From: Anaerolineae bacterium | GTDB taxonomy: Bacteria > Chloroflexota > Anaerolineae > Promineifilales > Promineifilaceae | Assembly (NCBI GenBank): GCA_023954475.1 | Contig: JAMLHW010000006.1 | Location: forward strand, 124,001-188,000 | Length of the DNA: 64,000 nucleotides | Direction: 5' to 3' | In this document: positions 1 to 64,000 of the stretch, piece by piece | Layout of the letters: every line of letters begins with the position of its first letter | Numbering within the stretch: position 1 is the first letter of the stretch | Notes under the pieces: generated by a model | What the model saw: the letters and a program-made list of their open reading frames with translations, nothing else | The model's database searches: none | Told to the model about the DNA's origin: nothing | Made by a program: the position numbers and the translations under genes

Positions 1-98
1 TCCCAATGAACAGAGAACAGGCGGTGACGCTTTTGCGTGTTTTGCACGATGCGGTCGTAGGCGTTGATTTCAGGCGCGGCGATGTACTGATCAGACAT
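1..98 (-). CDS. Partial gene of unknown function, running off the left edge
   Basis: An ATG at 98-96 follows the stop of the PqqD-like gene by one base and opens a frame that stays open to the window edge (32 codons, beginning MSDQYIAAPEIN). The tight spacing suggests it is the next gene of the obg/HprK-like operon. Too little is visible to assign a family. In related HprK-like/PqqD cassettes the neighbour is often a nucleotidyltransferase-like or peptide-processing protein, but nothing in these residues proves that. Confidence 0.45.
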   Translation of the reverse strand, partial: MSDQYIAAPEINAYDRIVQNTQKRHRLFSVHW

Positions 99-99
99 A

Positions 100-390
100 T
101 TATTGTGCTGTTTCGGCCGAAAAAACTAACACGTTTTGCGCGACCATGCTTTCTACAAACGATGTCACATCCTGCTCGGCAACTGTGGCTGAAACATCAA
201 ATTCGTCGATGATACATTCCGTAATTTGAGCCACCGTATGATGACCGTCCGACAACTCAAAAATGCGTGCGCCGACACTATTGAGCACCGTCACTTCACC
301 GACATCGGTCAGGATAAGAACAGCTTCGTCGTCAATGACGCGCCCGGCTGTCTGCGGGTGTGGTTGAGGGCTGAGATGCGAGATACTCAT
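100..390 (-). CDS. PqqD-like small protein (peptide-chaperone fold)
   Basis: About 96 aa when started at the internal Met (MSISHLSPQPH); a Met 8 codons upstream is also possible. The body (VIDDEAVLILTDVGEVTVLN, then a stretch ending GARIFELSDG, then a helical IDEFDVSATVAEQDV segment) matches the PqqD winged-helix family, which binds precursor peptides or substrates for a partner enzyme. It overlaps the 3' end of the HprK-like kinase gene by about 60 bases, implying coupled expression. The PqqD/HprK-like pairing is known from uncharacterised 'HPr-related' modification cassettes. The substrate here is unknown; no radical SAM enzyme is in view. Confidence 0.7.
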   Translation of the reverse strand: MSISHLSPQPHPQTAGRVIDDEAVLILTDVGEVTVLNSVGARIFELSDGHHTVAQITECIIDEFDVSATVAEQDVTSFVESMVAQNVLVFSAETAQ

Positions 391-1195
391 CGATAACGCT
401 CCAAAAGGTATCAACTTGACGGAAAGCTAGCGCCGCGGTGGGCACAGCGGCTACCAGTAAGGCGGCAATGTTCAGAATGCCAAGTCCGGTCTGTGGCGTG
501 GCATTGGCAAACGGTGTGGCTGCTGCAAGTGCAGCTAGTGCCTTCGCTGGAGAAAGCGGCATAATGCTGTGTTCATGTGCCTGTTGTAGTCGGAACATTG
601 CCCTCAGTGGGACTGACTCGTTGCGGTGCGATCCGATGGCGAAGCTACCGCGAAACGGGACGCCGTGCAAGCGGAACCCGTTGTGGTGGCGTCGTACCAA
701 AACCAGATCATCGCTGAAAACAGTGGTATGTAGCAGCGACAAGTGCGCAATTGTGCTTTTGCCCGCTCCGCTGGGACCAAAGAAAACATAGCCCAAACCT
801 CCACGCACGATACCGGCAGCGTGAAGCAGGAGAGCGTCGTGTTTGAGACATAGCACGGCGTAGGCGACGCGGAGAAAGTTCTCAATATCGGCGTTGGGGG
901 CTATTTCGAGATGGCTGCAATTCCGGGCGAGGTCAATCGTGCCGCGTTCGGTGTACGATGTGAAAGTCAGTTCAGATTGGCGCACCTGAATGTCGATGTC
1001 GAGGAAGGATCCGGGTAAGGGACGATTGAACTGCACACCCGGTTTGGTCGTGATAGTGATATTGAGGAGTGGTGCTTCGGCCGAATCGATGCTGAACCCG
1101 GCATATTGCGCCCGTAACCGCTGCGCGAGGGCATGATCTTCCGTGTGTAGCGCTACCTTGAGTCCGGCGATATCGATGGAAACAGTGTCACTCAT
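332..1195 (-). CDS. HprK-like serine kinase family protein
   Basis: 287 aa. It contains a clear P-loop (GPSGAGKST, about residue 140) inside a context typical of the HprK-related kinase fold: an 'LLLHAAGIV' strand before the loop, then FSDDLVLV and HGVPFRGSF downstream, corresponding to the conserved Asp and the HGxPFRG element. True HPr kinase/phosphorylase acts on HPr of the sugar phosphotransferase system. This protein belongs to the divergent branch that sits beside PqqD-like genes, whose phosphorylation target is not established. It lies 8 bases after the fibronectin-like gene and overlaps the PqqD-like gene, so all are probably one transcript with obg. Confident in fold, not in substrate. 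Confidence 0.75.
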   Translation of the reverse strand: MSDTVSIDIAGLKVALHTEDHALAQRLRAQYAGFSIDSAEAPLLNITITTKPGVQFNRPLPGSFLDIDIQVRQSELTFTSYTERGTIDLARNCSHLEIAPNADIENFLRVAYAVLCLKHDALLLHAAGIVRGGLGYVFFGPSGAGKSTIAHLSLLHTTVFSDDLVLVRRHHNGFRLHGVPFRGSFAIGSHRNESVPLRAMFRLQQAHEHSIMPLSPAKALAALAAATPFANATPQTGLGILNIAALLVAAVPTAALAFRQVDTFWSVIDEYLASQPSTTPADSRARH

Positions 1196-1203
1196 CAGGA
1201 TCG

Positions 1204-1629
1204 TTAGCGGGCAGTTAGTTCGATAGGGCCTTCAAATTCGCTGTTGCCTTCGCGTCCGACCGTTTCCAACTGATAGAAGTAAGTCACACCACGTTGAACG
1301 TTCGTGTCTTTGAATTCATGTTCACTACTGCGGGTGGGATCGTTGTTGGCCGGGATCAGGGTATCGGTAATCTTGACGTATTCGCCATCGGCCGATTCGG
1401 CACGATAGAGATTATAGCCAATTGTGTCCAGCTCATTCTCCGTCGTCCATTTGATCGTCAGGCTGGGTGGTTGAAAAAACAGAACATAGATCGTTGCTGC
1501 GATCAGAATAAGGGCAACGGCGCTAAACAGCACGGTGCCGATTGTCCAACGGCGTGTTGAAGCTGCTTTGATACCTGGTTCTTGGCTACTGTTGTCGTTT
1601 GTTGCTGTGTTGGAGTCGAGCATATTCAT
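1204..1629 (-). CDS. Membrane-anchored fibronectin type III-like protein
   Basis: 141 aa. A polar N-terminus of about 28 residues is followed by one transmembrane helix (roughly 30-52) and an extracytoplasmic domain. The domain carries fibronectin type III-like features: 'SLTIKWTTENELDTIGYNLYR' resembles the W/Y strand pattern, and 'GVTYFYQLETV' resembles the conserved YxYxV strand. There is no enzymatic motif. It begins 30 bases after obg and ends 8 bases before the HprK-like gene. Function is unknown; it may present a surface or periplasmic binding domain linked to the HprK-like/PqqD cassette, which is inference from position only. Confidence 0.6.
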   Translation of the reverse strand: MNMLDSNTATNDNSSQEPGIKAASTRRWTIGTVLFSAVALILIAATIYVLFFQPPSLTIKWTTENELDTIGYNLYRAESADGEYVKITDTLIPANNDPTRSSEHEFKDTNVQRGVTYFYQLETVGREGNSEFEGPIELTAR

Positions 1630-1659
1630 ACAATTGCCTTTTGTATGCTGTCCGTGGTC

Positions 1660-2934
1660 TCAATACACCTCTTGCCATTCCAGTTCAATGTCGCCAAATG
1701 AGACCATGTCACCATCGCGTACACCAGCTTCGCGCAGCGCTTCATTGACGCCCAATTTGTCCAGTATCCGTTGAAAACGCATCGCCGCGCCATCGAGATC
1801 GAAGTAAGTGCGAGCTGCCAGCGAGGTGACGTTTTCACCGACGACACGCCATTCCCGCGATCCGGTGCGTTCGATGTGAAATTGTTCGGGATCGCTTTTC
1901 GGCCGAATCACGATGTGCTCATCTTCAAGTGATGTCGGATCCGGAGCTTCTGCCAGAAGTTGTTTGACGCGATAGAGCATGTCACGTACTCTCTCGCCGG
2001 TGACGGCCGAAATCGATGTGAATGCATACCCGGCAGCACCGACAATTTCCGCAATGATCGGTTCCCAGGCAATGGCATCCGGTAAATCCATTTTATTCAA
2101 CACGACAAGTTGCGGTCGGTCTTCCAGACCCGCACCATACATTGCCAGCTCAGCGTTGATCTGTTTCCAGTCCTCCAAAGGCTCCGGTGCACTGCCGTCG
2201 AGTAGATGCACGAGCACGCGCGTGCGCTCAATGTGGCGCAAAAAGTCATGACCGAGGCCATGTCCTTCCGCTGCTCCTTCTATCAGACCCGGAATATCGG
2301 CGACGACAAATGTATCGCCATATTCGTCGAGTTGAACGACGCCCAGATTAGGTTGCAAAGTCGTAAAAGGATAATCGGCAATTTTCGGCCGAGCCGCACT
2401 TATCACTGATAGTAAAGTTGACTTGCCTGCATTGGGTTTTCCGACCAATCCCACATCGGCGATCAATTTGAGTTCAAGTGTAACCCACATCTCTTCGCCC
2501 CGTTCACCTCGTTCAGCGATGCGTGGTGCTTGATTGGTACTGCTGACAAATCGGATATTGCCCCGACCATGACGCCCGCCTGTAATCAGCGTCGCTTCCT
2601 GACCAGGTTCTGTAAGATCGGCAAGTACTGCGCCGGTTTCAGCGTTGCGGATTACCGTTCCCGGCGGTACTTCGAGCCGCAATGTTTCGCCATTAGCCCC
2701 CGTCATGCGATTTTGCCCACCACGTTGGCCGTCACCTGCCTTGAAATGGATGTTGCGGTGATAGTAACTAAGATTGTTCAGCTTCGGGTTGACGACAAAA
2801 ATAATATCGCCTCCAGTGCCGCCATCACCGCCGCTTGGGCCACCAAAAGGCACGTATTTCTCACGGCGGAAAGCCATCAGGCCATCGCCGCCATCGCCAC
2901 CTTTGATGTAGATTTTTGCTTCGTCGAAAAACAT
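1660..2934 (-). CDS. obg: GTPase Obg/CgtA
   Basis: 424 aa from the ATG at 2934 (MFFDEAKIYIKGGDGG); a longer frame upstream is unlikely because Obg proteins begin at this point. Three domains are visible: the glycine-rich Obg fold (about 1-160), a GTPase domain with GKPNAGKST, DIPGLIEG and NKMD motifs, and a C-terminal OCT domain ending at WQEVY. Obg proteins bind the 50S subunit and act in ribosome maturation and stress signalling. It follows yceD at 64 bases, whereas in many bacteria obg follows rplU-rpmA, which are absent here. Confidence 0.95.
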   Translation of the reverse strand: MFFDEAKIYIKGGDGGDGLMAFRREKYVPFGGPSGGDGGTGGDIIFVVNPKLNNLSYYHRNIHFKAGDGQRGGQNRMTGANGETLRLEVPPGTVIRNAETGAVLADLTEPGQEATLITGGRHGRGNIRFVSSTNQAPRIAERGERGEEMWVTLELKLIADVGLVGKPNAGKSTLLSVISAARPKIADYPFTTLQPNLGVVQLDEYGDTFVVADIPGLIEGAAEGHGLGHDFLRHIERTRVLVHLLDGSAPEPLEDWKQINAELAMYGAGLEDRPQLVVLNKMDLPDAIAWEPIIAEIVGAAGYAFTSISAVTGERVRDMLYRVKQLLAEAPDPTSLEDEHIVIRPKSDPEQFHIERTGSREWRVVGENVTSLAARTYFDLDGAAMRFQRILDKLGVNEALREAGVRDGDMVSFGDIELEWQEVY

Positions 2935-2998
2935 GGTTGTTGTGATTGCTCGTGAATGCCGACTCTCGCTAAGAGACTTGAATGGTAATTGGCCCAAT

Positions 2999-3523
2999 TC
3001 AGGGAGCCAACTTGTCTAAAAAATCTTTGAGGCCGGCAAGTCGCGGATCAATTGTGTCATCCTGGCATCCGCAGTCGAATTCATTCAGGTTTTGCCCACA
3101 TTCTACACAAAATCCCTGACAATCTTCCCGACAGATTTGCTGGATAGGTATGGACAACAGAGCCATTTCGCGCACCAACGGCGCTAAATCGACCTGTCCA
3201 TCTTTCTTGACAACATATTCACCCTCCGGTGCTTCATGGGGTGGGTAAAAGAACAGGTCGTCGAGTGGGATTGTTATCGGTAAATCGAATGTTATCAGAC
3301 AGCGGGCGCATTCGGCCGAAATATGGCTGTGCAATTCACCGCTAAAATAGATACCCTGCGTCGTGCGAGACGCTTTGAAGGTACCAGTCAATGGGAAAAG
3401 AACGACGTCGCCACCCAATTTTACCAAAGGGTAGTTGAGTTCGATCTCCCGGCTTGTACCCGGCAGCGCTTCTAACAGGAATCCGAAATTGAAGCGTAAG
3501 TTTGAGTATTCGAAAGTGCTCAT
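2999..3523 (-). CDS. yceD: YceD/DUF177 family protein, 23S rRNA accumulation protein
   Basis: 174 aa from the ATG at 3523, which has an AGGAAA ribosome site; the longer frame lacks one. The DUF177 pattern is present: an N-terminal beta region, 'AECARCLITFDLPI' with CxxC in the middle, and C-terminal Cys pairs (CVECGQNLNEFDC) that may bind zinc. YceD homologues are linked to 23S rRNA accumulation and are usually followed by rpmF (L32). Here obg follows directly and there is no room for rpmF. It heads a minus-strand operon with its own promoter at 3578-3607. Confidence 0.85.
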   Translation of the reverse strand: MSTFEYSNLRFNFGFLLEALPGTSREIELNYPLVKLGGDVVLFPLTGTFKASRTTQGIYFSGELHSHISAECARCLITFDLPITIPLDDLFFYPPHEAPEGEYVVKKDGQVDLAPLVREMALLSIPIQQICREDCQGFCVECGQNLNEFDCGCQDDTIDPRLAGLKDFLDKLAP

Positions 3524-3577
3524 TTTGATTTCCTGCCTATAATGGGAGTAACGCACCCTCGGTGAAACAGCGTGCGG

Positions 3578-3607
3578 AGTGTAGCATAGGAATTGCCGGG
3601 ACGTCAA
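3578..3607 (-). promoter_or_regulatory. Predicted sigma-70-type promoter for yceD-obg operon
   Basis: On the minus strand there is TTGACG (3607-3602), an 18-base spacer and TACACT (3583-3578). It lies about 55 bases upstream of the yceD start, inside the divergent gap to the plus-strand glycosylase gene. Confidence 0.6.
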
Positions 3608-3617
3608 TAAGAGAACC

Positions 3618-4259
3618 ATGAGAGCAGGTGTAGGACAGTTCGTGGAGCAGTTAGGAAAGGCAGAGGTCAATGGTGCCTGCACCAATCAATATGCTTATTC
3701 TCATATTGGGAGTTGGATGAACCAACTACGCCGTCATAACTTGACGCGCTACTTGTCAGCTATGGAGCAGAGCAAACCGACGCTGATCCTGGTTGGGGAG
3801 GCGCCCGGTTATCACGGTTGTCGGTTGACAGGCATTCCGTTTACCAGCTCACATACGCTGGTACAAGAAATGGTTCCCGGATTTGAGAATGGCGGTGCGT
3901 TAGCCGGAGCGGGAGTAGAATTGCAAAAAGAGGCGACGGCAACAATGGTTTGGTCGGTGCTCCAATCGCTGCAATCGTTGCCGCTTTTGTGGAATGCGTT
4001 TCCGTTTCACCCGCATCGGCCGAATAATCCAGAAAGCAACCGACGTCCTACGTCAAGTGAATTGAAGCAGGGTGGGTTGTTTCTGCTGCGATTGCTCGAC
4101 TTGTTTCCTGATGTGCAACAAATTGCCGCGGTGGGTAATTCGGCCGAAATCAGTTTGCGTCGACTTGGCATACCGTGTGCTAAACTGCGCCATCCTTCGC
4201 ATGGTGGCAAAGCGCTATTTACTATCGGGCTTACTGAATTGATGCAAAATGAAAACTGA
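3618..4259 (+). CDS. Uracil-DNA glycosylase superfamily protein
   Basis: 213 aa. Motif A (LILVGEAPGYHGCRLTG, about residue 56) and the C-terminal motif B (KLRHPSHGG, about 190) identify a uracil-DNA glycosylase-like fold; 'WNAFPFHPH' is a further conserved strand. The start at 3618 keeps the N-terminal 'CTNQYA ... RRHNLTRYL' segment, which looks conserved in this subgroup. An internal ATG at 3717 with a good GGGAG site is an alternative. The group is uncharacterised and has no Fe-S cysteine pattern like the second family member at 32638-33321. It ends 10 bases before rdgB, so both nucleotide-hygiene genes are likely cotranscribed. Confidence 0.8.
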   Translation: MRAGVGQFVEQLGKAEVNGACTNQYAYSHIGSWMNQLRRHNLTRYLSAMEQSKPTLILVGEAPGYHGCRLTGIPFTSSHTLVQEMVPGFENGGALAGAGVELQKEATATMVWSVLQSLQSLPLLWNAFPFHPHRPNNPESNRRPTSSELKQGGLFLLRLLDLFPDVQQIAAVGNSAEISLRRLGIPCAKLRHPSHGGKALFTIGLTELMQNEN

Positions 4260-4269
4260 GTGAACTGCT

Positions 4270-4875
4270 ATGAAATTACTCGTCGCAACCCATAATCAAG
4301 GCAAAGTTGCCGAGCTGTCGGCGATGGTGCGCGATTTGCAGATAGAGTGTATCAGTCTTGCAGATGCAGGCATTTCGGCCGAAATTGATGAAACAGGCCA
4401 TACTTTTTTAGAGAACGCCACACTCAAGGCCACGTCATATGCTCAATTGAGCGGTATGCTGACCCTGGCGGATGATTCCGGGCTGGAAGTTGACGCGCTT
4501 GACGGTGCGCCCGGCGTGCATACAGCGCGTTTCGGCGGCTCAGACCTGACGCAGCCCGAACGCAATGCCTTGTTGCTGCAATCACTAACCGGTATTCCAG
4601 ATGATCGGCGCAGCGCACGCTTTCGCTGCGTTGTTGTGTTGGCTGGCCCCGATGGCTTGCCGTTGGCACAGGCTGCCGGCACACTCGAAGGCGTTATCGC
4701 CTCGGCTCCGGCAGGCAGTGGTGGCTTTGGCTATGATCCCATTTTCATGTTGCCGCACTCTGGTCACACACTGGCAGAATTATCGGCCGAACAAAAACGT
4801 GCCATCAGCCATCGTGGTCAAGCATTTCAGCGCATCACGCCGGCAATCCGGCAGGCATTGAATCTCCAGCCTTAG
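4270..4875 (+). CDS. rdgB: XTP/dITP diphosphatase (RdgB/HAM1 family)
   Basis: 201 aa, the normal length. Family motifs are clear: N-terminal KLLVATHNQGKVAEL, then DDSGLEVDALDGAPGVHTAR, GFGYDPIF, and C-terminal KRAISHRGQAF. The enzyme hydrolyses ITP, XTP and their deoxy forms to monophosphates and pyrophosphate, keeping deaminated purines out of DNA and RNA. The catalytic acidic residues (in the DDSGLEVD segment) are present. It follows a uracil-DNA glycosylase-like gene, a fitting functional neighbour. Confidence 0.95.
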   Translation: MKLLVATHNQGKVAELSAMVRDLQIECISLADAGISAEIDETGHTFLENATLKATSYAQLSGMLTLADDSGLEVDALDGAPGVHTARFGGSDLTQPERNALLLQSLTGIPDDRRSARFRCVVVLAGPDGLPLAQAAGTLEGVIASAPAGSGGFGYDPIFMLPHSGHTLAELSAEQKRAISHRGQAFQRITPAIRQALNLQP

Positions 4876-5010
4876 TCTCACTTCGTGCATTTTCACTTAC
4901 AACTGATCGCCGACTTCGGGTTTGGCGTTGCGTTACCTGAGTAAAATATGAGGTGATTTGGCATCGTGCCCGTTTAGGCCAGTTGGGAAACAAGATCTGA
5001 AGCAGTTGAC

Positions 5011-5040
5011 TTGACAATATGACAGCAAAAAGGGTATCAT
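5011..5040 (+). promoter_or_regulatory. Predicted sigma-70-type promoter for rpoB
   Basis: TTGACA (5011-5016), an 18-base spacer and TATCAT (5035-5040). It is followed by a leader of about 200 bases before the rpoB ATG. The 375-base gap between rdgB and rpoB otherwise holds only the hairpin at 5145-5173; no gene was found in it. Confidence 0.7.
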
Positions 5041-5144
5041 ACTCAGTCGCGCTAATGCGCAAAAACATGTTTTTCGTTGGACAAGTGATACTATAAACCC
5101 GCTTCAGCAAACTGTTTTGCACCGGTGAACCCATTTATGGATGT

Positions 5145-5173
5145 TAGGGGTACGACGCTTCGTCGCACCCCTA
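5145..5173 (+). promoter_or_regulatory. Leader hairpin between promoter and rpoB
   Basis: Arms 5145-5157 and 5161-5173 pair over 13 positions with one A-C mismatch and a 3-base CTT loop. It is followed by a short, weak T-rich stretch. It lies inside the presumed rpoB leader, so it could be an attenuator, a protein-binding or processing site. It is less likely to be the terminator of rdgB because a promoter lies between. Confidence 0.6.
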
Positions 5174-5250
5174 CTTTAATGTAAGCAGTTGCTGTTGAAA
5201 TAGGTCAATGTGTTGCTGTCGCCAATCTGTTGGGAGCAGGTAACCGTTTC

Positions 5251-8200
5251 ATGTCTTTCAAACTCAATACTAAAAATTACGCCAATACCAAGTTCCCCCT
5301 TGAGCTGCCGAGACTCATCGATGTTCAGCTTGAATCCTTTGCCCGTTTTAAGGAGCAAAGTCTGGCCGAATTATTTGAAGAAGTGTCGCCAATAGTCAGC
5401 TTTAACGGTCAGTTGAAGCTATATTTCCCTTGCAATCGCCCAGAAACCGAGGGATTCGACCTGAATTATTGGTTCAGTGAGCCGAAATATTCGGTTGAAG
5501 AGTGTGTGGAACGCGATATGACCTACGCCGCACCACTGTACTGCAACGTGTTGCTCTATCGCGCTGACCTCGACCAGCCAATGGTTCAAGAATTATTTAT
5601 GGGTGATTTTCCGTTAATGACGCCTTCCGGTACGTTTGTCATCAATGGCACTGAGCGCGTTGTCGTCAGTCAGTTGATTCGTTCGCCGGGCGTTTATTTC
5701 GAAATTGAGGAAGAACGGGCAACCGGTCGTCCGCTGGCGATGTCGAAGTTGATTCCTGATCGCGGCGCGTGGATGGAGTTTGAAACGCGCAAAACTGATT
5801 ACCTCACCGTCAAGTTCAACCGCAAGCGCACGGTTCCGATCACGATGTTCTTGCGTGCTATCGCTGCTGTGGACGATGGGCTGGGCAATGCGCTGATTAA
5901 GGAAGGTACCGACGACGAAATTCTGGCGCTCTTTGCGGACATCGACACCAATGGTGATCACCTTTACATTCAAGGGAGCATTGAGCAGGAACCCAAGTGG
6001 AACGCTGATTTGCCTCTCTCTGAGCAGGCGTTGATTGAATTCTACAAGCGCATGCGTCCCGGAGACCCGCCGACCAAGGAAAACGCTGAAGATTATTTGC
6101 GTGAACAGCTTTACGACCCACGCCGTTATGATTTGGCGCGTGTCGGCCGATATAAGATCAACAAGCGGCTGCATTTGGATGGCCTGGTGCCACTTGAGCA
6201 TCGCACGATTACCCAATACGATATTGTCCGTCTTGTGCGGCGTATGATTCTGATCAACAATGGCCAGGAAAAAGGTGACGACATCGACCATTTGGGCAAC
6301 CGTCGCGTAAAAACGGTCGGTGAGTTGTTGCAGGCGAAATTGCGCGTCGGGTTGCGTCGTATGGAACGTGTTGTTCGCGAACGCATGTCCATTCGTGAAG
6401 CTGAGAATCTGACGCCGGTATCGTTGGTCAATATTCGCCCGGTTGTGGCGTCTATTCGCGAGTTTTTCGGCAGTTCACAGTTGAGCCAGTTCATGGAACA
6501 GGCTAATCCGCTGGCTGAATTGACGCATAAGCGCACGGTATCAGCACTGGGCCCGGGTGGTTTGCGTCGGGAGCGTGCCGGCTTTGAAGTGCGAGATGTT
6601 CACCACAGCCACTATGGCCGTATTTGTCCGATTGAGACACCGGAAGGCCCGAATATTGGTCTTATCGGCCGATTGGCAACTTATTCGCGCGTCAATTCCT
6701 ACGGCTTCATCGAAACACCCTATCGACGTGTACGCCACACGTTGCCGACTGCCAGCCCAATGCTTGTCGGCCATGATGTCGATGTCAATATAGTGCATCC
6801 GGAGACGGGTGAAATATTACTGGAGGCGGATGGCGAGATCACCGAAGAGATCGCAGCTATTATTCGGGAAACCGAACTGGAAGAAGTCAGTGTACGACCG
6901 TTTGTTACGGACGAAATCGTCTACATGCAGGCCGACGAAGAAGATCAATATTCCATTGCACAAGGCAATGCTGAACTCGACGGCAAAGAACAGTTTATCG
7001 GCCGACGTGTACCCGTGCGCCGTGATCAACAATTCCGGTTTACTTCGGTGCAGCGTATTGACTACATAGACGTAGCGCCACGTCAGATCGTCGGTATTTC
7101 TGCGGCATTGATCCCGTTCCTCGAGCACGATGACGCCAGCCGTGCCTTGATGGGGTCCAACATGCAGCGCCAGGCTGTGCCCCTATTGCAACCCGATGTG
7201 CCCATTGTCAGCACCGGCATGGAATTCCATGCAGCGCGTAACTCCGGCATGGTCTTGCTGGCAGCTGAAGACGGCGAGGTGGTGAGCGTATCCGGTGCTG
7301 AAATCACCGTTATGGGTGAATCCGGCCCACGCACCTACAACTTGCGTAAATATGATCGCTCAAATCAAAGTACTTGTGTCGACCAACACCCAATCGTTTA
7401 TAAAGGACAGCGAGTCAGTACCGGCGACGTGCTTGCTGACAGTTCCTCCACACAATTTGGTGAGTTGGCGCTGGGTCAGGACGTAGTCGTCGCATTCCTT
7501 TCCTGGGAAGGCGGCAACTTTGAAGACGCCATTTTAGTGAGTGAAAATCTGGTCAAAGGCGATAAATACACGTCTGTTCATGTCGAAAAACACGAACTGG
7601 AAGCACGTGATACAAAGCTGGGACCCGAAGAAATCACTTACGACATCCCGAATGTCAGTGAAGAGGCGTTAAAGGACCTTGATGAACGCGGTATTATTCG
7701 CGTCGGGGCAGACGTCAAAGAGCATGACATCCTGGTCGGCAAGATTACACCAAAAGGTGAGAAAGAACTGACACCTGAAGAGAAATTGCTGCGTGCAATC
7801 TTTGGTGACAAAGCGCGTGAAGTCAAAGACTCCAGCCTGCGCCTGCCGCACGGCGCGCGCGGAAAAGTTGTTGACGTTCAAGTGTTTGACCGTCAGCAAG
7901 ATCGCGATCTGCCGGCCGGCGTAGAAACAATGGTGCGCGTCAGTGTGGCACAACGCCGCCGCCTCACAACAGGCGATAAGATGGCAGGTCGGCACGGCAA
8001 TAAAGGTGTTATTTCCCAGGTCGTCCCGGTTGAGGATATGCCGTTTTTGGCAGATGGTCGTTCAGTTGACATCATTCTTAGCCCCATTGGAGTACCTGGC
8101 CGTATGAATTTGGGTCAGGTTTTGGAGACACACCTGGGTTGGGCGGCCCATCATTTGGGTTTCCGAGCTATCACACCTGTGTTTGATGGAGCTAATGAGC

Positions 8201-9186
8201 GTGAAATTCGTGCTGAATTGTCCCGTTCTTGGTTGTTGCAACGTGCGTGGGTAGAGGTGACGGAATGGGCTTGGGATTGGCTCAAAGAAGCCAACTACAA
8301 GCTGGAAACATTGTCGAGTGTTGATGAAGCCCGTCAGCTTTACCTGAATGCCTGGCTTGGTGAAAGCTATGATTTGGAGCGTCTTAATGACGATGAGTTT
8401 TACGCCAAACATGCTGCCACGAACGAATGGTTGCGCTTGCAGGGATGGGATCCAGAGAGTATCAGTCCTCCAATTGATGTCGAATTGCCGAAGCGTGAAT
8501 GGGAACAACTGGACGTTGAAGCGATTAACGTTTGTGCCCGTGAATGGTATCGCTGGATAAACGACAAGTTCGGCTACAAGCTGCCTGATGCTAATCTTCT
8601 CGATCCATTGACTACTGATTTGGATACGCTGTTTGACAACGCGGCAGACGTTACTTTCTATACCGGCATTCCGTTGCCCATGTCTGGAAAAGAACAACTA
8701 TTCGACGGTAAGTCGGGTGAGCCGTATGCGCAATCGGTGACAGTGGGTATCATCCATATGCTGAAGTTAGCGCATTTGGTCGAAGATAAAGCACATGCCC
8801 GGTCTACTGGTCCATACTCGCTGGTAACACAACAGCCATTAGGTGGTAAAGCCCAATTCGGCGGACAGCGTTTTGGTGAGATGGAAGTGTGGGCGTTGGA
8901 AGCGTATGGTGCGGCGCACACGTTGCAGGAAATGCTGACGGTTAAGTCTGATGATGTTCAGGGTCGTGTCAAAGCATACGAATCAATTGTCAAGAATGAG
9001 TCGATCGATGCCCCCGGCATTCCGGCATCGTTCCGTGTCTTGGTGAAAGAGTTGCAGAGTCTGGGTCTGGCCGTGGAAGCGGTGACTGTGTCAGGCGAGG
9101 TGATTCGCTTTGGTAAGGAAGACGATAAGCGTGGGCGGCAGCATGTAGGCACGGGATTGATGGATTTGGCTCGTAGCCGACGATGA
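5251..9186 (+). CDS. rpoB: DNA-directed RNA polymerase subunit beta
   Basis: 1311 aa from the ATG at 5251 ([16 protein letters not shown]), which has a purine-rich site about 9 bases upstream; an in-frame TTG at 5230 is weaker. The protein is complete, with the beta lobe, the rifampicin region (6469-6550), the active-site [13 protein letters not shown] segment and the C-terminal clamp-anchor [20 protein letters not shown]. An extra helical stretch between about 8200 and 8690 separates the [13 protein letters not shown] and GKSGEP elements, the usual site of lineage-specific insertions. rpoC, normally directly downstream, is absent; a new promoter and rpsL follow instead. Confidence 0.97.
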
Positions 9187-9234
9187 TCGATTGCTGGTTA
9201 CCATTGGCGAAAGATAAACGACCGGCAGCGAAAT

Positions 9235-9262
9235 TTGACTTTAACTATAGCTTAGCTATAAT
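9235..9262 (+). promoter_or_regulatory. Predicted strong promoter for the rpsL-led operon
   Basis: TTGACT (9235-9240), a 16-base spacer and a perfect TATAAT (9257-9262), about 220 bases before the rpsL GTG. The 297-base gap after rpoB contains this promoter and the hairpin at 9367-9399, but no gene. Confidence 0.7.
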
Positions 9263-9366
9263 TACTAGGTTGGATTTTACTCACGCGGGCAATTTAAGTC
9301 GCCAAGTGCGTATTGGTTACGCTTTTGACTGAAACTGGATTGCTAATCGCATAATTGAATTTAAGG

Positions 9367-9399
9367 TGAGGCCACCGAAAGTACGTTTCGGTGGCCTCA
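9367..9399 (+). terminator. Strong hairpin in the rpsL leader (terminator or attenuator)
   Basis: A perfect 14-base stem (9367-9380 with 9386-9399) and a 5-base loop, followed by GTTTG without a long T run. It sits downstream of the TATAAT promoter and upstream of rpsL. It could stop rpoB read-through, attenuate the operon, or be a ribosomal-protein binding or processing site. Confidence 0.65.
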
Positions 9400-9483
9400 G
9401 TTTGTCGAAAAGACAAGCGTTTCGGAACCGGGAATCGGCCGAAACAGATTGTATGAGTTTAGTTTAGAAGGAGAAAGAGCAGA

Positions 9484-9903
9484 GTGCCTACGATTAACCA
9501 ACTGGTACGCAAAGGGCGGACGGCGAAACGCAAGAAGAGTACCGCGCCTGCATTGCAATACTCATTCAACACATTTAAGCAACGTCGTACGATGCAGCCA
9601 AAAGGCTCACCGCAGAAACGCGGCGTGTGTACAAAAGTACACACAATGACACCGAAGAAACCCAATTCGGCCTTGCGTAAGGTTGCACGTGTCCGTTTGT
9701 CAAACGGTATTGAAGTGACGGCTTATATTGGTGGTGAAGGACATACCTTGCAGGACCACTCAGTGGTATTAGTGCGTGGTGGTCGCGTGAAAGACTTGCC
9801 TGGCGTTCGTTACCATATCGTACGCGGCACTTTGGATGCGACCGGCGTCGACAAACGCAGTCAAGGTCGTTCAAAATACGGCGCGAAACGCAGTAAAGGT
9901 TAG
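9484..9903 (+). CDS. rpsL: 30S ribosomal protein S12
   Basis: 139 aa from a GTG start ([11 protein letters not shown] read as Met) preceded by an AGGAG site. S12 sits at the decoding centre. The conserved loops [11 protein letters not shown] and [13 protein letters not shown], which contain the lysines altered in streptomycin-resistant mutants of other bacteria, have the sensitive-type residues. The extra segment of about 15 residues after PAL is the one known from Firmicutes-type S12, not a new domain. First gene of the str block. Confidence 0.97.
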
Positions 9904-9925
9904 TTGCTAACCGGAGTGAATTATC

Positions 9926-10396
9926 ATGCCTAGAAGATACCGCCCCGAAAAACGAGTCGTCGTGCCTGACGAGAAATATCAGAGTACAAACGTCTCCATG
10001 TTTATCAACCGCCTGATGTATGGTGGCAAGAAAAGTGTAGCGACACGTGTGCTTTACGAGTCGTTTGAGATTATGGAAAAGCGTTCCGGTCATCCGGCGC
10101 TCGAGATTTTTGAGCAGGCTTTGAAGAATACACAACCTGCAGTGGAAGTCCGTCCTCGGCGGGTTGGTGGTGCGACATATCAAGTTCCGCTGGAAGTTGA
10201 TGCCCGCCGGCAACTCACATTGGCTATGCGTTGGCTGTTGACTGCTTCGCGCAATCGCAGCGGGCGTTCAATGGCTGAAAAACTGGCTGCGGAATTTATT
10301 GACGCAGCCAATGAGCAGGGTGCAGCGGTAAAGAAGCGCGACGATACCCATCGTATGGCTGAATCGAACCGTGCATTTGCTCACTTCCGCTTCTAA
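9926..10396 (+). CDS. rpsG: 30S ribosomal protein S7
   Basis: 156 aa, the standard length, starting MPRRYRPEKR and containing the conserved RRVGGATYQVP and HRMAESNRAFAH elements. S7 nucleates assembly of the 30S head and contacts E-site tRNA. It lies 22 bases after rpsL and 43 before fusA, the classic str order. Confidence 0.97.
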   Translation: MPRRYRPEKRVVVPDEKYQSTNVSMFINRLMYGGKKSVATRVLYESFEIMEKRSGHPALEIFEQALKNTQPAVEVRPRRVGGATYQVPLEVDARRQLTLAMRWLLTASRNRSGRSMAEKLAAEFIDAANEQGAAVKKRDDTHRMAESNRAFAHFRF

Positions 10397-10439
10397 ATTA
10401 GCCCAGACCTGGCTAGTAGCGGTTTAATGGTATAAACAA

Positions 10440-12518
10440 ATGAGTCGGTTTTCGCTAGATAAAATTCGCAACATAGGCATTATCGCGCATATTGATGCCG
10501 GTAAGACGACGACGACTGAACGTATCTTGTATTACACAGGTCGTATTCATCGTATTGGTGAAGTCCATGAAGGCACCGCAACGATGGATCACATGATACA
10601 AGAACAGGAACGTGGAATTACCATTACGTCGGCGGCGACGACGATCTATTGGCGCGATAATCAGATCAATATTATCGACACGCCAGGGCACATCGATTTT
10701 ACAGCCGAAGTGCAGCGCAGCCTACGTGTTCTCGACGGCGGTGTGGTTGTGTTTGACGCTGTTGCAGGCGTTGAACCGCAATCAGAGACGGTTTGGCGAC
10801 AAGCGGACGAATACAAAGTGCCGCGCATCTGTTTTGTCAACAAAATGGATCGTACTGGTGCAAACTTCGAGCGCACGATTGGCATGATTGTCGACCGGTT
10901 GAATGGAAATCCGGTTCCTATCCAGTTGCCCATTGGCTCTGAAGCCGATTTCATCGGCTCGGTTGATTTGTTCACGATGCAAGCGCACACGTGGAAAGTT
11001 GACGATTTGGGTGCTGCTGCAGCCATTGGTCCAATTCCTGCTAATTTGGTTGAAGAGGCTGAATTAGCCCGTGAAGTGATGGTTGAAAAGATCGTCGAAA
11101 CGGATGAGGAATTGACGGACCGCTATCTGAATGGTGAAAATATCGAGGTTGCTGAGCTGCGGAGCGCATTGCGCAAGGCCACTATTTCGGGTGCAATTAC
11201 GCCAGTTATGTGTGGTACGGCGCTTAGAAACAAGGGTGTTCAGCCTGTTTTGGATGCCATCGTTTATTATTTGCCGTCTCCAATAGAAGTCCCACCGATT
11301 GAAGGTATTCACCCAGATACAAATGAACCGGAATTTCGGCCGCCGTCTGATGAGGCGCCGTTTGCAGCATTGGTTTTTAAGATTGTGACAGATCCGTATG
11401 TGGGTAAACTGGCCTATTTCCGTGTCTACTCAGGCAAAATTGAGGCTGGTGGTTCGGCAATTAACGCAGGTAATAAGCGGAAAGAGCGTTTCGGCCGAAT
11501 TGTGCGCATGAATGCCGATAGTCGTGAAGACCTTGATGCAGTTTATGCCGGTGATATTGCAGCCGTTTTGGGCCTGAAGAACACGTTTACCGGTGACACA
11601 TTATGTAATCGTAATTATCCGATTCTGCTGGAATCTATCGATTTTCCGGAGCCGGTTATCTCATTGGCAATTGAGCCAAAGACTAATCTCGATCAAGACA
11701 AAATGGGTATTGCACTGCGTGCGCTGGCAGAAGAAGACCCTACTTTCCAGGTCCGCTTCGATGACCAGACGGGTCAAACAGTCCTGTACGGAATGGGCGA
11801 GTTGCATTTGGACGTGTTGGTCGACCGCATGTTGCGTGAGTTCAAGGTTGCTGCCAATGTCGGTAAGCCACGTGTTGCCTATCGCGAAACTATCACGCGC
11901 GAAGTCGATCGGGTTGATATGACTTTCAAGCGTCAGACCGGTGGTAGTGGCCAATTTGCCCGTGTAATTCTCAAAGTGGAGCCTGGCGAAACAGGATCAG
12001 GCTTTGAGTTCGTCGATGCGATTCGCGGTGGTTCCATTCCAAAGGAATTCATCCCACCGGTTGAAAAGGGTGTGATTGAAGCGCTGTCAAGCGGTGTAAA
12101 AGCCGGGTACCCTGTTGTAGATGTTAAAGTCACACTGGTCGACGGCTCTTTTCACGAAGTCGATTCTTCGGAAATGGCTTTCAAAGTTGCTGGTTCCATG
12201 GCAATGAAAGAGGGTCTGGAAAGAGGTCGGTCTATCATTTTGGAACCGCTGATGGAAGTCGAAGCGGTCGTTCCTGAAGAGTATGTCGGAGATGTTATTG
12301 GCAATCTTTCGGCCAGTCGGGGTCTCATTGAAGGTATGGAAATGCGATTGGAAGGCATTCAGTCCGTTCGCGCTATGGTACCTCTAGCTGAAATGTTCGG
12401 CTATGCGACTAGATTGCGCTCAATGACCCAAGGACGTGGTACGTTTACGATGGAATTCGATCACTATGCGCCGGTTTCAGAAAATATCGCTGCAGATATT
12501 GTTCGCGGCATTGCGTAA
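10440..12518 (+). CDS. fusA: Translation elongation factor G
   Basis: 692 aa. GTPase motifs [21 protein letters not shown] and NKMDRTGA are followed by EF-G domains II-V, ending in the domain V region ([19 protein letters not shown]). The protein catalyses ribosome translocation and, with RRF, recycling. Length and domain order are normal. It is followed by a 112-base gap and tuf. Confidence 0.97.
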
Positions 12519-12630
12519 GGTTTGATCGACGGAGTGCATTTGTTATCAGTAACTATTTGGCGTGTTCGACAGCGCCTTGTTTTTGACACGATTAGACAAG
12601 AGTTCAGCAATCAATAGAGGGTATTGAAAC

Positions 12631-13833
12631 ATGGCAAAAGAGAAATTCATACGCGAAAAGCCCCATGTAAACATCGGCACGATTGGGCATGTCGACCACG
12701 GCAAAACCACCTTGACAGCCGCAATCACGAAAGCACTGTCACTGAAAGGCTTTGCAGACTTTTCGGCATTCGACCAAATCGACAACGCGCCGGAAGAAAA
12801 AGCACGCGGCATCACAATCGCGATTTCGCACGTTGAATACGAGACCGAAAACCGGCATTACGCCCACGTCGACTGCCCGGGACACCGTGACTACATCAAA
12901 AACATGATCACCGGTGCTGCGCAGATGGACGGAGCGATCCTGGTTGTATCAGCACCGGACGGGCCAATGCCGCAGACACGCGAGCACGTGCTGCTGGCGC
13001 GGCAGGTCGAAGTGCCGTCGATGGTCGTGTTCCTGAACAAAGTGGACATGATGGACGACGAAGAACTGTTGGAACTGGTCGAGCTGGAACTGCGTGAGCT
13101 GCTGGACAGCTACGAATTCCCAGGAGACGAGACACCGATTGTTCGCGGCAGCGCACTGCAAGCGCTGGAGTGCGAGAGCAACGACACCAGCGACGAAGCG
13201 TACGCACCGATCTACGAGCTGATGCGGGTGGTGGACGAATACATACCGCAGCCGGAGCGTGAGATAGACAAGCCGTTCCTGATGCCGGTAGAAGATGTGT
13301 TTACGATACAGGGTCGTGGCACAGTGGTGACGGGACGCGTCGAGCGCGGGACATTGCTGCCGGGCAAAGAAGTGGAAATCGTGGGATTGCGCGACGACAT
13401 CCGCAAGGTAGTGGTGACATCGATGGAGATGTTCCACAAAGTGCTGGACAAAGTCGAAGCAGGCGACAATGCGGGATTGCTGCTGCGCGGCATCAAGCGC
13501 GACGAAATCGAGCGTGGGCAAGTTATGGCTGCGCCGAAAAGCATCACACCGCACACGACCTTTGAAGGTGAAGTGTACGTGCTGCGCAAGGATGAAGGTG
13601 GACGGCACAAGCCATTCTTCCCTGGCTATCGGCCACAGTTCTACATCCGCACGCTGGACGTGACGGGTGAGATCACACTGCCGGAAGGGGTGGAGATGGT
13701 GATGCCGGGCGACAACGTAAACATGAAAGTGGAGTTGATCACACCGGTAGCGCTGGAAGAAGGTGGACGATTCGCCATCCGTGAAGGTGGACTGACGGTC
13801 GGTGCTGGTGTTATCACCAAGATTTTGAAATAG
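12631..13833 (+). CDS. tuf: Translation elongation factor Tu
   Basis: 400 aa with [25 protein letters not shown] and [11 protein letters not shown]-binding motifs and the C-terminal domains that hold aminoacyl-tRNA. Codon use changes abruptly from the neighbours: Leu is mostly CTG and Ile/Gly mostly ATC/GGC, while adjacent genes use TTG and mixed codons. No TCGGCCGA copy occurs from 11499 to 14201. High expression or gene conversion with another tuf copy could explain this. A hairpin follows the stop. Confidence 0.97.
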
Positions 13834-13841
13834 TTTACAGC

Positions 13842-13877
13842 ATGAGGGGTAATGGTTTATTGTCCAGTACCCCTCAT
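13842..13877 (+). terminator. Hairpin between tuf and rpsJ
   Basis: Arms 13842-13851 and 13868-13877 form a 10-base stem, extended by 3 pairs after one mismatch. It is followed by TATTGAGG, which contains the rpsJ ribosome site. It may be a partial terminator or processing site between the str and S10 blocks; there is no clear T tract. Confidence 0.5.
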
Positions 13878-13891
13878 TATTGAGGCTTAAC

Positions 13892-14197
13892 ATGGCTCAG
13901 AGAATTCGAATCCGCTTAAAGGCTTACGATCATCGTGTATTGGATCAATCGGTACGGCGTATTGTTGGTACGGCTGAGCGCACAGGCGCTCAGGTTTTGG
14001 GGCCGATTCCGCTACCGACCCGCAGAGAGCGCTTCACCGTGCGCCGTAGTTCGTTTATCGATAAGGATTCGCACGAACATTTCGAGATTCGGACGCACAA
14101 ACGTCTGATCGACGTTGTGAATCCCGATGCTAAGACAATTGACACGCTGATGCGCCTGAATTTGCCGGCGGGTGTCGATATTGAGATTCGTCTCTAG
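13892..14197 (+). CDS. rpsJ: 30S ribosomal protein S10
   Basis: 101 aa from the ATG at 13892 ([14 protein letters not shown]) with GAGG upstream. S10 is in the 30S head and is also the NusE partner of NusB in transcription antitermination. It opens the S10-type operon. The next 112 bases before rplC have no gene; they hold one TCGGCCGA (14202) and an 8-base inverted repeat (14214-14221 with 14238-14245). Confidence 0.96.
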
Positions 14198-14309
14198 TTT
14201 TTCGGCCGAATCTACGTTTGCCCAATTCCGTAAGCGAGCAAACGTGTCATTGAATTGAATGGGATGATGCGACCCAGATAGGGTGATTGGCAGTCCCTGG
14301 AGGTATGTG

Positions 14310-14978
14310 ATGAAAAGTATACTGGGCATCAAAGTAGGGATGACCCAACTATTCGGTGAGAATGGTGCAGCGATACCTGTCACCATAATTCAAGCGGGAC
14401 CATGCTACGTGACTCAGGTTAAAACAGTCGAGTCCGATGGGTACAATGCTGTACAAGTTGGTTTCCATGAAACGAAACCAATGCGGGTCAATAAACCGCA
14501 ACGTGGACATTTGGGTCAACTCAAACCAAATAAAAAACATCCAACACGTAAACAAGGCGCTGATATCCCGCCAGTACGTTATTTTCGCGAATTTCGCACA
14601 CGCACTGCCGAAGAGTATTCAGTCGGACAACAACTCACCGTCGAACAATTTGTACCCGGAGACAAAGTAGATGTAACCGGCAAAACAAAGGGGCGTGGTT
14701 TTGCCGGTGTCGTGAAACGTTACGGCTTTGGCGGTGGCCCAAAAACACACGGTCAATCTGATCGTTGGCGTGCCCCTGGTTCAATCGGAGCAACATCTGG
14801 CAACGCACGCGTATTTAAAGGCAAACGAATGCCTGGACGATATGGTGGTGATCGTCACACAGTTCAAAATCTTGAAGTTGTTCGTATTGATAGCGAAAAG
14901 AATTTGATTGCAGTGAAAGGTGCCGTTCCCGGTGTGAAAGGTGGCCTTGTAATTGTGCGCGACGCAGTCAAGGGTTAG
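14310..14978 (+). CDS. rplC: 50S ribosomal protein L3
   Basis: 222 aa from the ATG at 14310 (MKSILGIKVGMTQLF) with a GGAGG site. Conserved features include TKGRGFAGVVKRYGF and the long loop reaching the peptidyl transferase centre (GSIGATSGNARVFKGKRMPG). L3 is an early 50S assembly protein. It ends 13 bases before rplD. Confidence 0.96.
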   Translation: MKSILGIKVGMTQLFGENGAAIPVTIIQAGPCYVTQVKTVESDGYNAVQVGFHETKPMRVNKPQRGHLGQLKPNKKHPTRKQGADIPPVRYFREFRTRTAEEYSVGQQLTVEQFVPGDKVDVTGKTKGRGFAGVVKRYGFGGGPKTHGQSDRWRAPGSIGATSGNARVFKGKRMPGRYGGDRHTVQNLEVVRIDSEKNLIAVKGAVPGVKGGLVIVRDAVKG

Positions 14979-14991
14979 GGAGAAAGCGCAA

Positions 14992-15624
14992 ATGGAAGTC
15001 CCAATTCATAACACGGCAGGTGAACAAGTTGGCGAAATAGAATTGCCGGCCTTCATCTTTGAGGCAAATATCAATCGCGGATTGATGCATCAAGCATTGG
15101 TGCGTCAACTGGCGAACGCGCGACAGGGCACTCACAAAGCCAAAAGTCGCGGCGAAGTTAACTATTCGACAGCCAAGATATATCGTCAAAAGGGTACTGG
15201 AAATGCACGGCACGGCAGCCGTCGCGCCCCTATCTTCGTAGGTGGCGGTGTGGCACACGGGCCGAAGCCGCGTGACTATAGTAAACGGATGCCACGCAAA
15301 ATGCATCGTGCTGCCTTGCGGTCGGCTTTGTCGGCCAAAGCACAGAATGCAGATATCGTCGTGTTGGATCAAATTGAATTGGATGCGCCTAAGACAAAAA
15401 CAATGGCAGCTATTCAATCAACTTTGGTCGGCAACGATAGCGCCTTATTGTTGTTGGCAAATCACAATCAAAATGTGGAATTGTCTGCACGCAATTTAAC
15501 ATCAGTGAAAACGCTAGGTGCCACTTACCTCAATATACGCGATTTGCTTGGCTATCGTAAGTTGATAGTACCGATGGATGCGCTGGAACTACTCAGTGAT
15601 TACCTAGGCGAGGAGAAAGCATAA
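14992..15624 (+). CDS. rplD: 50S ribosomal protein L4
   Basis: 210 aa from the ATG at 14992 (MEVPIHNTAGEQVGE) with GGGAGAAAG upstream. The exit-tunnel loop (KIYRQKGTGNARHGSRRAP) is present; changes in this loop give macrolide resistance in other bacteria. L4 also autoregulates S10 operons in some species. Its stop overlaps the rplW start (TAATG). Confidence 0.96.
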   Translation: MEVPIHNTAGEQVGEIELPAFIFEANINRGLMHQALVRQLANARQGTHKAKSRGEVNYSTAKIYRQKGTGNARHGSRRAPIFVGGGVAHGPKPRDYSKRMPRKMHRAALRSALSAKAQNADIVVLDQIELDAPKTKTMAAIQSTLVGNDSALLLLANHNQNVELSARNLTSVKTLGATYLNIRDLLGYRKLIVPMDALELLSDYLGEEKA

Positions 15625-15911
15625 TGCACTGGCGAGAAGTATTACGTCGTCCGGTGATAACCGAAAAAAGTAACCGTCAGTCTGATATCGGCCAATATAC
15701 GTTTATCGTTGACGAACGTGCCAACAAGATGCAGATTGCAGAAGCGGTTGAACTGGCCTGGCCTAAAGTTAGAGTGGGTAAGGTGCGCGTTATCAACATG
15801 CCGGCAAAGCGGTCACGTCGTTTTCGTGCCGTCACAGTACGTAAAGTTGGATTCAAAAAAGCAATTGTTACTCTGAAAAGTGGTTCGATTGACTTGTTTG
15901 AAGGGGTATAA
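15624..15911 (+). CDS. rplW: 50S ribosomal protein L23
   Basis: 95 aa (MHWREVLRRPVITEKS). L23 surrounds the tunnel exit and is the docking site for signal recognition particle and trigger factor. The start overlaps the rplD stop by one base, indicating translational coupling. Confidence 0.95.
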   Translation: MHWREVLRRPVITEKSNRQSDIGQYTFIVDERANKMQIAEAVELAWPKVRVGKVRVINMPAKRSRRFRAVTVRKVGFKKAIVTLKSGSIDLFEGV

Positions 15912-15967
15912 CCGACCCTGAGTGAAGGGTGCAGTGTTATGTGGCGCTGCCAACTTCGGAGGATGAA

Positions 15968-16807
15968 ATGGCTGTAAAAGTTTATAAACCGACTTCCCCA
16001 GGCCGCCGTGATATGAGTGGTTATTCCTTTGAGGAAATTACGCGCACGCAGCCTGAGCGGTCTCTCGTTCGTGGCATGCGTAAACATGGTGGTCGCAATG
16101 CGCGCGGGAAGGTTACTGTTCGCCATCGTGGTGGTGGTCACAAACGACGCTATCGTGAAATCGATTTTAAGCGTGACAAGTTTGGCATTCCTGCCCGAGT
16201 CGCTTCGATTGAGTATGATCCGAACCGCACGGCACGGATCGCGTTACTGGTATATGCTGACGGCGAGAAGCGCTACATTCTTGCGCCGCTTGGCCTCAAA
16301 GTCGGTGATAGTGTGATGAGCGGTAAGGATTCCGAAATTCGTTCCGGTAATGCGATGCAGTTGAAGGACATTCCGCTCGGTACGCAAGTGCATAATATTG
16401 AACTTGAGCCGGGTAAAGGTGGGCAGATGGTGCGTTCGGCCGGTACATCAGCTCAGGTGCTGGCGCGTGATCATGCACAATATACGACTTTGCGTCTGCC
16501 TTCTGGTGAAGAGCGGTATGTGCGTCATGAGTGTATGGCAACTATCGGGCAGGTTGGTAACCAGGAGCACGGCAATATTAAGCTCGGTAAAGCGGGTCGC
16601 AAGCGTCATCGTGGTATTCGGCCGACAGTGCGCGGCTCTGCTATGAGTCCTAGAGACCATCCACACGGGGGTGGTGAAGGGCGGTCGCCGGTTGGCATGG
16701 CCGCACCGAAAACACCTTGGGGTAAGCCTGCACTGGGTAAGCGTACACGTCGTAATAAAACGACTGACAAGTATATCTTTCGTCGTCGTTCCAAGAAGCG
16801 CCGTTAG
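15968..16807 (+). CDS. rplB: 50S ribosomal protein L2
   Basis: 279 aa from the ATG at 15968 ([14 protein letters not shown]) with CGGAGG upstream; the longer in-frame extension is spurious. The conserved C-terminal segment [20 protein letters not shown] contains the histidine important for subunit association and peptidyl transferase function. Normal length and position. Confidence 0.97.
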
Positions 16808-16832
16808 AAGATAAAAGGGTTGTGGTAACAGT

Positions 16833-17114
16833 ATGTCACGTTCGTTAAAGAAAGGGCCTTATATTAGCCCGAAACTGTTGAAGAAAGTTGATAACCTAAA
16901 CTCGACGAATAGTCGGCAGGTGATTCGTACCTGGTCACGGGCGAGTACCATCTTTCCCCAAATGGTGGGACACACCATTGCTGTCCATGACGGTCGTCGC
17001 CATGTGCCGATCTATATCACTGAAACAATGGTCGGCCACAAACTGGGCGAGTTTGCTCCAACTCGTACTTATCGCGGTCATATCGCCAAGTCTGAGCGGA
17101 GAAGGGGTCGTTAA
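16833..17114 (+). CDS. rpsS: 30S ribosomal protein S19
   Basis: 93 aa ([16 protein letters not shown]) with the conserved [23 protein letters not shown] segment split across its centre. S19 pairs with S13 in the 30S head near the A site. Only two bases separate its stop from the rplV ATG. Confidence 0.96.
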
Positions 17115-17116
17115 TC

Positions 17117-17494
17117 ATGGTTGAGGCATTTGAAGTCAGAGCAATCGCTCGTCATCTCTCCATCTCGCCGCAGAAAGCTCGCCTTGTGGTTGATGTTGTA
17201 CGTGGAAAAGACGCACAAGAGGCGTTGGATATTCTGCGCTATATGCCAAACAAGGCTGCTGAACCAGTATTCAAGTTGATTCAGTCAGCTGTCGCCAATG
17301 CCGAGCAGAATTACGGACTTGACGCAGAAGAACTGTATGTGCACCGGATTTATGCAGATGATGGACCACGGCATCGGATACGCCCGTATGGTGGTCGCTT
17401 TGGTGGCCGTGGCCGTTTTAAGCCGATGATGCGTCGTTCTTCGCACATTACCGTTGTGTTGGCGGAACGTGATCCGGTTGATTTTGATGAGTAA
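17117..17494 (+). CDS. rplV: 50S ribosomal protein L22
   Basis: 125 aa. Conserved SPQKARLVVDVVRGK and the C-terminal tunnel-lining hairpin (RIRPYGGRFGGRGRFKPM) are visible. L22 lines the nascent peptide tunnel opposite L4. Standard length for a short-type L22. Confidence 0.96.
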   Translation: MVEAFEVRAIARHLSISPQKARLVVDVVRGKDAQEALDILRYMPNKAAEPVFKLIQSAVANAEQNYGLDAEELYVHRIYADDGPRHRIRPYGGRFGGRGRFKPMMRRSSHITVVLAERDPVDFDE

Positions 17495-17506
17495 GGAGAT
17501 ACGACG

Positions 17507-18172
17507 TTGGGACGAAAAGTACATCCTGTAGGCTTTCGCCTGAAGGCGATTCGAGACTGGAATACACGTTGGTATGCTGAACGCGATCGTTATCGCGTCC
17601 TCCTCAATGAGGATCGGCAAATACGTGAACACATCACAGAGAATTTGGGACATGCGAGCATTTCGCTTATTGAAATAGAGCGCTTTCCAAATCAGGTGCA
17701 GGTCATGATTCATTCGGCAAAGCCGGGAGTTGTGATCGGCCGAAAAGGTGAAACTGTCAAGAAGCTGCGTGCTAATCTGCGCAACTTGACCGGCAAATCT
17801 GTAAAGGTTGATATTGCCGAAATTGCACAGCCTGACCTTGATGCCAAGCTTGTAGCTGAAAATATTGCCGGGCAACTGCAGCGGCGTATATCGCACGGTC
17901 GCGCGGTTAACAGGGCCATCATGCAAACAATGCGCTCCGGAGCCGAAGGAGTTCGAATCGAGGTCAGTGGCCGTTTGTCGGGTGCCGATATGGCCCGTCA
18001 AGAAAAGCAAAGTGACGGGCGGGTTCCGCGCAACACGATTCGGGCAGACATCGATTTCGGTTTCGCTGAAGCGCTCACAACATTTGGCAAAATCGGTGTT
18101 AAGGTTTGGATTTATAAAGGCGAGATTTTGCCGAAGAAGATGGAGACCACTGACGTCTATATCAGTGAGTAA
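17507..18172 (+). CDS. rpsC: 30S ribosomal protein S3
   Basis: 221 aa from a TTG start at 17507 (read MGRKVHPVGFRLK) preceded by AAGGAG at 9 bases. The KH domain motif VIGRKGETVKKLR is present; one TCGGCCGA copy encodes its Ile-Gly-Arg. S3 helps form the mRNA entry site. The use of TTG recurs in rpsD and probably rpoA. Confidence 0.96.
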   Translation: MGRKVHPVGFRLKAIRDWNTRWYAERDRYRVLLNEDRQIREHITENLGHASISLIEIERFPNQVQVMIHSAKPGVVIGRKGETVKKLRANLRNLTGKSVKVDIAEIAQPDLDAKLVAENIAGQLQRRISHGRAVNRAIMQTMRSGAEGVRIEVSGRLSGADMARQEKQSDGRVPRNTIRADIDFGFAEALTTFGKIGVKVWIYKGEILPKKMETTDVYISE

Positions 18173-18208
18173 GGCGCATATTGATTTGCGCGTAACGGAG
18201 ACAATGCA

Positions 18209-18622
18209 ATGTTGATGCCAAAGCGAGTGAAATATCGCAAGCAATTTCGCGGACGCATGCGTGGTAACGCGAAGGGCGGAACAACGCTTCTGAACGGCGA
18301 GTTTGGTCTACAAGCGGTTGAACCCGGTTGGATTACCAGCCGCCAGATTGAAGCAATGCGTGTGGCCATTGTGCGTCACATGCGTCGGCGCGGACAATAT
18401 TGGATTCGCATCTTTCCCGATAAACCTGTTACAGCCAAACCGGCTGAAACACGGATGGGTAAAGGTAAGGGTTCAGTTGATTATTGGGTGGCAGTTGTAA
18501 AACCGGGACGAATCATGTTTGAAATCGCCGGTGTGCCGGAAGACGTGGCTCGTACGGCTTTGCTGCGCGCAAGTTATAAATTGCCGATTCGCGTGCAGGT
18601 CGTCTCGCGTGAAGACTCATAA
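18209..18622 (+). CDS. rplP: 50S ribosomal protein L16
   Basis: 137 aa ([15 protein letters not shown]). Conserved [20 protein letters not shown] and the [14 protein letters not shown] loop near the A site are present. L16 organises the peptidyl transferase and elongation-factor binding region. The arginine hydroxylated in some bacteria lies in the conserved loop. Confidence 0.96.
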
Positions 18623-18634
18623 GGAGTATGCAAG

Positions 18635-19021
18635 ATGGCTAACATAGTGGAATTGCGCGACTTCAGCAGTGAAGTTTTGATCGAGAAATTGGAAGATGCG
18701 CGGGCGGAGATGTTTAATCTGCGTTTTCAGAACGCTGCCGCTCGACTCTCGGATACAAACCGTATTCGTATTGTAAGACGCGAGATTGCCCAGATGGAAA
18801 CGTTGTTGCATCAGCGTCAACTGGCAATTGATCTGGCTGCAAAACAGCCAGATACTGAGTCTTTGATTGCCGGGAAAGCTTGGACAGCAGTTGCAAACTT
18901 CAATTATGAAGATAGCGCCTGGCTTGTTAAGTTTAGCGATGAGAGTGGCAGTGAATTGGCTGTTACGCATGTGAATTTGAACAAGAAACGGCCGAAGACC
19001 AGACGTGAGCGTCGCGCTTAG
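18635..19021 (+). CDS. rpmC: 50S ribosomal protein L29 with an unusual C-terminal extension
   Basis: 128 aa, almost twice the usual 60-75. Residues 1-70 are a normal L29 (ELRDFSSEVLIEKLED..., NRIRIVRREIAQMETLL). Residues 71-128 form an added segment with a predicted beta-rich part (AWTAVANFNYEDSAWLVKF) and a basic tail (KKRPKTRRERRA). The frame is clean and uses the next rpsQ spacing normally, so the extension is not a sequencing artefact joining two genes. L29 lies beside L23 at the tunnel exit, so the tail could touch targeting factors or rRNA. Confidence 0.93.
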   Translation: MANIVELRDFSSEVLIEKLEDARAEMFNLRFQNAAARLSDTNRIRIVRREIAQMETLLHQRQLAIDLAAKQPDTESLIAGKAWTAVANFNYEDSAWLVKFSDESGSELAVTHVNLNKKRPKTRRERRA

Positions 19022-19067
19022 TTGGTTGATGCTTATCAAAATGGTCTAGGCTGGGATAGGTGCAGCG

Positions 19068-19319
19068 ATGAGAGAACAACGTAAACATTTAGTTGGTACA
19101 GTTACAAGTGACAAAATGGATAAGACTGTTGTTGTCACTGTGGAACGCGCCCGGCGTCATCCTGTTTATGGCAAGGTTGTGCGTACCGTGAAGAAATATA
19201 AAGCGCATGACGAACGAAACGAGTGTCGTATGGGTGATCGTGTCGAAATAATTGAGTCGCAACCGATCAGTCGCCATAAGCGCTGGTCTGTGGTTTCGAT
19301 TTTGGCCCGCGCCAAATAG
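19068..19319 (+). CDS. rpsQ: 30S ribosomal protein S17
   Basis: 83 aa (MREQRKHLVGTVTSDKMDKT). The OB-fold signature and GDRVEIIESQPISRHKRW are conserved. S17 binds 16S rRNA early in 30S assembly. It begins 46 bases after rpmC and ends 9 before rplN. Confidence 0.96.
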   Translation: MREQRKHLVGTVTSDKMDKTVVVTVERARRHPVYGKVVRTVKKYKAHDERNECRMGDRVEIIESQPISRHKRWSVVSILARAK

Positions 19320-19328
19320 GAGAGCATC

Positions 19329-19697
19329 ATGATACAGCAGGAAAGTCGATTGAAAGTAGCCGACAATTCTGGTGCGCGTGAATTGCTCGTCATTCAGGTT
19401 ATGGGCGGTTCGGTTGTGCATTATGGCGGAGTTGGTGACATTGTGACGGCCACGGTGAAGAAAGCTGCTCCCAATTCGGCCGTTAAGAAGAGCACGATTG
19501 TTAAGGCAGTAATTGTGCGTACGAAGAAGGAAATGCGACGTGAAGACGGCAGCACGATTAAGTTCGATGAAAATGCAGCTGTTTTGATTCACCCCGATAA
19601 TCGGCCGATAGGAACCCGTATTTTTGGTCCGGTTGCACGTGAATTGCGTGAAAAGGGATTTAGTCGCATTCTGTCCCTGGCACCCGAAGTGCTTTAA
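19329..19697 (+). CDS. rplN: 50S ribosomal protein L14
   Basis: 122 aa, the near-invariant length, beginning [20 protein letters not shown] and ending LSLAPEVL. L14 contacts L19 and the 30S subunit and is the binding site of the silencing factor RsfS. No anomalies seen. Confidence 0.97.
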
Positions 19698-19716
19698 CGA
19701 AACAGAGGTTTTAACC

Positions 19717-20040
19717 ATGCGTATCAAAGTAGGAGATTCAGTTGAAGTGATCGCCGGTGAGGACAAAGGAATTCGCGGCGATGTACAACGAGTGATACCC
19801 AAGAAAAATCGAATTGTTGTTTCCGGTGTGAATGTCGTCAAAAAACATCAGAAGCCACGCCAAATCCCCGGTAGCAGTCAGACGCAGGGCGGTATTATTG
19901 AGTTTGAAGCACCGGTGGACATCTCCAACGTCATGCTCGTATGTCCGCATACAGGTAAGCCAACCCGCGTTGGCATCCGCCGAGATGAAAATGGACGCCG
20001 CATTCGCTTCTCGAAGCAAAGCGGCAAAGATATCGATTAA
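19717..20040 (+). CDS. rplX: 50S ribosomal protein L24
   Basis: 107 aa from the ATG at 19717 (MRIKVGDSVEVIAGEDKG), a KOW-motif start. L24 initiates 50S assembly. After it there is a 116-base gap before rplE with no gene and only a strong CCTGGAG ribosome site. Confidence 0.96.
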   Translation: MRIKVGDSVEVIAGEDKGIRGDVQRVIPKKNRIVVSGVNVVKKHQKPRQIPGSSQTQGGIIEFEAPVDISNVMLVCPHTGKPTRVGIRRDENGRRIRFSKQSGKDID

Positions 20041-20156
20041 TTTCATGGTAAAGCGAAAAACAGGTGAGCCAGGTAGCTTACTAATCTTCGTAGGAGGCGT
20101 CACAGGCGCCCACCCGGGATTACAGCGGGCCTGCCACTTAACCTGGAGAGTAAAAA

Positions 20157-20711
20157 ATGGCGTTTAAACCGCTAAAAGAAAGATATACAGAAGAGATTGT
20201 GCCGACGCTCATGAGAGAGTATGGGTACGAGAACATTATGCAAGTTCCACGCATTACCAAGGCTGTGGTTAATGTTGGTCTTGGCGAGGCGCTGGACAAT
20301 GCAAAAGCTATTGAGTACGCCGTCAATGACATGATGACGATTACGGGACAAAAACCGATTGTGACGATTGCTCGTAAATCCATCGCAACGTTCAAGTTGC
20401 GCGAAGGCCGCGCAATTGGCGCTAAAGTGACGTTGCGTAAAGACCGCATGTGGGCATTCCTCACGCGTCTCATTCATGTGGCGCTGCCGCGTACGCGAGA
20501 CTTTCAGGGTGTATCGCCCTACGCATTTGATGGACGTGGCAATTACACGTTAGGTTTGCGCGAGCAATTGATCTTTCCGGAGATCGACTACGATAAAATC
20601 GACAAAATACGCGGCATGGAAATCAGCATTGTAACGACTGCAAAAACTGACGAAGAAGCACGTCGCTTGCTGGCGCTGCTAGGGATGCCTTTCAAGCAAG
20701 ATATGAGTTGA
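20157..20711 (+). CDS. rplE: 50S ribosomal protein L5
   Basis: 184 aa. Conserved [33 protein letters not shown] and [17 protein letters not shown] segments. L5 binds 5S rRNA in the central protuberance. Followed at 13 bases by rpsN. Confidence 0.97.
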
Positions 20712-20724
20712 GGAAAAGTGATAA

Positions 20725-20907
20725 ATGGCGAAAAAATCGATGATCGCACGTGAAACAAAACGCAAATATGCTGTGCGTGTTCACAATCGTTGCAACAAGT
20801 GTGGACGGCCACGTGGCTATATCCGCCGTTTTGGTTTGTGCCGTATTTGCTTTCGCGAAGAAGCGTTGAAAGGCAACATTCCGGGTGTTGTGAAATCTAG
20901 CTGGTAG
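20725..20907 (+). CDS. rpsN: 30S ribosomal protein S14, zinc-binding type
   Basis: 60 aa, the short zinc-ribbon (type Z) form, with CNKCGRPRG and CRICF supplying four Cys ligands. This contrasts with the long Cys-free form of about 100 aa. Typical of Chloroflexota, Firmicutes and Thermus relatives. Confidence 0.97.
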
Positions 20908-20919
20908 GGTAGGTGCGCT

Positions 20920-21327
20920 ATGACAATGAGTGATCCAATTGCTGATATGTTGACGCGTATTCGCAATGCACAGATGCGGGTGCATCCCGCAGTGGCAATC
21001 CCGCATTCGCGGGTAAAAGAATCGATTGCACGCGTGTTGAAGGAAGAAGGCTACATTCAAGATTATGAAGTCATTCCGGAACATCCGCAGCCGATTTTGC
21101 GAGTTACGCTGAAGTACGTCGGAGACCGTCGGCGTCGGCGTTCGGTTATTTCTGCGCTTGAGCGTGTGAGTAAGCCGGGACGACGCGTCTATGTCGACAA
21201 GAAAAATATCCCGTGGGTGTTGCAGGGAATGGGTATTGCCATTCTGACGACTTCCAAGGGAGTGATGACTGGTCAGCAGGCACGCCGCCTGGGTGTAGGT
21301 GGCGAAGTCCTCTGCCGAATTTATTAA
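20920..21327 (+). CDS. rpsH: 30S ribosomal protein S8
   Basis: 135 aa from the ATG at 20920, or 133 from the ATG at 20926 (MSDPIADMLTRIRN). The C-terminal GVMTGQQARRLGVGGEVLC signature is intact. S8 binds helix 21 of 16S rRNA and represses the spc operon in E. coli; no equivalent site was identified here. Confidence 0.96.
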   Translation: MTMSDPIADMLTRIRNAQMRVHPAVAIPHSRVKESIARVLKEEGYIQDYEVIPEHPQPILRVTLKYVGDRRRRRSVISALERVSKPGRRVYVDKKNIPWVLQGMGIAILTTSKGVMTGQQARRLGVGGEVLCRIY

Positions 21328-21338
21328 CGGAGGTTGGC

Positions 21339-21881
21339 ATGTCCCGAATTGGAAATTTGCCAATTGAGCTCCCGAAGGGTGTGAAGGTCGAGATCAATGG
21401 CCGTAATGTCCAGGTGAAGGGCGCAAAGGGTACGCTGTCTCAGGCATTTCATCCTGATATGACGATTGAGCAGAAAGATGGTGTGCTGTCTGTGTCGAGG
21501 CCTACCGAATCCAAGCAGCACAAGGCATTGCACGGCTTGACGCGCGCTTTGTTGAGTAATATGGTGCACGGTGTAAGCGAAGGCTTTATGCGTGAACTGG
21601 ATGTTGAAGGTGTCGGATATCGCGCCGAGATGAAGGGGAACGAGCTTGTACTGAATGTCGGCTATTCGCATCCTGTTATATTCACACCTTCGGCCGATTT
21701 GTCGTTTGATGTGCAGGACCGCGGTAAGAAGATTATTGTCTCTGGAATTGACAAGCAAGTTGTCGGTGAAGTATCGGCAAATATCCGCAAGACACGGCCA
21801 CCGGAGCCATACAAAGGCAAAGGCATTCGCTATAGCGGCGAGCATGTTCGTCGTAAAGCCGGCAAGGCTGGTAAGGTATAG
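21339..21881 (+). CDS. rplF: 50S ribosomal protein L6
   Basis: 180 aa from the ATG at 21339 (MSRIGNLPIELPKGV), with CGGAGG 5-10 bases upstream; the longer frame overlaps rpsH and is spurious. Conserved C-terminal PPEPYKGKGIRYSGEHVRRK. L6 supports the sarcin-ricin loop region. Confidence 0.96.
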   Translation: MSRIGNLPIELPKGVKVEINGRNVQVKGAKGTLSQAFHPDMTIEQKDGVLSVSRPTESKQHKALHGLTRALLSNMVHGVSEGFMRELDVEGVGYRAEMKGNELVLNVGYSHPVIFTPSADLSFDVQDRGKKIIVSGIDKQVVGEVSANIRKTRPPEPYKGKGIRYSGEHVRRKAGKAGKV

Positions 21882-21892
21882 AAGGTGTGTAG

Positions 21893-22255
21893 ATGGCAGT
21901 AAAATCACGAATTGCACGTAAGCGCCGGCATCGCCGGGTGCGCAGGAATATTTCGGGAACGTCGCAGCGACCACGCCTGAACGTTTACCGCAGTCTGGAT
22001 CACATTTACGCGCAGGTCATTGATGACACGGTAGGTCACACATTGGCGGCTGCGTCTTCTCTGGACAAGGACTTGGCAGCCGGAATGGCGGACAAAAGCA
22101 AGCTAGAGCAGGCAACTTTGGTCGGTAAGGCAGTGGCCGAACGTGCACTTGAAGCCAATATCAATACGGTTGTATTTGACCGCGGTGGTTTCATTTATCA
22201 TGGACGTGTCAAAGCGTTGGCCGAAGCGGCGCGCGAAGCAGGCTTGAATTTTTAG
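21893..22255 (+). CDS. rplR: 50S ribosomal protein L18
   Basis: 120 aa, with an Arg-rich N-terminus ([19 protein letters not shown]) and the conserved [20 protein letters not shown] end. L18 binds 5S rRNA with L5. Ends 9 bases before rpsE. Confidence 0.96.
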
Positions 22256-22264
22256 GAGCTGAGC

Positions 22265-22789
22265 ATGGGAAAAAGACGAGGAGAGCAACAGCGCTCTGAT
22301 TTTGATGAACGTATTATCGATATCAATCGCGTTGCCAAGGTTGTCAAAGGTGGTCGTCGTTTTGCTTTTCGCGTAACGGTGGTTGTTGGCGACAACAAGG
22401 GTAATGTCGGTGTCGGTATTGGCAAGGCACGTACTGTTCCGGACGCGATCCGCAAGGCGATTGAACGGGGTCGGAAGGCAATGCACCCGGTGCCAATGGT
22501 CGGCACGACTATTCCACATGAGATTGTCGGCCGATATGGTGCTGCTAAAGTATTACTCAAGCCTGCGTCACCCGGTACGGGTGTTATTGCCGGCGGTAGC
22601 GTTCGCGCTGTGGTACAGGCTGCCGGATACCATGACATTCTGTCCAAATCATTGGGCAGTAACAATGTGTTGAACGTGATACAAGCAACGATGAACGGTT
22701 TGGAGAATTTGCGCGATGTGCGTGATGTGGCCTCTGACCGTGGTAAAGATGTTGTAGAAGTAGCGCCGTTCTGGAGCCGTGGTCGATAG
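22265..22789 (+). CDS. rpsE: 30S ribosomal protein S5
   Basis: 174 aa with the double-stranded-RNA-binding fold ([20 protein letters not shown]) and [21 protein letters not shown]5 acts in decoding fidelity at the mRNA entry. Two TCGGCCGA-related segments lie here; the full octamer is at 22527. Confidence 0.96.
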
Positions 22790-22805
22790 GACTGGAGTTG
22801 CTAAG

Positions 22806-22988
22806 ATGAGTAAGTTGAAGATCACGTATAGAAAAAGTGCGATTGGGTACACACAGCGCCAAAAGGGCACGATTCGTGCGCTGGGATTGCGCAAGCTCAA
22901 TCAAACAGTTGAACATGATGATACGCCCGTCATTCGCGGTATGCTCGATAAAGTATCGCATCTGGTTGACGTGCAAGAGGTGAAATAA
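22806..22988 (+). CDS. rpmD: 50S ribosomal protein L30
   Basis: 60 aa from the ATG at 22806 ([19 protein letters not shown]); upstream in-frame codons overlap rpsE and lack a ribosome site. Bacterial-length L30 with [21 protein letters not shown]. One base separates its stop from the rplO ATG. Confidence 0.95.
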
Positions 22989-22989
22989 G

Positions 22990-23442
22990 ATGGAACTACA
23001 CGATCTGCGCCCAGATCCCGGTTCGCGGAAAAAGCGTAAGCGAGTGGGTCGTGGTATTTCTGCCGGGCAGGGTAAGACTGCCGGTCGTGGTACCAAAGGT
23101 CAGGGCGCTCGCAGCGGTGGTGGTAAAGGTGTTTATTTTGAAGGTGGTCAGTTGCCTTTAGCGCGGCGATTACCGTATAAGCGTGGCTTTACCAATACGC
23201 GCAAAATTTATTACAAGACGATCAATATCGGCCGATTAGCACATTTGGAAGCTGGCACGCAAGTTGATCCTGAGTTCCTGGTCGGACTAGGCTTTATTAA
23301 AAGGCCGTCAGACCCTTTCGTCATCCTGGGTGACGGGAAACTCGACGTGCCACTCACGGTGAAAGCGCATCGTTTTTCAGCCTCCGCCAAAAGCAGTATT
23401 GAAGCTGTGGGCGGTTCGGCCGAAATCATTCCGCTGCGCTAG
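22990..23442 (+). CDS. rplO: 50S ribosomal protein L15
   Basis: 150 aa. The Gly-rich N-terminus (GRGISAGQGKTAGRGTKGQ) and FEGGQLPLARRLPYKRGF are typical. Two octamer copies fall inside the gene (23228 and 23416), the second encoding a Ser-Ala-Glu near the C-terminus. Confidence 0.96.
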   Translation: MELHDLRPDPGSRKKRKRVGRGISAGQGKTAGRGTKGQGARSGGGKGVYFEGGQLPLARRLPYKRGFTNTRKIYYKTINIGRLAHLEAGTQVDPEFLVGLGFIKRPSDPFVILGDGKLDVPLTVKAHRFSASAKSSIEAVGGSAEIIPLR

Positions 23443-23484
23443 CACGTGCAGACCTTCCACAACCGCTAAAACGGGAGTTAGTGA

Positions 23485-24864
23485 ATGGTTCAATCAATAC
23501 AGAACGCCTTCAGCTTGCCAGATCTGCGTCGGCGCATCTTGTTTACGCTGGGTATCCTGATTCTTTACCGGCTACTGGCAAATATCCCTGTTCCCGGCGT
23601 TAACGCAGCTGCGTTAAGCGTTTTAAGCGAACAAGTTTCGGGCAATGCGCTGATCGACACGCTTAACTTGTTGTCTGGTGGAGCCGTCACCAACTTCTCG
23701 GTGATGGCAATGGGCGTGTATCCGTATATCACTGCATCCATCATCATTCAGCTTGTCACGCCTATTATTCCTTACCTGGACGAACTGTCCCAAGAAGGTG
23801 AATCCGGGCGTAACAGAATCAACAAGATCACCTATTATCTGACGATACCAATGGCATTGCTGCAAGCGATTGGTCAAATCAATCTGATCGGCATCCAATT
23901 TGGTGGCGTCGACTTAATAGTGCCCAATTTTGGATTTGGTTCGATTGAGGATATCGTTACAACTGTAACTATTTTGACCGCCATGACGGCCGGTACCATG
24001 GTCGCCATTTGGCTTGGTGAACAGATTACACAGGACGGTATTGGTCAAGGCGTATCACTTATCATCTTCAGTGGTATTGTTGCTCAGATTCCGTCCAACT
24101 TTGCACGCATCCTGGCGATACCGGACGAATTCACAAAGTGGTTTACCATCATATCATTCATCATATTGACGCTTGTGACCTCCTACGTCATTGTGATGAT
24201 TCAGGAAGGTCAGAGACGGGTGCCTGTACAGTACGGTCGCCGGGTACGTGGACGAAAAACGTATCAAGGCCAAAATACATACATCCCGCTTAAGGTTAAC
24301 ACAGCCGGCATGATCCCGATTATCTTTGCGCAGTCACTCCTCGCATTTCCCGGTTTGATTGCTCAAATATTCCGTGATCCTGCTGCGACGGACCCCAATG
24401 CAATACAACAAGGTTCCGAATGGGTTTACAACACATTCGGTACCCAATCCGGTTTCTTCTACTGGTTCGTCTATTTCTGGCTGGTAGTAGGCTTCACGTT
24501 CTTTTACACGGATGTGATGGTTACTCAGCAACGTCTTCACGAAACACTGCAGCGACAAGGTGGTTTTATTCCCGGTATCAGACCAGGAAAACGTACGCAA
24601 GAATACATTAAAAAGGTGGTGCGACGCATTACGTTTGTTGGTGCATTCTTCTTGGCGATTGTCGCCATTACGCCTGGTATCATGGAATTCATTGGGGTGG
24701 TGCTGTGGCCGCTTATCTTTGGCACCGAATTGATTGGTCTTGAACAGAGCGCGTTGGTAATCACTGGCTCCGGTTTGATCATTGTTGTGGGCGTTGTGCT
24801 CGATACGATGCGCCAACTCGAAGCTCAATTATTGATGCGCAACTACGAAGGTTTTATCAAGTGA
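23485..24864 (+). CDS. secY: Protein translocase subunit SecY
   Basis: 459 aa integral membrane protein with about ten hydrophobic helices. Conserved features include an N-terminal DLRRRILFTLGIL, plug-region GGAVTNFSVMAMGVYPYITASII, and the cytoplasmic loop RRVPVQYGRR. SecY forms the export channel with SecE and SecG. Here it is followed by 325 bases without a gene instead of the adk-map-infA set seen in many Gram-positive-type operons. Confidence 0.97.
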   Translation: MVQSIQNAFSLPDLRRRILFTLGILILYRLLANIPVPGVNAAALSVLSEQVSGNALIDTLNLLSGGAVTNFSVMAMGVYPYITASIIIQLVTPIIPYLDELSQEGESGRNRINKITYYLTIPMALLQAIGQINLIGIQFGGVDLIVPNFGFGSIEDIVTTVTILTAMTAGTMVAIWLGEQITQDGIGQGVSLIIFSGIVAQIPSNFARILAIPDEFTKWFTIISFIILTLVTSYVIVMIQEGQRRVPVQYGRRVRGRKTYQGQNTYIPLKVNTAGMIPIIFAQSLLAFPGLIAQIFRDPAATDPNAIQQGSEWVYNTFGTQSGFFYWFVYFWLVVGFTFFYTDVMVTQQRLHETLQRQGGFIPGIRPGKRTQEYIKKVVRRITFVGAFFLAIVAITPGIMEFIGVVLWPLIFGTELIGLEQSALVITGSGLIIVVGVVLDTMRQLEAQLLMRNYEGFIK

Positions 24865-25021
24865 CCTGGCTGATACAGATCGCCGCGTCAAATTCGATCA
24901 ACGTTTGCTCTGTTTACATCAGTCAAGTAGCAAGGCGTCAATCATTTGAACCGGCTTAGGCGCAGTGTTTTGGACAGTTTGGTTAACTCGATGTTAGATA
25001 GTCAGTTTATTGACTGAGTTG

Positions 25022-25051
25022 TTGGACAAATCTCGGAGTCTTTGCGATAAT
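25022..25051 (+). promoter_or_regulatory. Predicted promoter for the rpmJ-rpsM-rpsK-rpsD-rpoA block
   Basis: TTGGAC (25022-25027), an 18-base spacer and GATAAT (25046-25051). A second candidate, TTGGAC-18-TTAGAT, lies at 24970-24999. Both fall in the gene-free interval 24865-25189. Confidence 0.5.
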
Positions 25052-25150
25052 TATTGATCGCGCTTGTGGTGGCCGAGTGCGGTCACATTGTTTAATTACC
25101 AGTGATGTGATTAAGCTTCCGCAAGCCTCGCAACGCAGGAACAACAGTGA

Positions 25151-25173
25151 GAACAATCGATGAGCGATTGTTC
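25151..25173 (+). promoter_or_regulatory. Leader hairpin upstream of rpmJ
   Basis: A perfect 9-base stem (25151-25159 with 25165-25173) and a 5-base loop, ending just before the CTGGAG ribosome site of rpmJ. It is placed to influence translation of L36 or to bind a ribosomal protein such as S4, but this is inference. Confidence 0.5.
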
Positions 25174-25189
25174 TCTGGAGAATTGAAAC

Positions 25190-25303
25190 ATGAAAGTGTC
25201 GGCATCTGTAAAGCGTCGGTGTCCTAAATGTAAAATCATCAAACGCAAAGGCATTGTGCGCGTGATTTGTGTCAATCCAAATCACAAACAACGGCAAGGG
25301 TAA
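25190..25303 (+). CDS. rpmJ: 50S ribosomal protein L36, zinc-binding type
   Basis: 37 aa, found by reading the sequence after the ribosome site. It begins [15 protein letters not shown] and ends NPNHKQRQG. The C-x2-C, later C and H ligands of the zinc-binding form are all present. It lies 14 bases upstream of rpsM. Confidence 0.95.
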
Positions 25304-25317
25304 GAAGGTAAGATGTT

Positions 25318-25698
25318 ATGGCTCGTATAGCTGGTGTTGATATTCCGCGAAACAAGCGGGTAGAAATAAGTCTGACATATATTTACGGGATCGGGAAGTT
25401 TTCCAGCCAGGCAATTTTAGCCGAAGCCGGTGTTGATCCTGACACACGTGTGAAGGATTTGGCGGAGTCTGAGGTTACCCAATTGCGTCAGATTATTGAG
25501 CGCGATTACAAGGTTGAAGGCGATTTGCGTCGCGAGGTTAATCTCAATATCAAACGTCTGAGCGAGATTGGATGCTATCGCGGTTTGCGTCATCGTCGCC
25601 ATCTTCCCGTACGCGGTCAACGTACCCGTACCAATGCCCGTACGCGCAAAGGACCGAAGAAGACAGTAGCAGGTCGCGGACGTCGCGGCGGCAAGTAG
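25318..25698 (+). CDS. rpsM: 30S ribosomal protein S13
   Basis: 126 aa, starting [19 protein letters not shown] and containing [19 protein letters not shown] followed by a basic tail. S13 contacts P-site tRNA and bridges to the 50S. A 148-base AT-rich gap without a gene precedes rpsK. Confidence 0.96.
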
Positions 25699-25846
25699 TA
25701 AGTGGTTTGCTGCCAATTGATAGTGTAACTACATAGTGTATGTTTGCATTGTCATTTAGAGCATAGAGTAGGCAACAAATGTGATTTCTTGTTCAAATCT
25801 CTTTTAAGGGTATTTGTTTTGAGAAATTTCGCTAGCTGAGGAAAAA

Positions 25847-26245
25847 ATGGGTCGTAGAAGAGCACAATCACAGACGAGAAAAAAAGCCAAGAAACTGGTT
25901 GCGGAAGGGCAGGCGCACATTCGTGCTACCTTCAACAACACGATTGTTTCCATGACAGACAGTAACGGTAACGTGCTGTGTTGGGCAAGCGGTGGCAACG
26001 TGGGCTTCAAAGGTTCGCGCAAGAGTACACCATACGCAGCCCGCTTGGCTGGGCAGAACGCCGCACGTACGGCTAAAGATGTTTTTGGAATGCAACGGGC
26101 AGACATTATTGTCAAAGGTCCCGGGCCAGGCCGTGAATCGGCTATTCGCGCTATCCAGTCATCTGGCATTGACGTGCGCTCAATCTCTGATGTAACGCCG
26201 GTGCCACACAATGGCTGTCGTCCCCCGAAGAAGCGCCGTGTTTAG
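25847..26245 (+). CDS. rpsK: 30S ribosomal protein S11
   Basis: 132 aa with conserved [16 protein letters not shown] and the C-terminal [19 protein letters not shown]11 shapes the platform near the E site. Followed by 119 bases with no gene before rpsD. Confidence 0.96.
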
Positions 26246-26364
26246 AGTAGTTTGTAACTGCACATAGTTCATCAATTATTGTAAGTATCAATTACACTTT
26301 TAACTGAGGGATGAAGGGACGCCAAACCTGTAAACCTCATTTTAATCAGGTGTAGGAGGCAAAA

Positions 26365-27003
26365 TTGGCACGATATACTGGTCCAGTATGTAAACTTTGT
26401 CGCCGTGAAGGCGAGAAGTTGTTTTTGAAAGGGTCGCGTTGTTTGACTAACAAATGTGCGATGGAGCGCCGTGCATACCCACCCGGGCAGCATGGTCCGC
26501 AACGACAATTCCGACGTGGGCGTGCATCGGACTATTTGTTGCAGCTACGTGAAAAGCAGAAAGCTCGTCGTATTTATGGCTTGCTTGAGCGTCAGTTTAG
26601 TAACTATTTCAAGAATGCAGAACAGCAACCTGGCCTGACGGGTTCAAACTTACTCATTTTGTTAGAGAGCCGTTTGGACAATGTGGTTTATCGCATGGGT
26701 TTGGCTAGTTCGCGTGCTCACGCCCGCCAATTGGTTTCACATGGACATGTTGTCCTGAATGGCCGAAAAATTGACGTGCCTTCTGCATTGGTAAGTGCCG
26801 GTGATACAGTGGCGGTACGTGCGGAAAGCACGAGTCGGCCGTATTTCCGCGACTTGCGTCAGGAATATGACGATCGTCAAGCGCCACGTTGGCTATCGGT
26901 TAATCCGGAAGCCTTATCGGCCGAAGTCATTGACTTGCCCAAGCGCGAAGATATAGACGTGACACTTAACGAACAGCTGATCGTCGAGTATTACTCCCGT
27001 TAA
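26365..27003 (+). CDS. rpsD: 30S ribosomal protein S4
   Basis: 212 aa from a TTG start at 26365 (read MARYTGPVCKLCRREGEK) with GTAGGAGG upstream. The N-terminal CKLC pair plus later Cys residues (CLTNKC) indicate the zinc-binding C+ form. The S4 RNA-binding domain (LDNVVYRMGLASSRAHARQL) is intact. S4 nucleates 30S assembly and autoregulates alpha operons in other bacteria. Confidence 0.96.
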   Translation: MARYTGPVCKLCRREGEKLFLKGSRCLTNKCAMERRAYPPGQHGPQRQFRRGRASDYLLQLREKQKARRIYGLLERQFSNYFKNAEQQPGLTGSNLLILLESRLDNVVYRMGLASSRAHARQLVSHGHVVLNGRKIDVPSALVSAGDTVAVRAESTSRPYFRDLRQEYDDRQAPRWLSVNPEALSAEVIDLPKREDIDVTLNEQLIVEYYSR

Positions 27004-27063
27004 AGCATAATAGGTCTGGCATTCATACTTAAATGAAATATGCTTGCCGTTGGAGGAAATGGT

Positions 27064-28014
27064 TTGGCCATTGATAGCCTGGTTTTACCTAAAATAGAAA
27101 GTGACGCGCTTTCGCAGCAGTATGGTAAGTTCACAATTGCCCCACTGGAAAGAGGATTTGGAACGACCGTCGGTAATGCTTTGCGTCGTGTGCTTCTATC
27201 GTCGTTGCCTGGAGCAGCCGTAACATCAATTCGTGTGAGCGATGTGCCTCACGAATTCTCGGCAATTCCGTACGTGCGTGAAGACATGATGCAGATGATT
27301 CTGAATATCAAGCAGTTGCGCATGATTTTGCATGACAGTGACACAGCCCGATTGCGTTTAGAAGTTCACGGTGCCGGTACAGTTACGGCCGCTGACCTGA
27401 TTAGGCCAGCTGAAGTCATCGTTGTAAATCCGGACCTGTATATGTTTACCGTCGACTCAGAAGAAGCGTTTGTCGAAATTGAAATGACTGTCGAGACTGG
27501 TCGGGGTTTCTCACCGGCCGAAGATCGAGGACGCTTGCCGATTGGTGAACTGCCAATTGATGCGATCTTCAGCCCGATACGACGTGTTGCCTACAGTGTC
27601 GAGCAAACACGTGTTGGTCAGGTTGCTGACTACGACAAGATCGTGATGGAAGTCTGGACAGATGGCACAATCAAGCCGGAAGATGCACTGGCACAAGCTG
27701 CGCAAATCATGATGCAGCATTTGCGTCCTCTGGCCGGTGTAAGCGAAGAGTCGTTGGCTCCTGTCGAAGAGGAAGAAAAAGAAGAATTCATCCCCAACGA
27801 ATGGTACGATACGCCCATTGAGCAACTGGACCTTAGTGTTCGGGTGTTCAATTCTCTCAAACGTACGGGTATTACACGCGTGGGAGAGATGTTGGAAATG
27901 CTCGATCGTGGTGAAGAAACTATGTTGGCAATTCGCAATTTTGGCGAAAAATCACTGGATGAGTTGAAGCAGCAATTGCGTGCCAAGGGATTCCTGGCAC
28001 AAGAAGATGAATAA
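27064..28014 (+). CDS. rpoA: DNA-directed RNA polymerase subunit alpha
   Basis: 316 aa from a TTG at 27064, chosen because GGAGG lies exactly 7 bases upstream; the ATG at 27040 (324 aa) has no ribosome site. The N-terminal dimerisation domain (APLERGFGTTVGNALRRVLLSS) and C-terminal domain (LDLSVRVFNSLKRTGITRVGEML) are joined by an acidic linker. The alpha subunit scaffolds polymerase assembly and contacts promoters and regulators. Confidence 0.95.
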   Translation: MAIDSLVLPKIESDALSQQYGKFTIAPLERGFGTTVGNALRRVLLSSLPGAAVTSIRVSDVPHEFSAIPYVREDMMQMILNIKQLRMILHDSDTARLRLEVHGAGTVTAADLIRPAEVIVVNPDLYMFTVDSEEAFVEIEMTVETGRGFSPAEDRGRLPIGELPIDAIFSPIRRVAYSVEQTRVGQVADYDKIVMEVWTDGTIKPEDALAQAAQIMMQHLRPLAGVSEESLAPVEEEEKEEFIPNEWYDTPIEQLDLSVRVFNSLKRTGITRVGEMLEMLDRGEETMLAIRNFGEKSLDELKQQLRAKGFLAQEDE

Positions 28015-28094
28015 TGGTTGCGACTGAGGCTGTCCCAATGAGGACGTGCCGTTATCGGCAGACATTTGCCTAGAGCAATTTACGAGGAACAGCG

Positions 28095-28523
28095 ATGCGA
28101 CATCGAATATCAGGACGACGATTGGGACGCGATACAAGTCAACGCAAGGCATTGCGCAAAAGCTTGATTGCTGACTTGATCGCCCATGAAAAAATTGTAA
28201 CGACAGAGGCGAAGGCACGCATGTTGCGTCCGGCGGCCGAAAAAATGATTACCGTGGCTAAGCGTGGTGTTGTTCGCGGGAAAATCGATCCGGCAAATGA
28301 GGTCCATGCGCGGCGCATTGCAGCTGCACGCATGGCCAGCACGCGGATTATTACCGACGAAGAAGGTGATCTGTACGAAGTAGATACGGTACGCAAGTTG
28401 TTTGATGAGATTGCGCCCCGTTTCGCTGATCGTCCCGGTGGTTATACACGCATAGTCAAATTGGGCCGTCGTAACGGTGACAATGCCAAAATGGCTGTTT
28501 TGATGCTGGTTGAGGAGAATTAG
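28095..28523 (+). CDS. rplQ: 50S ribosomal protein L17
   Basis: 142 aa (MRHRISGRRLGRDTSQRKA), with GGYTRIVKLGRRNGDNAKMA near the end. L17 sits at the tunnel exit. The standard rpoA-rplQ order is kept, with truA 14 bases later. Confidence 0.96.
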   Translation: MRHRISGRRLGRDTSQRKALRKSLIADLIAHEKIVTTEAKARMLRPAAEKMITVAKRGVVRGKIDPANEVHARRIAAARMASTRIITDEEGDLYEVDTVRKLFDEIAPRFADRPGGYTRIVKLGRRNGDNAKMAVLMLVEEN

Positions 28524-28537
28524 GGCTGACGAGCAAT

Positions 28538-29287
28538 GTGACACAGCAACGCTATAAAGCGTTGATTGCCTATGATGGAACAACATTTAAAGGCTTTCAG
28601 CGCCAGGTTGGTGTCCCGACTATTCAAGGTGAAATTGAACGGGTTGTGTCTGAAATTGCGCGAATGCCGGTAACGATCACTGGTTCAGGTAGAACGGATG
28701 CTGGTGTCCATGCAACTGGGCAGGTCATTAGCTTTGATTTGGATTGGCGACATGGACAGCACGATTTGCAACGGGCTATCAATGCAAATTTACCGGCGAC
28801 AATTGTCATTTGTGATGTCCGACAAGTTAGCGCTGAATTTCATCCACGATTTGATGCCAGGCGTCGAACGTATGAATATTCGATTTACAATGCTGAGACG
28901 CGCCAACCACTATATCGCTTGAGCAGTTGGTATGTGCGCAAGCCGCTTGATATTGAGAAAATGAGTGAGGCGGCGCGTAAATTAGTTGGTGAACATGATT
29001 TTGCGACGTTTGGACAACCGCCACAGGGTATGAATAGTGTGCGGCATGTGTACACAGCGGAGTGGCGACGCCAAAATCAGTTTTTGGTCTTTAGAATTAC
29101 AGCGAACGCATTCTTGTATCGCATGGTGCGTAGTATCGTTGGAACGCTGAAGGCGGTTGGAGATGGAACCTGGCAGCCTGAGCAGTTTGTTGCTGCTCTG
29201 AGTGGAGCAGAAAGACGTTTTGCAGGTCAGACAGCGCCACCTCATGGATTGGTTCTGACCGCTGTTGAGTACGATCTGGATTTCTGA
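28538..29287 (+). CDS. truA: tRNA pseudouridine(38-40) synthase TruA
   Basis: 249 aa from a GTG start at 28538 (read MTQQRYKALIAYDGTTFKG). The catalytic Asp motif (GSGRTDAGVHATGQV) is present, with FHPRFDARRRTYEY and the C-terminal NAFLYRMVRSIVGTL. TruA converts uridines 38-40 in tRNA anticodon arms. Its position after rplQ and before rplM-rpsI is widespread. Confidence 0.95.
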   Translation: MTQQRYKALIAYDGTTFKGFQRQVGVPTIQGEIERVVSEIARMPVTITGSGRTDAGVHATGQVISFDLDWRHGQHDLQRAINANLPATIVICDVRQVSAEFHPRFDARRRTYEYSIYNAETRQPLYRLSSWYVRKPLDIEKMSEAARKLVGEHDFATFGQPPQGMNSVRHVYTAEWRRQNQFLVFRITANAFLYRMVRSIVGTLKAVGDGTWQPEQFVAALSGAERRFAGQTAPPHGLVLTAVEYDLDF

Positions 29288-29315
29288 GCGGGTGGCTCGA
29301 ATTGGAGAATAGGTT

Positions 29316-29744
29316 ATGAAAACATATGTAACAAAATCGGCCGATATTGAGCATAAATGGTATGTGGTCGATGCTGATGGGCAGACATTGGGTCGCCTGG
29401 CGTCTCGTGTTGCAGCCATCCTGCGTGGCAAACACCGCCCGTATTACGATCCATCTGTCGATTGCGGTGATTACGTGATTGTGATTAATGCTGACAAGAT
29501 CCACGTCACGGGGCGTCGTCTGGAACAAAAAATGTATTATCGGCATTCCGGCTATCCGGGGGGTCTGACAGCGATTTCGTTGCGTGATCAGCTTGAAAAT
29601 CATCCTACGCGACCAGTTACGGCTGCCGTACGTGGCATGCTGCCAAAGAATCGCCTGGGTCGTAAAATGGCCAAGAAGTTAAAAGTTTACGCGGGGCCAA
29701 CCCATCCACACGAGGCACAAATGCCCGAAGTGTTGGAGCTTTAG
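29316..29744 (+). CDS. rplM: 50S ribosomal protein L13
   Basis: 142 aa ([20 protein letters not shown]), with [16 protein letters not shown] and [22 protein letters not shown] split over the centre. One of the earliest 50S assembly proteins. One octamer copy spans the start region (29337). A 116-base gap with no gene precedes rpsI. Confidence 0.96.
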
Positions 29745-29860
29745 TTGGGAGTTCTCGTCATTACAGACGCACAGTGACGAAACGAGCAAGACAATCTGTT
29801 GTGCAGCCTATACCGGGTTGCGATCAAGCAGGATAGCTTGATATTCACAGGAGTTGATTG

Positions 29861-30274
29861 ATGGAAGAATTGCAGAAGCAACAATATTTTGAAGGTATCG
29901 GCCGACGAAAACGTTCTACCGCTCGTGTTCGTATTTATCCGACGGGTGAAGGCGGCGGACAGTTTATCGTCAACGGCAAGGAAGTCAAAGAGTACTTCAC
30001 GCGTTTTGGAGATTACGAAACATTGGTCGGTCCGTTGACTGATACCGATTTTGCCGGAAAAATGGATGTCACTGTGCTGGTGATGGGCGGTGGCGTTACT
30101 GGTCAAACGGCGGCTGTACGTTTGGGTTTGGCGCGTGCATTGGTCAAATATGACGAGAATTTGCGCAGTCAACTGCGTGTCAACAACCACATGACGCGCG
30201 ATCCACGTGTGAAAGAGCGCAAAAAACCTGGCCTGAAGCGTGCCCGCAAGGCGCCGACATACACGAAACGTTAA
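29861..30274 (+). CDS. rpsI: 30S ribosomal protein S9
   Basis: 137 aa from the ATG at 29861 with CAGGAG upstream; a TTG one codon earlier is possible. The C-terminal tail (KPGLKRARKAPTYTKR) reaches P-site tRNA. It is the last gene of the long translation block, and a terminator follows about 110 bases later. Confidence 0.96.
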   Translation: MEELQKQQYFEGIGRRKRSTARVRIYPTGEGGGQFIVNGKEVKEYFTRFGDYETLVGPLTDTDFAGKMDVTVLVMGGGVTGQTAAVRLGLARALVKYDENLRSQLRVNNHMTRDPRVKERKKPGLKRARKAPTYTKR

Positions 30275-30383
30275 GCGCTGCGATGGCCGCATGTAGATGT
30301 TCGGCCGAAAATCAAGAGCTTTATTCGATGCGCGATCTTGTATGAGGCTGCAACTTTGGGCAAAGTTCTTTTCAAGACAGTTC

Positions 30384-30412
30384 AAAGGCGAGCGTAAGTG
30401 CTCGCCTTTTTG
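30384..30412 (+). terminator. Rho-independent terminator after rpsI
   Basis: A perfect 10-base stem (30384-30393 with 30400-30409), 6-base loop, and a T-rich tail. It closes the translation block before mazG, whose ATG is 22 bases downstream. Confidence 0.85.
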
Positions 30413-30433
30413 CTTTACAGGGTGTTGTGACAA

Positions 30434-31885
30434 ATGGATTCTGTGATTGCAGACATTACGATTATTGGTTTGGGTCCCAGTGACGCGCGATTTGTCACAC
30501 GTGAAGCATGGGAGCTACTTGCCGGTGCGGACCGGGTATTTGTGCGCACGGTTGATCATCCTGTTGTTGCACAGCTTCCCTGTTCTGTCGAAGTGATCGG
30601 TTTTGACGATTTGTATGTTGTATCGGCCGATTTTGAAGCCGTTTACACACAGATCGTTACCACTCTTCTCGAATTGGCGCAGCAGCAGCCGATTATCTAC
30701 GCCGTACCCGGTCATCCCAATGTCGGTGAAGCAACTGTATCAGGCATAATTGCCAACGCGCCCCAGGGCACTGCTGTGCGCATCGTGGCCGGTCTTAGCT
30801 TTATCGAGCCGGTGTTGACGGCAGTAGGTTATGATGGGATGAACGGCTTGCAACTGTTTGACGCTATCGATATCGCACGTTTTGATCATCCGCCTCTTAA
30901 TCCGGATACACCTGCGCTATTAGGACAGGTTTTTAGTCGTTTTATGGCGTCCGAGTTGAAGCTGGCCTTGATGCGCATTTATCCTGATGAGCACGCCGTT
31001 ACGCTTGTTCATGAGGCCGGCGGCATTCAAGAATCGATTGAGAGTACGTTCCTTTACGCCATTGATCGCAGTGAGCACATACGCAATCTGACCTGCCTCT
31101 ACATTCCGCCCTTACCGCGCGTAGGTTCGTTGGCCGGGTTTGCGCAAACCATCGCTATTTTGCGCGGACCTGACGGTTGTCCGTGGGATCGAGAGCAGAC
31201 GCCACAATCGATGCGTGCCGGATTTATCGAAGAAGTTGCTGAAGTCATCGAAGCGCTCGATGCAGACGATATGGATGCACTGCGCGAAGAGTTAGGTGAC
31301 GTTTTGCTGCATATCGTTTTCCAGGCACAGATTGCGGCTGAAGTGGATGAATTTACTTTAACTGAAGTAGTAGCTGAGATTGACGCGAAAATCAAGCGGC
31401 GCCATCCTCATGTGTGGGGAGATGCGGTAGTCAATGATATTGACGATCTGGTTAAAAGTTGGGAGGCGATTAAAGCTCAGGAGAACTCCTCGACAGCGCT
31501 TTCGGCTCTTGATAATATTTCGGGGACATTGTCGGCGCTGGCTCGCGCACAAAAGATCCAGAAACGAGTCGGCAAAGTCGGGTTTGATTGGTCGACGATC
31601 GACGAAGTATGGCAAAAGGTGGATGAGGAAATTGCCGAGTTGCATTCGGCCGAAACGCCGGAACAGCGACATGCTGAGTTGGGGGACATGCTCTTTGCCA
31701 TAGTGAACGTAGCGCGTTGGCTCGACATCGACGCTGAAATTGCACTGCGGGACAGCAATCAACGCTTTATAACTCGCTTTCACACGGTTGAACGCCTTGC
31801 TGCTGATCACGGTTTAGTATTGACGCAGCTCGGTATTGAGCAGTTGGAAGCGTTGTGGCAGGAAGCCAAAACAGGTTACGAATAG
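30434..31885 (+). CDS. mazG: Tetrapyrrole methylase-domain / MazG NTP pyrophosphohydrolase fusion
   Basis: 483 aa. Residues about 1-215 resemble the SAM-dependent tetrapyrrole methylase fold (ITIIGLGPSDARFVT, YAVPGHPNVGEAT). Residues about 230-480 are a tandem MazG region with CPWDREQT, the metal-binding EEVAEVIEALD and EELGDVLLH, and a second repeat (VDEEIAELHSAE..., HAELGDMLF). The layout matches the YabN-type fusions. MazG hydrolyses (d)NTPs to monophosphates; the role of the methylase-like part is unclear. It would complement rdgB in nucleotide pool cleaning. Confidence 0.92.
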   Translation: MDSVIADITIIGLGPSDARFVTREAWELLAGADRVFVRTVDHPVVAQLPCSVEVIGFDDLYVVSADFEAVYTQIVTTLLELAQQQPIIYAVPGHPNVGEATVSGIIANAPQGTAVRIVAGLSFIEPVLTAVGYDGMNGLQLFDAIDIARFDHPPLNPDTPALLGQVFSRFMASELKLALMRIYPDEHAVTLVHEAGGIQESIESTFLYAIDRSEHIRNLTCLYIPPLPRVGSLAGFAQTIAILRGPDGCPWDREQTPQSMRAGFIEEVAEVIEALDADDMDALREELGDVLLHIVFQAQIAAEVDEFTLTEVVAEIDAKIKRRHPHVWGDAVVNDIDDLVKSWEAIKAQENSSTALSALDNISGTLSALARAQKIQKRVGKVGFDWSTIDEVWQKVDEEIAELHSAETPEQRHAELGDMLFAIVNVARWLDIDAEIALRDSNQRFITRFHTVERLAADHGLVLTQLGIEQLEALWQEAKTGYE

Positions 31886-31905
31886 TTTAAGGTGGAAAAA
31901 CTGGC

Positions 31906-32631
31906 GTGCCAGACTTTATGCAGATCATCAATATTGCCATCCTGCTCCTGGCTTTGTTTTTCCTCGTATTGGCTGTCGTTTATTTTGTGCGTGGGTTTGT
32001 TGCTCGTGGGGACACAAAGGGACGCCGTTACAATGTGGGGCGACAAGAAGCGCGTATCTCGATGTTGGGATCGTGGCTTACCGCCATTGTGTTTTCCGCA
32101 ATAGGCATTGTGTTGTTGGTTATTGGCGGTGCCAGCATATTGCCGTCAGGTGCATCGGCCGAAGAGCCGGTTGCCTTACCTTCGCCAACGCTCCCCGTTA
32201 GTACCCCAACAGAAGATCGAGATGCCGCCGGTTCCATGCCAACACCCACAGCAGACGCGACGCCCACAGCACCGCCTACACTGTCTCCAGAAGCCACTGT
32301 TACGGAGATAACCGATGATGCGCTTGCCCCGCCACCGACTTTCACGCCTGCTGCCAGTGACACAACTGACACAACACCAGCCCCTGTCGCGACACCGGTA
32401 GAGACACCCACACAACCGCCGAATTCAGCACCATCAGCACGGGTTAACAGCCCCAATGGGCTATACATGCGTACTGTGCCGGGTGGTGAAGTGGTAGAGT
32501 TGATAGCGCATGAAGCAATTGTCTTTTTATTGGAAGGGGAGCAGACAGTTGATAATGTTGTGTGGCGTTTGGTGGAATCTCAGAATGGAAATCGGGGATG
32601 GGTTGCAGCCGATTATCTGGTCAACGAATAG
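31906..32631 (+). CDS. Membrane protein with Pro/Thr-rich linker and SH3b domain
   Basis: 241 aa from a GTG at 31906; an ATG at 31918 is an alternative. There are two N-terminal transmembrane helices (about 5-30 and 50-75), a low-complexity Pro/Thr/Ala linker (about 80-175) and a C-terminal SH3b-like domain (NSPNGLYMRTVPGGEVVELI ... GNRGWVAADYLV). SH3b domains often bind peptidoglycan or other surface ligands. The linker type is common in Chloroflexota envelope proteins. It lies 20 bases after mazG and may be cotranscribed; no functional link is evident. Confidence 0.75.
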   Translation: MPDFMQIINIAILLLALFFLVLAVVYFVRGFVARGDTKGRRYNVGRQEARISMLGSWLTAIVFSAIGIVLLVIGGASILPSGASAEEPVALPSPTLPVSTPTEDRDAAGSMPTPTADATPTAPPTLSPEATVTEITDDALAPPPTFTPAASDTTDTTPAPVATPVETPTQPPNSAPSARVNSPNGLYMRTVPGGEVVELIAHEAIVFLLEGEQTVDNVVWRLVESQNGNRGWVAADYLVNE

Positions 32632-32637
32632 CTCGGT

Positions 32638-33321
32638 CTAGAGATTTAGCCTGGTGCGGAGTGCGGCCAGCATCTGAACAGCACGGTTGATCAATGCCTG
32701 GTTTTGTGGTTTGTTAGGCCATAGACTTGCGCCGGATGGATGGGGTAGGGGGACGATATATCGGCCGAATCCTTCAATCACGCCGTCCACCGGTCGAGCC
32801 AGCGTGATGTCATAAACAACCCCACTGTGCTCCGCAACAATTTCTGGCTCAAAGTAATGAGCTGTGCCAATAATCTGGTTCAACTTGTATTTGGCTGGGA
32901 AAAAAAGCTTGATAGCCAGCCCACCGACCGGCACAATGACGCGGGGATTGACCAATCTGATCTCTTGTTCGAGATACGGTCGGCAAAACGCCTGTTCATG
33001 CTTGTCAGGAACGCGATCCCCACGCCCAGAGCTCGTCTTGCCTGGATAACATTTAGTGACGGATGTCATGTAATGGCGTGCGCGAAAAGCGGTTTCGTCC
33101 CAGCCGGCTTCGCCCAGCCATTGGAACAGCCTTCGTCCACTGCCGGCATTGAAGGGGCGTTTAGCTTCAACCTCGGTAGCACCAGGTGCCTGCCCGATGA
33201 GCAGCAACTTTGGATCGGTGCCGCATGAGAAAACAGCGCCAGGCACGATATCGTGACCGGCATCGTAGCACAGCCGACAGGCACGCATCGTTGCGTGCAG
33301 CGCAGACAGTTGGTTTGTCAC
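32638..33321 (-). CDS. Uracil-DNA glycosylase, Fe-S type (family 4/5-like)
   Basis: 227 aa. Motif A (LLIGQAPGATEVEAKRPF) and motif B (PLPHPSGASLW) are clear. An N-terminal CRLC pair plus two later Cys residues (VTKCYPG and AFCRPY) match the 4Fe-4S ligand pattern of family 4/5 enzymes. It removes uracil from DNA as the first step of base excision repair. Its start overlaps the stop of the GyrA-like gene by 4 bases, so the two are translationally coupled. Confidence 0.88.
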   Translation of the reverse strand: MTNQLSALHATMRACRLCYDAGHDIVPGAVFSCGTDPKLLLIGQAPGATEVEAKRPFNAGSGRRLFQWLGEAGWDETAFRARHYMTSVTKCYPGKTSSGRGDRVPDKHEQAFCRPYLEQEIRLVNPRVIVPVGGLAIKLFFPAKYKLNQIIGTAHYFEPEIVAEHSGVVYDITLARPVDGVIEGFGRYIVPLPHPSGASLWPNKPQNQALINRAVQMLAALRTRLNL

Positions 33322-34382
33322 GATGCCTCGTCGGTTGCTTCCCTACTGTTAGTAGAGCAGGAAACGACGGCAACGACTTCGTCACCGCGCAGGCTCATAC
33401 AGTTAACACCCTGGACGACGCCGGTTTTTGTCGGAACCTCATCGGCCGAAAAGCGAATGATTTTACTCAAGCGCGAAATCAAGAACAGATCATCTCCGGC
33501 TGACACAGAGGTCGCACCTACCAGATGTTCAGTTTTGATGACGACTTTTCCACCGGCGCCCGGCGCCTTGTTTTTGCGAAAGCCCTCCATTAACCGCACT
33601 GTTCCTTTACCATCATCACTCTGCAAGAAGACACCACCGTCGTCATGGGTAGCTACTACAGCAATCGCTTCATCATCAGGTGCAACGCGCAATCCCAGGC
33701 AGCCGCGTGCCGGAATTTGCTGTTCGTCGAAGCGAATGCCGAGCCCATTTCGTGTAGCGATAAAGATATCACCATCACCATTGCTCCAGGCGGCCCCGGT
33801 CAAATAGCCACCCTCGCTGAGTTTGTGAAATCGCTGGCCCTGATACATGCGTGGACCCAGGTAAGTTCGCTGTACGCGTCGCGTCCACCCGCGTTGACTG
33901 ACCAGCAATACATATGTGCCGCCATTTTCGGGTAGGGCAGCGATAATGCGCTCGTCGGCAAGCAGGTTAAGTGGTTCGACCAATGATGTGCCACGCCCTC
34001 GCAGTTGGGTTTCCGGTAGTTTTGCGACCGGATAGCGAAATGCGCGTCCCTGATCGGTAAACAGGATTATGCTCTCGTCGACATCGGCAATTGCCAACAA
34101 GGCGGGCGGCGCTTCTTCGTCTGTTTCAATGTCGAAGACGCCCATACCGGCGCGTCGTTGGCGTAGATAATTGTGACGCGGTGTGCGTTTGGCGCAATTA
34201 TCGGCCGTAATTGAAATGACGTTCACTGTTGTTGGTGGTTCACTGGGCTCAAGAGGCGTAGTTTCGGCCGATGTGCGGTCCGTTTTCGCACTGCGTAGTT
34301 GCGACAATTCATCTTCCAGATATTCGATGTAGGCTACAATCGCCGGTTTTTCGGCCGAAAGGTCCGGACGCATTACTTCCAT
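33318..34382 (-). CDS. Orphan GyrA/ParC C-terminal-domain-like protein
   Basis: 354 aa. A short coiled segment (IVAYIEYLEDELSQLRSA) and variable linker precede a beta-pinwheel of repeated blades: VDESIILFTDQGRAFRYPVAKLP, GIRFDEQQIPARGCLG, IIRFSADEVPTKTGVVQG. These are the blade signatures of the gyrase A C-terminal DNA-wrapping domain. The catalytic breakage-reunion domain is absent. It may wrap DNA or bind a topoisomerase subunit. It is coupled by a 4-base overlap to a uracil-DNA glycosylase gene and separated from clpC by a terminator. Confidence 0.8.
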   Translation of the reverse strand: MEVMRPDLSAEKPAIVAYIEYLEDELSQLRSAKTDRTSAETTPLEPSEPPTTVNVISITADNCAKRTPRHNYLRQRRAGMGVFDIETDEEAPPALLAIADVDESIILFTDQGRAFRYPVAKLPETQLRGRGTSLVEPLNLLADERIIAALPENGGTYVLLVSQRGWTRRVQRTYLGPRMYQGQRFHKLSEGGYLTGAAWSNGDGDIFIATRNGLGIRFDEQQIPARGCLGLRVAPDDEAIAVVATHDDGGVFLQSDDGKGTVRLMEGFRKNKAPGAGGKVVIKTEHLVGATSVSAGDDLFLISRLSKIIRFSADEVPTKTGVVQGVNCMSLRGDEVVAVVSCSTNSREATDEAS

Positions 34383-34440
34383 GATCTGAATGTCTCCCTG
34401 TCAAAAACTTTGCTCCAATTGTAAGCAAGTTTTGCTCAAA

Positions 34441-34473
34441 GAAAAAGCGCCCTCACAATTGTAAGAGCGCTTT
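34441..34473 (-). terminator. Rho-independent terminator after clpC
   Basis: On the minus strand a long GC-containing stem (arms within 34444-34473, with some G-T pairs) is followed by a run of T residues. It lies just downstream of the clpC stop and upstream of the GyrA-like gene. Confidence 0.8.
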
Positions 34474-34500
34474 ACAAATATAACTAAATCGATCGGCCGA

Positions 34501-37011
34501 TTACAGTGGTAATGCCGGTTCTTCCATTTCTTCGTCTTGATTCTCGAGTTTGCGCAAGACGATACCGTCATCCTCAACATACACGACAATGGTGTCGCCT
34601 GCACTGAAACGCTCAGACAGCATCGCATCAGACAATTTGTCTTCCACTTCGACCTGGATCAAGCGGCGTAGCGGTCGGGCACCGAATTCCGGATCATATC
34701 CGTGTTTGCCCAGCCAATCTTTTGCTTCCGGTGTTGATTCGATAATCAAGTCATAGTCGATCAATCTTTCATTTAGCTGTGAAAGCAGAATATCAACAAT
34801 TGAGATGATGTTTTCTTCGGTCAACTGTCGGAAGACAATCACACTGTCGACACGGTTCACAAATTCGGGCCGGAAGCGACGCTTTAACTCTTCCATCAAC
34901 TTCTTGTGCATTTCGCGATGGGCACTTTCTGCTTCAGTTACCGGATCACCAGTAAAAGCGAAGCCTAAGTCCGGTGTGCGTTTCAATGTCGAGGCACCGA
35001 CATTTGATGTCATAATGATCATGGCATTGCGGAAATCAACCATGTGACCTTTCGAGTCCGAAAGATGACCTTCTTCCATGATTTGCAGCAAGATGTTGAA
35101 CACATCCGGATGGGCTTTCTCGATTTCGTCAAACACCACAATGGAGTAGGGACGACGGCGCAATGCCTCAGTAAGCTGACCTGCATCTTCGTAACCGACG
35201 TATCCGGGTGGTGATCCAATCAAGCGTGAAACGGTGTGGCGTTCCATGAACTCCGACATGTCAAGATGCACCAATGCTTCCTCACTGCCGAACAGGAATT
35301 TGGCCAATGTTTTCGTTAATTCAGTTTTGCCGACGCCTGTTGGGCCGAGAAAGATAAATGAGCCTATCGGCCGACGTGGATTTTTGAGTCCGGCTCGAGC
35401 ACGTCGCACCGCTTTGGCGATTGCTGTGATGGCCTCATCCTGGCCGACGATGTTGAGTCGCAATTCATCTTCCATGCGCAACAAACGGGATGATTCCGCT
35501 TCTGTCAACTGGAATAGGGGAATACCAGTCCACATTGACAGCACCTCAGCGATATCCTCCGGTGCAACGTGCAGCCGATTTTCTTCTTCATCGACGGCAC
35601 GCATCGCATCGAGTCGATGCTGTAATTCTTCCTCATCTTCGCGCAACGCATTGGCGCGATCGTATAGGCCTTCTTCTACTGCCTGGTCACGTTCTTCACG
35701 GATTTCGCGCAACTCTTCAAAGATTTCGCGCATATCACCGACTTGCGTACCCCGGTACAGACGGACACGCGATGAACTTTCGTCGATCAGGTCGATGGCT
35801 TTGTCAGGCAAAAAGCGTTCGGTAACGTATCGTGTCGATAATTTCACCGCCGCTTCGATGGCCTCGTCGGTAATGACCAGATTATGGTGTTGCTCGTAAG
35901 CGCTTTTGATGCCAAGCAAAATCGATACAGCATCTTCGGGCGATGGCTCGTCAACGCGCACAGGTTGGAAACGGCGCTCGAGGGCAGCATCGCTTTCTAT
36001 ATTTTTGCGGTATTCATCGAGTGTCGTTGCACCAATGCACTGCAATTCACCACGCGCCAGGGAGGGTTTGAGTATATTAGCCGCATCGACTGAACTGCCG
36101 GCAGAACCGGCACCGACCAGCATGTGGACTTCGTCGATGAAGAGGATAGCGTCGCTGGCTTTGAGTTCATCGATGACGCGTTTAAGGCGTTCCTCAAATT
36201 GGCCGCGATACATTGTTCCAGCTACGAGGCTGCCGACATCAAGTTGTAAGACACGTTTGTTAAGCAATGTATCAGGAACTTTGCCTTCAACAATGCGCTG
36301 CGCCAGTCCTTCGACGATGGCTGTTTTGCCGACGCCGGGTTCACCGACGAGGGCAGGGTTGTTTTTGGTGCGCCGGGCCAGTACCTGAATAACGCGTTCG
36401 ATTTCGGTTTTTCGGCCGATAACCGGATCCAGCTTACCTTCTTCCGCCATTTTGGTCAGATCTGTCGCCAACTGATCGACGAGAGGCGTTTTGCTCTTTT
36501 CTTTGGTACTGCGGGTAGGCGTACGTTGTGTTTTAGGTTTGCTTTCAGAACTGCTTTGAGGACTTTCACGCAAAACACGTCGTGTTTGACGACGCACCTG
36601 TTCCGGGCTGACGCCGAATTTGCGCAGCACTTCGATAGCAACGCCATCATTTTGCCGCACCATGCCGAGCAACAAATGCTCGGTACTAACATAATGCTGT
36701 TGCATGCGCTTCGCTTCTTCCAGCGCATATTCCAACAGACGCTTTGTGGTTGGTGAGAGTTCGATCTTTGAAAACGGTGTACTTGCGCTTTTGCCGCCAG
36801 ACAAACGTTCCACAACCGCGCGAACGCGATTTGTTTCCAATCCCAACTCACGCAAGACTTTACCGGCTACCCCACCGTCTTCGCGCATCAAGCCAATCAG
36901 CAGATGTTCACTACCAATATAGCTGTGGTTCAATCGCTTGGCTTCATCTTGAGCCAGCCGAAGAACCTCGCGCGCCCGTTTTGTAAACCGTTCCCAGCTA
37001 CTTGAGTTCAC
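34501..37011 (-). CDS. clpC: ATP-dependent Clp protease ATP-binding subunit ClpC
   Basis: 836 aa from a GTG start with GAGGTG upstream. Two Clp-N repeats (about 1-145), AAA1 (GEPGVGKTA, then [10 protein letters not shown]), a middle coiled-coil region ([29 protein letters not shown], the UVR-like segment), AAA2 (GPTGVGKTE) and the C-terminal D2 small domain. It unfolds substrates for ClpP. No mcsA/mcsB/ctsR genes are adjacent, unlike Firmicutes. The 197 bases upstream hold no gene; a TATACT -10-like element is visible but no convincing -35. Confidence 0.95.
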
Positions 37012-37208
37012 AGCTTAACACCTCATATGGTTACTATTAAAGGTCTAGTATAGAGACATGATTCCATGCCCTGCTTTCGATACCTTCCAACGTTACCACC
37101 ACCACATAAAAATGCTATTAAAAAATCGTGATGTTGTGTTCAATGCTTAGATTTTCTCAGTAGATTCACCTAATCGCTGACAGGTCGAAAAGATGTCTGT
37201 ACAAGCTT

Positions 37209-38360
37209 CTATTCTGACGCCATCTCGAGATCCAGGTCGACATATTTCTCTGAGCTTACTTGCTTGAGACTCAGTCCGATCTGCTTTTGATCCACATCAA
37301 TGCGAATAATGCGTGCAGTAACCTGATCACCTTTTTTGACGACATCATTGGGGCGGCGGACGTGTTCCTCCGACAGTTCGGATATGTGAATCAACCCTTC
37401 AAAACGATAGTCGTCGTCGATGCGGGCAAATGCGCCGTATTTCGCCAACTGCGTAATCGTCACCTGGGTTAATTGACCGACCTGATAGAGATCCTCAATT
37501 TGCTCCCATGGATCGGGTTCAAGATGTTTCATGCTCAGTGCAATGCGTTGACGTTCACGATCGATATTGAGGATTGAAACTTTGACATGATCTCCGACTG
37601 AAAGCACATCCTGAGGTCGTCTGACGTGTTTGTGGCTCAGTTCAGAAAGGTGAACAAGGCCTTCGATTTCACCAATATCGACGAAAGCACCAAAATCGGT
37701 GACATTGATGACTTCACCTTCGTATATCTCGCCTTCTTGCAAGTTATCCATTCGTTCCTGGCGCAGGATATTGCGAGTAGATTTTTCTGCTTCCTGTGCA
37801 GAAAGAATCAAGCGACCACGTGCCTGGTCAGCTTCGAGCACACATGCATCCATCGTTGTCCCGATGAGTGACTGGTATTGTTGCTCTGACGTCGCGCCGC
37901 GACTGCCGTTGACTGCACTGCCAACCTGTGACGCGGGCATAAAACCACGTAAATTGAAGAGACGAACGAGTAAACCGCCCCGGTTGAACCCGGTGACACG
38001 GCATTCACATTGTTCGCCACTTTTCATCAGTTCACCGACGCGTTTCCAGTCTTCCTCTTCAGCGACCTTGAGATAGGAGAGCACGATATTGCCGTCTTCA
38101 TCTTCGGGATCAACGACAAAAACACGAATTTCTTTGCCCAAAGCCAGGAGTTTGTTCTGTGCTGTATCGAGTTGTTCGACTTCTTCAGCAGGAATGATGC
38201 CTTCGGATTTAGCACCGATATCAACGAGTAAGACGCCATTGCGGTTTGCTACTATTTCGCCAACGCGAATGTCGCCTTTTTGGGGTACGCCGAAGCTGAG
38301 GTATTGGTCCAGCAAGGCATCCATGGGGTGGCTTTCACCAGTTACAGATTGATCATTCAT
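37209..38360 (-). CDS. rpsA: S1 RNA-binding domain protein (30S ribosomal protein S1-like)
   Basis: 383 aa from the ATG at 38360 (MNDQSVTGESHPMDALLDQY) with GAGAAG upstream. Four S1 domains are visible: GEIVANRNGVLLVDIGAKSEG, CRVTGFNRGGLLVRLFNLRG, GEVINVTDFGAFVDIGEIEG and VTITQLAKYGAFARIDDDYRFEG. Four-domain S1 proteins are usual in this phylum, compared with six in E. coli. It promotes mRNA binding to the 30S. It is transcribed from the predicted promoter at 38446-38473. Confidence 0.9.
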   Translation of the reverse strand: MNDQSVTGESHPMDALLDQYLSFGVPQKGDIRVGEIVANRNGVLLVDIGAKSEGIIPAEEVEQLDTAQNKLLALGKEIRVFVVDPEDEDGNIVLSYLKVAEEEDWKRVGELMKSGEQCECRVTGFNRGGLLVRLFNLRGFMPASQVGSAVNGSRGATSEQQYQSLIGTTMDACVLEADQARGRLILSAQEAEKSTRNILRQERMDNLQEGEIYEGEVINVTDFGAFVDIGEIEGLVHLSELSHKHVRRPQDVLSVGDHVKVSILNIDRERQRIALSMKHLEPDPWEQIEDLYQVGQLTQVTITQLAKYGAFARIDDDYRFEGLIHISELSEEHVRRPNDVVKKGDQVTARIIRIDVDQKQIGLSLKQVSSEKYVDLDLEMASE

Positions 38361-38445
38361 ACACTTTTCTTCTCGAATTTTCGTATCCGATACAGGTGTA
38401 GCAATCACATGGAATGCAGTACACCCCGGACCCTAGAGTTGGTAC

Positions 38446-38473
38446 ATTATACTTTGTTTAGGTGGTTTGGCAA
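38446..38473 (-). promoter_or_regulatory. Predicted sigma-70-type promoter for the S1-like gene
   Basis: On the minus strand TTGCCA (38473-38468), a 16-base spacer and a perfect TATAAT (38451-38446), about 85 bases before the start codon. The 284-base divergent gap 38361-38644 holds this and one octamer copy (38525); no gene is supported in it. Confidence 0.65.
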
Positions 38474-38644
38474 TAATAGTTTGCCGGAGGAGCAGTTTGT
38501 TTTGGTTATGCCGATGAAGCGAATTCGGCCGATTGAAGGTGTTCGGATTCAGGTAGCTATTTTCATGCCACAGTTGTCGATGTCAGAAGCGTTTTCCTGG
38601 CGTTGGTGTTACCATTGCAAAATGTTCACACTGGAGAAAATTTC

Positions 38645-39889
38645 GTGATTGCTTTACCAGACGAATTCGTACTACCCGATTACACAGGCAATACTATTGG
38701 CAATATCCCGGCAACCGTCGCTGCGCTGCTCAATATTCCGTTTACCGGACTGCCACCGTTGCGTGATGCGTTTTGGCGACCATTGGCGGGCGACGTGCGG
38801 CGCGTCATTGTCATTTTGCTCGATTCGATGGGTGCAAATATTTTGGACCAAGAGCAGGAACGGATGCGTTTTTTCACTGACGAAGCAGCCGTTTTCGGCC
38901 GAATCACCTCAGTCTTCCCGTCGACAACCGTCAACGCGCTCTCCAGCGTTTGGACAGGAGCCGCGCCGGCGCAGCACGGCTTACTGGGTTTGCGTCTATT
39001 TCATTCAGAACAAGCCGTTTTATCATTCATGATCACGTTGAGCCCCAACTTTAAGCGCATATCAGATGCACTGGTCGATGCCGGTCTGGAGCCAGAATCC
39101 TTTCTCGCCTGGCCGGGTGTCGGCGAGCAGTTTACAGCAGCAGGGGTGCCGACCTACGCATTCAAAGGACAAGCTATCCTGGATTCGTCGTTGAGCCGAA
39201 TGCACGGGAGGGGCTTGACCGGGAACTACGGCGTTTTCAGCATGGCAGATATGCTCGTGCAAATGGGCGACTTGCTGGAACAAAAGCCAGGTGAGCCAAT
39301 GTATATCAACGGCTATTGGCCTACGATTGATACGATAAGCCATTTTCGCGGACCATTGAGCGCAGCCACATGCAGCGAAACGCGTACCTTGCTGAGCCAA
39401 ATCAAGGCGCTGCTTCTGGATGGATTGTCGCCACAAGCCCGTGTTGGGACTGTGGTTTTTCTGGTTGCCGACCACGGTCAGATTGTTGGCCCACATGATC
39501 AGCACGTTTATGTGAAGGATTATCCCCAGATTGTGGACGCGCAGTTGATGCGTTCGGCCGGTGAGCCACGTGTCGCCTATCTGTACGCACGGCAGGGCCG
39601 GGTTGAAGAGTTAATTGCACTGATCAATGAACAATGTGGCGATCGGTTGCTTGCTGTTTCGGCCGAATCCGTACTCAAATCCGGTCTATTCGGCCCGCCA
39701 CCCTATGCACCGGAAACCCGGCATCGGATCGGTGATGTTGTTGTCATTGCACGCGATCAGGCACTCTATCTCAACCCCGACGAAGAAGACTTGGCGATCA
39801 AGCGTATGGTCGGGCACCACGGCGGTTTGCACCCTGATGAGATGATTGTGCCCTGGATTGGTTTCCGGCTTGACCAGGTTGCCAATTAA
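38645..39889 (+). CDS. Type I phosphodiesterase / nucleotide pyrophosphatase family protein
   Basis: 414 aa from a GTG at 38645 with GGAGA about 8 bases upstream; an earlier in-frame TTG is unsupported. Alkaline-phosphatase superfamily signatures are present: metal-binding VILLDSMGAN, nucleophile Thr in FPSTTVNAL, DTISH, VADHGQ and GHHGGLH. It is predicted to be cytoplasmic or peripheral since no signal peptide is seen. Family members hydrolyse phosphodiesters, pyrophosphates or phosphonoacetate-type substrates. It precedes two lipid-related genes, so a phospholipid head-group or nucleotide-activated intermediate is a plausible substrate. Confidence 0.82.
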   Translation: MIALPDEFVLPDYTGNTIGNIPATVAALLNIPFTGLPPLRDAFWRPLAGDVRRVIVILLDSMGANILDQEQERMRFFTDEAAVFGRITSVFPSTTVNALSSVWTGAAPAQHGLLGLRLFHSEQAVLSFMITLSPNFKRISDALVDAGLEPESFLAWPGVGEQFTAAGVPTYAFKGQAILDSSLSRMHGRGLTGNYGVFSMADMLVQMGDLLEQKPGEPMYINGYWPTIDTISHFRGPLSAATCSETRTLLSQIKALLLDGLSPQARVGTVVFLVADHGQIVGPHDQHVYVKDYPQIVDAQLMRSAGEPRVAYLYARQGRVEELIALINEQCGDRLLAVSAESVLKSGLFGPPPYAPETRHRIGDVVVIARDQALYLNPDEEDLAIKRMVGHHGGLHPDEMIVPWIGFRLDQVAN

Positions 39890-39966
39890 AGAGGTGCGCG
39901 CTTGACAGGTAGAAGGACATTCGTTAGCATTCGACGAGATTCGACACGTGAAGTTGAGAGACCTTT

Positions 39967-40599
39967 ATGACGACATCCAGCTCCCCTAAACATGAGAAAA
40001 CAACACTGACGGATCTGCTGCGTGCCAATACAAAGTTCATCATTGATCCCATCGTATCGATGTTGGCACGATTGCATGTTTCGCCCGACTTACTGACATT
40101 GATCGGGTTGTTGGCGCATGTTTTGTTTGCATGGCTGATTATCAACGAACAGTTTCTCTATGCTGGTATTGCCATTATGATCTTCTCGCCGCTGGATGCG
40201 CTGGACGGTGCACTTTCGCGGAAATTGGGCCGTGTGCAAAATGGATTTGGCGCGTTTTTCGATTCGACGCTTGATCGTATTGCTGAGGTGATCCTTTTTG
40301 GGGGTTTCGTCGTTTATTTCACGCAGCTCGGTACAGAGCGTGGTGATTGGTTAACGCTTGCCGCATATCTCGCTCTGGCTGGTTCGATTATGGTGAGTTA
40401 TTCTCGTGCGCGTGCAGAAACACTGGGATTCAATTGCAAAGTCGGTTTGTTCAGTCGTGTGGAACGCTATATTCTCATTATCATCCTGCTGCTCATCGGC
40501 CGACCTGATTGGTTGGTCATTATACTGGCCGTAGGCACCTGGTTAACTGTAGTCCAGCGGGGCATACACGTGTGGAAACAGGCCCAGACCCGCAAATAG
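39967..40599 (+). CDS. CDP-alcohol phosphatidyltransferase family protein
   Basis: 210 aa with about five to six membrane helices. The family motif appears as DALDGALSRKLG ... GFGAFFDSTLDR: DxxDG, then Ser-Arg where Ala-Arg is usual, followed by GxxxDxxxD. All the Asp residues that hold the two metals are kept. The enzyme transfers a phosphatidyl group from CDP-diacylglycerol to an alcohol such as glycerol phosphate, inositol phosphate or archaeal-type acceptors. It lies 77 bases after the phosphodiesterase gene and 41 before lgt. Confidence 0.88.
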   Translation: MTTSSSPKHEKTTLTDLLRANTKFIIDPIVSMLARLHVSPDLLTLIGLLAHVLFAWLIINEQFLYAGIAIMIFSPLDALDGALSRKLGRVQNGFGAFFDSTLDRIAEVILFGGFVVYFTQLGTERGDWLTLAAYLALAGSIMVSYSRARAETLGFNCKVGLFSRVERYILIIILLLIGRPDWLVIILAVGTWLTVVQRGIHVWKQAQTRK

Positions 40600-40640
40600 T
40601 TACAGCTGTCGATCACTTGCCACTATTCCAATAAGGCCCT

Positions 40641-41807
40641 ATGAGTCAAAAACGCATTGAACCGTACTGGTACGTCATTGTCTTGTTGCTTGTCGTCATG
40701 GCGGGGCTGTTCGGCACACATCTTGTAACAGGATGGATGCCGAATCGTGTAGCATTTGCGATTCCTGTGGTGGGGCTGAGTGTCTATTGGTATGGCGTTG
40801 TCATCATGGGCGGCGTCATCCTGGGTTGCTATGTCGTAGCCAGCCTGGCCGAACAACGCGCACGCCACCTTTTCACGAGCGCAGTACCTGCCGCTATTCG
40901 CAAGCAACCCATCGACCAGCTCAAACTGGATAAAGAAATCGTCGCCATTTTGCGCAAAGCTAAAATCCAGACAACAGGTGAGTTGTTGTATCAGCGGGGA
41001 TTGAATCCGCGACGACTGGGACTCAGCAAAGAAGGTTTGGCTGTAGTGGCAGCGCAATTGCAGGCGCAGCAGGATATTGACGCTGCATGGATGGATGATC
41101 CTGTCTGGCGCAGCTGGAATCCCGAGTATGTCTGGACAGGCGTCATCTGGTGCATTGTGTTTGGTGTTATTGGGGCGCGTCTTTATCATGTGTTTACGCC
41201 GTCGCCGAGTATGGCGGCTTTTGGCATTGAATCACCGGCCGATTATTTCCGTAATCCTGAACAGTTGATCAATGTGCGTAACGGCGGATTAGGTATCTAT
41301 GGCGGCATCGTCGGTGGTTTGATTGGTTTGTTGCTCTTTGCGTGGCGAGCCAATATTTCATGGGTGCGTTGGGGTGACCTGGCTGTTGTCGGTCTGGCGC
41401 TGGGACAATTTATCGGCCGATGGGGGAACTTTTTCAATCAAGAGCTGTACGGACGTCCGACCGACTTGCCTTGGGGCATTGCCATTGATCGCCCGCTGGC
41501 AGGATTTGAAAGCTTTACGAATTTTCATCCTGCCTTTCTCTATGAGTCATTGTGGAATTTGCTGGCGTTCGGTGTTTTGTACTATCTGGCCCGTTATCGC
41601 GAAGATCGTTTGTTGCCGGGTGATTTGATAGCGTTGTATCTGATCTTTTACGGTATCGGCCGAATATTGCTCGAAACAGTGCGACTTGACAGCCGTGCTA
41701 TTGTTGTCGGTTCGGTTGCGCTACCGACGGCAAGCGTCGTATCCGGATTTATCGTGCTGGCAATGATCGTGTTCTTGATCGGCCGAAGGCTGCGCAAACG
41801 CAACTAA
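40641..41807 (+). CDS. lgt: Prolipoprotein diacylglyceryl transferase with inserted domain
   Basis: 388 aa, about 100 longer than usual. Core motifs are intact: SVYWYGVVIMGG near the N-terminus, RNGGLGIYGGIVGG, and the signature GRWGNFFNQELYGRPT. Residues about 72-163 are an insertion between the first helices. Its middle (IDQLKLDKEIVAILRKAKIQ and following GLSKEGLAVVAAQL) looks like a small helix-hairpin-helix or RNA-polymerase alpha-CTD-like unit. Lgt attaches diacylglycerol to the lipobox Cys of exported proteins; putative lipoproteins are encoded at 43464 and 62324. Four octamers lie in or near it. Confidence 0.9.
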   Translation: MSQKRIEPYWYVIVLLLVVMAGLFGTHLVTGWMPNRVAFAIPVVGLSVYWYGVVIMGGVILGCYVVASLAEQRARHLFTSAVPAAIRKQPIDQLKLDKEIVAILRKAKIQTTGELLYQRGLNPRRLGLSKEGLAVVAAQLQAQQDIDAAWMDDPVWRSWNPEYVWTGVIWCIVFGVIGARLYHVFTPSPSMAAFGIESPADYFRNPEQLINVRNGGLGIYGGIVGGLIGLLLFAWRANISWVRWGDLAVVGLALGQFIGRWGNFFNQELYGRPTDLPWGIAIDRPLAGFESFTNFHPAFLYESLWNLLAFGVLYYLARYREDRLLPGDLIALYLIFYGIGRILLETVRLDSRAIVVGSVALPTASVVSGFIVLAMIVFLIGRRLRKRN

Positions 41808-41966
41808 CTGTCCTACTCCTTTTCCCGACACAGATCAATCGCAAAACAAGCCACTAGATAGCAGCGAAATTCGTGCTGCGTTTAGCGTCCGGCATCCATA
41901 ACATGAAGGTTTAGCGTTGGGCAAGCACCGTTCGCCTGGCCTGATACGCTTTGGTAAACTTGACAT

Positions 41967-43307
41967 ATGAATGCGAGTACACGCACATCTCTCGTAACGA
42001 TAGTCATTGCTGTTGCGCTTGTCGCTGTTGCATTGCTGGCAATTACGCGCATTTATCGGGGTGACGGTCAGTTGCTGCGTGATGTCTCCGTAAGCCTGGA
42101 TACCGTTACGCCCAATGCGGATGGAGACAGTGACATTACACCGATTGTGTACGAAATTACGCGCAATGCTGATGTCTCGATCTATTTTGAAAATGAAGAC
42201 GGCGACCGCTACTATTTTCGCCAGGCCAAACCGCGCGGCGTTGGACAATATCGCGTTTTATTCAGCGGCGTCGTCGATGGATTTACCCTGTCGGGAGAGC
42301 AGATTCAGGGTGAAATCATGGCACGTCTTTTGCCTGACGACACATATAAATGGGCCGTTGAGGCAACCGATGAAGCAGGTCACAGCGAAGTAGTGTCAGG
42401 CACACTTACGGTTGCTGAGGGTGATACGGCACTGCCCGAAATGCGCGATTTTGTCATCGATAACACGATCTTCACACCGAATCGCGACGGCATTGCTGAC
42501 CGCACCCAAATTCAATTCAATCTGCAAAAAGAAGCTGCGACGCGTGTTTATCTAGAGATGCCTGATGGGGCGCAGATCGACATCAGTGAGTTGCCGCGTG
42601 ATGTTCCTCCAGATGAGCCGGGATGGCATATCTTTGATTATGAAGGCGGTGTCGATTTTGGCGCACAACCGCCGCCGGACGGCACCTATACTATTGTCGC
42701 GCTTGCTGAAGATGCTGAAGGGCAGAAAATGCGCGTCAGCGATGCGTTGACGATTCAATATGGCGGTGTGCCGCGAGCACGCATTCTCAGCCCGGTGACG
42801 GGTGACACATTTGAGTTGAGTGCCACGGCGGTACAGTTGTGTGACACGATTTTTTTTACGGTCACACTGGAGAACTACAGTGAAACACCGATTCGCACGA
42901 CAGGGCCGGAACCAGGCACGGTGTACGATTCGGACTGGAACTACAACACCCTGGGTTGGCACACTGAATCAGGTGCGTGGCGTCTGGCGGTCGGCTACGA
43001 GAATGAGATCAGCAATTATCCGTATCGCTGGGCGGTGGGGACGGATGCTGATCTGGAAGAGATCGACGGCTATCGTTACCTCATGCCGGGTGAACGCGCA
43101 GTGATCACCGGGGGTATTCGCATGACTGGTCCGTTTGGCGTGCGCAATCCTCAGCCGGTTTGGGTTGGTCTGATTCACGAAGATGTGGAAATCTCGCAAT
43201 TCAATAATCGTGTTGATCCGCATAGTATTCTGCTCGATTTGCCGGATGAAGGCAATTGGGAGACGTGTGAGCCACGTGTCATTCCGGAGCGATCCGATGA
43301 AGGATGA
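41967..43307 (+). CDS. Secreted/membrane-anchored protein with FlgD-Ig-like repeats
   Basis: 446 aa. One N-terminal transmembrane or signal helix (about 8-28) and an extracytoplasmic region with two repeats that each begin 'TPNxDGxxD' (VTPNADGDSDITPIVYEITR and FTPNRDGIADRTQIQFNL). This is a FlgD-Ig-like or surface-adhesin beta-sandwich start. The C-terminal half is beta-rich and has no known catalytic motif. The ATG lies exactly 6 bases after TAAACT (41955-41960), with TTCGCC 18 bases further up, suggesting a leaderless transcript. A terminator follows at 43412-43448. Function unknown. Confidence 0.65.
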   Translation: MNASTRTSLVTIVIAVALVAVALLAITRIYRGDGQLLRDVSVSLDTVTPNADGDSDITPIVYEITRNADVSIYFENEDGDRYYFRQAKPRGVGQYRVLFSGVVDGFTLSGEQIQGEIMARLLPDDTYKWAVEATDEAGHSEVVSGTLTVAEGDTALPEMRDFVIDNTIFTPNRDGIADRTQIQFNLQKEAATRVYLEMPDGAQIDISELPRDVPPDEPGWHIFDYEGGVDFGAQPPPDGTYTIVALAEDAEGQKMRVSDALTIQYGGVPRARILSPVTGDTFELSATAVQLCDTIFFTVTLENYSETPIRTTGPEPGTVYDSDWNYNTLGWHTESGAWRLAVGYENEISNYPYRWAVGTDADLEEIDGYRYLMPGERAVITGGIRMTGPFGVRNPQPVWVGLIHEDVEISQFNNRVDPHSILLDLPDEGNWETCEPRVIPERSDEG

Positions 43308-43411
43308 GCAGCAATTCGCTACTCGGCCGAATCATTTCCGACAAACGTGAAGCCATTATTAGCAGGCTTTAGCTGCATAACTGGACACCACTTATTGGTG
43401 GTAGAATCAGG

Positions 43412-43448
43412 CGAGTTTCGTAACCAAAACGAAACTCGTTTTTATTTT
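43412..43448 (+). terminator. Rho-independent terminator
   Basis: A perfect 10-base stem (43412-43421 with 43429-43438), a 7-base loop and TTTTTATTTT. It ends the transcript of the FlgD-Ig-like gene and shows that the next gene must start downstream of 43448. Confidence 0.9.
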
Positions 43449-43463
43449 CTGCGGAATGACAAC

Positions 43464-44702
43464 GTGACAATCAAGCAATCCCATCCCAACTCTTTTCGCG
43501 TGATTTTTCCGGTTATTTTGCTGTTGTTGGTGTGCTTGGGCGTGCTCATGTCAGGTTGTCAGTCATCTGATTCGGCCGAATCTGTTGTGACAGTTGAAAC
43601 AACTTCCATTGTCGAGGTAGAGGTGACCCGCGAAGTATTTGCAACGGTTCAGGTGCCGGTTGAATTGACCCGCCAGGTGTTCATCCCGGTCACGGAAACG
43701 CCTGTGCCATTGGGGTCAGTCGATCGGCCGATTCGTCTCGTATTTGCACCCGTCACTGAAGCAACAGCGCTGGCCGCTCGTTCTGTCGCTTTGGCTGCAG
43801 ACCTGGAAGCCGCCAGCGGCCTGAAATTTGAACGCGTTACGCCGGCGACTTATGCAGAGTTTATGGACGTAGCATGCACCAATTCGGCCGAAACCGTTGT
43901 CTTTATGCCCACACTGGCGTATCCATCGCTGGCAGACCAATGTGACCTGCAAGTGCAATATACAGGTCTTCGCGACAATTTGCCCTGGTCGGCATCCATG
44001 ATACTTGTCGAGCGCGAGGGCGGCCCCATAAGCGAACTTGCCGATCTCAATGACAGCATTTGGGGAACAGCTGATGCCAATGATTTGATTAACAGCCTCT
44101 ATTTCCGCGCCTTGTTTGCTGCCGAAGACATAAACATTGCATCAACGGTCAATTTCGATTCTTATCCCTCGGCTTTGATTGCCTTTGAGAACGGCGATTC
44201 CGAACTGGATTTCGTTACCGCACCGTACGTGCCGCCGATTTTGCCGTATGATGAGCGCCCCTGGCACTTTGGCGAAGACGATCCCGAGTTGTGGCGCGTT
44301 GTCAGCAATTTTCCGCGCCGCAGCGGTCAGGGCTTTGTCGTCGTTTCCGGTTATGTTGAAGACGGCGGTTATCATATACGCGATGCGCGATCGACCGTTT
44401 TGGACACTGCTACCCGTATTTTTATCGATACGGCTATTCTGGATTTATCGGCCCAAATGCCCAACGGAGCGGTAGCATTTGGGCCTGACATGCCCCTGGG
44501 ATTGGCGAACGAGGTCGGTGCTGCACTGACATCAATAGGCAGTATGACAACCTGTCCGCAATCGCTATGTGCGGGAGATTTGTTCGATTGGGAAGGCGTT
44601 GCCCCTGTCTCTAACGCCGCTTACGATCCGGTACGCTTTATTATCGATCAACTGAATCTCGATGAAGAAGCTATTATCAACACTCTTGAGAATGGACAAT
44701 AA
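43464..44702 (+). CDS. PhnD-like phosphate/phosphonate-type substrate-binding lipoprotein
   Basis: 412 aa from a GTG at 43464; the longer frame crosses a terminator. A signal peptide (PVILLLLVCLGVLMSGC) ends in a lipobox-like MSGC. Then comes a Val/Thr-rich stem (VEVTREVFATVQVPVELT) of a kind common in Chloroflexota lipoproteins. The globular part (RLVFAPVTEATALAARSVAL, LNDSIWGTADANDLINSLYF) matches PhnD/TauA-type periplasmic binding folds. No ABC permease or ATPase gene is adjacent, so the partner is unknown. The last 11 bases overlap the GT2 gene. Confidence 0.78.
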   Translation: MTIKQSHPNSFRVIFPVILLLLVCLGVLMSGCQSSDSAESVVTVETTSIVEVEVTREVFATVQVPVELTRQVFIPVTETPVPLGSVDRPIRLVFAPVTEATALAARSVALAADLEAASGLKFERVTPATYAEFMDVACTNSAETVVFMPTLAYPSLADQCDLQVQYTGLRDNLPWSASMILVEREGGPISELADLNDSIWGTADANDLINSLYFRALFAAEDINIASTVNFDSYPSALIAFENGDSELDFVTAPYVPPILPYDERPWHFGEDDPELWRVVSNFPRRSGQGFVVVSGYVEDGGYHIRDARSTVLDTATRIFIDTAILDLSAQMPNGAVAFGPDMPLGLANEVGAALTSIGSMTTCPQSLCAGDLFDWEGVAPVSNAAYDPVRFIIDQLNLDEEAIINTLENGQ

Positions 44703-45666
44703 CAACAGCAACGGCAAATTGTCGACGGTTTCTGCTGCAAACCCGGCAGTAACCGGTAGCTCGCTCGATGTTGCCGTCATTGTTGTCAGTTGGAATGTCC
44801 GCGATTATCTCGCAGATTGCCTGCAGTCGGTCAATGCCGAGTTGTTTCGTGCCGGATTGCGGGGCAAAATCTGGGTGGTTGATAATGGTTCAACTGATGG
44901 CACTCCGGAAGTGCTTCGCTCTTTGTTCCCCAACGTAGCCTTGATTGCCAATGACGGCAATCCTGGTTTTGGTGCCGCCAATAATCAGGGTATTCGCGCT
45001 GCACTGACCGCTTCACCCCGCTATCTGTTTGTTCTCAACCCTGATACGCTTATTCGACCAGGTGCCATTAAGGAACTGGTTGCCTTTTTGGACACACATC
45101 CCAATGTCGGTATGGTAGGGCCGAGCCTGATTTATGGCAGTGGCCGGTTTCAGCACAGCGCCTTTGCCTTTCCGGGTCTGCGACAGTTGATGTTTGAGTT
45201 TTTGCCATTGCCCGCACGCCTGTATGAAACGCCGTTGAATGGCCGTTATCCCCGACGTGCTTACAGAGGGACAGCGTTTGAGGTCGATCACACATTGGGT
45301 GCTGCGATGCTGGTACGGCGTTCGGTAGTTGAATCGACAAACGGCTTTGACGAATCGTTTTTCATGTATTGCGAGGAAATTGACTGGTGTTGGCGTATAC
45401 GGGAAGCGGGGTGGGAGATTTTTACGGTTCCTTCGGCCGAAATCATTCATTACGGCGGCGAAAGCACCAAGCAGATACAGAGTGAGTCGATCGTCAACCT
45501 GTGGGAGAGTCGTGCGCGGTTTTACCGCAAACACCACGACCGAATCCGGCTGCGTCTGGCACGACGTATCGTGCGTGCCGGCTTGACACGCAAAGCAGCT
45601 CAGGAAACGTTGCCTGAGTTAAAAGATGCGTATGAACGGGCGGCTGACGCGTGGGCGAAGCCGTAA
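44692..45666 (+). CDS. GT2 family glycosyltransferase
   Basis: 324 aa from the ATG at 44692; an ATG at 44662 gives 334 aa. GT-A fold signature: VAVIVVSWNVRDYLADCLQSV, VVDNGSTDGT, FVLNPDTLI (DxD-like), DHTLGAAMLVRRSV and FFMYCEEIDWCWRIREAGW. This resembles rhamnosyltransferase-type (WbbL-like) enzymes. It probably adds a sugar to a cell-surface glycan. Translational overlaps link it to the preceding lipoprotein gene and the next GT2 gene. Confidence 0.88.
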   Translation: MDNNNSNGKLSTVSAANPAVTGSSLDVAVIVVSWNVRDYLADCLQSVNAELFRAGLRGKIWVVDNGSTDGTPEVLRSLFPNVALIANDGNPGFGAANNQGIRAALTASPRYLFVLNPDTLIRPGAIKELVAFLDTHPNVGMVGPSLIYGSGRFQHSAFAFPGLRQLMFEFLPLPARLYETPLNGRYPRRAYRGTAFEVDHTLGAAMLVRRSVVESTNGFDESFFMYCEEIDWCWRIREAGWEIFTVPSAEIIHYGGESTKQIQSESIVNLWESRARFYRKHHDRIRLRLARRIVRAGLTRKAAQETLPELKDAYERAADAWAKP

Positions 45667-46523
45667 GTTGGCTGAAGACGGGTACCGGTTTGGCACAGTT
45701 TACAGATTTTTCTCCGGCAACGCTTGATTCGGCCGACCATTCGAACCAGCCCTCCATCTTTCCTGCCGCACAAACAGCTTCGCGGTGTCCCGAACTGACC
45801 ACAATTATTTTGACCTATAACGAAGCTGAACACATTATCGCGTGTATCGCCAGCATGAGCTGGAGCGACCGCATCGTCGTGTTTGATTCGTATAGTGATG
45901 ATGATACGGTGGCGTTGGCACGCGATGCAGGTGCGGAACTGTATCAGTCGCGGTTCGAAAACTACGCGCAGCAGCGCAATGCGGCGTTGGCAGCAGTGGA
46001 GACGGATTGGGTCTTTTTTGTCGATGCGGATGAGCGGGGTAGTGAGGCGCTATCGGCCGAAATTCGACAGGTCATTGCAGCACAGTCAGAGATGGGCTGG
46101 TACGTGCCGCGCCACAATTACATCTTCGGCAAGCTGACGCTTGGTGCCGGCTGGTATCCCGACTATCAATTGCGCCTTTTTCGCCATGGGCACGTGCATT
46201 ATGAGCGACCGGTGCATGAAATCGCCGTCGTCAATGGCGCAATCGGCCATTTGAAAAACCCATTGGTCCACTACAACTATCGCGATCCGGCGCATTTTCA
46301 CGCCAAGCAACGTGCCTACACCGACTATGACGCCGGGATTCTGTATGAACGCGGGATTCGGCCGAAACGCTACACACCGTTTACGCAGCCGTTGCGCCAC
46401 TTCTGGTGGCGTTATGTCACGCTCAACGGCTATCGCGACGGCTTACACGGCCTGCGTCTGAGCAGCTATATGGCGTACTATGAATGGATCAAGTACCGAA
46501 AACTGGCAGCGATCAGCGGATAG
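45651..46523 (+). CDS. GT2 family glycosyltransferase (WaaE/KdtX-like)
   Basis: 290 aa from a GTG at 45651, overlapping the previous gene by 16 bases. After a variable 45-residue N-terminus come TTIILTYNEAEHIIACIAS, VVFDSYSDDDT, QQRNAALAAVETDWVFFVDADER and the C-terminal HFWWRYVTLNGYRDGLHGL typical of the LPS-core beta-glucosyltransferase-like family. Donor and acceptor are not predictable. Three octamer copies lie in it. Confidence 0.88.
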   Translation: MGEAVSWLKTGTGLAQFTDFSPATLDSADHSNQPSIFPAAQTASRCPELTTIILTYNEAEHIIACIASMSWSDRIVVFDSYSDDDTVALARDAGAELYQSRFENYAQQRNAALAAVETDWVFFVDADERGSEALSAEIRQVIAAQSEMGWYVPRHNYIFGKLTLGAGWYPDYQLRLFRHGHVHYERPVHEIAVVNGAIGHLKNPLVHYNYRDPAHFHAKQRAYTDYDAGILYERGIRPKRYTPFTQPLRHFWWRYVTLNGYRDGLHGLRLSSYMAYYEWIKYRKLAAISG

Positions 46524-46553
46524 CTGTCAGCTTACAGCCGTCAGCTTTCGGCT
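46521..46553. repeat. Short degenerate tandem repeat after GT2 gene
   Basis: GCTGTCAGCTT, then CCGTCAGCTTTCGG: two imperfect copies of a GTCAGCTT unit that can also fold as small hairpins. Such repeats often sit between convergent genes. It separates the plus-strand GT2 gene from the minus-strand gene ending at 46552. Weak evidence for any function. Confidence 0.35.
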
Positions 46554-46797
46554 AAACGGTTGTGCGTTGCTCGCGATTGGCTCCTACTGTTTCCCAGGTC
46601 AATGTTTCTCGATTTAACAGCAATTCGCCGACATGTCCGTCGGGCAACATGACGAGAACGTGGAGGCCATCATCAGCAAACCAGTGACGGCCTTGCGATA
46701 CGGTGATCCAGGTTTCGGCCGATTGAATGCGGTGGATTTGGATGTGGGCATCGGCCGAAAACGTACAAGCAACACCAGCGAGATCGTGCGTTGTCAT
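46552..46797 (-). CDS. Small hypothetical protein
   Basis: 81 aa, soluble, with no signal peptide or Cys pairs. Predicted mostly beta (IQIHRIQSAETWITVSQGRH, HVLVMLPDGHVGELLLN). Its ATG directly follows the stop of the anchor-domain gene, so the two form a unit. Two octamers (46715, 46751) lie within it. I do not recognise the family. Confidence 0.55.
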   Translation of the reverse strand: MTTHDLAGVACTFSADAHIQIHRIQSAETWITVSQGRHWFADDGLHVLVMLPDGHVGELLLNRETLTWETVGANREQRTTV

Positions 46798-47382
46798 CTA
46801 CTTGATCGCAATTGGCACATACGCTTGCGGCGGCGGCAATTCATCCACGACGTAGATATCCAATGTCGTTATATTGGCTGCATCGCCTTGATTTGTCCCA
46901 TTGCCGTTAACCGAATTGCCTGCGCCATACAGTGTTTCAGTTGATGCGCTTCCCGGTGCTGTCCACTCAAAACTGAAGAACACGTCGCCATTGGCATCAA
47001 CCGGCTTGCGCATCGTGTGCGTGATTTCGCCGGATTCGACCCGCGTGTCGGTCGCGCCGGCGAGAATGTTGAGTGCGCCGGCTGACGCTGCCACATCCAG
47101 GCCACCACCTGGCGCAGGTGCGGCAGGGTTCAGCGCCTGGCCACCGGAAATTTTCAGCGTGTAGGTATGCGTGCTGCCGGGCAGGACAATTTGTGGGCCA
47201 AACATCGTCACGGTCGGCACAATGGCTGTAGCGTCATTATGGCATGCGTTGCAATAGATGCTGTCCTTGCCCGAAAAACCTGAAATACCGGTTGACAATG
47301 CGCCTACGCTGTGTGTCTGTAAGAGAAAGGCAGCGATCAGCAGCATGGATAGTGTCGCAATGATGGTGATCTTGAATTTCAT
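46798..47382 (-). CDS. Secreted protein with CxxCH motif (choice-of-anchor V-like domain)
   Basis: 194 aa from the ATG at 47382, preceded by AAGGAG. An N-terminal signal peptide (ITIIATLSMLLIAAFLLQ) is followed by GISGFSGKDSIYCNACHND, giving one CxxCH. Then a beta-sandwich with GGLDVAASAGAL and THTMRKPVDANGDVFFSFEW. This combination resembles 'choice-of-anchor V' proteins. CNACH could bind haem c, but the family use of the motif is uncertain. No cytochrome maturation genes are nearby. Confidence 0.7.
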   Translation of the reverse strand: MKFKITIIATLSMLLIAAFLLQTHSVGALSTGISGFSGKDSIYCNACHNDATAIVPTVTMFGPQIVLPGSTHTYTLKISGGQALNPAAPAPGGGLDVAASAGALNILAGATDTRVESGEITHTMRKPVDANGDVFFSFEWTAPGSASTETLYGAGNSVNGNGTNQGDAANITTLDIYVVDELPPPQAYVPIAIK

Positions 47383-47473
47383 AACATACTCCTTCGTGTT
47401 GGTGTGCTATCGTTTCAATTTGTGAAATTTGGTACACACGCCAGCCTATTGTAACGATTTTGACAGGCCGAGG

Positions 47474-48787
47474 CTACAGCGCCAAAGCAGGCACGATGTA
47501 GCGAAATAGTGCCATCAAGCTGAGCCCGGCCAAGAAAATGCCAAAAAACAGCGGTATGAGCATGGCGACGGAAGGATACCGACGGCGTACAGGTGACGAC
47601 AATGCCGCCCATGCCCAGGCGACGATAACGGCGATGGGGATCAGTGACGGAAAGAGATAACGGGCCTGATGTTGCACGTACGTGACGTTGTAGACGAGAT
47701 AGAGCATGATATTCAGGCCGAGTAATGTGAGCAGGACGAGCCAGATTGGTTGGAGTATGGGCGGTTGGATAGTGGTTTTCGGCCGAAAAACCCCAATTCC
47801 CGCACCGATCACCGTCAGTAGCGTAAACAACAGCAACAAGCCGTATACCCATGACGGCATCGGCACACCCATCCAGCCAAACTGGCCCCAAAAACTCTGA
47901 AATGTCGTACGCACAAATGCCTCACCAGTGTAGCCAAATCCGTACTGCTCAATCCATGCCGCTGTCGTTGGCTGCCCGATTACAATGCTGTCGTGGCGCT
48001 GCGTTCCTAGAAAATCGAGTCCGGGATAAACGGCGACATTGCGACCCCACCACAGCACACCCAGGAGCAAGGCCGGTACAAACGCCGTCACGCCTGCACG
48101 CAGCAAGTCATGCCATCGCCCCCAATAGTGCAGCAGCAAGGCGACGCCGATCACCGGCCCCATCAGGTATACAGTCACTTTGGTCAGAAAACCAAGCCCC
48201 AGCAAAACACCAAGTGCAATTAACTGATTCCGCGACAAATGGGGCGGTTTTGCGGCAAAGCTGCGCACCAAAATGAGCAATATCATGGCGATCAACGCCT
48301 CGCTCAAGCTGTCATTGTTGACAGAGGCGAGCATGGCGATGTGTTGCGGCAGAAATGCGACAAAAGCGGTAATAGTTAGCGCAAACCAGCGCTGCTTCGG
48401 TGCCAGTCGGATGCCGATCAGATATGCACACGTCACGACGACAGCGCCTAAAAGGACAGAAACGAGGCGTACTGCCTCCAACGTGCCTGAAAAAGCGCTG
48501 TATATGGGTGTTGCCAACAAATAGTAGAGTGGCGGTTGATAATCTTCGTACTCGAAAGATTCGACCGAATAAGACGGATCAAAGCGGCTGCCAATGACGG
48601 CGTTCTGGTACGCTTGGTCGTAGTCACCTGCTTCCATCACGGGAAGCGAACCGGCAGCCAATTGGCGTATGTAATTGTAGTGTGCCGGTTCATCGGGTGC
48701 CTGCCAATCCGGCGTGTAAATGGCGTAAAGTGTGGCTACAAGTAAATAGCCGACAAGCAGGATGATGAAAGCCAGGTGCGCACGCAT
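47474..48787 (-). CDS. GT-C family membrane glycosyltransferase (PMT/DUF2142-like)
   Basis: 437 aa with about ten transmembrane helices. The first extracytoplasmic loop has APDEPAHYNYIRQLAAG, the acidic motif expected for GT-C enzymes that use polyprenyl-phosphate sugars, and YQPPLYYLL. On the minus strand its ATG lies 6 bases after TATCAT (48799-48794), with TTCGCC 17 bases upstream, suggesting leaderless expression. It is divergent from a similar gene at 48957. Confidence 0.8.
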   Translation of the reverse strand: MRAHLAFIILLVGYLLVATLYAIYTPDWQAPDEPAHYNYIRQLAAGSLPVMEAGDYDQAYQNAVIGSRFDPSYSVESFEYEDYQPPLYYLLATPIYSAFSGTLEAVRLVSVLLGAVVVTCAYLIGIRLAPKQRWFALTITAFVAFLPQHIAMLASVNNDSLSEALIAMILLILVRSFAAKPPHLSRNQLIALGVLLGLGFLTKVTVYLMGPVIGVALLLHYWGRWHDLLRAGVTAFVPALLLGVLWWGRNVAVYPGLDFLGTQRHDSIVIGQPTTAAWIEQYGFGYTGEAFVRTTFQSFWGQFGWMGVPMPSWVYGLLLLFTLLTVIGAGIGVFRPKTTIQPPILQPIWLVLLTLLGLNIMLYLVYNVTYVQHQARYLFPSLIPIAVIVAWAWAALSSPVRRRYPSVAMLIPLFFGIFLAGLSLMALFRYIVPALAL

Positions 48788-48956
48788 GGCGCGATGATAC
48801 CTGATTTCCTAAGCAGGGCGAATACGACATGGTAACGTTTAGACGATGAACCCGACGCGCCGGCGCGAGGTTGCAAAACCACGTACTGACTGCAATTGTT
48901 AGACGTTGGCGAATCGTTTAGCGTCGCTGCCCCGGCAACGGTACTATAGGACGATT

Positions 48957-51272
48957 ATGGTCAGTTCAACGGTGGAAAAACGTCTCATTGCGCTGCTCGT
49001 AGCCGTTCATGTGCTGCTGGGCGTTGTGTACGCCATTAAGACACCTTTATTTGAGGCGGGTGATGAGTTGTGGCATTATCCGATGGTACGCCATCTGGCT
49101 GATGGTAATGCTTTGCCTGTGCAGGTTTTTGATCCCGCACAGGCGGGACCTTGGAAGCAGCAGGCCAGCCAACCGCCGCTCTATTATTATCTGGTAGCTG
49201 GTTTAACGTTTTGGATTGACGCTTCTGACATGGAAGAGGTGCGTTGGCTCAATCCGCATGTCGATAACGGTATTATCACCACCGACGGCAATATCAATCT
49301 GGTTGTACACGATCCGGATGTGTCTCAATGGCGCAGCACGGCGCTGGCGGTGCGTATCGGCCGATTGTTTTCGGTCGCTTTAGGCGCAGGCACAGTTCTG
49401 TTAACCTGGGGAATCGGCCGAAAATCTGTTCCCAAGCGCCCGGACATAGCCCTGGGTGCGGCTGGTATGGTCGCCTTTCTGCCGATGTTCCTTTTCGTCA
49501 GCGGTGCCGTCAACAACGACAACTTGATCATGATGTTGGCAGCATTGGCGCTGTTCCTGATGGTGAGGATGGTGCAAAAGACGCAGGATACAGGAGCAAC
49601 CGTTAGCCAGGTTGTGTTGCTGGGCGTTGTCATTGGCGCGGCGGCGCTGTCCAAACTGAGCGGCATCGGGCTGGCAGCGCTGGGGCTGGGATCGATATTT
49701 ATGGCGCAATGGTCGGTGCGTCGTCGCGAACGTGCTGTGTGGCCGGCAATCGGCCGAACCATTCTCGATACGATTTGGCGCTTTTTGATCTTGCTCATTC
49801 CCGTCGCGTTGATCGTCGGCTGGTGGTATGTGCGCAACATGCAGCTTTACGGCGACTGGCGTGGTTGGTCGGCGTTTTTTGCTGTGTTGGGTCAGCGCGC
49901 GCATCCGGCGACGTTGGCGCAATTGTGGGATGAGCGTTTCGGCTTTATGATGTCTTATTGGGGCTTGTTCGGTGGCGTCAATGTACCGATGAGCGGCTGG
50001 ATCTATCGCGTGTTGAATGGGTTGCTGGTGGTTGGATTGCTGGGTTTTGCTGTTTTTGTCGTAAGAGAGATGGTGCGATTCTATCGCGAATGGCGCACTG
50101 ATCATTCCGGATTATCGATTGGAGCGGTTGCCGGTGGTATGCTGGATTTTGTCGAGCGTTATTTTGGTCTGGTGGCTTGTTTGCTGTGGACTGGGGCGGT
50201 CGTATACGGCATCATTGATTGGGCGACGACGACGTGGTCGAGCCAGGGACGGCTGGTTTTTTCGGCGTTATCGGCCGAAATGATCCTTCTCGCTACCGGA
50301 TTGGCAGGCTTGTTCAGCTACCGTAGCGGGCGCTGGATCATGGGCGCAGTCGTGGGTTTTCTGTTTGTGGTCGCCGCTTTGGCACCGTTTGTGTGGATTG
50401 CACCGGCGTATTCGGCCGAAAATGTCACGCAATCGGCCGAATACATGCCCGTCAATTATACGTTCGGCGATGTAATGGAGTTGACCGGCTACCACGTCAG
50501 TACGATGGACGCCCAACCGGGTGATGCCGTAGACGTGACACTTGAATGGCAGGTGTTGCAAGAGATGGATCGCGACTGGAGTGTCTTCGTGCATTTCACC
50601 GATCCGGTGACAGAGACTCCCGCTGCGCAACGCGACATGTTTCCCGGCCAGGGCTTGCTGGCTACGCGCTTGCTGGAGCCGGGAAACACCCTTGTCAATC
50701 GCTACCACGTCGTCATTCCACCCACTGCCACGTCTCCCGCTACGCTGGCCCTTTCAGTCGGTTTGTATGATTATGCTACGGGTGAGCGGCTGCAGACTGA
50801 GACAGGCGCTGATACGGTTGTGCTTGATGCCATTCAGCTCTTATCTCGTTCGGGTGAAGTGCCGAATCCGACCAATGTCAATCTGGGCGATGAATTGGAG
50901 ATTGTCGGGTATGAGATTGACGAACGGCGCGTTGCGGTTGGTGGAGAGGTGGTGCTGACGGTTTATATTCGGCCGATTGATGCTCTCGATCGGGATTACA
51001 CGATATTTGCCCAACTCATCGACCCAGGAGACAACACACGGTGGGCAGCCTTCGATCTGCCACAAGCGACAACACAATGGTCAAGCGATACCGTCCAAAC
51101 TGTTACCTTGCCGCTCCACGTCGATCCGGCAGCGCCGGCGGGGGTCTTTCCGCTGATCGTCGGCGCGTACACAAGTGCCGACGGTATTTTTGAGAACTTA
51201 CCCATTGTTGTCGATAAGCGCATTACCAACGATAATTTCTACCAGTTGACCCAGGTCCGAATCGATGAGTAA
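48957..51272 (+). CDS. GT-C family membrane glycosyltransferase with C-terminal beta domains
   Basis: 771 aa from the ATG at 48957 with AGGA upstream. The N-terminal half (about 1-490) is polytopic with FEAGDELWHYPMVRHLADGN and SQPPLYYYLVAGL, the same acidic-loop and QPPLYY pattern as the gene at 47474, so the two are paralogues. The C-terminal 280 residues are two extracytoplasmic beta-sandwich repeats (GDVMELTGYHVST... and GDELEIVGYEIDE...). The tail may bind glycan or position the acceptor. Seven octamers fall in this gene. Its last 8 bases overlap the next gene. Confidence 0.82.
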   Translation: MVSSTVEKRLIALLVAVHVLLGVVYAIKTPLFEAGDELWHYPMVRHLADGNALPVQVFDPAQAGPWKQQASQPPLYYYLVAGLTFWIDASDMEEVRWLNPHVDNGIITTDGNINLVVHDPDVSQWRSTALAVRIGRLFSVALGAGTVLLTWGIGRKSVPKRPDIALGAAGMVAFLPMFLFVSGAVNNDNLIMMLAALALFLMVRMVQKTQDTGATVSQVVLLGVVIGAAALSKLSGIGLAALGLGSIFMAQWSVRRRERAVWPAIGRTILDTIWRFLILLIPVALIVGWWYVRNMQLYGDWRGWSAFFAVLGQRAHPATLAQLWDERFGFMMSYWGLFGGVNVPMSGWIYRVLNGLLVVGLLGFAVFVVREMVRFYREWRTDHSGLSIGAVAGGMLDFVERYFGLVACLLWTGAVVYGIIDWATTTWSSQGRLVFSALSAEMILLATGLAGLFSYRSGRWIMGAVVGFLFVVAALAPFVWIAPAYSAENVTQSAEYMPVNYTFGDVMELTGYHVSTMDAQPGDAVDVTLEWQVLQEMDRDWSVFVHFTDPVTETPAAQRDMFPGQGLLATRLLEPGNTLVNRYHVVIPPTATSPATLALSVGLYDYATGERLQTETGADTVVLDAIQLLSRSGEVPNPTNVNLGDELEIVGYEIDERRVAVGGEVVLTVYIRPIDALDRDYTIFAQLIDPGDNTRWAAFDLPQATTQWSSDTVQTVTLPLHVDPAAPAGVFPLIVGAYTSADGIFENLPIVVDKRITNDNFYQLTQVRIDE

Positions 51273-52746
51273 TCGCACTGTGGAAACGGAATCCAAACTA
51301 GGCGATCGCCTGGAAGCATGGCAGCAACCGGTGTTGGTTGCTGTATTGTTGGCCGTTTTTGCCATTCTCGGTGGGCTGGTGCTGGCGTTTGGCGGCCCGT
51401 TGGCTGCATTGGCGCTGGTATTGGCTGTCGTGGCTGGTTTTATCGTTTTGCGTGACATTAACATCGGTTTCTGGGGCATCATTGGCGTCATTTGCCTGCT
51501 CCCGTTTGCGACAATTCCTGTTGACATCGGCCTAACGCCAACCTTCCTCGATTTGGCGTTGGCTGCATTTGTCGGTGTCTGGCTGTTGCGCTTGGTAACT
51601 GGTCGCCAGCGCGAAATTGTCACCTCGCCTGTGACATTGCCACTCCTCATTTTCTTAATCATCGCTATCTTTGCTTTCATATTTGGATTACAGAACGGAC
51701 CTTTCACGCCGACTCTGGCACGCAAATTTGCCGAACTGCTGTTGAGCATTGGACTCGTGATCGTGATTGTCGATTACTGTCGCTCGTGGGAAACGCTGGA
51801 GATTGGCATAAAAATCATCTTGTTAGGTGGAGCAGGGGCGTCGTTGATCGCCATTGGGCTGTGGATTATGCCTGATGATATGGCCAATCAATTGCTCAAC
51901 TTGCTGACGCGGGTCGGATATCCGGGTGGCTGGGTGATTCGCTATATTGAGGAAAACCCGGCGCTGTCAGAACGCGCCATCGGTACATCGATTGACCCGA
52001 ATGCGTTTGGCGGTGTGCTGGTGCTGGTTGGTGTGTTAGCTGTACCGCAGTTTTTTGCGGTCAAACCATTGTTTCGCCGTCCGGTTACATTATTGATTCT
52101 TGGCTTGATTTTCGTTGCATTGCTGCTGACGTTTTCGCGCGGGGCGTTTCTGGCGCTGGCAGCCGGTGTTTTCTTTTTGGCGGCGGTTCGGTATCGCAAG
52201 CTGTTTGTCTATGGCTTGATTGTGCTGGTAATGATTTTAGTACTGCCGTGGACGCAAGAGTACGTCGTGCGGCTGGTGCAGGGATTGAACTTCTTTAACT
52301 TCTCTCAAACCGATTTGGCATCACAGATGCGGCTGGGCGAGTTTCGCGATGCGTGGTTCTTAATTCAGCGCTACCTACTGTTTGGTGTCGGCTTTGCCGG
52401 TTCGCCGGACATCGATTTGTATCTCGGTGTGGCGAATGTGTACTTGAGTATCGGCCAGCAGATGGGCTTGCTTGGATTGGTTTCGTTTCTGGCGATTTTT
52501 GTCACGTTGTTTGGCGATGCCTGGTTGAAGCATCGTTTTTTTGCTGGTGTCGCTCACCTGGAGCCGGTTTGGTTGGGATTGTTGGCTGCGGTTTTGGCCG
52601 GTTTAGTAGCGGGTCTTTTTGATCACTATTTATTCAATACGGAATTTCACCATACGGTAACGATGTTCTGGATGTTGGTGGGGCTAACTGCGGCGGCCAC
52701 GCGCCTGGGCAGCTTGAAAGACAATTCGGCCGAAACAACTCATTGA
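51265..52746 (+). CDS. O-antigen ligase/polymerase-like (Wzy_C) membrane protein
   Basis: 493 aa with about twelve transmembrane helices. The Wzy_C hallmark region is present: LTFSRGAFLALAAGVFFLA, followed by a large outer loop (RLGEFRDAWFLIQRYLLFGVGFA) and DHYLFNTEFHH near the end. Such proteins polymerise or ligate surface glycans. It is coupled to the preceding GT-C gene and completes a glycan-assembly set with the two GT2 genes. Confidence 0.85.
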   Translation: MSNRTVETESKLGDRLEAWQQPVLVAVLLAVFAILGGLVLAFGGPLAALALVLAVVAGFIVLRDINIGFWGIIGVICLLPFATIPVDIGLTPTFLDLALAAFVGVWLLRLVTGRQREIVTSPVTLPLLIFLIIAIFAFIFGLQNGPFTPTLARKFAELLLSIGLVIVIVDYCRSWETLEIGIKIILLGGAGASLIAIGLWIMPDDMANQLLNLLTRVGYPGGWVIRYIEENPALSERAIGTSIDPNAFGGVLVLVGVLAVPQFFAVKPLFRRPVTLLILGLIFVALLLTFSRGAFLALAAGVFFLAAVRYRKLFVYGLIVLVMILVLPWTQEYVVRLVQGLNFFNFSQTDLASQMRLGEFRDAWFLIQRYLLFGVGFAGSPDIDLYLGVANVYLSIGQQMGLLGLVSFLAIFVTLFGDAWLKHRFFAGVAHLEPVWLGLLAAVLAGLVAGLFDHYLFNTEFHHTVTMFWMLVGLTAAATRLGSLKDNSAETTH

Positions 52747-52922
52747 CGTGCGGAACCGGTAAACCCTCCGCCCACTTTTCCCAAACGTGACAAACGACAC
52801 TGGTCAGCACGTCTACTTCTGATTTACAATGTAAGCAAAAGTCGGTTGGGTTGGCTACTGTCCACTCCTGTTCACGTTACACCTTCCACAACACGCGATC
52901 TCACCGACGAGGGGAGTCGCCA

Positions 52923-54599
52923 ATGTCCACAAAACCATGGCTAAAGAGCTACGATCGAAGCGTCCCTATCACGCTAAAACCATATCCTGACCGCACGTTA
53001 GTTGACGTTCTCATTGATAGCAGCCGACACAAGCCTAACTATCCGGCCATCTCATTCGAAGGGACAACCCTTTCGTATCGGGATTGGCAGGAACAGAGCG
53101 ACGCGCTGGCGGCTGCATTGGTTGCCAATGGCGTGGCTCCCTGTGACCGTGTTGCCATCGTGCTGCCCAATTGTCCGCAATTCCTCATCGCTCAATTTGG
53201 TGCGTGGAAAGCGGGTGCTCTGGTCACGCCGCTCAACCCCTTCTACACCGAAGCCGAGTTGGCACATGCGTTGGCTGCGACCGGCGCGGAAGTTGCCGTC
53301 GTGCTGACTCCGTTTTATGCCAAGCTCAAGTCGATCCAGCCACAAACGGCATTGCGTTTGCTGATCGCAACCAATATTAAAGAGTATTTGCCGTGGCCCA
53401 AACAGTTTTTGTTTAGCTGGACACGTGAGCGCAGAGAAGGCCATCGCATTGCGTTGCAGCCAGGTGATGTCTGGTTGCAGGCATTATTGCAGGCGTTCGA
53501 AGGCGTTTCGGCCGAATACATTCCCAAACCGCACGATCACGCCTTACTGATGTTTACCGGCGGCACAACCGGCAAGCCCAAAGCGGCGATCTCGACTCAT
53601 CACGGGCTGCTGATGACCGGCATGCAGCTTGTTGCCTGGATGGGCAATCTGGCAGAGCCTTGGCACGATAAAACCTTGCTCTATATGCCCTTGTTCCACA
53701 CCTACGGCAACGCTGGTGTACTGAGTGCGGCACTCATTGCCCACACAACCTTGTTGCCGGTTGCCGATCCGCGTGATATTGATGGTCTGATAAAGACGAT
53801 TCAGCGCCGTCGTCCTCAATACCTTACCGCTGTGCCAACGGTGTTTATTGCTTTACTGACCCATCCAAAGGTGCAGGCGGGTAAAGTGGATTTCACATCG
53901 ATCAAACTGTGTTTGTCCGGTGCAGCCGCCCTGTTGCAGGACACGAAAGAGAAATTTGAGGCTCTTACGGATGGGCGCATTGTCGAGGGATATGGCCTGA
54001 CTGAATCAGTGATGGCGGCTGTATTGACACCGGTTTTTGGCACATATAAGCCGGGATCGGTCGGTATTCCACTGCCGGATGTCGAGTTGCGCATTGTCGA
54101 TGCAGCGACTGGTGTTGATGTAACGACGATGGGGCAGGTTGGCGAAGTCTGGATGCGTGCACCGCAGCTTATGGTTGGCTATTGGAACGATGCAGAGGCA
54201 ACTGAAGCGATTTTGCACAATGGCTGGCTGCACACAGGTGATGTCGGTTTTCTGGATGAAGACGGCTATCTGACATTGGTGGATCGGCAAAAAGACGTGA
54301 TCAAGCCGAGCGGATTTCAGGTGTGGCCGCGGGAAGTGGAGGAGGTGCTGCTAACACATCCCGCTGTGCAAGAGGTTGGTGTTACCGGTGTGCCCGATCC
54401 GGTGCAGGGTGAAGCGGTTAAGGCGTGGGTGGTGTTGGAAGAGGGCGATGGGGTTTCGGCCGAAGAACTGCGCACCTTCTGTAAACAGACTCTGGCTGCT
54501 TACAAAGTGCCGCGATATTTTGCTTTTGTCGATTCGTTGCCGAAATCGACCATCGGCAAGGTGTTGCGGCGTGAATTGGCGGCGCACGACGTTGAATAA
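52923..54599 (+). CDS. Long-chain-fatty-acid-CoA ligase (AMP-dependent synthetase)
   Basis: 558 aa from the ATG at 52923 with GAGGGGAG upstream. Adenylation motifs are complete: LMFTGGTTGKPKAA, GYGLTES, GWLHTGDVGFLDEDGYLTLVDRQKD and the C-terminal catalytic Lys in PKSTIGKVLRREL. It activates a fatty acid to acyl-AMP and then acyl-CoA. It is a single gene, with about 175 bases upstream containing no other feature, and is convergent with the next gene. Confidence 0.93.
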   Translation: MSTKPWLKSYDRSVPITLKPYPDRTLVDVLIDSSRHKPNYPAISFEGTTLSYRDWQEQSDALAAALVANGVAPCDRVAIVLPNCPQFLIAQFGAWKAGALVTPLNPFYTEAELAHALAATGAEVAVVLTPFYAKLKSIQPQTALRLLIATNIKEYLPWPKQFLFSWTRERREGHRIALQPGDVWLQALLQAFEGVSAEYIPKPHDHALLMFTGGTTGKPKAAISTHHGLLMTGMQLVAWMGNLAEPWHDKTLLYMPLFHTYGNAGVLSAALIAHTTLLPVADPRDIDGLIKTIQRRRPQYLTAVPTVFIALLTHPKVQAGKVDFTSIKLCLSGAAALLQDTKEKFEALTDGRIVEGYGLTESVMAAVLTPVFGTYKPGSVGIPLPDVELRIVDAATGVDVTTMGQVGEVWMRAPQLMVGYWNDAEATEAILHNGWLHTGDVGFLDEDGYLTLVDRQKDVIKPSGFQVWPREVEEVLLTHPAVQEVGVTGVPDPVQGEAVKAWVVLEEGDGVSAEELRTFCKQTLAAYKVPRYFAFVDSLPKSTIGKVLRRELAAHDVE

Positions 54600-54615
54600 A
54601 TGGGGTTGCCGATTT

Positions 54616-55965
54616 TTAGTTTAACAGCGTTAATGTGCCCCATGTTGCCGGTTGGAGATAATGGCGGTCGGCTACGTGTGAGTAAAGCGCTTCCTGTACA
54701 GCTGTTCCGGGCACATCGTTGTCAGTCACGTTGAGAGCGAGACCCACGACCATGCCGGGTGCGGGCATGACGTCGATTACCTCCCAGGGGATAGCCGCTT
54801 CGACAATATAGCCGGATGGCGTCTGTTCGACTTGGAGCGGGATGTCCAAACTGACTTCGAGATTAAATTCGCCTGATGCGCTTCCCTGGAAACAATATGA
54901 TGAAGGTTCGATTGGTCCGAAATCGCCCGGTGACAGCACAATGATGTAATCATCACTATCGACGTAGGATGGATCGTCACTCATATCCGTGTCGATTTGG
55001 AATTCAACGCTGTCGCCCAAATAAATACCTCGGCCGACTTGCGTTTGAACATGCACATCATCATACACTTCAACAGCCACATAAATATAATCATCATTCC
55101 AGCCAATGCGCCATATAGCAGAAAGCGTCCCCAAATGCGCCGTTGCCAGAGTTCCCGTGTATACGCGATAAGATGATAGAACAGAAGGGACGCGATCCCA
55201 TTCACCTAAATCGCTATTGATTTCAATCGGAGAGTCAAAATACACGGCACCAACAGCGCCCGGCTCAGTTGGAAACGGTATAGTTGTGGGTTCTGGTGTT
55301 ATGATTGGCTCGACAGGTACGGAATTGGCTGCTGCTGGCGTCAAAAGCGAAGGAGCTGCTTCATCAGGACCGATACCTGTATTCGTTGCATCGACTACGG
55401 TATCGGTCGAGAATGACTGGAAATCGCGAATTATCGTGAAGGCCAGCGCTGCTATCAGCAATGCAGTTATCACACCCATACCTGCAGCTATTTCACGGCT
55501 GTGTGCCTCGATAAAAGACTCAGACCGCTGCGGTGAATTCTTATCAGCTATCCATGAGACGGCTTTTTCGCCTTCGTGGAACTCGATGGTCTGGCTGTGT
55601 GCGCCACACAATGTATTGCGGATATCATTGCGGTCTGCTTCGTCCACATGTCCCATTGTGAACAGGATTGCTTTGTTGGCACGCTGACTGTTGGCCAGTC
55701 GACACAATCGATGAATTGATTCTATCGGGACTGCGCCTTCATCTTTAGTACAGAATGCAATCGACTTGGCGCGGCCTTTGTCCAGTATGAGATGACCAAA
55801 CCGGTCAAGAGAGACTTTGTATCCCTGTTGTTGATACAGATAGCCGATGAGTCTGTCGAACTCGCGTGGATGTAGGTTTCTAATTGCGTCAGCGGTGAAT
55901 ATCTGGCTGTATCTGGTGCGCTCCTGCTTACTGAGGCGCAAGAGCGTGAACTGCGAAGGCGCCAC
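54616..55965 (-). CDS. Mrr-like domain / transmembrane / CBM9-like domain fusion protein
   Basis: 449 aa from a GTG. Residues about 30-140 resemble the Mrr restriction-endonuclease fold (HPREFDRLIGYLYQQQGYKV, then ANSQRANKAILFTMGHVDEADR). However, the catalytic Asp position appears as His58 (FGHLIL) and the QxK element as CTK (Lys74 kept), so it may not cut DNA. One transmembrane helix spans about 160-180, a Pro/Thr linker follows, and residues about 243-449 match a CBM9/DOMON-like sandwich (INSDLGEWDRVP, WNDDYIYVAVEVYDDVH, GDSVEFQIDTD). The Mrr part would be inside and the carbohydrate-type domain outside. No known full-length homologue is recognised. Confidence 0.72.
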   Translation of the reverse strand: MAPSQFTLLRLSKQERTRYSQIFTADAIRNLHPREFDRLIGYLYQQQGYKVSLDRFGHLILDKGRAKSIAFCTKDEGAVPIESIHRLCRLANSQRANKAILFTMGHVDEADRNDIRNTLCGAHSQTIEFHEGEKAVSWIADKNSPQRSESFIEAHSREIAAGMGVITALLIAALAFTIIRDFQSFSTDTVVDATNTGIGPDEAAPSLLTPAAANSVPVEPIITPEPTTIPFPTEPGAVGAVYFDSPIEINSDLGEWDRVPSVLSSYRVYTGTLATAHLGTLSAIWRIGWNDDYIYVAVEVYDDVHVQTQVGRGIYLGDSVEFQIDTDMSDDPSYVDSDDYIIVLSPGDFGPIEPSSYCFQGSASGEFNLEVSLDIPLQVEQTPSGYIVEAAIPWEVIDVMPAPGMVVGLALNVTDNDVPGTAVQEALYSHVADRHYLQPATWGTLTLLN

Positions 55966-56067
55966 GTTGTTACCCCTATTCCCTACTTCTTTCTGGAACT
56001 ACCCCTTGCACTATGAGAAAAGTATACACAAACGATGGCGATCTGTCTATGTGGAAATCAGTCAAGT

Positions 56068-56673
56068 TTACTGACGAAGCATTTCAAAAATATCTGTGAC
56101 ACGACAATAGTGATTGCCGGCCAATCGGCCGATTGGTTGCAATGATGCCAACTGCACATAGCCGTCCACATAAACGTCGTCGCGAATATGGATGCGCTGC
56201 ACTTCGCCAAAGACAGTTGCGCCGCCGCCCGGCGCGTCGTTGACATAGACAATTCGCTGCAACGTGCATTCAAACGCAACCGGCGCTTCTGCCACACGGG
56301 GGACGCGCACCACTTCGCTGGCTGCCGGCGTCACATCGGCATAGTCAAACTCCGATTCCGACGGCGGTAGAGCAGTTGCCGTCAGGTTCATTTGGGCAGC
56401 CAATGTTTCATCGGCAATGTTGATTACAAACTCCGGCACCATTTCAATATTGTTGAGCGTATCTTTCTTGCCCGTGCTGCCTTCGGGCATTTGAGGGCAA
56501 AAGAGCAATGTCATCGGCTGTGAGCAGGCAATTGTGAAAAATGAAAACGGCGCCAGGTTCAACGTGCCATCGGCCGACATGGTGCTGACCCAGGCAATGG
56601 GACGCGGCAAAATGGTGCCAGTGCTGAGTTTGTAGCGATCTTTGCGGCTAATGGTGTGTGGATCGATGATCAT
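56068..56673 (-). CDS. Flavin reductase-like domain protein (FMN-binding split barrel)
   Basis: 201 aa. Typical start LSTGTILPRPIAWVSTMSADGT, with NLAPFSFFTIACSQPMTL and KKDTLNNIEMVPEFVINI; these form the FMN-binding split barrel of flavin reductase/nitrilotriacetate monooxygenase component B proteins. It likely reduces or carries FMN. It lies downstream of hppD on the same strand but with a hairpin between, so cotranscription is uncertain. Confidence 0.85.
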   Translation of the reverse strand: MIIDPHTISRKDRYKLSTGTILPRPIAWVSTMSADGTLNLAPFSFFTIACSQPMTLLFCPQMPEGSTGKKDTLNNIEMVPEFVINIADETLAAQMNLTATALPPSESEFDYADVTPAASEVVRVPRVAEAPVAFECTLQRIVYVNDAPGGGATVFGEVQRIHIRDDVYVDGYVQLASLQPIGRLAGNHYCRVTDIFEMLRQ

Positions 56674-56711
56674 GGTGACGCGACCTGGCTAAAACGATTT
56701 TGTATAACGGC

Positions 56712-56745
56712 TGGCAGTCACTCTCAACAAATGAAGTGACTGCCA
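56712..56745. terminator. Hairpin between hppD and flavin-reductase-like gene
   Basis: A perfect 11-base stem (56712-56722 with 56735-56745) and a 12-base loop. No T tract follows on either strand. It may be a weak terminator, mRNA-stabilising element or operator. Confidence 0.5.
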
Positions 56746-56783
56746 CCTTTCGGAGATTAAATTGCTTTTCGGCCGAAACCAGC

Positions 56784-57893
56784 CTACAAATTTCCGCGCA
56801 GCGCCTGTTCGCGCTCCAGCGATTCAAACAACGCCTTGAAATTACCCTTGCCGAAACCCCGGCTGCCATGGCGCTCGATAATTTCGAAGAACACAGTCGG
56901 CCGATCTTCTACCGGTTTCGTAAAGATTTGCAGCAAATACCCTTCCTCGTCACGGTCGACGAGGACGCCCAGTTTTGCCAACTCCTCTATGGGTTCATCG
57001 ATCTTGCCGACACGGGCTTCCAGATCGTTGTAATACGTCATCGGTACACGTAGAAATTCAACGCCACTGTCGCGTAATTGTGTCACTGTCGCGACAATGT
57101 CGCCCGTTGTACAAGCGAGGTGTTGCGCGCCGGGTCCCTGGTAATAGTCGAGGTACTCCTGAATCTGCGACTTTTTGCGCCCTTCGGCCGGTTCATTGAT
57201 GGGGAACTTGACTTTTCCATTGCCGTTTTGCATTACTTTCGACATCAGTGCCGAATACTCTGTTGAAATGTCCTCGTCATCAAAATGCATCAATTGGGTA
57301 AACCCCATTGTTTTGGCGAAGAAATCGACCCAGCGATTCATGGCTCCCAGTTCGACATTGCCGACGATGTGATCGATACTCGCCAAACCGAATCCCTTGT
57401 AGCGATTGCCGTTGACGTTTTCGGCCGACCAGCGTGTCGGTGAATAGCCGGGGGCAAAGACCCCATTGTAGTCTGAGCGGTCGACAAACTTGATCAATGT
57501 GTCGCCGTAGCAGCGAATTGCTGAGTAGCGGAATGTGCCGTATTCATCGCTCACTTCAGTGAAGGGAACGGCACCGGTGGCCTCGTTGTGTACAGCCGTT
57601 TCATACGCATATTGGGCATCCGGTACTTCCAGAGCGATTACGGCGACGCCGTCACCGTGCACAAAGCAATGCCGGGCAATTGGGTGGTCAGGGCCAAGTG
57701 CCGTTGTCAATACGAGACGGATTTTGCCCTGTTCCAGCACGTAAGACGCGCGGTCACGCGTACCGGTTTCCAGGCCTAAATAGCCGGTATGGGTGAAGCC
57801 GAACGCTGTCTTGTAGAAATGGGCGGCCTGTTTGGCGTTGCCGACATAAAACTCGACGTGATCGACGCTTTTGATGGGGAAATTATCTTCCAT
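56784..57893 (-). CDS. hppD: 4-hydroxyphenylpyruvate dioxygenase
   Basis: 369 aa from the ATG at 57893, with GAGGAG upstream; a GTG two codons earlier is less likely. Two vicinal-oxygen-chelate modules are present. The Fe(II) ligands are found in IDHIVGN, GAQHLA and FFEIIERHG. It converts 4-hydroxyphenylpyruvate to homogentisate in tyrosine breakdown. The upstream Lrp regulator and aminotransferase fit the same pathway; homogentisate dioxygenase is not in the window. Confidence 0.94.
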   Translation of the reverse strand: MEDNFPIKSVDHVEFYVGNAKQAAHFYKTAFGFTHTGYLGLETGTRDRASYVLEQGKIRLVLTTALGPDHPIARHCFVHGDGVAVIALEVPDAQYAYETAVHNEATGAVPFTEVSDEYGTFRYSAIRCYGDTLIKFVDRSDYNGVFAPGYSPTRWSAENVNGNRYKGFGLASIDHIVGNVELGAMNRWVDFFAKTMGFTQLMHFDDEDISTEYSALMSKVMQNGNGKVKFPINEPAEGRKKSQIQEYLDYYQGPGAQHLACTTGDIVATVTQLRDSGVEFLRVPMTYYNDLEARVGKIDEPIEELAKLGVLVDRDEEGYLLQIFTKPVEDRPTVFFEIIERHGSRGFGKGNFKALFESLEREQALRGNL

Positions 57894-57972
57894 GGTCACT
57901 CTCCTCGGTTGCTTTTGTCTTTTGTTACTCTTTCTTTGTCATGACGGGGTCAGAAGTGAACAAACTCGCAGT

Positions 57973-60337
57973 TTAGTCGAGCGCCAGCGCTGCCGCCATC
58001 TCCATTTCCAGGTCGCGGTACCGTTCCTTCTCTACCGACACCTCCACAAACTGGATAGTGCCGCCAGTAAATTTGCCCTGGGTTTCCGGCGTGTACTCTG
58101 CCGCCACAGCGTCTGCACTGTCGCGGCCCACGCACAAACCATCTCCACATAAGGTGAACTTGCCGGTCTGCGTACGCATCGGGCCTTCCGCCACAACCTT
58201 GTCGTTGACATACAGCTTGGCCGTGCCGTGCGATTCACCGTACTCGCCGGCCTTCTCGCGAATGAATTCCACACCAAGCGTATATTTGCCTGGCGTCAGC
58301 TCTTCAGCGGAGACAATTTTCTGCTCTGGCGGGATACCCAGGAAGTTGTAGACGTAGTAGAGCTTCTTGTCGTGGATGAACAACGAATGCCCGCCAAAGC
58401 GCGACCCATGCGCAAAGATAACGCCTGAGCAATCTTCACCCACCTCGACGTTGCCCAGGATTTTGTAGGAGCGTCCGCGAATGTTCGCCGCCACGCCTTC
58501 GGGAACGGCCGTTGTGTCTGGGTAGTAAATGTATCGTTCGCGGGGTGGTTCGGTAGACGGCCGTTCAACACTGAGAACCTCAATCGCGGCACGATCATCA
58601 AGCGGCAGCACCAGATTTTTACGCGCCTCATCAAACCACAACTGCTTCAGATGTTTCAGCTTTTCTGGGTATTTGTCAGCCAGATTCGTAGATTCCGAGC
58701 GATCTTCATCTACATGGTACAGTTCCCACTCGTCCTCGGCAAAGCGTCCACGCCCCGTCAATGGTGCATGAACGGTGGAGGCACGCCAGCCATCTTCCCA
58801 GATGCCGCGCGTACCCAACATTTCGAAATACTGGTGCTTCTTCTGGGTTCGTGCGTCTGGGGCAGCCTTAAAGCTGTAGCGCATGGAAACTCCAGACAGC
58901 GGGTACTGTTCCACACCGCGATAGGTGTCGGGCATTTCCAGCCCGCACACATCAAGAATGGTAGGCACGATGTCGGTGGAGTGGTGGTACTGATGCCGCA
59001 CCTCGCCCTGCGCCTTGATGCCCTGCGGCCAGGAAATAATCAACGGATCACAAGTGCCGCCAGAATATTCCGAGTAACGTTTGAACATCTTGAACGGCGT
59101 TGAAAAAGCCACTGCCCAGCCGGTCGGATGATGGTTGTATGCATCGGGACCGCCAAGCTTATCAATCATTTTCATGTTTTCTGCCAGATCATCGGGGAAG
59201 CCATTGAAGAACTTGTTCTCATTAACCGAGCCATCCGGCGACCCTTCACCCGATGACCCATTGTCGGCGGCATAGAGTACCAGCGTGTTGTTGAGCTGGC
59301 CTGATTCTTCCAAATAGTCGATGAGGCGGCCGATTTGGGCATCGGTGTACTCGGAGAAGCCGGCGAATACTTCAGCCATCCGCGCGAAAAGCTTCTTCTC
59401 GTCGTCACTCAAGGTGTCCCACGGTTTGACCGCATCCGCCGGGTTTGCCACTTCGTCGGGCATGGGGTTGATGTCGGTCAGTTTGGTGCTTTCGGGCAAA
59501 ATGCCCTTCTCGATCATGCGGGGCAGCGCCCATTCGCGGTACGCTTCGTAGCCATCATTAAACTTACCCTTGTATTTGTCGATGTATTCCTGCGGGGCAT
59601 GGTGCGGCGCGTGGTTAGCGCCCGGGCAGAACCACATATGCAGGGCTTGGAAGGATTGCTCGCCTTTTGGTCACGGGATCAGGCGAATGGCCTGATCCGC
59701 CAGGTCTTTGGAGAGATGATAGCCTTCTTCGGGCAGGTAAGGTTGGTCGATGTAATGGTTGTCTTCGACCAGGTCGGGATACCACTGGTTCGTCTCGCCG
59801 CCCAGGAAGCCATAGAAACGGTCGAATCCCTGCTGCAACGGCCAGGTGCCTTTGTAACCGCCGGGGCCGAGGTCTTGCTCAGGTACGTTGTGGTTTTTGC
59901 CAATCCAGTAGGTACTCCAACCCGCATCCTGGAGGATGTGGGCTACGGTAGCGCATTGTTCGGGAATACGGCCGTTGGCCGGGGAAGCCAGCAGACGCTT
60001 CGGTGATACAGGAGAAGCCGTTGAGGTGATGATTGCGACCTGTGAGACAGGTGGAGCGGGTGGGTGAACAGATGGCGGTGGTGTGCCATTGAGAGTAAGT
60101 CAGGCCACAGTCAGCAAGTTTCTGCGCCGTTGGCATGTTGACTCGCCCCCCAAAGGGTGACCACGTCGCCAGACCTGTGTCATCGTAGAGGATAAAGAGG
60201 ACGTTCGGTGCATCTTTCGGTGCGACTGGCGGGCTGTATGGTCCCCAATCTTCAACCGAATCGCGGATGTCGAGTTCGATCTTCCCTTTGAAGACCGCCT
60301 CGGTATGCCGTTCAGCTAATGTTTTCTTTTCAGTCAC
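57973..60337 (-). pseudogene. Arylsulfatase, interrupted by frameshifts
   Basis: Pieces of one sulfatase of about 790 aa. The N-terminal piece (frame open from 60382; GTG at 60337 has GAGG upstream) holds the formylglycine motif CSPTR (60056-60070). At 59979-59984 (CCCCGG) one extra base breaks the frame; the correct continuation reads ANGRIPEQ and onward. A second break near 59675-59677 creates an in-frame TGA, and a third near 59640 restores the frame at MWFCPGANHAPHHAP. All other sequence is intact and sulfatase-like. This may be a true decaying gene or sequencing error; the flanking genes are clean. No octamer lies in it. Confidence 0.85.
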
Positions 60338-60402
60338 TATAAACCTCACTTTTCCGAAATCAAGTTTGTCAGATTCAAGCATAAAATCTGGTATATTTCT
60401 TG

Positions 60403-61608
60403 TCAGTGATGATATTGTTGCAGTACACGACCCAATCGGCCGATGCCGTCTTCAATCGCTGTGACAGAACAATTAGAGAAATTTAGGCGCAAGCAGTTAC
60501 GCGAGAGACCCGGTTTGACGGCAAAGGCAAAGCCGGGAATAAATGCCACTTGTTCCTGCTCAATCGCCAGTTGCAGGAAGTCGGCACAGTCGATTGTGTC
60601 ATCCAGTTCAACCCAGATAAACATGCCACCGCTCGGTATCGTCCACCGGGCACTAGCCGGAAAGTGCTCTTCCAGTGCGACCAGCATGGTATCGCGTCTT
60701 TGTCGATAGGTGGTGCGCAGCAGGTCGAGATGGGTGGGTAAATGCCCTGTGTCCAGATATGCTGCGACAGCGCGTTGCGTCAACGCCGACGTTTCCAAAT
60801 CGCTGGCTTCTTTGACAACGGTTAGTTTGGGAATCAACCACTCAGGCGCAATTGTCCAGCCCAGCCGCAAACCCGGCGCGAGGATTTTTGAGAATGACCC
60901 GGTGTAGAAAACCCAGTTCGGTTCCAGTGAGCGTAACGTGGGCAGCCTCTCGCCGTCGTAGTTGAGAAATCCGTATGGGTCGTCTTCGATGATGGGAATT
61001 TGAAATTGGCGCGCCAATGCAACCAGTTGGTACCGTTTGTCCAGACTCATGCTGACGCCCAACGGATTGTGCCCATCAGGAATCACATAGAAGAATGCAG
61101 GTCGGGCACCATTGCTCAATAACTGTTCAATTCGGCCGATATTGATTCCGCTCTGCAAATCAGTTGGAACCGTGACGATGTGTGGCTGAAACGGCGACAA
61201 TGCCTGCTGCATTCCGGTGTAGATATTTTCTTCGAGAATCACCAAATCGCCGGGATTGACAAACAGGCGTGTAAACACATCGAGCATCTGTTGCGCACCG
61301 GTCGATATGAAGATGCTGTCCGCGTTACACGTGATACCGCGTTCGGCAACGAGATCGACGATGTGCGCTTTAAGCGCTGCTGAAGGCGGGCCGTATTGCA
61401 ATGCTTTCGGATCGGCCGTCAGCACGTTCGTGACGGCGGCTGCATACTCAGTGGCAGGAAACAGCGCCGGATCTGGTAAGCCCCCGGCAAACGACAGAAT
61501 ACCGGGACGTGATACGATGGCGATCATTTGGCGCAGGACGGAGCGCTGCATCGCGTGTGCCCAATGGGCGAGGGCAGGTGTTTCCATTGCGGGCAGAGTT
61601 GGGATCAT
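60403..61608 (-). CDS. PLP-dependent aminotransferase (2-aminoadipate/aromatic type)
   Basis: 401 aa from the ATG at 61608; an ATG at 61587 is possible. Fold-type I motifs: ISFAGGLPDP-like start (ILSFAGGLPDPALFP), GAQQMLDVFTRLF, PDGHNPLGVSMS, IIEDDPYGFLNYDG and the PLP-Lys motif GSFSKILAPGLRLGW. This is the LysN/MocR-related aminotransferase group without the HTH domain. It lies 24 bases after the Lrp gene; with hppD downstream it likely converts tyrosine to 4-hydroxyphenylpyruvate, which is inferred from context. Confidence 0.9.
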   Translation of the reverse strand: MIPTLPAMETPALAHWAHAMQRSVLRQMIAIVSRPGILSFAGGLPDPALFPATEYAAAVTNVLTADPKALQYGPPSAALKAHIVDLVAERGITCNADSIFISTGAQQMLDVFTRLFVNPGDLVILEENIYTGMQQALSPFQPHIVTVPTDLQSGINIGRIEQLLSNGARPAFFYVIPDGHNPLGVSMSLDKRYQLVALARQFQIPIIEDDPYGFLNYDGERLPTLRSLEPNWVFYTGSFSKILAPGLRLGWTIAPEWLIPKLTVVKEASDLETSALTQRAVAAYLDTGHLPTHLDLLRTTYRQRRDTMLVALEEHFPASARWTIPSGGMFIWVELDDTIDCADFLQLAIEQEQVAFIPGFAFAVKPGLSRNCLRLNFSNCSVTAIEDGIGRLGRVLQQYHH

Positions 61609-61631
61609 GGGATGATTTCGGCCGATAACAC

Positions 61632-62105
61632 CTACAGCGGAATGTCGGTTGTCGATTTGATCTCGCGCAGTGCGATACTGGTGCGCAGCTTGTCGATTGC
61701 CGGGATGGGCGTCAGTTTGTTCATCAGGAATGATTCGAGATGCTTACGGTTGCGGACGATGATCTTGAGCAAATAGTCGTACTCGCCGGTAACATGATGG
61801 CATTCGAGTACTTCCGGTAACTGCTGTACTGTATCGCGGAAATTGGTGACACTATCCAGTTTGTGACGTTGCAGCGTGATGTGGACGAAGCAGAGCATAT
61901 CATAGCCGATTGCTTCGCGGTCGAGAATTGCCGTATAACGCTGAATAATGCCGGCATCTTCCAGTTTGCGCAGCCGCTTTTGCAATCCGCTGGGAGACAG
62001 ATCGACGCGGCGTGCCAGATCGGCATTGCTGGTGCGAGCGTCTTCTTGTAATTGCCGCAGCAAGGTGCGGTCAGTTTCGTCGAATCCGTTATCGAAATCG
62101 GTCAT
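61632..62105 (-). CDS. Lrp/AsnC family transcriptional regulator
   Basis: 157 aa from the ATG at 62105 (MTDFDNGFDETDRTLL). The N-terminal winged helix (LLRQLQEDARTSNADLARRVDLSPSGLQKRLRKLEDAG) is followed by the RAM ligand domain (HHVTGEYDYLLKIIVRNRKHLE). It probably senses an amino acid and controls itself and the aminotransferase operon. A palindrome and promoter lie immediately upstream. Confidence 0.92.
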   Translation of the reverse strand: MTDFDNGFDETDRTLLRQLQEDARTSNADLARRVDLSPSGLQKRLRKLEDAGIIQRYTAILDREAIGYDMLCFVHITLQRHKLDSVTNFRDTVQQLPEVLECHHVTGEYDYLLKIIVRNRKHLESFLMNKLTPIPAIDKLRTSIALREIKSTTDIPL

Positions 62106-62115
62106 AATCGCGTAT

Positions 62116-62136
62116 TGAGTATATGTTATGTACTCA
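62116..62136. promoter_or_regulatory. Candidate Lrp operator palindrome
   Basis: TGAGTA-N9-TACTCA, a perfect inverted repeat that starts right after the -10 box of the lrp promoter and covers the expected transcription start. This placement would let the regulator repress its own operon. Confidence 0.55.
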
Positions 62137-62163
62137 TTATACACCTGTGGAACATGAAATCAA
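62136..62163 (-). promoter_or_regulatory. Predicted promoter for the lrp-aminotransferase operon
   Basis: On the minus strand TTGATT (62163-62158), a 16-base spacer and perfect TATAAT (62141-62136). Confidence 0.7.
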
Positions 62164-62323
62164 CCATGCAATCAAAAAACGTGCAGAAATGTGTGTATTT
62201 GGGCGAAGAATGGAGATCGAGCCATGTGTTGAGCAAACGGGCTGCTTCGGCCGAAATGTGAATGCAAATTCGATGTAACTGCTCATTATTTTGCCCGATT
62301 CAATGAGTTGTTACAATAACGCT

Positions 62324-63439
62324 ATGCAATTCAGATTATGCTTGGTTACAGTTATTTTGAGTGTTTTCCTTTTGTCGGGATGTCGTGAAGCGGCGCTATC
62401 GATTCCGGTAACGCCGGGGATGACAGCGACTGCAACCGCGGTGCCGCAGATATCACCGCCGCCTGCAACACCTGCCGCACCATCGACGCCGGTACCGACA
62501 GCGTCGCCAACGCCAACGCCGACGGCGACGGCTACGTCGACAGCGACGGCCACGCCGCTACCCACCGCGACCCCTGATCCGTACGCTGCCTTGTCCATTG
62601 ATGCATTGGCTAAGCGCACCTATGGCGGCGGACAGCTTGAAATCGTCGATCTTCTATTGGAAACGGAAACGTTCAAACGCTATCTGATCACGTATCCCAG
62701 TGACGGTTTGACCATTTACGGTTTTATGAATGTGCCGAACGAAGGTGTGAAGTTTCCCGTCGCGTTGGTCTTGCACGGTTACATTGATCCTGAAGCGTAT
62801 GAAGTTGAGGCGTATACGACGCGTTATGCCGACAAACTGGCTGAAGCAGGCTACTTCGTCATTCATCCCAACTTTCGCAACTATCCGCCGTCTGACAATG
62901 GCCCGGATCCTTACCGCATTGGCTACGCAACCGATATTTTGAATCTGATCGCTATTTTACGCGAGCAAAGCCGAGATCCGGATGGCGTTTTACGCCGTGC
63001 CGAAGCAGACTATATTCATTTGATGGGGCACAGTATGGGTGGTGGCGTGGCGCTGCGCGTGGCGACGGTTTGGCCCGATGCTGTCAAAGCGGTTGTTCTC
63101 TACGGTTCAATGAGTGGTGATGAGCGGTTGAACTACGAACAAATCAGTGAATGGACGGACGGTCGGGTGGGGGCGTTTGAACTGGACGCTTCGGCCGAAA
63201 CGCTGGCTCAAATTTCACCCATTGATCATCTCGACCGGTTGCAAAGTCCCATTGCAATTCACCACAGCCACGCTGATACGGTCGTGCCGGTGGCCTGGTC
63301 TGAGGCATTGTGTGCTGAATTGGAAGCGCTAGGCCATCCTGTGGCGTGCTATTTCTATAACGGTGTGCCGCATACGTTCAATGGCCCCACTGACGAGCTG
63401 TTTATGGGACGGATGATCGATTTTTTCCGCGAGAATTAG
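62324..63439 (+). CDS. Alpha/beta hydrolase lipoprotein
   Basis: 371 aa from the ATG at 62324. A signal peptide ends in the lipobox LLSGC (about residue 20), followed by a Pro/Thr/Ala linker of about 60 residues. The catalytic domain has the nucleophile elbow GHSMGGGVALR, an oxyanion region VLHGYIDPEAYE, and candidate acid and His in SHADTVVP and GVPHTFNG. This suggests a prolyl-oligopeptidase/dienelactone-hydrolase-like esterase or peptidase on the outer face of the membrane. TACAAT lies exactly 6 bases before the ATG, suggesting a leaderless transcript. Its stop overlaps the convergent gene by 4 bases. Confidence 0.82.
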   Translation: MQFRLCLVTVILSVFLLSGCREAALSIPVTPGMTATATAVPQISPPPATPAAPSTPVPTASPTPTPTATATSTATATPLPTATPDPYAALSIDALAKRTYGGGQLEIVDLLLETETFKRYLITYPSDGLTIYGFMNVPNEGVKFPVALVLHGYIDPEAYEVEAYTTRYADKLAEAGYFVIHPNFRNYPPSDNGPDPYRIGYATDILNLIAILREQSRDPDGVLRRAEADYIHLMGHSMGGGVALRVATVWPDAVKAVVLYGSMSGDERLNYEQISEWTDGRVGAFELDASAETLAQISPIDHLDRLQSPIAIHHSHADTVVPVAWSEALCAELEALGHPVACYFYNGVPHTFNGPTDELFMGRMIDFFREN

Positions 63440-64000
63440 CCGCCGGTTGCAATTGGCATGCCGTAGACATCAGTGTGGGGATAGATATCAGTCCACGCAA
63501 ACCAAAAGACGAGTGGAGCAGAAAGGCGCGAAAGTCGTTGGCCCGCCAAAGGACCTGATTGCGCGATTCCGGTACGTATCTCCCACTTTGAATTTGTCTC
63601 TCGATCACGCACAACTGTTGCATCGTCAGTGCGTTCAAATGATAACATACGGTCGTCAACAAGGCGGCTGTAAGCGTGAGCGCTCTGGAATCCGCTATCG
63701 TAGAAGACGACGATTGGTATTGCATCAAGCGTGTCGTTGATCACGTTTTCCGCAGCGATTGCTTGCAAGTCGTAGGCGCGAGCCTGGTCGTTGAGGACGA
63801 GACCGGTTACCAGTTGTTTGGCGCTGAGGGTTTCGTTGCGTTCAGCTCCTGTATCGAATCCGGCAGCACCGCCCACATAATAGCTGCTGTACGGATCGAC
63901 GATGTCGGCCGCACGCAGGCCGAGTTTTTCGGCCGAAATAATACGCGTTTGTGGATATGCCGTTTTCCATTCGCCCCAACGATTCAGCGATGAACTGTAG
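63436..64000 (-). CDS. DUF3179 domain protein, partial
   Basis: The last 188 codons of a gene that runs off the right edge; the GTG at 63876 is internal, since the frame stays open to the window end and reads PYSSYYVGGAAGFD across it. Features of DUF3179 are present: AYDLQAIAAENVINDTLDAIPIVVFY, DRETNSKWEIRTGIAQSGPLAG and LVFWFAWTDIYPHT. The family is secreted or periplasmic and uncharacterised; the Cys often seen after VVFY is missing here. Confidence 0.75.
   Translation of the reverse strand, partial: YSSSLNRWGEWKTAYPQTRIISAEKLGLRAADIVDPYSSYYVGGAAGFDTGAERNETLSAKQLVTGLVLNDQARAYDLQAIAAENVINDTLDAIPIVVFYDSGFQSAHAYSRLVDDRMLSFERTDDATVVRDRETNSKWEIRTGIAQSGPLAGQRLSRLSAPLVFWFAWTDIYPHTDVYGMPIATGG

What the first reader, a model, noticed from the sequence alone, without database searches (positions are those of the whole stretch)
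33318..34382. Stand-alone GyrA C-terminal beta-pinwheel protein coupled to a uracil-DNA glycosylase
The protein has pinwheel blades but no cleavage domain. A 4-base overlap couples it to an Fe-S-type glycosylase gene. It might wrap DNA for repair, or supply a wrapping domain to a gyrase that lacks one.
Basis: partly seen in the sequence, partly recalled or inferred. Interest (0 to 1): 0.5.

Follow-up and report, generated by a model that had tools for sequence, protein, structure and literature searches.

The report
Free-standing gyrase DNA-wrapping wheel protein
A group of little-studied bacteria carries, besides a complete DNA gyrase, a separate gene for just the wheel-shaped part that wraps DNA; it has been kept and reshaped by evolution, perhaps as a DNA-bending protein in its own right, and the DNA-repair gene beside it looks like a chance neighbour.

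Summary
The 354-aa ORF at 33318-34382(-) is a free-standing GyrA C-terminal beta-pinwheel without a cleavage domain, overlapping a uracil-DNA-glycosylase gene by 4 bases. Both proposed roles fail. The genome has a complete 886-aa GyrA with six CTD repeats, so no gyrase needs a wrapping domain. The glycosylase gene is adjacent in only 2 of 81 distinct loci (sister sequences), and its orthologue occurs in 44 of 52 family genomes regardless.

The gene belongs to a conserved family of Chloroflexota, class Anaerolineae: one clade apart from GyrA and ParC CTDs, under purifying selection, with no constant gene partner. It keeps a GyrA-box-like motif (mostly QRRGGMG), but Lys/Arg at box position 6 and five rim arginines important for DNA binding in gyrase are gone (0 of 32, against 23 of 23 resident GyrAs). 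Constraint is strongest on arms 5, 6 and 1, near the loops suggested to bind DNA in gyrase. An amphipathic N-terminal helix has been added. Most likely it is a DNA-bending architectural or regulatory protein, functionally like Borrelia Gac but with its own gene. DNA binding is untested. New variant of a known kind.

The parts
33318..34382 (-). Stand-alone GyrA-CTD paralogue, 354 aa
34272..34346 (-). Codons 13-37: predicted N-terminal amphipathic helix, conserved in the family
33348..34235 (-). Codons 50-345: six-bladed beta-pinwheel
34140..34160 (-). Codons 75-81: GyrA-box-like motif QRRAGMG (family mostly QRRGGMG)
33318..33321 (-). 4-base overlap GTGA between the stand-alone gene and the UDG gene
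32638..33321 (-). UDG-superfamily uracil-DNA glycosylase, 227 aa, GTG start; adjacency is lineage-specific
34444..34473 (-). Terminator-like stem-loop (13 pairs, loop of 4) between the Clp gene and the stand-alone gene, suggesting a separate transcription unit. The scan finds 2 such sites in the region and its shuffles give 2.4, so this is weak evidence
34501..37011 (-). Upstream neighbour: Clp-type AAA+ protein, 836 aa

Best explanation
The gene encodes a free-standing paralogue of the GyrA C-terminal pinwheel that arose by an old duplication of the wrapping domain and then evolved a function apart from strand passage. Shown by sequence and model: pinwheel fold, no catalytic core, conserved family in Anaerolineae, purifying selection, a single clade apart from GyrA and ParC CTDs, a complete gyrase in the same genome, no constant gene partner. 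Inferred: it acts as a small DNA-bending architectural or regulatory protein (like Borrelia Gac) that contacts DNA mainly with the GyrA-box loop and the arms of blades 5, 6 and 1 rather than all round the rim, and it self-associates through the added N-terminal helix so that two wheels sit side by side, as in gyrase but without the cutting enzyme.
For: Fold; the closest chain is 1suu (Z 36.0, 280 aligned, rmsd 2.1), the GyrA CTD that I recall as Borrelia's. Borrelia makes this domain as the free protein Gac (PMC10127594, section 5 and Discussion read), said there to bend DNA 180-220 degrees, complement some HU features in E. coli and repress ospC. [quoted passage not shown] Here arms 5, 6 and 1 are the conserved ones (0.755 against 0.585 for arms 2-4, p 4e-5), a contrast not seen in 23 GyrAs (0.758 against 0.772, p 0.55). 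One clade of 32 rows, SH-aLRT 100. dN/dS 0.06-0.23 in 9 pairs. Box-like motif Q[RKH]R[GAS]G[MI]G in 78 of 81 loci. Basic in 32 of 32 rows: K65, R66, R77, R113, R128, R217, R263, K279, K307, R310, R332; in 81 loci most of those recounted are near-invariant, but R128 is Arg in only 67 of 80. Helix: Y18, L22 and E23 in 79 of 79 loci that cover it, positions 15 and 19 hydrophobic in 79 of 79, 26 in 76.
Against: The columns of E. coli GyrA R612, R667, R712, 716 (Cys in E. coli, Arg in Salmonella), R766 and R817, each Arg in 23 of 23 resident GyrAs, are basic in 0 of 32 stand-alone rows, and the blade-4 arm is 5 residues shorter; R615 stays basic in 22 of 32. [quoted passage not shown] Box position 6 is K/R in 23 of 23 GyrAs and 0 of 32 here. 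Charge gives no clear support: over the first 290 residues the mean net charge is +3.0 (stand-alone) and +1.0 (GyrA), the window's pinwheel is -2, the arms have about the same net charge and fewer K/R (sum of means 18.1 against 21.3). No DNA-binding, dimer or expression data exist. The gene is missing from 21 of 52 family genomes, 12 of them at least 90% complete.
Confidence: 0.45

Rival explanations
1. Gyrase modulator: the free pinwheel binds GyrA, GyrB or gyrase-bound DNA and changes supercoiling or protects gyrase, possibly together with gyrase-binding pentapeptide-repeat proteins.
For: In three genomes of one genus (L096, L105, L116) the next gene, overlapping by 1 or 4 bases, is a pentapeptide-repeat protein closest to the McbG-like protein 2xt4 (E 1e-38). 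PMC7897471 (passages) says AlbG and McbG are thought to protect gyrase. Such proteins (E <= 1e-20) are found in 14 of 31 genomes with the stand-alone gene and 3 of 21 without (Fisher p 0.034).
Against: The adjacency is probably one event. The co-occurrence is not corrected for relatedness, is p 0.053 in genomes at least 90% complete, and both traits go with larger genomes (p 0.005 and 0.051). The window's own genome has no such protein at that threshold. No GyrA/ParC core lies among the neighbour ORFs of the 82 loci; GyrB was not looked for there.
Confidence: 0.22
2. The pinwheel has become a protein- or RNA-binding scaffold and no longer binds DNA.
For: Loss of the gyrase rim arginines and of part of the blade-4 arm, fewer K/R in the arms, and constraint concentrated on one side of the wheel.
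Against: The box-like loop and many other basic positions stay near-invariant; the constrained side is the one with loops suggested to bind DNA in GyrA CTDs (PMC3510516).
Confidence: 0.22
3. DNA-repair partner of the uracil-DNA glycosylase.
For: 4-base overlap in the window and a 17-base overlap between the called ORFs in L039.
Against: Adjacent in 2 of 81 loci; independent co-occurrence; 16 other loci of the 81 have some other same-strand downstream ORF called as overlapping.
Confidence: 0.05
4. Supplies the wrapping domain to a CTD-less gyrase.
For: None found.
Against: The only PF00521 match of the genome is a full 886-aa GyrA with six CTD repeats.
Confidence: 0.01
5. A decaying gyrA fragment or mis-called ORF.
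For: No cleavage domain.
Against: Orthologues at 37-60% identity, dN/dS 0.06-0.23, own clade, own N-terminal helix.
Confidence: 0.01

Closest known systems
Gac of Borrelia burgdorferi (GyrA C-terminal domain made as a separate protein; PMC10127594)
   Same: Pinwheel alone, no cleavage core, full GyrA also present; closest solved structure is 1suu, the Borrelia CTD by recall (Z 36.0)
   Different: Gac is translated from inside gyrA; this is a separate, strongly diverged gene with an added N-terminal helix. DNA binding is shown for Gac, untested here
GyrA C-terminal domain of DNA gyrase (PF03989; 1zi0, 3l6v, 3uc1, 9gbv)
   Same: Fold, repeats, box-like motif in the first arm
   Different: Not fused to the cleavage core; box position 6 and rim arginines changed; blade-4 arm shortened
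ParC C-terminal domain (topoisomerase IV; 1zvt, 1wp5)
   Same: Fold
   Different: The family keeps a box-like motif, which the 18 second-copy (ParC-like) rows lack, and is a separate clade
HU and other nucleoid-associated proteins
   Same: Proposed role only
   Different: A different protein family; HU (PF00216) is found in only 7 of 52 family genomes, with no association with the stand-alone gene

Membership tests
DNA gyrase subunit A / ParC | Cleavage-core domain PF00521 (DNA_topoisoIV) | tested here: not met
   Pfam finds only DNA_gyraseA_C in the protein; the genome's single PF00521 match is at another locus
GyrA C-terminal beta-pinwheel domain | PF03989 repeats above cut-off | tested here: met
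   79 bits against a cut-off of 27, four stretches
GyrA C-terminal beta-pinwheel domain | Six-bladed pinwheel fold | tested here: met
   AlphaFold2 pLDDT 90.7; VIA Z 36.0 to 1suu
Wrapping-competent GyrA CTD | GyrA box Q(R/K)RGG(R/K)G | tested here: not met
   Window QRRAGMG; position 6 is K/R in 0 of 32 rows and M or I in 80 of 80 covered loci. Consensus from PMC7210945 and PMC3510516; the Borrelia box also deviates
Wrapping-competent GyrA CTD | Rim arginines R612, R667, R716, R766, R817 | tested here: not met
   0 of 32 rows basic at these columns against 23 of 23 GyrAs; sequence alignment only, a shift of one residue is possible. Blade-1 R556 not mapped
Wrapping-competent GyrA CTD | DNA wrapping in vitro | not testable with these tools
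   Needs purified protein
Gac-type free GyrA CTD | CTD made as a separate protein beside an intact GyrA | tested here: met
   Separate ORF; intact 886-aa GyrA. That it is translated is inferred
Gac-type free GyrA CTD | Encoded inside gyrA from an internal start | tested here: not met
   Own gene on contig C23; gyrA is on C24
Gac-type free GyrA CTD | DNA bending, HU complementation, promoter repression | not testable with these tools
   Experiments needed
Uracil-DNA glycosylase superfamily (neighbour gene) | PF03167 above cut-off | tested here: met
   100.1 bits against a cut-off of 24.3
Family-4 UDG / UdgX (neighbour gene) | NCBIfam family cut-offs | tested here: not met
   61.1 of 250, 59.4 of 125.3, 56.1 of 189.95 bits

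The most novel reading that the evidence does not exclude
Many Anaerolineae carry a new class of chromosome protein: a free, possibly dimeric pinwheel built from a duplicated gyrase wrapping domain, which bends DNA with one side of the wheel (blades 5-6-1) and works as a nucleoid-associated protein or regulator in cells that mostly lack a recognisable HU, independent of gyrase.
Probability: 0.28. Interest if true: 0.72.

Novelty: new variant of a known kind. Interest (0 to 1): 0.45.

Why it matters
The only free GyrA CTD that my paper searches turned up is Borrelia Gac, and its authors write that it is not known whether a separate CTD protein is unique to B. burgdorferi (PMC10127594, Discussion). 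A dedicated, conserved gene family in another phylum would suggest that the wrapping wheel has been recruited more than once as a protein of its own, and its natural sequence changes (box position 6, rim arginines) give a ready experiment on which parts of the wheel are needed to wrap, bend or merely fold.

Tried and rejected
Missing gyrase CTD: rejected. Conserved UDG pairing: rejected. Anticorrelation with HU, as expected if the protein replaces HU: not seen (6 of 31 genomes with the stand-alone gene have HU, 1 of 21 without, p 0.22). HU is scarce throughout (23 of 148 relatives), so HU absence is context, not evidence. A constant operon partner: none seen. The commonest neighbours are biotin-dependent carboxylase subunits, a CYTH-like protein and an M20-type amidohydrolase, in 12-18 of the 82 clustered loci; these names were recognised by eye, not searched. 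More positive charge than GyrA: an apparent difference over whole CTDs (+3.1 against -5.6) shrinks to +3.0 against +1.0 once GyrA's C-terminal tail is left out, so I do not use it. A mobile origin: of the ten phage rows shown (35 records matched) all are 26-28% identical, two annotated gyrA and eight unannotated; not followed. Rfam found nothing at 32000-38500. The sigma-70 scan was at background (2 found, 1.9 expected). Which CTD (GyrA or ParC) the family came from: the tree is a quick one, midpoint-rooted, with a stem of 2.28, and ParC has no support as one group; only the box-like motif points to GyrA. Foldseek and VIA rows at Z 5 and below (kelch, WD40) were taken as general propeller likeness.

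Rows dropped before counts: the partial orthologues L066 and L067 and the distant L071 and L072 were left out of the tree and of the rim and arm counts; L066 and L067, but not L071 and L072, were left out of the charge means (34 rows). L132 was dropped as the same record as L039. A first count of the box and helix used a pattern that required Tyr and Leu and read 5 boxes out of register; it is replaced by the alignment-based count (81 loci; 80 cover the box, 79 the helix). ORFs were called mechanically from the first start codon, so overlaps with downstream genes may be overstated. Five of 81 loci (L112, L123, L127, L137, L145) have under 700 bases downstream, so a UDG gene there could have been missed. 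The phylum sample of 400 held few genomes of the window's family, and its match list is cut. Papers: searches listed no paper on a stand-alone GyrA-CTD family in Chloroflexota (titles and abstract starts seen); one search returned nothing; only the held open-access library was searched.

Full report
WHAT IS THERE. The ORF at 33318-34382 on the minus strand codes for 354 aa. Its only Pfam family is DNA_gyraseA_C (E 1.7e-22, 4 stretches). The NCBIfam gyrA models align only over their C-terminal 300 positions. PDB sequence matches are GyrA CTDs (3l6v E 7.7e-27, 1zi0 E 2.4e-22). An AlphaFold2 model from a 28-row alignment (A1) has mean pLDDT 90.7: an N-terminal helix at residues 13-37, a low-confidence linker, then six blades at about 50-345. 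Foldseek's first 20 hits are all GyrA or ParC. VIA-align gives Z 36.0 to 1suu (280 aligned, rmsd 2.1; the Borrelia CTD by recall), 23-33 to other GyrA chains and to the topoisomerase IV chains 1wp5 and 9a68, 15.6-16.6 to E. coli ParC, then drops to Z 5.0 for a kelch domain. The Borrelia CTD is described as flat, those of E. coli, X. campestris and M. tuberculosis as spirals (PMC3510516, passages); a match to the flat form in a predicted model should be taken with care.

THE OVERLAP AND THE NEIGHBOUR. The stop codon TGA and the glycosylase start GTG share the four bases GTGA at 33318-33321. The neighbour belongs to the UDG superfamily (PF03167, E 1.5e-28), nearest in the PDB to 1ui0 and family-4 enzymes (best E 2.1e-11), but below the NCBIfam cut-offs. 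Upstream, the Clp-type gene is followed by a 13-pair stem-loop with a T-rich tail (34473-34444), which suggests that the stand-alone gene starts its own transcription unit; that scan finds no more such sites (2) than its shuffles (2.4).

THE TWO PROPOSED ROLES FAIL. The genome (5.12 Mb, 26 contigs, 97.9% complete) has one PF00521 match: an 886-aa GyrA on contig C24 with six CTD repeats over the cut-off and the box QGRGGKG. The window's protein is on C23. Of 81 distinct loci with the stand-alone gene (window, L039 and 80, less one duplicate record), the UDG gene is adjacent in 2; a third, L141, has a weak UDG-like match 2.7 kb away. The two are sisters in the tree (SH-aLRT 99), so one rearrangement explains both. 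UDG orthologues (E <= 1e-10) occur in 44 of 52 family genomes: 27 of 31 with the stand-alone gene and 17 of 21 without (p 0.70). In 18 of 81 loci some same-strand downstream ORF is called as overlapping the gene, and in 16 of these it is not the UDG. The repair link therefore rests on what looks like a chance neighbour.

THE FAMILY. A search of 148 relatives gave stand-alone ORFs (open frames of 345-440 aa, plus one 211-aa fragment at a contig end) at 37-60% identity, the window's own included, in 34 genomes: 31 of 52 in its family and 3 others of the class. In family genomes at least 90% complete it is 22 of 34, so absence is often real (G023, 99% complete in 3 contigs, lacks it). The pattern-based scan of named genomes confirmed 99 relatives and listed 80; the titles name Chloroflexota groups, nearly all metagenome assemblies, plus one titled only 'bacterium isolate RI_153' and the cultured Ornatilinea apprima P3M-1 (class Anaerolineae). 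In a draw of 400 Chloroflexota every listed match other than the window's own scored below 200 bits and lay in an open frame of at least 454 aa, typically full-length gyrA. A quick maximum-likelihood tree of 32 stand-alone, 23 GyrA and 18 ParC-like (second-copy) CTDs puts the stand-alone proteins in one clade (SH-aLRT 100, stem 2.28). Nine close pairs have dN/dS 0.06-0.23: a working protein.

WHAT HAS CHANGED. The GyrA box is Q(R/K)RGG(R/K)G; [quoted passage not shown] In a joint alignment with the E. coli CTD, the columns of R612, R667, R712, 716, R766 and R817 are Arg in 23 of 23 resident GyrAs and basic in 0 of 32 stand-alone proteins, and the blade-4 arm is five residues shorter. R615 stays basic in 22 of 32. 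Box position 6 is K/R in 23 of 23 against 0 of 32. Across 81 loci the motif Q[RKH]R[GAS]G[MI]G is found in 78, with M or I at position 6 in all 80 that cover it. The family has conserved basic residues of its own, some one or two places from a lost arginine: R128 (67 of 80 loci; 32 of 32 in the smaller set), K272 (79 of 81) and K319 (76 of 80). Charge does not decide: mean net charge of the first 290 residues is +3.0 against +1.0 in GyrA, the window's own is -2, and the arms hold fewer K/R than GyrA's (18.1 against 21.3). Conservation is uneven: arms 5, 6 and 1 average 0.755 and arms 2-4 average 0.585 (p 4e-5), whereas GyrA shows no difference (0.758 and 0.772, p 0.55); without seven divergent rows it is 0.80 and 0.65. 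So one contiguous side of the wheel, including the box loop, is under the strongest constraint, and it largely coincides with the loops of blades 1, 6, 5 and 4 whose charge suggests DNA binding in GyrA CTDs (PMC3510516, passages). The same passages say that the Borrelia box also deviates from the consensus and that a CTD without the box still binds DNA but does not bend it. These are sequence-alignment results; a shift of one residue in a loop could still place a basic side chain on the rim.

THE ADDED HELIX. Before the pinwheel lies a short conserved segment; the GyrA linker in the same place reads quite differently. In the 79 loci that cover it, Tyr18, Leu22 and Glu23 are invariant, positions 15 and 19 are always hydrophobic, 26 in 76 and 29 in 56, a 4-3-4 spacing typical of a coiled coil. 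Self-association is inferred, not shown.

HOW IT MOST LIKELY WORKS. The nearest precedent is Gac: B. burgdorferi makes the CTD as a 35-kDa protein from inside gyrA; Gac bends DNA by 180-220 degrees, complements some features of HU in E. coli and represses ospC (PMC10127594, section 5 and Discussion read). By analogy I favour a DNA-bending architectural or regulatory protein with contacts centred on blades 5-6-1, probably a dimer (confidence 0.45). The main rivals are a gyrase modulator and a wheel that has lost DNA binding. For the first there is one lead: in three genomes of one genus the next gene is a McbG/AlbG-type pentapeptide-repeat protein overlapping by 1-4 bases, a class thought to protect gyrase (PMC7897471, passages). 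The two genes co-occur more than expected (14 of 31 against 3 of 21, p 0.034), but this is uncorrected for relatedness, is p 0.053 in genomes at least 90% complete, and both go with larger genomes. For the second, the lost rim arginines count.

VERDICT. Real, conserved, and not found described in the papers I could search; a new variant of a known kind (a free GyrA CTD), not a repair system and not a gyrase prosthesis.

Noticed in passing
L096, L105, L116 (downstream of the stand-alone gene): McbG/AlbG-like pentapeptide-repeat protein overlapping the stand-alone GyrA-CTD gene by 1-4 bases in three genomes of one genus; co-occurrence p 0.034, uncorrected.
   Followed up: partly
G000 (whole genome): Only one GyrA/ParC-type (PF00521) and one PF00204 match found, so no separate topoisomerase IV A subunit was seen, while most family genomes have two PF00521 matches but a single PF00204 match.
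   Followed up: no
L191, L192 (G007, G027): A very diverged GyrA/ParC-like protein on the same contig as a second PF00204 (GyrB-like) match (also in G008), on long branches in the tree.
   Followed up: no
L071:3434-4456, L072:1848-2864: More distant stand-alone CTD-like ORFs (24-32% identity over part of the length), each with an Hsp70-like ORF of about 450 aa downstream (name by eye): perhaps a second free-pinwheel family.
   Followed up: no
family genomes (52): HU-type proteins (PF00216) are found in only 7 of 52 family genomes and 23 of 148 relatives, so these bacteria mostly seem to lack a recognisable HU.
   Followed up: partly

Follow-up and report, generated by a model that had tools for sequence, protein, structure and literature searches.

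The window, a 64,000-nucleotide stretch of DNA from an Anaerolineae bacterium, carries on its minus strand a gene whose product joins a degenerate Mrr-like domain to a CBM9-like domain. The features of the locus, in window coordinates, are as follows.

54616..55965, minus strand: whole open reading frame, in the order Mrr-like domain, transmembrane (TM) helix, linker, CBM9-like domain; 449 amino acids, GTG start (Pfam and AlphaFold2)
55537..55896, minus strand: degenerate Mrr-type domain (PD-(D/E)XK fold), residues ~24-143, predicted cytoplasmic (Mrr_cat, AlphaFold2, structural matches)
55855..55857, minus strand: Asp37, at the position of a conserved helix Glu (alignment)
55792..55794, minus strand: His58, where relatives have the catalytic Asp within GD(E/Q)G(I/V)D (alignment)
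55744..55755, minus strand: Phe71-Cys72-Thr73-Lys74, at the QCKR position (alignment)
55417..55497, minus strand: transmembrane helix, residues ~157-183 (hydropathy; a single long helix in the AlphaFold2 model)
55258..55416, minus strand: Pro/Thr-rich disordered linker, residues ~184-236 (sequence; pLDDT below 50 over most of 183-220)
54619..55257, minus strand: CBM9-like beta-sandwich, residues ~237-449, predicted outside (CBM9_1 and a Foldseek match to 1i82)
56021..56049, minus strand: promoter-like TAGACA-17-TATACT, ~55 bases upstream of the GTG, a consensus match only and not above shuffles

Hydropathy analysis gives the protein one hydrophobic segment (residues 157-183). GC3 of the gene (54616-55965) is 0.43-0.55 by part, below the 0.59-0.67 of its neighbours.

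The Mrr_cat profile (PF04471) matches residues 28-110 with 21.3 bits (E 3e-4) against a curated cut-off of 21.0, a marginal score that makes the match weak taken alone; elsewhere the same profile scores 48.8 bits in a paralogue from the window's own genome and 106.1 and 112.8 bits in two relatives from other genomes (G031 and G032). CBM9_1 (PF06452) covers residues 256-448 with 73.6 bits against a cut-off of 23.4 (E 2.4e-20). An AlphaFold2 model of the whole protein (alignment of 23 sequences) has a pLDDT of 83.7, with values over most blocks of 90-95 in the Mrr part and about 90-98 in the CBM9 part, one long helix at 145-183, and a linker below 50. Modelled alone from seven sequences, the Mrr domain reaches a pLDDT of 85.8 and a pTM of 0.81 and displays the endonuclease fold's beta-alpha core. 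Structural comparison places AF1548 (Z 11.2), AspBHI (Z 11.2, rmsd 2.4 over 114), and MspJI (Z 10.4, rmsd 2.4 over 116) closest to it. Residues 30-140, which the initial annotation had taken to be endonuclease-like, are therefore so on structure prediction. The CBM9 part matches the CBM9 of Thermotoga maritima (1i82; Foldseek E 1.2e-14, 22% identity over the domain) and a second CBM9 structure, 7nwo (E 3.3e-13). Pfam and AlphaFold2 together confirm, at the level of profiles and models, the composition originally proposed: an Mrr-type endonuclease fold, here degenerate, and a CBM9-like beta-sandwich, joined by a transmembrane helix and a Pro/Thr linker.

We infer that the N-terminus lies inside and the CBM9 part outside, since the protein has no evident N-terminal signal peptide, CBM9 modules are otherwise extracellular, and the N-side of the helix is the more positively charged in several relatives; such positive-inside charge was not seen in the window protein itself. 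Both positions of the CBM9 tryptophans that we take to form the sugar-stacking site are Tyr in the window protein (phmmer alignment to 1i82). Aromatic character is kept at both, and carbohydrate binding is uncertain on account of the replacement.

A search of Chloroflexota for the same architecture, suggested by the initial annotation, yielded nine further proteins, the paralogue and eight in other Chloroflexota metagenome-assembled genomes (MAGs).

G000:C12:48430-49821: paralogue in the window's own genome (G000), Mrr-TM-linker-CBM9 in a 482-codon frame
G031, G073 and G075: Mrr-TM-linker-CBM9, other genomes
G074: Mrr-TM-linker-CBM9, interrupted midway by an assembly gap (N)
G032: two contig ends, both stopping in a GTGVPD linker repeat and taken as one gene
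L091, L098 and L100: Mrr-TM-linker-CBM9 in three Anaerolineales MAGs

Within the window's bacterial family the layout occurs in 6 of 52 genomes, belonging to 4 of 22 genera, and no full-length architecture was found in the class and phylum samples outside that family; the three Anaerolineales proteins came from a scan of named genomes. Scanning genome contigs with a single-sequence query gave no loci, and a five-sequence alignment gave 32. The neighbourhoods of the layout genes are conserved among close relatives and within genera and differ between groups, and no operon or synteny shared by the window gene, the paralogue, and relatives of other genera was seen. The genes adjoining the window gene encode an acyl-CoA ligase, a flavin reductase-like protein, an HPPD-like dioxygenase, and a sulfatase (Pfam); the immediate neighbours of the paralogue are likewise metabolic, and nothing among these nearest genes points to defence.

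The Mrr part of the intact relatives is under purifying selection. In two orthologue pairs it changes more slowly than the rest of the protein (dN 0.022, against 0.127 in the linker and 0.092 in the CBM9 part, for L089/L090; 0.028 against 0.093 and 0.067 for L091/L100), and its dN/dS is about 0.014-0.022 with dS near or beyond saturation. No close relative of the window gene was found for measuring selection on that gene.

The motif of the intact relatives consists of a Glu in the first helix followed by GD(E/Q)G(I/V)D and then QCKR, and this set (E...GD(E/Q)G(I/V)D...QCKR) is complete in all eight relatives from other genomes. Aligned with them, the window protein has D37 for the helix Glu, H58 for the Asp of GxxGxD, and F71-C72-T73-K74 for QCKR, and its loop around H58 is five residues shorter. 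The marks of an active PD-(D/E)XK enzyme, a catalytic Asp and (E/Q)xK, are thus absent from it (H58 and F-C-T in the alignment), and the initial reading of His58 at the catalytic position and of a lost QxK is borne out. The idea that a degenerate active site is a trait of the architecture fails on the eight intact motifs. In the paralogue the Glu is replaced by Val, the catalytic Asp is kept, and E-C-L-P stands at the QCKR position; as judged from the alignment, the two copies in this genome have lost different catalytic residues. By its motif, the window copy is a putatively catalytically disabled member, and the same-layout Chloroflexota relatives keep the cutting residues, so the window protein would be an inactivated branch of a small family that had no name before.

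A compensated frameshift or sequencing error was considered as the origin of the degeneracy and rejected: one of the other frames is full of stops, neither alternative frame matches better, and the annotated frame is the best match by far.

The changes are unevenly placed within the domain. Of the 30 positions at which ten intact relatives are invariant, the window protein keeps 11, mostly hydrophobic or structural, and it keeps only 2 of the 13 invariant polar positions (our own count on the alignment output). In the hydrophobic core columns it is hydrophobic at 23 of 31, against a background of 0.32, and none of 20,000 shuffles scored as high. The pattern is one of retained core and lost active surface. 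So much core, after change on this scale, exceeds what common descent by itself would readily preserve, and it suggests a continuing need for the fold.

Trees of the two halves differ. A single branch, with support of 86/89, which is not strong, sets the Mrr halves of the fused proteins apart, and in a tree built with another sample the window row floats, owing to its length; for the CBM9 halves a single clade of fused proteins is rejected (AU p 3e-6). The pairing was kept, or was made, with different CBM9 partners, and a single history is possible for the Mrr half against several for the CBM9 half. The CBM9 parts may have been exchanged with short forms, or the Mrr part repeatedly lost; the counts fit gain as well as loss.

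The CBM9 part is an exchangeable module. In most family genomes the helix-linker-CBM9 unit follows only a short N-terminus (proteins of ~300-350 amino acids), and the gene often shares a conserved neighbourhood with genes for acyl-CoA carboxylase subunits and methionine sulfoxide reductase, an arrangement absent at the window locus. Tandem pairs of TM-CBM9 genes also occur (L117:2-994 and 991-1998; L118:5317-6564 and 6598-7755; L036:2925-4184 and 4335-5264), and in the L117 and L118 pairs a zinc-ribbon-like CxxC motif starts the second protein. No short form occurs in the window's own genome, where CBM9_1 proteins number three: the fused pair and a secreted, lipoprotein-like CBM9-glycosidase (L171, G000:C10:2334-2873), whose glycosidase part is GH3-type by eye. 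In the same bacterial family and class, receptor-like proteins place a Ser/Thr kinase before the helix, Pro/Thr linker, and CBM9 (L112, L086:3887-5863, L023, and L028).

On the Mrr side, proteins of ~220-260 amino acids with hydrophobic N-terminal segments and an intact motif number nearly one per family genome (e.g., L076:5657-6391), and Mrr-TM proteins with Pro/Thr tails are present in other Anaerolineae. Membrane association of Mrr is therefore ordinary here, which does not support the starting assumption that such folds usually occur without a membrane link. One further Mrr-TM protein, of 418 amino acids (L155:2520-3776), carries a different C-terminal outer domain of about 150 amino acids. 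Of the overall interpretation first offered, the domains, helix, linker, and catalytic loss survive, whereas the rarity of membrane linkage and the degeneracy as an architectural trait do not.

Our tentative preference, held at a little short of an even chance, is for an Mrr-type protein anchored in the membrane, its CBM9-like module facing outward, that has here become a protein for binding or tethering without catalysis. The ancestral design would have been a cytoplasmic, membrane-tethered Mrr-type nuclease with one helix, a Pro/Thr linker, and an external CBM9-like module. In this genome both copies have lost catalytic residues with the fold retained, and the inner domain would serve as a non-catalytic binding module for DNA or a protein partner. 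The outer domain may bind envelope or external polysaccharide, and the whole protein would tether or signal rather than cut. The occurrence of the CBM9 module behind Ser/Thr kinases in relatives fits a receptor-like role. For the window protein we infer the topology, the lack of activity, the ligands, and the tether or sensor role; sensing or tethering is plausible.

The next reading in strength, possible yet doubtful, is that the Mrr part is an eroding remnant and that selection acts only on a membrane-anchored CBM9-like module, as in most relatives. It gains from the short TM-CBM9 proteins of most family genomes, with their own conserved neighbourhood, and from the lack of a short form in this genome. 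The end branches of the Mrr tree, in changes per column, are 5.9-8.9 for the window protein, 2.5-3.4 for the paralogue, and 0.02-0.9 for the others, against a window end branch of about 1.1 in the CBM9 tree; the contrast with the intact relatives means that relaxed constraint could also account for the changes. Against erosion, the Mrr part retains its full length and reading frame without stops, its core hydrophobicity is far above shuffles, its model is confident, and it has been kept in both paralogues. We accordingly lean, without firm commitment, towards binding or tethering without catalysis rather than a remnant.

Rather unlikely, in our estimation, is a Chloroflexota family of transmembrane receptors whose outer CBM9-like module, common to them and to receptor kinases, would exert outside-in control over a DNA-acting domain: a tethered Mrr-type DNase, intact in most members, or, here, a dead REase-fold signalling domain. 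We regard as improbable a guard of the envelope, for defence or at DNA uptake, in which the outer module would sense phage or damage at the surface while the inner Mrr domain acted on incoming DNA, the window protein serving as a decoy or regulator. Membrane-associated PD-(D/E)XK proteins (COG4741) have been proposed as guardians against foreign DNA (PMC1189080), and the intact relatives match the Mrr-like parts of Zorya ZorD and type IV REase profiles, but the immediate neighbours of the window gene and paralogue are metabolic, the chromosomal neighbourhoods of the layout genes are conserved within genera, and the window protein had no PADLOC match at E 0.001. Least probable is a nuclease still active through a rearranged site (D37, D54, and Lys74 shifted by one), given that, for all that a Lys lies one residue past the canonical place with acidic residues nearby, the Asp-to-His, Gln-to-Phe, and Lys-to-Thr changes, the five-residue loop deletion, and the paralogue's own, different losses (Glu-to-Val, QCK to ECL) make activity unlikely.

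Should DNA cleavage by the intact relatives prove to be controlled by the outer module, a single polypeptide would combine a nuclease with its outside-in regulation, and the degenerate pair described here would show how a nuclease domain can become a binding domain in nature; otherwise, the proteins are a modest addition to the known Mrr and CBM9 architectures.

What we describe is a small new architecture of known domains, and no description of an Mrr-TM-CBM9 architecture was found in the open-access literature searched. Related themes have been reported: an inactive REase-like domain has been suggested in COG4127 (PMC1189080), a selection for phage defence in Escherichia coli recovered one system with a putative membrane-anchored DNA binding or cleavage protein and another with an Mrr-beta-propeller fusion (PMC9519451), and NPCBM, another carbohydrate-binding module, is fused to effectors in conflict systems (PMC8195603). 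The closest known system for the inner domain is Mrr_cat (PF04471), the type IV restriction endonuclease domain, with which it shares fold and sequence relationship; the relatives keep E...GDEGxD...QCK, whereas the window copy is without the catalytic Asp, Gln, and Lys and is joined to a transmembrane helix and an outer CBM9-like domain. An inactive REase-fold domain within a multidomain protein is an idea shared with NA-iREase1 (PF22722) of NACHT proteins, but membership was rejected, the window protein scoring 15.3 bits against a cut-off of 27 (Pfam) and having no NACHT/STAND NTPase domain; the intact relatives exceed that cut-off although their motif is complete. COG4741-type membrane-tethered PD-(D/E)XK proteins also have a transmembrane helix adjoining a predicted cytosolic REase-fold domain, but they are YraN-like rather than Mrr, their helix is N-terminal, and they are without an outer carbohydrate-type domain (PMC1189080). 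The outer module shares its fold, at 22% identity, with the CBM9 of T. maritima Xyn10A (1i82), and differs from it in belonging to a single-pass membrane protein rather than a glycosidase and in having Tyr at both stacking-Trp positions, with binding only putative. The Ser/Thr kinase-TM-CBM9 proteins (L112, L086, and L023) have the same helix, Pro/Thr linker, and outer module, and differ in that their inner domain is a protein kinase.
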